Source of the DNA: a virus
Reading direction: 5' to 3' (one strand)
IMG/VR virus record: IMGVR_UViG_3300030090_000189
Span: 1-20,426 of that record
DNA length: 20,426 nt
Shown: piece after piece, positions 1 to 20,426 of the stretch
Layout of the letters: each line of letters opens with the position of its first letter
Numbering within the stretch: the stretch's first letter is position 1
Position numbers and translations under genes: made by a program
Notes under the pieces: generated by a model
What the model saw: the letters and a program-made list of their open reading frames with translations, nothing else
Told to the model about the DNA's origin: nothing
The model's database searches: none

Positions 1-288
1 ATCAAGTTTTCAACAAGTGAAAATGAATACGAAGACCAAGACAAGTATCCGCAAAAGATGTCTTTGTTTATTCCTTCTGAATCTGTTTCCGCCTTCTGTG
101 AAGAAGTTATGAAAATGGTAGACACCAAACAAAAGAAAGGAAAAGTTTGGGATTATTCAAAGAAAGAAGAAGTCGAAGTCGATGGTATTTATATCAATGC
201 AAAAGCCAAAGAAGGCAAATATGGACTATTTGGGAATATAAATCTAAACTTTATTGAGCCTACAGCGGGCGATGATATTCCTTTTTAA
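1..288 (+). CDS. ssDNA-binding-like protein, C-terminal part (partial)
   Basis: The frame is open from the first base of the window, so the start lies upstream; the first ATG at 58 is probably internal. At least 95 residues are visible. The chain is charged and lysine-rich, with no membrane segment, and it ends in the acidic-aromatic tip GDDIPF. Bacterial SSB proteins end in the same DDIPF tip, which docks partner proteins such as polymerase, helicase or primase subunits, and many phage ssDNA-binding proteins end similarly. The likely role is therefore binding single-stranded DNA during replication; this is inferred from the tail, because the OB-fold part is outside the window or unrecognised. 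The last 29 bases overlap the end of a convergent minus-strand gene (260-535). Confidence 0.6.
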   Translation: MKFSTSENEYEDQDKYPQKMSLFIPSESVSAFCEEVMKMVDTKQKKGKVWDYSKKEEVEVDGIYINAKAKEGKYGLFGNINLNFIEPTAGDDIPF

Positions 289-535
289 TTCTTGAATTAT
301 TATCGTCTTTTTCTTTTTTAAGACTTATCTTAATTAGTTCTGTTTCGAGATCACCAATTTTTGCAATGCAATTTTTGATGATCTCATCTTTTTGCCAATT
401 TTGCCGCTGATAGTTTACAGCTATATCACGAAGATATTCAAAGTCAGTTATTTCGCCCAACATCCGCGCCTGAATCTCAAGATAAAGTTGATCTTCAATC
501 GTTTCTGTTATGGTAAGCCAATCATCCCAAGCCAT
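260..535 (-). CDS. Conserved small hypothetical protein, 91 aa
   Basis: The gene begins at an ATG preceded by a full AGGAGG ribosome-binding site, the strongest in this part of the window. The product is acidic and helical with many glutamine and tryptophan residues (it begins MAWDDWLTITETIE) and a lysine-rich, probably disordered C-terminus. There is no signal peptide or membrane helix. It resembles, from memory, small uncharacterised cyanophage or cyanobacterial proteins with the same MAWDDW start, but I know no function. It reads toward the plus-strand SSB-like gene and overlaps its end by 29 bases. A hairpin with a T-run lies just upstream of its ribosome-binding site, so its mRNA may start close to that element. 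Confidence 0.6.
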   Translation of the reverse strand: MAWDDWLTITETIEDQLYLEIQARMLGEITDFEYLRDIAVNYQRQNWQKDEIIKNCIAKIGDLETELIKISLKKEKDDNNSRIKKEYHRPL

Positions 536-563
536 AGTAAGCTGACCTCCTTATATTGAAAAC

Positions 564-597
564 AGGCTAACATTGGGGACTGTTAGCCTATTTTTTT
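564..597 (+). terminator. Rho-independent terminator
   Basis: A perfect 9-bp stem, AGGCTAACA (564-572) with TGTTAGCCT (581-589), encloses an 8-base loop and is followed by A and seven T residues (591-597). This is the standard intrinsic terminator form on the plus strand, where it would end transcripts from the SSB-like gene side. On the minus strand the stem is followed only by a short T-run (GTTTTC), so termination in that direction would be weaker. Confidence 0.65.
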
Positions 598-603
598 GCA
601 GAG

Positions 604-652
604 AAGGCACTGACCACCAGATGCCTTATGCCAACCATAACTTAAAGTTATG
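604..652. repeat. Two further inverted repeats in the 536-647 intergenic region
   Basis: Beside the terminator are AAGGCA (604-609) with TGCCTT (622-627), a perfect 6-bp stem with a 12-base loop, and CATAACTT (636-643) with AAGTTATG (645-652), a perfect 8-bp dyad around a single A. The latter is too tight to fold as a hairpin and looks more like a protein-binding dyad; it overlaps the stop codon of the 648-809 gene. The intergenic stretch holds no gene that I can support. Confidence 0.4.
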
Positions 653-809
653 TAACAGGCCACAACTTTTCTTTAACTAACTTAACTATTTCGTCATCAA
701 TATCTGTTTCCGTGGATGCGCTGTAATCTTCCAAAAGTGAAATTACCAAAGATTTAATCGCATTGGATTTGACAAAGAACTTCAGTATTGGCTTGATAAA
801 TCTAATCAT
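648..809 (-). CDS. Small hypothetical protein, 53 aa
   Basis: I chose the ATG at 809; a TTG at 833 would add eight residues, but neither start has a good ribosome-binding site. The product starts with a basic amphipathic stretch (MIRFIKPILKFFVKSNAIK) and continues with an acidic part that includes DIDDEIVKLVKEKL. From memory, small cyanophage proteins share this layout: a basic amphipathic N-terminus, then STxxDIDD, then a VxxKL end. No function is known to me. The amphipathic helix may lie on a membrane surface. The gene diverges from the plus-strand exported-protein cassette across a 63-bp gap that probably carries promoters. Confidence 0.5.
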   Translation of the reverse strand: MIRFIKPILKFFVKSNAIKSLVISLLEDYSASTETDIDDEIVKLVKEKLWPVT

Positions 810-822
810 GTTTTTGTAATAT
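793..822 (+). promoter_or_regulatory. Putative sigma70-type promoter for the 873-2666 cassette
   Basis: TTGATA (793-798) is separated by 18 bases from TAATAT (817-822); an alternative -10, TATACT, sits at 822-827. Transcription would start near 830, giving a leader of about 40 bases with a hairpin before the first gene. The -35 matches the consensus at five of six positions and the -10 at four of six. In AT-rich DNA such matches arise by chance, so support is only moderate; the divergent gene arrangement favours a promoter here. Confidence 0.3.
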
Positions 823-844
823 ATACTTTTCAACTCTAATCAAG

Positions 845-862
845 TTTGCTACTTTTAGCAAA
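845..862 (+). promoter_or_regulatory. Leader hairpin just upstream of the ribosome-binding site
   Basis: TTTGCTA (845-851) and TAGCAAA (856-862) form a perfect 7-bp stem around the four-base loop CTTT. The stem ends directly before AAGGTGAG, the probable ribosome-binding site of the gene starting at 873. It could be a translational control hairpin, an RNA-stabilising 5' stem or a repressor site. On the minus strand it has no following T-run, so it is not a good terminator. Confidence 0.4.
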
Positions 863-872
863 AAGGTGAGTC

Positions 873-1124
873 ATGGAAGAAGAAAAAGACAGTAGAGTCG
901 AAACCATTGTTAAAATTTCGATTTTGATTTGGAGCGCCACGCTATTGTCTCTCTCATACTATGAGCCGCCAGATGGTAAAAAAATTGTAGATTTTGATCC
1001 GACATTTATTGCAAGTATTTTCAGCGCGTCAACTGCGAGTCTAGGCCTAAGTATTGGTAAAAAAGGCAACAACAATAAAAACGTTATAGTAGATAATAAG
1101 AATACTAAATCTGGAATCAAATGA
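873..1124 (+). CDS. Small two-helix membrane protein, 83 aa
   Basis: The first gene of the plus-strand cassette, with the ribosome-binding site AAGGTGAG six bases or so before the ATG. Two hydrophobic segments are visible at about residues 10-29 (IVKISILIWSATLLSLSYY) and 44-62 (TFIASIFSASTASLGLSIG). They are separated by a short polar linker, PPDGKKIVDFDP, and followed by a polar, asparagine- and lysine-rich tail. A small inner-membrane protein with both ends on the same side is the simplest model. Its two-helix size is within the range of small holins or antiholins, but no lysin is nearby, so that role is speculative. Its stop overlaps the next start (ATGA). From memory, similar proteins with a VDFDPTFIAS-like stretch exist in marine cyanophages. 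Confidence 0.65.
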   Translation: MEEEKDSRVETIVKISILIWSATLLSLSYYEPPDGKKIVDFDPTFIASIFSASTASLGLSIGKKGNNNKNVIVDNKNTKSGIK

Positions 1125-1633
1125 AAAAGTTTTTAATTCTTGCGGCTTTCTTAATGCCTTCCGTAGCACAAGCGGATCTAATTCACAAAATGACCAGTTC
1201 AACGCAATTGACAGTTGACGGCGCATATACCATTGCTGAACGTGGTGCAAGTACATACAGCGTTTCTGGTAGCAATATTAAGGTTGCGTCAGCTGACGAT
1301 CATTTTGGTAAATTAGTTGCACCAGCAAGTGCTACAGCAGCGGCTACATTAGACGCTGGTACTTATGACGTAAACACCGCAGGGTCAGCCTTCAGTTTCC
1401 AAGAGTCATTTATCGGTGGGGACGCCGCTTATGCTGTTGGTTCTGGTGTAGATGTCGCTTCGGGACTTTTAGTGGACTTGCCTGTTTTTAGCAAGACAAC
1501 AAGTTACTCTGGTGGTGTCGCTGGTAATTTGGCTGGTACTATAACAAGTGCGGGATTAACCACGGTGACAGCTGGTGGCGCTGGTACTACAGGGATTGCG
1601 CAATTTGTTACGGAACTAAGTGTATTAGATTAA
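1121..1633 (+). CDS. Exported hypothetical protein, 170 aa
   Basis: It starts with a classic signal peptide: MKK, then the hydrophobic core FLILAAFLMPSV, then AQA at about residue 19 as the cleavage site, leaving a mature chain of about 150 residues. The mature part is rich in Ala, Gly, Ser and Thr, beta-prone, and lacks cysteine. It contains the stretches STYSVSGSNIKV and AGSAFSFQESF, which recur in the next gene, so the two are paralogues. Its start overlaps the preceding stop (ATGA) and its stop overlaps the following start (TAATG), which implies coupled translation. I recall similar proteins in cyanophage genomes, mostly listed as hypothetical or putative structural. An exported or envelope-associated role is inferred from the signal peptide only. 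Confidence 0.7.
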   Translation: MKKFLILAAFLMPSVAQADLIHKMTSSTQLTVDGAYTIAERGASTYSVSGSNIKVASADDHFGKLVAPASATAAATLDAGTYDVNTAGSAFSFQESFIGGDAAYAVGSGVDVASGLLVDLPVFSKTTSYSGGVAGNLAGTITSAGLTTVTAGGAGTTGIAQFVTELSVLD

Positions 1634-2052
1634 TGAAATGGTTTGGATTACTTGTTTTATTTGTATCTAACCCACTATATGCAATCCCCGTGGTTCCAAA
1701 CTTTGCGCAGGGTAGTAGTTTTTCAACGACAAGAACAACCACTAATATTAACGAACAAATTAAAACCGTTGAGTTCTCAGGATCAACTTACAGTGTTACA
1801 GGATCTGGGGTCAGTGCTGATGGGCCTATCAGTCCAACATATACTGACTTACAAACGACTTTAAACGGTGAAGCCTATACATGGAAACAAGTAGATTTAA
1901 ACAACAAAGCAAACTTTTCACTAACAACAAACGGGGCAGCCTTTCAATTTTCCGAAGTTTACAAACAGCCCTCAGTAAGCCGAATTACAGACGTAACAAG
2001 ACAAATAACATCAGAAAGCGTCACAGAAACTACTACAGTATTCTCGCAATAA
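1633..2052 (+). CDS. Exported hypothetical protein, paralogue of the preceding one, 139 aa
   Basis: A signal peptide is visible: MKWFGLLVLFVSNPLYA, with cleavage probable before IPVVPNF. The mature chain is Thr/Ser-rich and contains GSTYSVTGSGVS and NGAAFQFSEVY, matching the motifs of the preceding gene in the same order. It ends in a threonine-rich stretch, ESVTETTTVFSQ. The IPVVPNF start and the TTxVFSQ end agree with my memory of small cyanophage proteins of unknown function. The start is coupled to the previous stop by TAATG. The 3' half overlaps, in another frame, the open frame of the next gene; which part of that overlap is translated twice depends on where the next gene really starts. 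Confidence 0.65.
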   Translation: MKWFGLLVLFVSNPLYAIPVVPNFAQGSSFSTTRTTTNINEQIKTVEFSGSTYSVTGSGVSADGPISPTYTDLQTTLNGEAYTWKQVDLNNKANFSLTTNGAAFQFSEVYKQPSVSRITDVTRQITSESVTETTTVFSQ

Positions 2053-2666
2053 CGAGTCTTACTTGTCTCATAAATAAGCCAATTTTAGCAAATTCTTCAT
2101 CAACCGCAGCGCCCGTAGCTCAGTCGTCATCAAGCGTTTCCAATCAAGCGGTGCAAGTCTTACAAGGCAATCTCATTGAGTCTCAATTTGGTGGTGGTGT
2201 AGTTTGCCAAAATTCAATGCTAACTATTTCTCCGTTTGTAACTACCACGTTCAATCAAAAGCGCCCTCAAGATTTGAGGTACACTACGCCAGTTTATAAT
2301 ATGGCAACTGATGAATCTGGCAACTTGACCAACGCTGGTGAAATACTCTATCACCAAGAAAATTATTCAGCTAATAAAGATAACTTAGGGGTCAATTTTG
2401 GTATAGCTGCAACTTTTTCTATCCCTTTAGGTTCTGCATATCAAGACGCTTGTTTAAGGTCAGCTACAACACAGGAAAAAATACAAAATCAAATATTAAA
2501 CAATAAAAAACTTGATTATGAACTCGCCCGTTTGAAAAATTGCGGAGAATTAAAAATTGCTGGTATTCAATATGCAAAATCAAGTATCTATCACAAGATA
2601 TGTGAAGATGTCATAGTTACTGAAAAGATGGGTCAAGTTATCCCACATACTCACAAATTAAAATAG
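1881..2666 (+). CDS. Probable exported protein of the cassette; start uncertain
   Basis: The mature part, from about codon 70 (ANSSSTAAPVAQ), is well supported. It has QAVQVLQGNLIESQFGGG, a beta-rich middle, a helical stretch with NKKLDYELARLKNCGELK, and the end PHTHKLK. From memory, cyanophage proteins of unknown function share QAVQVLQG, ARLKNCGEL and a PHTH end. The only canonical start is the ATG at 1881, which overlaps the previous gene by 172 bases and gives a long basic N-terminus before the hydrophobic core. A far better signal peptide (RKRHRNYYSILAITSLTCLI, then NKPILA) would begin at the ATC codon at 2010. The coupled position at the previous stop, where ATG is expected, reads ACG (2052-2054). 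The coordinates given are the maximal frame; the true start is probably 2010-2052. Confidence 0.6.
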   Translation: METSRFKQQSKLFTNNKRGSLSIFRSLQTALSKPNYRRNKTNNIRKRHRNYYSILAITSLTCLINKPILANSSSTAAPVAQSSSSVSNQAVQVLQGNLIESQFGGGVVCQNSMLTISPFVTTTFNQKRPQDLRYTTPVYNMATDESGNLTNAGEILYHQENYSANKDNLGVNFGIAATFSIPLGSAYQDACLRSATTQEKIQNQILNNKKLDYELARLKNCGELKIAGIQYAKSSIYHKICEDVIVTEKMGQVIPHTHKLK

Positions 2667-2717
2667 ACAAGCTACGGATGTACACTTGTCTAAATGAGTT
2701 AGTCCAATAACTCTTTT
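2664..2717. terminator. Tandem hairpins between convergent genes, probable terminator
   Basis: TAGACAAG (2664-2671) and CTTGTCTA (2685-2692) form a perfect 8-bp stem that begins in the stop codon of the plus-strand gene. It is followed by GAGTTA (2696-2701) and TAACTC (2708-2713), a 6-bp stem with a 6-base loop and then TTTT (2714-2717). The second hairpin plus T-run looks like a weak intrinsic terminator for the plus-strand cassette. The position between two converging genes supports this. Confidence 0.5.
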
Positions 2718-2718
2718 A

Positions 2719-3363
2719 TTATTCTACCTCTTTTTCTTCTTTTGAGATTTTTTTCTTTAATTTTTTAAATATTGTAGAAATAATTTTTTTTATTAAAGGA
2801 GCCAAAAGCGCAGAGCCACCAGCAACCACACCGATAATAGTAGTAGAAATGAGTGTTTCAGGCGTACCAATAAAAGTCTCTCGGAACGGTACTTTTTCCC
2901 AATTTTCGACACACTCAATTACTCCATTTATTTCCATTTTGGAATAATAGTCAAACCTAAACAGCCTTTTATCATTTTTGTAATCACCTTTCATAAATTG
3001 AGGATTTAAAGGTGGGCAAGGTTCATAAAGGTCTTCTTCTTTTTTCTTTCTTGCAACTTTTTGTTCTTCCGATTTTATTTCTGGTTCTTGTTCCGCTCTG
3101 TTAGTTAAAGATGAGTATGTTGGGTTGAAGTACATTGGCGTGTAATCTAGTGGCTCAAAGCTCGGCACTTGTAAACCGCACTCAATAACTGTGCCATTTT
3201 CATCAATATCAATCTGTGTTGCTAAATTATTTCTATGAACTTTTATACAAGCTGGATAATCAACAATTAATTTTGGAACTTTTTTTATTTTTGGAATTAA
3301 TGGCTCATAAACGTGAATTTTAGGAACATTTAATTCATTTATTTGTATCTCCTTAATTTCCAT
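2719..3363 (-). CDS. Membrane-anchored hypothetical protein with proline-rich N-terminus, 214 aa
   Basis: The first hundred residues are rich in proline, valine and isoleucine (EPLIPKIKKVPKLIVDYP). They include a DYPACIKVHR motif and an ECGLQVPSFEPLDYTP segment that I recall from cyanophage proteins annotated only as hypothetical. A charged linker follows, then VIECVENWEKVPFRETF. One hydrophobic segment, about residues 172-192 (TTIIGVVAGGSALLAPLI), precedes a strongly basic and then acidic tail (KKLKKKISKEEKEVE). This looks like a C-terminally anchored membrane protein with conserved cysteines in the soluble part. The start overlaps the end of the upstream small membrane protein by 11 bases, so the two are probably co-translated. 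Function unknown. Confidence 0.65.
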   Translation of the reverse strand: MEIKEIQINELNVPKIHVYEPLIPKIKKVPKLIVDYPACIKVHRNNLATQIDIDENGTVIECGLQVPSFEPLDYTPMYFNPTYSSLTNRAEQEPEIKSEEQKVARKKKEEDLYEPCPPLNPQFMKGDYKNDKRLFRFDYYSKMEINGVIECVENWEKVPFRETFIGTPETLISTTIIGVVAGGSALLAPLIKKIISTIFKKLKKKISKEEKEVE

Positions 3364-3574
3364 TAAAAGGAATAGATATGCCTGTTGATTTTGGAAGTTG
3401 TTTATCTAAAACTTTGCCCATAGATCCACTGACTTCAGAAAGTATCTGATTCATAACTTGGCTTTTAAATTGTTCAGAAGTAACAAATCTGTAAGTTACA
3501 AATGCCCCTGCACTCATGGAAGCTACCATAAGAAAAGAGACAATACTTAAAACATTAGCAATTTTTTGAAACAT
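3353..3574 (-). CDS. Small single-span membrane protein, 73 aa
   Basis: A hydrophobic segment at about residues 5-28 (IANVLSIVSFLMVASMSAGAF) is followed by a soluble part, KSQVMNQILSEVSGSMGKVL, and a Gly/Pro-containing end (PKSTGISIPFNGN). The layout of one N-terminal helix, an amphipathic stretch and a short tail recalls small cyanophage proteins that accompany the proline-rich gene downstream. The ATG at 3574 has GGAGG about 15 bases upstream, a rather long spacing, and a promoter-like TATAAT further up. It could be a membrane partner of the 2719-3363 product. Function unknown. Confidence 0.6.
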   Translation of the reverse strand: MFQKIANVLSIVSFLMVASMSAGAFVTYRFVTSEQFKSQVMNQILSEVSGSMGKVLDKQLPKSTGISIPFNGN

Positions 3575-3707
3575 GGTTAAAGATGCTATCCTCCGAGCAA
3601 TAAGTCATGGCCTCATTATATCAATGTTGATATTAATACCAACTATTGCTCCTTTATATTTAATAACAGGGCTAGTGACAAAACAAATGACAACGAAAAC
3701 TAACTAA
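3573..3707 (+). CDS. Possible small membrane protein, 44 aa
   Basis: An ATG frame of 44 codons lies in the otherwise empty gap between two minus-strand genes. Its product begins MVKDAILRAISHGLIISM and continues LILIPTIAPLYLITGLVTKQ: a charged start, one or two hydrophobic segments and a basic polar tail, as in small phage membrane proteins. There is no clear ribosome-binding site. The ATG overlaps the start codon of the divergent gene by two bases, and the stop overlaps the zinc-finger frame by eight bases. The competing explanation is that the region is the promoter and leader of the 3353-3574 gene and that the open frame is chance. I rate the two about equal. Confidence 0.4.
   Translation: MVKDAILRAISHGLIISMLILIPTIAPLYLITGLVTKQMTTKTN
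3615..3642 (-). promoter_or_regulatory. Putative promoter for the 3574-2719 gene pair
   Basis: Reading the minus strand, TTGGTA (3642-3637) is followed after 16 bases by a perfect TATAAT (3620-3615). Transcription would start near 3608 and give a leader of about 35 bases that includes GGAGG before the ATG at 3574. The -35 matches four of six positions. It would let the pair 3353-3574 and 2719-3363 be expressed separately from the long structural operon. Confidence 0.35.
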
Positions 3708-3840
3708 AAATTCTTTTTCTGTGAAATCTTGCTTTACAAGTTAAAGAACAATATTTCTTTCTTTGTTCCATTGTGAAGAAAATTTTGTTGCAATATCGAC
3801 AATTTTTTTCTATACCTTTGCTGTTAGCGTTTCTAATTGC
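3700..3840 (-). CDS. Zinc-finger frame in -1 register, probably expressed by frameshift
   Basis: In the -1 frame relative to the coiled-coil gene, the sequence after the slippery site reads AIRNANSKGIEKN, then CRYCNKIFFTMEQRKKYCSL and TCKARFHRKRIFS, then stop. Cys-x2-Cys, thirteen residues, Cys-x3-Cys followed by a basic RFHRKR end is a compact treble-clef or FCS-like zinc-binding pattern. The frame has no ATG, GTG or TTG before the first Cys pair: upstream it runs only to a TGA at 3855-3853, and the sole ATG lies after the first CxxC. So it should be made as a 98-residue fusion by -1 shifting at 3846-3840. A rare ATT or ATA start, or a one-base sequencing error in the seven-A run, would also explain it. 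A nucleic-acid-binding role is inferred. Confidence 0.55.
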   Translation of the reverse strand, partial: AIRNANSKGIEKNCRYCNKIFFTMEQRKKYCSLTCKARFHRKRIFS

Positions 3841-3995
3841 TTTTTTTCTGCGTCAGCCTCGGCTCGATCTTTTAAAATTGCATCAATAGCTATAGCTCTT
3901 GTTTCACAATTTTTTATAACTTGTTGTGCTTGTAAGTGATTTTTTTCTAAATCTTTTAATTCCTGTTGTAGTTCCTCTGTTGTTTTTCTTGCCAT
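3810..3995 (-). CDS. Small coiled-coil protein, 61 aa (zero-frame product)
   Basis: The chain MARKTTEELQQELKDLEKNH, continuing to LKDRAEADAEKKQLETLTAKV, is almost entirely charged and helical, with heptad spacing typical of a short coiled coil and a central cysteine. It begins immediately after the stop of the S74-containing fibre upstream (adjacent, no gap), so it is the last gene of the fibre block. I recall small helical proteins with the same MARKTTEEL-like start among marine cyanophages, with no assigned role. Ten codons before its stop it contains the slippery sequence A AAA AAG; a -1 shift there would replace the last ten residues with a 46-residue zinc-finger extension. Confidence 0.65.
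   Translation of the reverse strand: MARKTTEELQQELKDLEKNHLQAQQVIKNCETRAIAIDAILKDRAEADAEKKQLETLTAKV
3840..3860 (-). promoter_or_regulatory. Putative -1 programmed frameshift site (SD-like plus A AAA AAG)
   Basis: On the minus strand, GAGG (3860-3857) lies exactly 10 bases upstream of the heptamer A AAA AAG (3846-3840), which sits in the correct phase of the coiled-coil gene (codons GAA AAA AAG). The E. coli dnaX frameshift signal has the same heptamer and an SD-like element 10 bases upstream. I see no strong downstream stem-loop; only weak AT-rich pairing is possible. Confidence 0.5.
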
Positions 3996-5345
3996 TTAAG
4001 ATACTTTAGATTCTAATGTTTCTACTTTAGCGGATAATTCTTGAACTGACTTTATAAGCACTGAAATAAGCTGAGTGTAATCAATCGCCATAGGTCTATC
4101 ATTACCAGCATAAGTTTTATCTTCTGGTTTTACAGCAATACTAATATCATCTAGTGTTTTTCCTAATCCAGTTATTACATCTTCAACATCTTGTGCAATA
4201 AGACCATAATGAGTTTTTGCATCTAGTTTTAGTTCTTCTACATTTTGATTAAATTTAAAGGAGACAGGCTTTAATTTATTTATAAAATCAAGTCCTAAAT
4301 CACTGTCGGTTATAGTATTTTTAATACTACGATCAGATGTTGCATTAAAAAACGGAGCATTGCAACCATTTGAAAAACTAAACTGAGAACCACCAGTAAT
4401 ACGACCACCAGTTAGATCACCTGTGTCACCATCTGACGTATGAAAGTCAATATACAAACCAGCTTCCATAACACCATCCGTTTGAATATGAGCAACAACG
4501 CCAAAACAATTTCCAGAAGTAGCAAGAACCAAATTACTCAAAGCACTTGCGTTAACCGCTGTACCACTACTTGTTGTAAGTAAATTTGTAGGAACATTTG
4601 TAAGGCTGGTATAACTGATACTTATATTTGCTGAACCATCAAAACTTGTACCAGCAATAGTTCTGGCAGTTGCTAGTTTTGTAGCAGTTGCAGCGTTACC
4701 AGTAATATCAGACGATATTGAACTAGGTAATCTTGCATCTGATATTGTACCACTGTTTAAATTGCTAGCATTTCCAGCAGTAAAACCACCAGATGTTCCT
4801 GATATATTGCTGCTACTTGTGATAAAACTAGAATTATTTGTTAATTGACTTGTAAGTGTTGGAATTGTTGGAGTGTTAGAAAAATTATTGTAATTAAGAT
4901 AATAAGAACCCTGTTGTCCGTCTAATAAATCTGAATCTAAACCTGATCCAGAACCGTCATTACTTGTATCAAAAAATCCAAGACCCCTAATATCAGAAGC
5001 AGTTTGGTCTGCGGTTGCTCCATCCTCTACGTTTATCATTGTCCGTAGATTAGCTGGTGTTATTTCTTCTATTATTCCCGCACCAGAAGAGTCTCTTCCT
5101 AAGATTCTGTCTGTTGCTGATACGTTTTGCATTTTGGCATAAGTCACAGCATCATCAGCTAACTTGGCAGTTGTTATATCTCCATCACCTACACCGCTGC
5201 TACTACCCCCTCCAATTTCTTTTATTGAACCGCTATCATTAACATAAAATTTCTGGGCAGAAGTATCTATTGCAACTTCGCCATTTGCTATATCACTTGT
5301 TGTTGGTGTGCTTGTTCCCCTTTTTAACTTAATGACATTTGCCAT
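3996..5345 (-). CDS. Tail fibre protein with C-terminal Peptidase_S74 chaperone domain, 449 aa
   Basis: AGGAGGT precedes the ATG at a normal spacing. The N-terminus MANVIKLKRGTSTPTTSDIA, followed by ANGEVAIDTSAQKFYVND, is a recurrent start of cyanophage and marine phage fibre proteins. Residues 60-300 are Ser/Thr/Asn/Gly-rich with repeated LxSQL, TGNA and SGT stretches, as in trimeric beta-helical shafts. From residue 337 comes the S74 intramolecular chaperone: SDRSIKNTI (Ser337 and Lys342 as the expected dyad), then GLIAQDVEDVI and AIDYTQLISVLIKSVQEL, ending in a short coiled coil. Members of this family trimerise the fibre and then cut themselves off just before the serine. The role is receptor binding or side-fibre function, with the ligand unknown. 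Confidence 0.85.
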   Translation of the reverse strand: MANVIKLKRGTSTPTTSDIANGEVAIDTSAQKFYVNDSGSIKEIGGGSSSGVGDGDITTAKLADDAVTYAKMQNVSATDRILGRDSSGAGIIEEITPANLRTMINVEDGATADQTASDIRGLGFFDTSNDGSGSGLDSDLLDGQQGSYYLNYNNFSNTPTIPTLTSQLTNNSSFITSSSNISGTSGGFTAGNASNLNSGTISDARLPSSISSDITGNAATATKLATARTIAGTSFDGSANISISYTSLTNVPTNLLTTSSGTAVNASALSNLVLATSGNCFGVVAHIQTDGVMEAGLYIDFHTSDGDTGDLTGGRITGGSQFSFSNGCNAPFFNATSDRSIKNTITDSDLGLDFINKLKPVSFKFNQNVEELKLDAKTHYGLIAQDVEDVITGLGKTLDDISIAVKPEDKTYAGNDRPMAIDYTQLISVLIKSVQELSAKVETLESKVS

Positions 5346-5365
5346 TGGCTGTTACCTCCTATGGT

Positions 5366-7225
5366 TCAAAAAGTTCCACCATCTACATCAAAACCAGAAG
5401 TTGCACCATCTTCAAGAAAGCTGACCATATCTGACAATGCCACTTGCTTCATAGTTCCAGCATCATTTATGACCATTCGATCACCTGTGGCTAAAGTCGT
5501 TGACGTTGCGGAAGTATTACCATCACAAGCTGTATTAATTTCTGTTGCTGTTGCGGTTACTCCATCTAAAATATTTAATTCTGCTGTAGTGGAAGTTACT
5601 CCGTCTAAGATATTTAATTCAGAAGCTGTAGATGTAACACCATCTAATATATTTAATTCAGCTGTTGAAACTGTCGCACCATCTAATATTGCAACTTCAG
5701 TAGAAGTTAACAAAGCTAATGCGGCGGCGGCACCAGATTGACAGCTAGACAAAGCAGTGAGGTCAGCATCTAAACCCTGTTTTGCGTCTAATTGAGTTTG
5801 AATTGCAGAAGTTACACCATCAATATAATTTATTTCAGTAGTTGTAGCAGTTACACCATCAAGTAAATTTAATTCTGCTGTGGTGGAAGTTACACCATCC
5901 ATGATATTCAACTCAGATGCTGTAGCTGTAACTCCATCAAGAATATTTAGTTCAGCAGCGGTTGAAGTTACTCCATCAAGAATATTTAATTCAGCAGTAG
6001 TAACAGTTGCACCGTCAAGAATTTCTATTTCTGTTGAAGTTAATGCAGCCAAAGCAGCCGCACCACCAGATTGACAAGAAGATAGACTTGTTAAATCTGA
6101 TGCTGATGCTTGCGCTCCTAGAGATGCTCTTGCAGTAGAACCACTTTCAAGTACAAAGTTTGACCCATCACCAACAATAAAATTACCATCTGTAGGTGTT
6201 AGACCAGCAATATCACTTAACTGTGCATCAAAAGCTTGAACATTTGTGCCAATCGCTAAACCAAGAGCTGTGCGTGCAGCAGATGCACTTGTAGCACCTG
6301 TTCCACCGTCAGAGATAGCAAGTGTACCTGTTATAGAACTTGCGTCTAATTTAAGGGCTAGTTCGCTTGATTCAATAACAAGACCACCGTTTGCTTTGAG
6401 GTCTGTAGAAATTATGTTACCGTTCTTGCTAATACCATCCCCAGCAACAGGGTTACCAGCACCAGAAAATTGTGTAAAAGTTAAATTATTAGTGCCAACT
6501 ACCGCAGATCCTTTGTCGGTGGTACATACAAAAGAATTATCTGCATTAGTATCTCCTTCACTTACAAAAACAAAAACAGATGAAGCATCAGCACCAGCAG
6601 CTAAGTCATCAGTCCTTGTCCATGAACCAGCTTTGCAAAGATAGATTCCATTTTGACTTGCTGTGCTTTGGTCTTTAACTAAAACTCTTTGGTCAGCAGA
6701 TACCGCAACAGTGTCAATAGTTTGGGTTCCTGATAAAGTGAGGTTCCCTGTACTAGCGACCTTGACGGCTTCTTTAATATCTAAACCCTGTGCGACTCCA
6801 TCTACATAACCTTTAGTTGCAAAATGAGCATCAGCAGTAGGAGTAACCCCTGATACTGTGCTTGTTGCAGATGCCAATTGGTCTACTCTATTTGCCTGTA
6901 CGCCAGTATCAAAATCGCTTATTTTAGTATGTGCAATGGATGGGATATCAGCAGCTACCAAACTTCTAAATGTAGGCCCAGCAGCACTGCCAGTTGTTGG
7001 GCCAGCAAATACTAAATTAGCATTTTGTGTAGCTGTTTTACTTATAAATGCACCTGAACCACCAACAGTAATTATTGAACTTGCTTCATTGCTACCTGTA
7101 TCACCGAATCCATAATATAATTTTAAATCTGCTTCATTAAATGCTAATTCAGATGGAGCTAAACTTGAAGGCGCACCAGCACTGCCACTAGATGCTCTTT
7201 TCTTAATCCTTATGACGTTAGACAT
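5366..7225 (-). CDS. Repeat-rich tail fibre protein, 619 aa
   Basis: GGAGGG precedes the ATG. The N-terminus MSNVIRIKKRASSGSAGAPS is related to that of the 3996-5345 fibre. Residues 130-260 contain HFATKGYVDGVAQGLDIKEA and an ISNGIYLC-like beta region (QNGIYLCKAGSWTRTDDLAA). Residues 305-370 have GGTGATSASAARTALGLAIG, a motif common in phage fibre shafts. From residue 399 on there are two arrays of a 13-residue repeat, consensus ELNILDGVTSTTA, with a 111-residue duplication linking them. The C-terminus ends FDVDGGTF. Such repeats build elongated fibre shafts; the exact tip is not recognisable and there is no S74 domain. The stop is 20 bases before the next fibre's start. Confidence 0.8.
   Translation of the reverse strand: MSNVIRIKKRASSGSAGAPSSLAPSELAFNEADLKLYYGFGDTGSNEASSIITVGGSGAFISKTATQNANLVFAGPTTGSAAGPTFRSLVAADIPSIAHTKISDFDTGVQANRVDQLASATSTVSGVTPTADAHFATKGYVDGVAQGLDIKEAVKVASTGNLTLSGTQTIDTVAVSADQRVLVKDQSTASQNGIYLCKAGSWTRTDDLAAGADASSVFVFVSEGDTNADNSFVCTTDKGSAVVGTNNLTFTQFSGAGNPVAGDGISKNGNIISTDLKANGGLVIESSELALKLDASSITGTLAISDGGTGATSASAARTALGLAIGTNVQAFDAQLSDIAGLTPTDGNFIVGDGSNFVLESGSTARASLGAQASASDLTSLSSCQSGGAAALAALTSTEIEILDGATVTTAELNILDGVTSTAAELNILDGVTATASELNIMDGVTSTTAELNLLDGVTATTTEINYIDGVTSAIQTQLDAKQGLDADLTALSSCQSGAAAALALLTSTEVAILDGATVSTAELNILDGVTSTASELNILDGVTSTTAELNILDGVTATATEINTACDGNTSATSTTLATGDRMVINDAGTMKQVALSDMVSFLEDGATSGFDVDGGTF
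5543..5698 (-). repeat. Coding tandem repeat, four 39-bp units
   Basis: Residues 510-561 of the 619-residue fibre are four 13-residue units of the form E-x-x-ILDG-(A/V)-T-x-(S/T)-x-x (EVAILDGATVSTA, then three close to ELNILDGVTSTTA). A degenerate fifth follows (EINTACDGNTSAT). This array is the second copy of a larger 333-bp duplicated block. Confidence 0.8.
5798..6031 (-). repeat. Coding tandem repeat, six 39-bp units
   Basis: Residues 399-476 of the same fibre are six 13-residue units: EIEILDGATVTTA, then four ELNxxDGVTxTxx copies, then EINYIDGVTSAIQ. The preceding segment DLTSLSSCQSGGAAALAALT reappears 111 residues later as DLTALSSCQSGAAAALALLT. This shows that a block containing the array was duplicated and that the copies later differed in unit number. 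Confidence 0.8.
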
Positions 7226-7227
7226 GG

Positions 7228-7455
7228 CTAAAAATTCCCTCCGTTAACAAGTTTTAATTTAGTAACATTGTCATCTAATATTAGCTTACCACTACTTGCT
7301 TGATAGTACATTATAGAATTGTCAACTTTTGAATCATGGTCTAGCGATAAATCAAATCCAGCCCCTTGTGGCCCTGCTGTTTTGACCGTGACAACTCTTG
7401 TTTCACCATTAACAGTGACAGTATTTTTATTTTGTGTAATGTTTACATTGCTCAT
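7228..7455 (-). CDS. Small fibre-associated protein, 75 aa
   Basis: The product MSNVNITQNKNTVTVNGETR continues into VKTAGPQGAGFDLSLDHD and ends KLKLVNGGNF. It contains a short collagen-like Gly-Pro-Gln-Gly and beta-prone repeats. From memory, cyanophage fibre-associated proteins commonly have a similar TAGPQG segment. It starts in TAATG overlap with the preceding gene and ends two bases before the big fibre's ATG, which it probably accompanies as an adaptor or short fibre. Its C-terminal GGNF resembles the GGTF that ends the next gene. No enzymatic motif. Confidence 0.65.
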   Translation of the reverse strand: MSNVNITQNKNTVTVNGETRVVTVKTAGPQGAGFDLSLDHDSKVDNSIMYYQASSGKLILDDNVTKLKLVNGGNF

Positions 7456-7799
7456 TAGATAGTTGTGTAACCCTCACTTACAAATATATTACCTTCTAAA
7501 TAATATTCTCGCTTGCCAGCACTGTTTAAAATTAAAACATCATAAACAAGTTCATCTGGCGTGAACTGCAAAGTCTGTATATGTGTAAGGCTCATGGTAA
7601 ATTCACCGTTTGTTCTGTTTGTATAAGCAATGGTAAAATCAGCATATTTGCCTGTTCTTTCTTTGTTCCAAACTTGAGCAGCTATTGTAAAACCAGTTAA
7701 ATTTACAGCACTATCAGTTGAGTCAGTAATTCTTATTGACTCTGTATGATCTGCCCTTCTTTGAACAGTAAAATCATAAGTTCCAGCAATAATCGCCAT
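7455..7799 (-). CDS. Fibre-accessory or baseplate-type protein, 114 aa
   Basis: The sequence opens with MAIIAGTYDFTVQRRADHTE, followed by ITDSTDSAVNLTGFTIAAQV and FTPDELVYDVLILNSAGKRE, and ends GNIFVSEGYTTI. The pattern of an immunoglobulin-like beta domain (xVNLTGFTIAAQVW, then TLQFTPDELVYDVL) is like BppU-type N-terminal domains and is frequent beside marine phage fibres. It most likely connects the fibre to the tail tip. Its start (TAATG) is coupled to the S74 fibre stop, and its stop to the next start. I assign a structural role by fold impression and location only. Confidence 0.65.
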   Translation of the reverse strand: MAIIAGTYDFTVQRRADHTESIRITDSTDSAVNLTGFTIAAQVWNKERTGKYADFTIAYTNRTNGEFTMSLTHIQTLQFTPDELVYDVLILNSAGKREYYLEGNIFVSEGYTTI

Positions 7800-8980
7800 T
7801 AGCTTGCCTCAAGTGCAGCAACTTTAGTTTCTAATGTTTCTATCTTAGCAACCGCTTCTTGAAGTGCTTTTGTTAATGTAGACAACATTGGTAGATAATC
7901 AATACTCTGAATTTCTTTGTCTTTTTGTTGTTTTACAGCATCAGGTATTACTTCTTGTACCTCATGGGCTATAAAGCCTTCATGTAAAGCCTCAGTTTGT
8001 TCAAATATTTCAAAAGCTTTATCTTGATATTTTACTGGCCTTAATTTTTTTAATCTTTCTATTCCATTTATATCAAGATTTTCAATATTTCTTTTTTTAC
8101 GATAATCAGAAGTTCCTAATTGAAAATAACCTAATCGTGTATTATCAATAAAAAAGTAAGCAACACCTCCCGAGCTATCCCACCAAATATTAAATAAGTT
8201 TGCAGTTGATGTACTGGCAGCATTATTGTTTCCAGAGTCTGTAGATAGACCAGTTCTTGTGCCAAATCCTTTTGCAGCGATAGTGCCTGCAACAGCACTC
8301 GCGCCAGACAAGTCGTTACCTACTGCCTGAAAAGCACCCCCAGACAATAGTTGGAACCGTTCTGTGTTTGTTGTTTTAAAACGTAAACTTCCCGCATCTT
8401 GTACAACTAAATCTAATGAACCTGTCCCCCTGTGTACTATTTCTGAGATTCCGTTTGCTGTTTGTGTTCTTCTAACTCTTAAACCGTAATCTGTATAAGT
8501 TGTATCTGCTACTAAATCTATGATTGCATCTTGATCGTTAACACCAGTAGAAATTGTTAATTGGGAATCTGCACCAGACCTCTGGATAAATAAATCACCA
8601 GCTAAATCTACTTGATTTGCTTTGAATTCGGTAAGCAATGAACCATTTACAGAAACCCCTATTTGATTTGATGCACTTCTATAAAATCCAGTACTTGGAC
8701 TATTTGTAAAAGTATAGCTAGGGGTTCCAGCGCTGCCATCTGGCCCATAAAAGTTACCATCTGCCAAACTTATAAATTCATGCCTACCTCCTGACGTAGG
8801 GTTCTTATAAAAACCCATTCTGCCAGATACAGTATTTGCATACCACATATATGCAACTAAAGTACTCGGTACACTTCCATAACCATGATTTTGTACTATA
8901 GATTCAAAGACATCATTCAAATCACTTCTAACATTAGCTCCAGAGGCGTTTGCTATTGAAAAATCTGCTGGTTTCGCCAT
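7799..8980 (-). CDS. Tail fibre or spike with C-terminal Peptidase_S74 domain, 393 aa
   Basis: The N-terminus MAKPADFSIANASGANVRSD, followed by LNDVFESIVQNHG, is a capsule of the type that starts many marine phage fibre proteins. The middle has GPDGSAGTPSYTFTNSPSTG, GFYRSASNQIGVSVNGS and repeated beta strands. The last 103 residues are an S74 intramolecular chaperone: SDYRKKRNIENL (Ser291, with the expected lysine at 295 or 296), then RLKKLRPVKYQ, GFIAHEVQEVIPDAV and IDYLPMLSTLTKAL, and a final coiled coil. It should trimerise and self-cleave. The last 30 residues resemble those of the 3996-5345 fibre (VETLESKVS against IETLETKVAALEAS). It is the first fibre after J in the operon. Confidence 0.85.
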   Translation of the reverse strand: MAKPADFSIANASGANVRSDLNDVFESIVQNHGYGSVPSTLVAYMWYANTVSGRMGFYKNPTSGGRHEFISLADGNFYGPDGSAGTPSYTFTNSPSTGFYRSASNQIGVSVNGSLLTEFKANQVDLAGDLFIQRSGADSQLTISTGVNDQDAIIDLVADTTYTDYGLRVRRTQTANGISEIVHRGTGSLDLVVQDAGSLRFKTTNTERFQLLSGGAFQAVGNDLSGASAVAGTIAAKGFGTRTGLSTDSGNNNAASTSTANLFNIWWDSSGGVAYFFIDNTRLGYFQLGTSDYRKKRNIENLDINGIERLKKLRPVKYQDKAFEIFEQTEALHEGFIAHEVQEVIPDAVKQQKDKEIQSIDYLPMLSTLTKALQEAVAKIETLETKVAALEAS

Positions 8981-9005
8981 TTTCTGTTACGTTTTTCCTA
9001 TTATA

Positions 9006-12000
9006 CTACCCTTCACCATAACCGAAAGCACTATATGTAAATTGTCTGGCGACAAAACTTGTTCCATTTTTTATACTTACAACAAAATTACTTGTACTAA
9101 CACTATCAATAGTAAAGAAATCACCAGACTGCATATTATTTATATTAATTGCAATAACTGGCTTAAATTTTTCTGTACCACCACCGACAGCAGATGTTCC
9201 TAAAAAGAATTTCTTGGCAAATGTCACTGTAGTTGCACCGCTGGAAGAACTTGAAAGGATACCATTTGTTGCACTTGTATTGTCAATACTTCTTTCAGTT
9301 CTTGGTCTAAAAATTAAATTTACACCTAATTCTTCAATGTCCACATTTTCATATCCACTGTTGTTATTTACTAATACTTTGAAAGCTACAGTCCTTGTAG
9401 TCATATCTGTATTTGTAAAAGTAGCAAAACTTGTACTTGCTGTTGAGGTAGAACTTTTTGCAACTTGGAAAGTCAAGTCAGCAGTTTTACTGAATTGTAC
9501 TGTAGACCCTGTAAAAATATCTGGCCAAGTATCTATGTTATCTATATACGAATCCCACAATGTCACAGTATTATAACCTTCTTTTTTTTCTACAGTTTCA
9601 ACACGAAATCTGAAAACAGCACCTAAATCAATAGTATTTTCAAAAGTATAATTTCCTGTTTTTGGAATACCAGCATCAGTTCCACCAGTAACCAAATCAA
9701 GTGTTGCAAAATTGCCACCTGTATGTGCAAGCGTATCAAAATCCGTAATACTATCAAGACTTATTGCACCTGATAATGTTAAACCATCTATTGACCCTAC
9801 ATATTCAAGACTTGATTTTGTACCAGCAAAGTTATTTGTACTTTCTCTTATTTCCTGTGCTTTAAGATTTGGAGAAGTTACAAGTCTGTTAACAACAATA
9901 GAGGTTGCTGAAGGGGACTCATTGCCAGCAACATCTTTAAATTTTACAAAATACTCACCACTTAAAAAATTTGTAATTGTAACTTCATTTGAGTCCCCAC
10001 TGATTTCTCTTATAAGTGAAGAATTACCATATTCAGCAGTGCCGTCCGTCACAGCTGCATATTGTATTATGACTACACCTCCAAATAAAACATCTATGTC
10101 TGTTAATGGGTCTGCTTTATCCCATTTTAAAATTAAATCATCACCACTTTCATCAAATCTTAAATTTACAACATTAGCTGGTGGGGCAGATAAACCTAAT
10201 GCTTGTAAGTTCTGCGCACCAACCGTAGTGCTTACTTGAAATGCTGAATTTATTGTCCTTACAGAAAATTTGTATAAACCAGCAACATTATTAGGTATAA
10301 CGAATTGATTATCTCTTACATTTTGCACAACAGGGTCGCCATCTTCTAGTCTGTAAGAGACTTGATATTGTTTAGCACCAGCAACATGGCCAAAATTTAA
10401 AACTATTCTTGAAGTTGCTCTTTTATTGACAACAATGGTTTCTTCTTTTAATGAATGAATAATTGGTGCTGGTAAAACATCTAATAAAGTGGAGGGGTCT
10501 TCTCCTACGCCAAAACTCCCAACAGCACCGTCAATAAATGTAAATTTATTATCATCATAGGTTACAGCAGTAACACTAAAGACGAAATCATTTTTCTGTT
10601 TTATATTACTTATTCTAAATTTTCTATGTTGCACGTTACCTGTCTTAACCGCCCAAACTGTTCCAGCATTAGCACTTAAAGCACTTGATAATGTAACAGT
10701 GCTACCATTTACAGCTGTAATTGTTCTTTCTTGTACATTGCCAGATGTATCTATAATTAAAAAAGTATCATTTACAAACCCTACACTTGTATTTGTACTG
10801 TCATCAAGCACAAAAACAGTTGTGCTTGTTACGCTTTTTATTCTCCCACTAGCTCTTATAACTTCTTTTAACCTATCTGCAATCTTAATTACCATAAGTG
10901 GTTCTAATTTACAGGCAGCTTCTAAACCACATTCAAATGATACAATTTCAGATTCAAAATTCGCACTATATAAGACTGATCTTCCAAAACGTACAGCTTG
11001 ATTTTTATTTGTAGTAAACATTGCTCTGACATTTTGTTGGTTAATCCCATATTTATTTTCAACAGTTGTATCAAGAACAGTTACTTGGTCTAATTCTTGT
11101 AAATTATTATTATAATAAGCAACATTTATTTGGCTGTATTTTTTATCTTTATCACTACCAACATAATTAAATTGGCCATCTACTACATTTGCGTTTGTAA
11201 ATAAATATGAGGTAACTGTTTCTGGTTTATCTAAACCAATTTTTAAATTTCCATTTTTATAATACAGTGATGCTCTCATTAATGCAGCTACTTCTTTAAT
11301 AATATCTATAGCTTTTTTTCTTACATTTATTACACCATTTAAAGCATATCTTTGTTCACCAGTAGCAAAAAGTTCAGAACAATACAAACTCGCTTCGTAA
11401 AATGATGCTTTATCTATTGTGCTTTCATCTAAACCTAAACCATAATCTTCGGTTAAAAGTGCATATAAAATCCAAGCTGGGTCATTAGTCCAATGTTTTG
11501 TGGTCGTTAATCCTCCAAATGTATAACTAGTTGGGTACACTATTCGACCATTGTTAGCAATATCAACAGTAACTCCTGTTGGAATTTTTACTTTAATACC
11601 TCTATACAAGTATTTTCTTTGAGGAATATTTGGAAATTGCTCGGCAGAGTATCTTATTCCAATATATGACGACTTTGGAAATTCAGTTATGCTTGCTATT
11701 TGTGGATGTACAGACTGTAATTTTGTAAAGAAAAATTCAGTAAATCTTCTACTACCCTCTTCATAAAGATTTCTACCCTCACTAGAAAAAGGATGCAAAC
11801 CACCTACTTCTCTAAATTCTAAATCTGTTCTTATCACATCAACACTTATGGGATAATAAAGATTTCTTGCCGCTTGTGTAACAAATGCGAATAAAGGTAT
11901 GTCTACTCTATAATCAGCACTGTATTGTCCGACTGAAACTCCATTAACTGCAATGGTTCTTCTGCCAATCTCTTGATTATTATTACCCCGAAGTCTTATT

Positions 12001-12605
12001 ACGATATCAATATTACCAGATAAACCATTAGGAAATGTTGCATTTGGTTGTATTCCTAATGCCACTGATGCACCATCATCAGCACTAAGTTGTCTTAAAC
12101 TTGACCAAGTTAAAGTGACAATTACTGCTCTTGGTGTATCATTTATACCTGTTCCAGCATCTACTGTTCCTGTAACCTTATTACCTTCAGGATTATTATT
12201 ATTTAAAACTTTAGCTGGACTTAAATTACCTGATGATCTAAATTCATTTACACCAGCCATAATTGGTTGATTATCTTTTCCAACCCTTATTGCCATTGAA
12301 GTTTTAGTTATATTTTCTACACCAACTAGGTCACGAATTGCACGACCATCTAAAAAAATATCTCTCTGCGCAAGTTGTATGTATTGTATTTCGTCAGGTG
12401 TTTGTAGTAACTGATTATTCTCTGAAGTAGGAGAAATTAAACTTGCTGGAATGGGAATACTATTTCTTGATGGTGTAGCAAAACCTTCAGTCTCAGCCCC
12501 ATCACAAACAAGATCAGCAAAGGTAAAAAATTGTTCTGCTTTTAAAAATGAATTAGGTAGATTTTCAGATATTTGGAAATCTTTATTGCTTATTTCTCTG
12601 CCCAT
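9006..12605 (-). CDS. Tail tip attachment protein, lambda gpJ-like, 1199 aa
   Basis: I start at the ATG at 12605, one base past the stop of the gpI-like gene; a TTG at 12623 would add six residues. The size is close to that of lambda J. The N-terminal third has the gpJ hallmark DTPRAVIVTLTWSSLRQLS, then a segment QYSADYRVDIPLFAF. The middle (residues about 330-500) has the hub region with WTNDPAWILYALLTEDYGLG, typical of the phage-tail tip domain. Around 730-900 are fibronectin III-like beta domains (AGAKQYQVSYRLEDG, AGLYKFSVRTINSAF). The C-terminal 250 residues are beta-rich and probably carry receptor specificity. It forms the tail tip hub that contacts the host receptor, and is preceded by K, L, M and I homologues as in lambda. 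Confidence 0.88.
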   Translation of the reverse strand: MGREISNKDFQISENLPNSFLKAEQFFTFADLVCDGAETEGFATPSRNSIPIPASLISPTSENNQLLQTPDEIQYIQLAQRDIFLDGRAIRDLVGVENITKTSMAIRVGKDNQPIMAGVNEFRSSGNLSPAKVLNNNNPEGNKVTGTVDAGTGINDTPRAVIVTLTWSSLRQLSADDGASVALGIQPNATFPNGLSGNIDIVIRLRGNNNQEIGRRTIAVNGVSVGQYSADYRVDIPLFAFVTQAARNLYYPISVDVIRTDLEFREVGGLHPFSSEGRNLYEEGSRRFTEFFFTKLQSVHPQIASITEFPKSSYIGIRYSAEQFPNIPQRKYLYRGIKVKIPTGVTVDIANNGRIVYPTSYTFGGLTTTKHWTNDPAWILYALLTEDYGLGLDESTIDKASFYEASLYCSELFATGEQRYALNGVINVRKKAIDIIKEVAALMRASLYYKNGNLKIGLDKPETVTSYLFTNANVVDGQFNYVGSDKDKKYSQINVAYYNNNLQELDQVTVLDTTVENKYGINQQNVRAMFTTNKNQAVRFGRSVLYSANFESEIVSFECGLEAACKLEPLMVIKIADRLKEVIRASGRIKSVTSTTVFVLDDSTNTSVGFVNDTFLIIDTSGNVQERTITAVNGSTVTLSSALSANAGTVWAVKTGNVQHRKFRISNIKQKNDFVFSVTAVTYDDNKFTFIDGAVGSFGVGEDPSTLLDVLPAPIIHSLKEETIVVNKRATSRIVLNFGHVAGAKQYQVSYRLEDGDPVVQNVRDNQFVIPNNVAGLYKFSVRTINSAFQVSTTVGAQNLQALGLSAPPANVVNLRFDESGDDLILKWDKADPLTDIDVLFGGVVIIQYAAVTDGTAEYGNSSLIREISGDSNEVTITNFLSGEYFVKFKDVAGNESPSATSIVVNRLVTSPNLKAQEIRESTNNFAGTKSSLEYVGSIDGLTLSGAISLDSITDFDTLAHTGGNFATLDLVTGGTDAGIPKTGNYTFENTIDLGAVFRFRVETVEKKEGYNTVTLWDSYIDNIDTWPDIFTGSTVQFSKTADLTFQVAKSSTSTASTSFATFTNTDMTTRTVAFKVLVNNNSGYENVDIEELGVNLIFRPRTERSIDNTSATNGILSSSSSGATTVTFAKKFFLGTSAVGGGTEKFKPVIAININNMQSGDFFTIDSVSTSNFVVSIKNGTSFVARQFTYSAFGYGEG

Positions 12606-12606
12606 A

Positions 12607-13137
12607 TCAAGGTGTATTATCAACTATGTTAACTGTATCAGAGGCGGCACTAATAACCACTGAGCCGACTATACATTCTCCAAAAACCAAAGGCGCAGCC
12701 CCACCAGCTTTTGTTGTATTAGCAGTTTGATTACTTAAAAAAGATGCCACTTGTGGATCTGTTGCTGGTTCTATGGGAACTGGCGCAAACAGTGATGCTA
12801 AATAATTAAGGCCAATCGTAGCACCTATTGTGAGTAACGCCGAAGTTACCGCTGAAGAAGTAAACCAACTTGCTAAAGCACCAAAAAACCAAAAATTACC
12901 ACTAATTACAGGAATTATTTTTATTTCTTGTTGGCCTTCAAAAACCACACCCAAAAATGTTACATCTGTTTCATTTATTTGTACGCTATAAAAAGCATCA
13001 ATTAAATGTTGCTTGCATTGAGGAAAATTTACTTTTAAAAAACTAAAAACTTGGTCAACATTTGATACGTCTGCGTAAAATTCTTTTACTCCACAAATTT
13101 TTCTAAGAGTTCCGTAAATTTTTATAGTGCTTGTCAT
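12607..13137 (-). CDS. Tail assembly protein, lambda gpI-like, 176 aa
   Basis: The order K, I, J is as in lambda. The N-terminal domain (IKIYGTLRKICGVKEFYADV) is ubiquitin-like, as in gpI. A hydrophobic, glycine-rich part follows around residues 80-120 (FWFFGALASWFTSSAVTSAL, TIGATIGLNYLASLFAP), and the C-terminus has APLVFGECIVGSVVISAA. gpI is needed for tail tip assembly and is not thought to remain in the mature tail. The ATG overlaps the JAMM protein's stop as ATGA and is preceded by GGAGAC. No odd features. Confidence 0.85.
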   Translation of the reverse strand: MTSTIKIYGTLRKICGVKEFYADVSNVDQVFSFLKVNFPQCKQHLIDAFYSVQINETDVTFLGVVFEGQQEIKIIPVISGNFWFFGALASWFTSSAVTSALLTIGATIGLNYLASLFAPVPIEPATDPQVASFLSNQTANTTKAGGAAPLVFGECIVGSVVISAASDTVNIVDNTP

Positions 13138-13469
13138 TCTTTTGTCTCCAAATAATGCCAGCTATCATCACGAACAGAATATATATACCAATCATACCCA
13201 AATACATTGAAGTTGTTAATATCTCCTTCAGATGGTTCAGCACTACCATCAACATGAGAATGAAGAACAGCTAATATATCTGCGCCACTATCCTCACAAG
13301 CTGCAAAGTCATTAGGATCTAAAGTAAAACTTACATCTTCATCTTTATAAGATGCAATATTTTTACATGGCCAAAAAAATTCATTGCCACCTTTTTCATA
13401 CAATAGACCACAACCCTCATTCGGAGAAGTTTGTTTGAAATGTTTTTCTGCTTCTTTTTTCCAGTTCAT
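13134..13469 (-). CDS. Tail-tip JAMM/MPN peptidase, lambda gpK N-domain-like, 111 aa
   Basis: The start is the ATG at 13469, which overlaps the preceding stop as ATGA; a TTG at 13490 would be upstream but lacks support. The JAMM metal site is complete: Glu18 (in NEGCGLL), His70 and His72 in LHSHVDGSAEPSEGD, Ser80 and Asp83, matching HxH-x7-S-x2-D. This zinc metalloprotease domain is the N-terminal half of lambda gpK. The second half of gpK, an NlpC/P60 cysteine peptidase, is absent here, so the protein is about half the lambda size. In lambda the JAMM domain acts in tail tip assembly; here it should cut a tail tip partner or the cell-wall side of the tip. The substrate is not known. Confidence 0.82.
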   Translation of the reverse strand: MNWKKEAEKHFKQTSPNEGCGLLYEKGGNEFFWPCKNIASYKDEDVSFTLDPNDFAACEDSGADILAVLHSHVDGSAEPSEGDINNFNVFGYDWYIYSVRDDSWHYLETKE

Positions 13470-14059
13470 ATGTATACAAAAGTACCGCAAGCTGGAAATC
13501 TATCTTTTGTAATTTGTCTTCTTGGTAAAAATAATGTTTCAAAGTCAATACTTTTAACAAGTTCAAAACTACAAATCTGATTATTTTCAATAACTTTTTT
13601 GTTTATATCAAAAATTTGGTCGTCTAATTTTTTTGTTGAATCTGGCGTTCCAAAAGGATTAGTTTGATTAGGAAAATTTTGTTTATCCAAAAATTGTGCA
13701 AGTGTTCTTTTTCTAGTAATTCTTGCCTTCTGTAAATCATTCTTTGGTGTTACTTGATTTACTAAAGCTAAAATTGTCGAAAAAGTGCCGCCAGTATTTG
13801 CAAAAGTAAGAGTAGGTCTTGCCATAATTGTGCTTTCTCCAACTTCAAAACCTTCTGCTTTACAAGCTATAGCGTTGTAAGTTAAACCTTGCCAGATCAA
13901 ATCTTGATTTAGCCCATTTGTTCCATTATGAAATCTATATAAAGTCGTTGCTAACGTATCGCCAGCCTGATAATGCAAACCAGAAATTAGATCAATCTGG
14001 AACATTTCAATTATTGAAATCCCCTGTAATTGTTGTAAAACATCAACTGGAATGGTCAT
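13466..14059 (-). CDS. Minor tail protein, lambda gpL-like, 197 aa
   Basis: The start MTIPVDVLQQLQGISIIEMF, with HYQAGDTLATTLYRFHNGTN and LIWQGLTYNAIACKAEGFEV, is a gpL-type pattern: short tail tip proteins with an IEMFELD-like start and a Y-A-x-x-G-F turn. Position M-L-K-I-J confirms it. Lambda gpL binds an iron-sulphur cluster through four C-terminal cysteines. Here only Cys68, one at NQICSFEL and one in FPACGTF remain, and the chain stops at GTFVYI, shorter than lambda L. The cluster is therefore probably missing or different. Start overlaps the M stop (ATGA) and stop overlaps the K start (ATGA). Confidence 0.8.
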   Translation of the reverse strand: MTIPVDVLQQLQGISIIEMFQIDLISGLHYQAGDTLATTLYRFHNGTNGLNQDLIWQGLTYNAIACKAEGFEVGESTIMARPTLTFANTGGTFSTILALVNQVTPKNDLQKARITRKRTLAQFLDKQNFPNQTNPFGTPDSTKKLDDQIFDINKKVIENNQICSFELVKSIDFETLFLPRRQITKDRFPACGTFVYI

Positions 14060-14420
14060 GGCTGAAACACCTCCTCGAATGTTGCTTGTATCGTAACCCT
14101 GTTGGAATATACGTTAGTTCTTCTATAGTTATTGCAACAAAATTCTCTCGCTGTGCTTGTATGTGGAGGGGTAAATGTAAAACTTTGAGTATCTTTTGCT
14201 CTTTCATCTAAAAAAGCTAAAATCTTATCGCCGTCAGTAACAGAAACTGCAAGTTATATGTTTTTGGGTTTTGATTCAGGCCAAAAGTATTTCTTGACTT
14301 ATAACCATCTCCATATTGAACAGTAATTATTCGAGGCGAAGCACTTTCAACAGAACTATATGTTGGGGTCGTTGCCCCTGATGTTGTGCCTCCTCCTATA
14401 GTGTCATCAAAAGTTGCCAT
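14056..14420 (-). CDS. Minor tail protein, lambda gpM-like, broken by a one-base frameshift
   Basis: The zero frame from the ATG at 14420 reads MATFDDTIGGGTTSGATTPT, then SPRIITVQYGDGYKSRNTFG and NPKTYNLQF, typical of gpM. It then goes off into LLLTAIRF and a stop at 14217. In the -1 frame the family pattern continues without loss: SVTDGDKILAFLDERAKDTQ, SFTFTPPHTSTAREF, RVTIQATFEEVFQP, ending TGA at 14056 in ATGA overlap with L. A single base is missing near 14245-14250; restoring it gives a 121-residue protein of normal length. The site (TTG CAG TTT CTG) has no slippery heptamer, so a sequencing or assembly error, or a true mutation, is more likely than programmed shifting. M joins the tail tip assembly. 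Confidence 0.75.
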
Positions 14421-16501
14421 TACGTCAACATACCTCCACTTCGTTTCTGTCGTGCGATTTCAAATTGTACAGCATTTGCGATTGCCTGACCTAAAGCCTG
14501 ACCATCACCGTCTGATTGAACATCTGTATTTGTAGCATCTACACTTATATTAATGTTGTTTGTAATAGAACTACCGCCCCCGATTTCGCTATTTGGAATT
14601 ACATTGCCCCCCTTAGATCCCATTTGTAAGATTTCAGGGCCACGTTCCCCAACAACGTAAGTACCGCCAGCAGAAACAGGGCCGCCACGTTCTTTTTTAC
14701 CAAATATTTTTCCGATAATTCCACCTATACCACCACCAATACCATCAAGCGCACTATCAAGAAACGTATCAAGTATTTTATCTCTTATTTTATTAAGAAC
14801 ATTACTCATTGCATCTCCAAAAGATTGCGCTCCCGTTATTGCATCCCTTAAATTATCTTTTATCCCCTGTTCAATTTCTTCACCAATTGCTGCAAAAGTT
14901 TCTTTAAGTTTTTTTGATGCTTCTGCATTTTTTTCAATTTTTGTTTTTTGTTTATCCAATTCAGCATTTTGTTTCGCCAAACTTATTAATCTTGCTTCTT
15001 CTTCGCCGTCAAATTGTTTTTTAATTTCTGCAATTTGCTGTTCAAGATCAAATTCTTTTTTTGCCTCTTCTGTTTTTAAGGCAGCCCTTTTAACGCCCTC
15101 TGTAAGCTGTTGATTTTGTTTTTTTAATGCCTCAAGTTGTATGTTAAATTCTGCTGTAAGTTCTCTATTTTCAGCGCCTTCTAAGGCTAATTTTAAATCT
15201 TCAACTTTTCCTCTTGCTTTATCAAGTTCTCTATTTATTCTTATCTCTTCACCTTTTTCTGATCTACCGCCACCGACATTTTTAAGTGATTCTTCGAGTT
15301 GTTCAATTTTATCTTTTGTAATTTGCAGTTGTTCATTAATATCTGCTGTAGTTCCTTCTTTTAGTAAATTATTAAACTCTTTTTGAGCGTTATTTGCTTT
15401 TAATAATGCTGTTGCTAAAAATCCAAGACCAACAACGACAGCACCTATTCCAGTTTTTATAAGTGCAACTTTAAATGCTGTAGCCGCTGCTGTAGCAGTG
15501 GCAAATCCTAATGAAGTTGCCGCAAGTGTGGCTTTAGTCGCAACTAGATTTCCAGTGGCTATCTGCGCACCTACTCCAACCCCGACAAGACTTGCTTTAA
15601 TAGCTAAAGCCTGTGCGATTACTATTGGCCCGACAACTGATATTCCTTTTATTGCCGCAGCTATCCCAATAAATGCAAATGTAACTTGCCCCGCTTCACT
15701 ATCAATAAAACCAACAAGTGCTTTGATAAGTGCCGTTGCTCCTTTAGTAACTTTTAAAACTACTGGCAACAATTTATCTCCGAGTGTTAATTGCAATTCA
15801 AGAACAGCATTACTAAATGCCTTGAAAACTTCGGCAGGCGAAGCATCCATAATTGCCCCAATTTTATCAGCGCCTTCTTCCGCTGCTTTTGCTAAAGCTC
15901 TTAAAACAATTTCTGAATCTAATAATCCTTTTGATGCAAAATCTTTTAACTTACCTGAAGCAATCCCAGTTTCGTCTGAGATCGCTTTTAATAGTTGCGG
16001 AACCTGTTCGGCGATACTTCTAAATTCATCCCCTTGTAGCCGCCCAGAACCTAAACCCTGCGCTAATTGAGTAAACGCCGCGCTTGCTTCTGTTGCATTT
16101 AATCCCGCGAGTTTTGCAATTGTATTAAATCCAATAAATGTTGTCTCAATATCTTTTAGAGAAACGCCTAACGGTCTTAATCTTGCAAAAATATCTGTCA
16201 CTCCTCTTGTTGCTTCAACGATTGACAAATTAAATTTATCTTGAGCCTTTCTAACTAATTCTTGAGCCTGTGCAAATTCACCAAATTCAGATGTAAGAAC
16301 TTTCATTCTTAACTGTAAAGCCTGAAAATTTGAAGCCGTATTAACAGCCTGTCTTGCAACAGCCGTAAAAGCAACACCAGCAAAAGCAGCCTTTAATTTT
16401 CCTAAATTATTCTGTAACCCTGTTGTCTGCGCTTGTACGCCTTTTAATGCTCTTGTGGCTTGTGAAGCATCAACTGTAAGTTTTACATTAGCCTGTGCCA
16501 C
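14420..16501 (-). CDS. Tail tape measure protein, 693 aa
   Basis: The start is a GTG at 16501. Residues 1-60 are helical. Residues 100-185 hold the tape-measure N-domain (LQGDEFRSIAEQVPQLLKAI is the family's G-E-x-R motif). Residues 250-370 are hydrophobic with at least three candidate membrane segments (for example GIGAVVVGLGFLATALLK). Residues 375-545 are a long charged coiled coil, and the C-terminus has GGPVSAGGTYVVGERGPEIL, a motif seen in many siphophage tape measures. The tape measure sets tail length: at about 1.5 angstroms per residue the tail would be about 100 nm. It ends in TAATG overlap with M and follows the chaperone gene, as in lambda. Confidence 0.92.
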   Translation of the reverse strand: MAQANVKLTVDASQATRALKGVQAQTTGLQNNLGKLKAAFAGVAFTAVARQAVNTASNFQALQLRMKVLTSEFGEFAQAQELVRKAQDKFNLSIVEATRGVTDIFARLRPLGVSLKDIETTFIGFNTIAKLAGLNATEASAAFTQLAQGLGSGRLQGDEFRSIAEQVPQLLKAISDETGIASGKLKDFASKGLLDSEIVLRALAKAAEEGADKIGAIMDASPAEVFKAFSNAVLELQLTLGDKLLPVVLKVTKGATALIKALVGFIDSEAGQVTFAFIGIAAAIKGISVVGPIVIAQALAIKASLVGVGVGAQIATGNLVATKATLAATSLGFATATAAATAFKVALIKTGIGAVVVGLGFLATALLKANNAQKEFNNLLKEGTTADINEQLQITKDKIEQLEESLKNVGGGRSEKGEEIRINRELDKARGKVEDLKLALEGAENRELTAEFNIQLEALKKQNQQLTEGVKRAALKTEEAKKEFDLEQQIAEIKKQFDGEEEARLISLAKQNAELDKQKTKIEKNAEASKKLKETFAAIGEEIEQGIKDNLRDAITGAQSFGDAMSNVLNKIRDKILDTFLDSALDGIGGGIGGIIGKIFGKKERGGPVSAGGTYVVGERGPEILQMGSKGGNVIPNSEIGGGSSITNNINISVDATNTDVQSDGDGQALGQAIANAVQFEIARQKRSGGMLT

Positions 16502-16526
16502 AAATAAAAAAAGTCTTTATTATATA

Positions 16527-17053
16527 TTACCCTCTATTTGCTCTTTGGCGATTTAATTGTCTTTTTTCTCTTTCATTCTTTAATTCATAATAACCAGCCC
16601 AATATATTAGTTCTTCTTCTGTAATCAAAGAACGTAATTCTTGGATAGTTTTTCCTAATTCTGTCGCGAGAAAAAATTCAAAATTAAACCAATTATCTCG
16701 CGATATTATTTTTTTGCTTTATCAATATCTAATTTTATATCAAACATAAAAAGCTCTATTTCATTAAGAACATTTTCGGGAAGTTCTCTTTGTAGGTTTG
16801 GCGCATCTGCGGGGTTAAATGCTGGTGTTCCATCTTCTTTCTCTGCATTTTTACAAAGAAGATAAGTTGATATTGTCAATGCTTCGTCTGTGCCTGCGGC
16901 GGCCTGTGCGCGAACACGATCATCTCTTGTTAATGGCTTAAAGTATAAGTTAGCTATAACAACGCCATTAGCGTCTTTAAATTCATATTTACGTCTAGCT
17001 GTCATCTGATCTTTATAAGATTCAGTTAACAGGTCAATTGTTCTTTTTTGCAT
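16527..17053 (-). CDS. Tail assembly chaperone G-T fusion, made by -1 frameshift, 175 aa
   Basis: The zero-frame gene (16706-17053, 115 aa) opens MQKRTIDLLTESYKDQMTAR and ends DIDKAKK. The -1 frame continues from the A-run: IISRDNWFNFEFFLATELGK, TIQELRSLITEEELIYWAGY, YELKNEREKRQLNRQRANRG, stop at 16527. The extension has the gpT look, with TIxELRS and EEELxYWxxYY, as in many siphophages. The G form and the rarer G-T form together chaperone the tape measure during tail assembly. The position between tail tube and tape measure is the expected one, and no other start for the extension is needed. Upstream of the ATG no strong ribosome-binding site is visible. Confidence 0.85.
16706..17053 (-). 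CDS. Tail assembly chaperone G, zero-frame product, 115 aa
   Basis: The unshifted product of the same gene ends directly after the slippery run (GCA AAA AAA TAA). In lambda-like tails G is made in large excess over G-T. It is acidic and helical with a conserved-looking core, LYFKPLTRDDRVRAQAAA and NEIELFMFDIKLDIDKAKK. Confidence 0.8.
   Translation of the reverse strand: MQKRTIDLLTESYKDQMTARRKYEFKDANGVVIANLYFKPLTRDDRVRAQAAAGTDEALTISTYLLCKNAEKEDGTPAFNPADAPNLQRELPENVLNEIELFMFDIKLDIDKAKK
16709..16715 (-). promoter_or_regulatory. Programmed -1 frameshift site of the G/G-T gene
   Basis: The heptamer A AAA AAA (seven A on the minus strand) lies in the phase GCA AAA AAA and is followed at once by the zero-frame stop TAA. 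A -1 slip joins the two frames with the gpT-like sequence continuing in register. Programmed shifting at this position is a conserved property of dsDNA phage tail genes. No SD-like element or clear stem-loop is seen beside it. Confidence 0.8.
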
Positions 17054-17085
17054 TGGTTGATTAGTTGACTAATAAACTCAATGTA

Positions 17086-17505
17086 TCAAATAGCGCTTGT
17101 AATAGTTCCGCTTGTTGTGAAACTTATATTTATTATTTGCACTTCGCCAAGTGTTGCCCCATATTCTGCATTTGTAATAATTCCCGCAAAACTTATTTTC
17201 TTTGCTGATGTAGCTGAATCTGGAAATAATTCAAATAATGCGTCAGCATTATCGCCTGTGGTTAAAACATCGTCAATAAATGTTGTATACCCTGCGCCTG
17301 TTTCTGATGGATTATAAAGAAGTTCAGCTGAACCTTCTCCGCTTATTAAACCACCGATATTTGTCTTAAATGTATCGCCTTGTTTTGTAGTTTCCATGAT
17401 GTCCTTTGTTATAGACAAAGACCATGATCTTGTTTGTCCAACGTCAGCTTCAGTGCCGCCCGCATTTTCAAACATAATTTTACCTACATCGCCCTTGATA
17501 GCCAT
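17086..17505 (-). CDS. Major tail tube protein, 139 aa
   Basis: MAIKGDVGKIMFENAGGTEA is followed by VGQTRSWSLSITKDIMETTK and TNIGGLISGEGSAELLYNPS. This is the beta-sandwich pattern of siphophage tail tube proteins: a Gly-containing N-arm, WSLSITKDxMETT and GxGSAELL. The C-terminal half has DALFELFPDSATSAKKISFA. It forms the hexameric rings of the tail tube that DNA passes through. The gene sits between the terminator side and the G/G-T chaperone, as expected. The chain is at the short end for tube proteins and carries no C-terminal Ig-like domain. Confidence 0.8.
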   Translation of the reverse strand: MAIKGDVGKIMFENAGGTEADVGQTRSWSLSITKDIMETTKQGDTFKTNIGGLISGEGSAELLYNPSETGAGYTTFIDDVLTTGDNADALFELFPDSATSAKKISFAGIITNAEYGATLGEVQIINISFTTSGTITSAI

Positions 17506-17530
17506 AACAAAAAAGAATATTTATTCTATA

Positions 17531-17770
17531 TTAACCTTTTTTCTGAAAATTTTCTATTTGTTTTATAAGTTTATCTTTGCTTTGTCTTTTATCTAACTCA
17601 ATCCCTAGCTCTCTGCCTTTTTTTTCAAGCTCATCTTTTGTTTTGTTTTTAAGATTTTTTTGTTGTTCAAGGTATCTTTTACAATGTGGATCCCAATAAT
17701 TTGCCTCTCTTCGACCTTTAACAGCTTCAATTGCATCAAGCATTTCTTCTGTAATTTCAAGTTTTGCCAT
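17531..17770 (-). CDS. Small protein with Rho-N/SAP-like helical hairpin, 79 aa
   Basis: The N-terminal half includes GRREANYWDPHCKRYLEQQK. The C-terminal 35 residues (KTKDELEKKGRELGIELDKR, then QSKDKLIKQIENFQKKG) follow the L-x-x-x-x-x-LGI-x-x-x-x-x-x-x-K-x-x-LI-x-x-I pattern of Rho termination factor N-terminal or SAP domains, which bind nucleic acid or proteins. Basic overall. It begins two bases after the terminator stop and ends 25 bases before the tube gene. Such small proteins are sometimes seen between terminator and tube genes in siphophages, where they may have an assembly role. Confidence 0.55.
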   Translation of the reverse strand: MAKLEITEEMLDAIEAVKGRREANYWDPHCKRYLEQQKNLKNKTKDELEKKGRELGIELDKRQSKDKLIKQIENFQKKG

Positions 17771-17772
17771 AA

Positions 17773-18195
17773 TTAAAGTTCCTCATAAATTTCAAAGGTC
17801 ATGCGCAATTGCGTTTGGAAAAGACCTTCAGGGGTTGGATTGTTAACGACTTCTGGCCCTATTGGACTGTCAAAAATCACGTTTGAAACAGTGATTCTAT
17901 TATATAAATCCCGTAACCTTTTACCGATTTTGTAATTATCTCCTGAACCTGTTCCCTGTGGCGTAAAAATATTGAATATGACAATACCAGTTATTCTATT
18001 AACTCCACTGTCATTCCCTAATGTCAAATAATTATTTTCACCAAAACTTGTAAGGCATTGCACAAAAGTCTTTTTTGTACTGCTGTCAAATGACATATTA
18101 TGAAAAATCACGGTAATTGGTGGAGCCGAAGAAAGCTCATTAATAACTCTTGATTCAATCGTTGCCCTAACTGTATTTAAATCAATTGCAGCCAT
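17773..18195 (-). CDS. Tail terminator protein, lambda gpU-like, 140 aa
   Basis: The chain starts MAAIDLNTVRATIESRVINE, has a beta-rich middle (TFVQCLTSFGENNYLTLGND) and an acidic end RMTFEIYEEL. The Arg-containing N-terminal helix, the GIVIFNIFTPQGTGSGDNYK strand and the GKRLRDLYN helix fit tail terminators (DUF4128/gpU type). These cap the growing tail tube and join it to the head. It is coupled by TAATG to the gp10-like gene upstream, and the GGGGGA before the ATG is a strong ribosome-binding site. Confidence 0.72.
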   Translation of the reverse strand: MAAIDLNTVRATIESRVINELSSAPPITVIFHNMSFDSSTKKTFVQCLTSFGENNYLTLGNDSGVNRITGIVIFNIFTPQGTGSGDNYKIGKRLRDLYNRITVSNVIFDSPIGPEVVNNPTPEGLFQTQLRMTFEIYEEL

Positions 18196-18647
18196 TATTT
18201 CCCCCTTATTTGTGTGTAAAGGTCTTGAATTTCGTTTGCAAGCTCTTTTGCTAATAGGTCAAGATGTTTTGCACTTAATCCTTGATTACTCCTATAAACA
18301 CCACCCCAAGACGGCGGCAAACTTGTTCCAAACATAACAGGTTCAGCATATGGAACATTATTATGTATATGATATTTTTTTCTAAAATTTTCTCTGCCCA
18401 ATTGATAATTTAAAGGTTTTGGCGGTCTTATAACAGTTCCTTTGCCAGCCGTGCCATATTTACCTTCTGGGGCGGGCGTACCGCTTTCCGCGTTTTCTCC
18501 TATCTGCCAAGAAACAGCAAGCCTTCCAGAGTCTACAGGCGAACCCTCTTTTACAATGCGATCTCCTGTTAAAACAGCAACCGATAACAAAGTATTAATT
18601 TGTTCTTCTGAATAATCGCCAATCTGGTCAATGCGTATTTTTCTCAT
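18195..18647 (-). CDS. HK97 gp10-like head-tail joining or tail component, 150 aa
   Basis: The start is the ATG at 18647 (ATGA overlap with the preceding stop); a TTG upstream is less likely. The features are GDRIVKEGSPVDSGRLAVSW, typical of gp10-like proteins (the P-V-D-T-G-x-L-x-x-S-W signature), then YHIHNNVPYAEPVMFGTSLP and an amphipathic C-terminal helix KHLDLLAKELANEIQDL. This family lies between head closure and tail terminator genes in HK97-like tails. Its role is in tail completion or head-tail joining. Confidence 0.82.
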   Translation of the reverse strand: MRKIRIDQIGDYSEEQINTLLSVAVLTGDRIVKEGSPVDSGRLAVSWQIGENAESGTPAPEGKYGTAGKGTVIRPPKPLNYQLGRENFRKKYHIHNNVPYAEPVMFGTSLPPSWGGVYRSNQGLSAKHLDLLAKELANEIQDLYTQIRGK

Positions 18648-18994
18648 GTTCTTAGATAACAAACAAAAGTAAGTTTTTCATTGGCAAATTGATTTGTCTC
18701 CACTCTTATTATTGAATAAGTTACTGAATCAACGATAATTTTGTCTTTGGTGGTTGGTGTAGTTGATAAACTTGCAGCCGCGATTTGAATTTTTTTGTCA
18801 GATGCCTGAATTAATTCGTTAACTTCACGGGCGTTAATTTGTTCAAGAATACCCCTTATAGATGTATCTGTTATTGTTTCACCAATAACACCTGTTGTCT
18901 TATTGTATGCGCCTGCAACAACTGATCTGAAGGTAATGTCAGCGGAAAGCTTTTTATTTGTTAAAACTTTTTTTAAAGCCGATGAAATACCCAT
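18644..18994 (-). CDS. Head closure (stopper) protein, 116 aa
   Basis: The ATG at 18994 is taken as start because it overlaps the previous stop (TAATG); an upstream in-frame alternative lies inside the preceding gene. The product begins MGISSALKKVLTNKKLSADI and continues with FRSVVAGAYNKTTGVIGETI, a beta barrel-like pattern with alternating hydrophobics, ending KLTFVCYLRT. It resembles head-tail joining (SPP1 gp16-like) stoppers by position and size. Function by context; I would not claim this from sequence alone. Confidence 0.6.
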   Translation of the reverse strand: MGISSALKKVLTNKKLSADITFRSVVAGAYNKTTGVIGETITDTSIRGILEQINAREVNELIQASDKKIQIAAASLSTTPTTKDKIIVDSVTYSIIRVETNQFANEKLTFVCYLRT

Positions 18995-19230
18995 TAGATT
19001 CTGTAAGCGATGCAAGCGCCACTTGTCAAAGTGATACTTGTAAACACTCCATAAATTGTCTGGCCTGCTTTAAAAGTTTCGCCATCAATACTGTTTCCTG
19101 TGTAGTTGTGCGAAGCAGTATTGACTTGTGTATCTTCTTTGAAAAAAATACTTTTAAATCTGCCTGTATGTGCGGCTGTGTCTGTGATTAATTCTCCGCC
19201 AAGTGTGTAGTCTGGATCTGCGTTGTACAT
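18994..19230 (-). CDS. Small structural or decoration-like protein, 78 aa
   Basis: The sequence is MYNADPDYTLGGELITDTAA, then HTGRFKSIFFKEDTQVNTAS, NYTGNSIDGETFKAGQTIYG and SITLTSGACIAYRI. It is beta-prone, hydrophilic, and has TGNSI and LxSGxxIAYR motifs that I recall in small proteins near capsid genes of marine phages. AAGGAG provides the ribosome-binding site, overlapping the connector's stop. It probably binds the capsid or connector; function not established. Confidence 0.6.
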   Translation of the reverse strand: MYNADPDYTLGGELITDTAAHTGRFKSIFFKEDTQVNTASHNYTGNSIDGETFKAGQTIYGVFTSITLTSGACIAYRI

Positions 19231-19236
19231 AAAAAA

Positions 19237-19797
19237 TTAGCTCCTTTTAATTGCGATGTTATTAGGCCCACTTATGCGCAAGCCAGTGAAATAGCGTTCA
19301 AATAATGGCGGAACGCGATCAGCGCCAACTGAACCGTAAAAATTAGGCGTAACATTTACAGACCCAACTTGAACATTTTTAAAATCTTCGAGTCCACTTA
19401 ATCCTAATCCATCTTTATTATTATTCAAATAAACAGCCAATATTGCTTGCGCTTTTTTTACTTGATCTGGAATTTCTGTATCTGTGAAATAGTCTGTCGT
19501 TATACGAAAAGGAAATCCGACAGCATAAGTATTAATATATGTGTCTGGTTTTCTGACTCCTGTTCGTGGCCACTGTAAAGCCTGCGTATCTGTTGCACGC
19601 GCCCCTAAAAAGCGCTCTCGATCAATTCTGATGGTTGCGGTAAATAATGCACGGTTTTTGGCGTCATCAGTTGCAGAAGACCACGCTGTAACATCATCGT
19701 CTTCAATAAGACCTTCAATGATTGTATTTGCATCTGTCAACGTCAAATAACTATTTGCTGTTGAGCTGCCTGCTGTTGCGACTATTGTTACCGCCAT
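19237..19797 (-). CDS. Head-tail connector, DnaT-like domain family, 186 aa
   Basis: The start is the ATG at 19797, which has AAGG upstream; the longer frame to 19851 includes a hydrophobic stretch that looks like read-through of the neighbour and is not supported. Residues 1-20 are MAVTIVATAGSSTANSYLTL, then DANTIIEGL, RIDRERFLGARATDTQALQW and PRTGVRKPDTY. This N-A-N-S-Y-x-x-x-x-D-A start and the L-x-W-P-R-T-G motif mark the family often labelled DnaT-like ssDNA-binding, found next to capsid genes as the head-tail adaptor. C-terminal helices include DQVKKAQAILAVYLN. It likely docks under the portal. Confidence 0.75.
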   Translation of the reverse strand: MAVTIVATAGSSTANSYLTLTDANTIIEGLIEDDDVTAWSSATDDAKNRALFTATIRIDRERFLGARATDTQALQWPRTGVRKPDTYINTYAVGFPFRITTDYFTDTEIPDQVKKAQAILAVYLNNNKDGLGLSGLEDFKNVQVGSVNVTPNFYGSVGADRVPPLFERYFTGLRISGPNNIAIKRS

Positions 19798-19897
19798 TTT
19801 CGACCTTAGATTTAGTTTTACGTTTTTTAATAGGAACAGAAGCCACCACAACGGCGGCTTCTTTTTCCTTTATTCGCTTAAAAGCAAACAATCCCAT
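19751..19897 (-). CDS. Small basic protein, 48 aa
   Basis: The gene starts in TAATG overlap with the decoration-like protein's stop, and its 3' end overlaps the connector gene by 47 bases in another frame. The product MGLFAFKRIKEKEAAVVVAS, then VPIKKRKTKSKVENGG and NNSRNSRQLNSK, is strongly basic and asparagine-rich, likely disordered after residue 20. I recall small proteins starting MGLxAFKR at this position in marine phage genomes. Function unknown; the coupling of start and stop supports a real gene. Confidence 0.6.
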   Translation of the reverse strand: MGLFAFKRIKEKEAAVVVASVPIKKRKTKSKVENGGNNSRNSRQLNSK

Positions 19898-20262
19898 TAA
19901 CTTGAAGCACCTTTGAGGGCAACAAAATTAATAACAATTGCTTCACTTAAAGAACCCGAAGATACATTTGTAACTGTGATTCCAAAAGAGCCTGCGGCGA
20001 TTGCTGAAACTCCTACCATGTAGGAACCCGCAGTACCCGCAGAACCATGAACAGCAACAACAACATCAGTTGCAGCGATTTTATCGTTTGTAACTGTGAA
20101 AGTTGCTTCAGCCGCAGCGCCTAAAGCCGCGTCATTCATGGTAATTTGACCTGACTCTGTATTAAGAGTTACACCAGTTGTTTTGTTAGTTGCTTGAGTA
20201 ACAGTTCCGCCTGTTGTTGGGCCTGCTAATTTTCCAGCACTAACTTCAAATAAAGATGGCAT
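19897..20262 (-). CDS. Capsid decoration-like protein, 121 aa
   Basis: The sequence MPSLFEVSAGKLAGPTTGGT is followed by VTQATNKTTGVTLNTESGQI and TMNDAALGAAAEATFTVTND. It then has AATDVVVAVHGSAGTAGSYM and ends SLSEAIVINFVALKGASS. It is a Gly/Ala/Thr-rich beta protein with no Cys, common beside the capsid protein in marine phages. The GSVTQATNKSTGVTLN-like start is, from memory, a recurrent cyanophage and marine phage pattern; the usual call is head decoration or fibre. It may trimerise on the capsid surface. AGAGGTAA precedes the ATG. Confidence 0.7.
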   Translation of the reverse strand: MPSLFEVSAGKLAGPTTGGTVTQATNKTTGVTLNTESGQITMNDAALGAAAEATFTVTNDKIAATDVVVAVHGSAGTAGSYMVGVSAIAAGSFGITVTNVSSGSLSEAIVINFVALKGASS

Positions 20263-20274
20263 AATAAATTACCT

Positions 20275-20426
20275 CTAGTCTTGATTAGATACGTTGGTGA
20301 TCCTTACGATACCAATGTTCTTTGTTTCGTAGACCTTCGACCAGTTGCCCACTGTTTCAAGTTGCGCTCTTGTTGGGTTTGTTGTAGTAACAGCCCACTT
20401 AGAACCGACAGGATGATATGTGTAAT
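20275..20426 (-). CDS. Major capsid protein, C-terminal end (partial)
   Basis: The gene enters from beyond the right edge and ends at the TAG at 20277-20275. The visible 49 codons read YTYHPVGSKWAVTTTNPTRA, QLETVGNWSKVYETKNIGIV, RITNVSNQD. The H-P-x-G-x-K-W-x-x-x-x-x-x-P-T-x-A-x-L pattern and the K-x-I-x-I-V-R strand at the end are characteristic of a large phage coat-protein family. It builds the icosahedral shell. It is followed by the decoration-like gene after 12 bases. Confidence 0.72.
   Translation of the reverse strand, partial: YTYHPVGSKWAVTTTNPTRAQLETVGNWSKVYETKNIGIVRITNVSNQD

Follow-up and report, generated by a model that had tools for sequence, protein, structure and literature searches.

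A putative programmed -1 frameshift that would join a zinc finger to a coiled-coil protein beside the tail-fibre genes of uncultured ocean phages

The locus at positions 3700–3995 of a linear IMG/VR virus record (IMGVR_UViG_3300030090_000189, positions 1 to 20,426; this whole stretch of 20,426 nucleotides is referred to as the window) is most probably a single gene whose decoding involves programmed -1 ribosomal frameshifting, a reading to which we assign a probability of about 0.87 from sequence comparison. We favour it because the frameshift signal is conserved among relatives, both reading frames are under selection, start codons are absent from the second frame, and the slippery heptamer is absent where the zinc finger is absent. 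According to the proposed mechanism, most ribosomes would translate the coiled coil as far as the TAG at 3812–3810, while some would slip back one base at A_AAA_AAG, aided by pairing of a GAGG ten bases upstream with the 16S anti-Shine-Dalgarno sequence and by a single tRNA-Lys(UUU). The slipped ribosomes would read on in the -1 frame, which has no start codon, and so append a zinc finger to the coil. We infer that the slippage is ribosomal rather than transcriptional, and the same status applies to the host, the efficiency of shifting and the function of the products. The gene family appears to be one of uncultured ocean phages related to Prochlorococcus viruses, and its finger is missed altogether by ordinary gene calling because it has no start codon.

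Gene arrangement and signals in the window

The features of the locus and its immediate neighbours are as follows.

3996–5345, minus strand: 449-aa tail-fibre-like protein, upstream neighbour (from the ORF list; a DNA match to Cyanophage P-SSP2 lies inside it)
3810–3995, minus strand: zero-frame coiled-coil ORF of 61 aa plus stop (phrog_20003 family; dN/dS 0.19; helix predicted by AF2)
3857–3860, minus strand: GAGG, a Shine-Dalgarno-like putative stimulator exactly 10 nt upstream of the heptamer
3840–3846, minus strand: slippery heptamer A_AAA_AAG, in phase and conserved in relatives
3810–3812, minus strand: zero-frame TAG stop for non-shifting ribosomes (from ORF reading)
3700–3846, minus strand: ORF in the -1 frame, running from heptamer to stop, predicted to encode a treble-clef-like zinc finger with a basic C-terminal helix (dN/dS 0.073; AF2)
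3573–3707, plus strand: 44-aa transmembrane-like ORF, convergent with the finger and sharing 8 nt with its 3' end (unlisted ORF)
3353–3574, minus strand: 73-aa membrane-like protein, downstream neighbour (profile match to phrog_568, 'plasmid stability')

The coil ORF follows directly on the tail-fibre-like gene (5345–3996, minus strand), whose product has a C-terminal region that presumably resembles an S74-type intramolecular chaperone domain. The 61-aa zero-frame product is MARKTTEELQQELKDLEKNHLQAQQVIKNCETRAIAIDAILKDRAEADAEKKQLETLTAKV. The heptamer lies at CDS offset 149 in the right X_XXY_YYZ phase, with coil codons 51–52 within GCA GAA AAA AAG; it uses six of the seven A in the run at 3847–3841, and the G, and is followed by 9 sense codons before the TAG. 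Downstream of it the -1 frame reads AIRNANSKGIEKNCRYCNKIFFTMEQRKKYCSLTCKARFHRKRIFS, extending for 46 codons beyond the heptamer to a stop at 3702–3700, and contains the finger motif C-x2-C-x13-C-x3-C (CRYC-x13-CSLTC, then RFHRKR). From the preceding -1-frame stop to the first Cys this frame holds no ATG, GTG or TTG. A -1 shift would join coil and finger in a predicted 98-aa fusion. A sequence-only reading of this DNA had pointed to the in-phase A AAA AAG near the coil stop, to the GAGG ten bases upstream of it and to a -1-frame Cys finger with a RFHRKR end and no start codon, all of which the reading frames bear out; the 61-residue coil and 98-residue coil/finger forms that it envisaged are supported by the comparison below, in which frames and signal are conserved.

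Further features of the window lie outside this gene. The phrog_568 protein is kept beside the coil site in MED4-184 and MED4-117, and its 'plasmid stability' label looks doubtful. On the plus strand, ORFs 1633–2052 and 1881–2666 overlap by 172 bases in different frames; the latter contains a signal-peptide-like stretch, so its true start is perhaps further downstream, or other unusual decoding may be involved. A 29-base near-repeat (90%) at 7821–7849 (minus strand) is common to the ends of two tail-fibre genes and codes for a C-terminal coiled-coil end.

Conservation and coding selection among relatives

Patterns taken from the coil alone (MARKT.. and A[IV]L[KA]DRAE) recovered 62 IMG/VR loci. 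Every locus among these with a complete finger (about 50 without the window) has the heptamer in phase and a start-less finger in the -1 frame. Since the arrangement is kept in all complete finger-bearing relatives found through coil-only patterns, it goes beyond chance. One more (L017) has the heptamer, its finger being cut by the contig end. Both finger and heptamer are missing from eleven coil loci of the same search (L027–L031, L040–L044, L067), whose coils end in ..AEKESQFETCTPKLEKALESTSI or a close variant; at a further locus, L069, the coil is disrupted and tells nothing for this count. The cultured cyanophages P-SSP2, P-SSP3, P-RSP2, P-GSP1, MED4-117 and MED4-184 also have the coil, with no heptamer there and no finger. 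At one fingerless locus (L028:6001–6700) a gene for a secreted, outer-membrane-like protein stands in the finger's place.

Adding a finger-based search gave 69 distinct coil-to-finger sequences. This larger set was picked by heptamer presence, and only the coil-pattern set is unbiased in that respect; its members are also related, so that codon tests overstate their independence and p-values are only indicative, although synonymous sites have otherwise diverged well. The frame relation is the same throughout, across more than 35 metagenomes. The heptamer is AAAAAAG in 66 sequences and AAAAAAA in 3. It occurs at offset 116, 149, 158 or 191 and always in phase, moving with the frame as the spacing changes (in L045, L046 and L054 it is shifted by nine bases, phase kept), and the zero-frame tail beyond it amounts to 0, 3, 4, 6 or 9 sense codons. 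GAGG stands at exactly -14 in 56/69 and not there in 13/69; the Glu codon at -14 is GAG in 58 cases and GAA in 6, whereas the other Glu codons of these coils are GAG 51 times and GAA 477 times, and none of the 56 sequences has a start codon 4–13 nt downstream of the GAGG. For the second Lys of the heptamer AAG is used 66 times and AAA 3 times, compared to 40 and 183 elsewhere in the same ORFs, although the G also begins the next -1-frame codon and its conservation may partly be coding. A stop directly before the heptamer closes the -1 frame in 12/69, and entry must therefore occur at or after the heptamer. No ATG, GTG or TTG precedes the finger in any of the 69. The sequence-only reading had suggested aligning homologues from related phages; the alignment finds both frames, the heptamer and the GAGG conserved in divergent contigs.

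Selection on the two frames was assessed from Nei-Gojobori counts for pairs at 3–25% divergence. The finger in the -1 frame has a dN/dS of 0.073 and the coil in frame 0 one of 0.19, with synonymous divergence (pS) of 0.52 and 0.43 respectively, and third positions account for 67% of differences in the finger frame and 52% in the coil frame. Finger-frame stops occur inside the finger in none of the sequences, compared to 315 stops in another frame. These counts indicate strong purifying selection on the finger frame; the low dN/dS, the third-position bias and the stop-free frame imply that the finger is translated and that its sequence matters.

Finger domain and alternative explanations

Coil and finger were modelled separately with AF2, the coil from an alignment of IMG/VR loci only. 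The coil is predicted to form a single long helix (residues 6–60, pLDDT 93) and matches phrog_20003 by profile over residues 1–52 (E=7.4e-13). The finger model has strands at 12–15 and 22–25 and a basic helix at 35–47 (pLDDT 81), the right order of elements for a treble clef. Foldseek gives it weak matches (E 0.41 or worse) that agree in kind: a DUF1470 protein, which we take to be of CGNR type, YacG bound to gyrase, and an FCS finger. Among curated families none scored over its cut-off for the finger (PLATZ 20.7 vs 25, zf-FCS 15.5 vs 22.4), the YacG profile matched only weakly (11/42), and a profile search of solved structures returned only short zinc-knuckle overlaps. The nearest phage families of the finger include HNH endonucleases with such fingers (phrog_1271). 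The 98-aa fusion had no match in the annotated phage collection, and no finger relatives were found in 84,980 cellular genomes. We suggest that the finger may bind nucleic acid or a host protein.

A finger-only search identified eleven loci whose finger starts at an ATG of its own (L079, L080, L082, L083, L089, L104, L144, L147, L148, L150, L154). Most of those with long enough flanks have it at the same site, after the tail-fibre module and against a convergent small membrane gene, with other genes occupying the coil's position; the stand-alone finger of L148 lies elsewhere, after the 210-aa gene. Small antisense ORFs like that at 3573–3707 adjoin the stand-alone fingers of L080, L089, L104, L144 and L154. 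At one locus, L090/L188, coil and finger share a single frame via a deletion in the coil, and L090:1771–1998 retains the heptamer, now in the finger frame. The L090 contig shares its sample of origin with L101 but differs from it downstream; its one-frame fusion may be natural, or a chimaera. The sequence-only reading had held that a finger with its own ATG, or a homologue in one frame, would tell against frameshifting. Both exist (the eleven loci and L090), yet the frameshift reading stands, as separate and fused fingers show the finger to be a real, separable domain and leave the frameshift unrefuted. From the comparison of loci, the finger appears as a separable domain joined to the coil by predicted -1 frameshifting, and the start-less, heptamer-linked finger as the form that occurs with the coil.

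The own-ATG homologues at the same kind of genomic site might instead suggest that the finger is a separate protein here too, begun at an internal ATA, ATT or ATC or by reinitiation past the zero-frame stop, and an ATA does precede the Cys pair in 58/69. However, the three usual start codons are lacking in all 69, the near-cognate codons lie at varying places with no evident Shine-Dalgarno sequence at a suitable distance, and no reason would remain for conservation of the in-phase heptamer, the GAGG and the AAG codon, so that we regard separate translation as highly improbable. In transcriptional slippage, RNA polymerase would add or drop A residues in the run and part of the mRNA would encode a one-frame fusion. 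The run is A7 in the window, 8 A in L001 and L003, and reaches about 9 or 10 in L038, L045 and L054, and slippage is known at long A runs (PMC3711429). Against this, AAG is kept in 66/69, which shortens the run, a GAGG at constant distance would not be expected to play a part in transcription, and an equal A7 run in the coil (3946–3940) is linked to no conserved alternative frame. Transcriptional slippage is thus an unlikely general explanation, though it may play a part at those few loci whose run reaches 8 to 10 A.

The homopolymer at the site, together with the one-frame coil and finger of L090, could also be read as the trace of a gene once in one frame in which an A was gained or lost, through sequencing or assembly error or through decay. 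A homopolymer sequencing error was the main alternative named by the sequence-only reading, and is excluded by the family-wide conservation and by selection on the finger. An error or decay would have to produce one and the same relation between the frames in each of 69 distinct sequences, drawn from over 35 metagenomes, and to spare a finger with a dN/dS of 0.073, and the single frame of L090 arises from a deletion further upstream and not at the A run; we give this account next to no weight.

Function, novelty and known systems

Conserved 3' stem-loops or pseudoknots were not detected (alignment z about -1.4 to -1.8 compared to column shuffles, window z -0.15), and the stimulator set therefore comprises the heptamer and the Shine-Dalgarno-like element only. 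A CUAUU/AAUAG 3' stem, apparent in some loci, is broken in others and was rejected. A_AAA_AAG is the dnaX site, and in E. coli it provokes shifting far more readily than related heptamers do; in about half of bacteria, including E. coli, both Lys codons are read by one tRNA-Lys (PMC5009743). Among the 38 tRNA genes in the draft genome of Prochlorococcus MIT 9201 there is a single tRNA-Lys, with anticodon UUU, and no CUU tRNA. The closest matches of the window J protein are in the Prochlorococcus siphophages MED4-117 and MED4-184, at 33% identity, so the host is presumed.

The coil would form an oligomer tied to the tail-fibre module, and a finger on a minority of chains would give mixed oligomers, with nucleic acid or a host protein as their ligand. 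We put this forward as a tentative proposal for the function as a whole, with somewhat less than an even chance. Nearly identical modules are found on two different coil types in L001 and L003, and L146/L208 carries the module on a coil only distantly alike. Slippery site and finger might then travel together as a portable unit, recombining at the tail-fibre region's end and joining any upstream coil by frameshift. A fixed minority of coil oligomers would thereby bear a finger whose target is nucleic acid, of host or phage, or a host protein, for example gyrase; we consider this extended scheme doubtful.

Programmed -1 frameshifting and its signals are already known. Our literature search found no paper on frameshifting in the coil/finger gene, which does not prove that none exists and agrees with the sequence-only reading, to which no frameshift gene beside phage tail fibres was known as described. 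No zinc finger is mentioned in the main texts of the genome-wide frameshift surveys GeneTack (PMC3711429) and PRFect (PMC10885494). If the reading is true, phage recoding gains a widely conserved gene that is not a chaperone, in marine viruses that probably infect some of the most abundant photosynthetic cells, and the fingerless, stand-alone, in-frame and frameshifted versions form a natural series for asking why a two-product ratio is preferred.

Among known proteins, the FCS/MYM, YacG and CGNR treble-clef fingers and the phrog_1271 HNH fingers share with the window finger the C-x2-C ... YCS-x2-C pattern and, as predicted for the latter, a short hairpin and a basic C-terminal helix, although the profile and fold matches are only weak (best Foldseek E 0.41). 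The phrog_20003 coils of the cultured cyanophages listed above are homologous to the window coil and differ in lacking heptamer and finger; MED4-117 and MED4-184 have the same downstream membrane gene.

Long-tailed phages likewise use a -1 slip late in a small gene, that of the tail assembly chaperone G/GT, by which part of the product gains a C-terminal domain, and the window has an apparent second -1 frameshift site at such a gene:

16706–17053, minus strand: presumed tail-assembly-chaperone G ORF (17053–16706), with a T-like extension in the -1 frame to 16527
16709–16715, minus strand: A_AAA_AAA at the presumed G/GT junction, near the end of the G ORF

The coil gene was rejected as a G/GT candidate itself, as it lies after the tail-fibre genes and not between tail tube and tape measure. 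The proteins are unrelated and encoded at opposite ends of the tail module, and the coil frameshift, unlike that of G/GT, is not required by relatives, among which fingerless coils exist. The likeness to E. coli dnaX (tau/gamma) drawn in the sequence-only reading holds for A_AAA_AAG and for the Shine-Dalgarno-like element ten nt upstream, to which the single tRNA-Lys(UUU) of the presumed host can be added; it does not extend to the 3' hairpin that helps in dnaX, as no conserved 3' structure was found for the coil gene. The outcome would also differ, in that the dnaX shift truncates its protein whereas that of the coil gene would add a domain.
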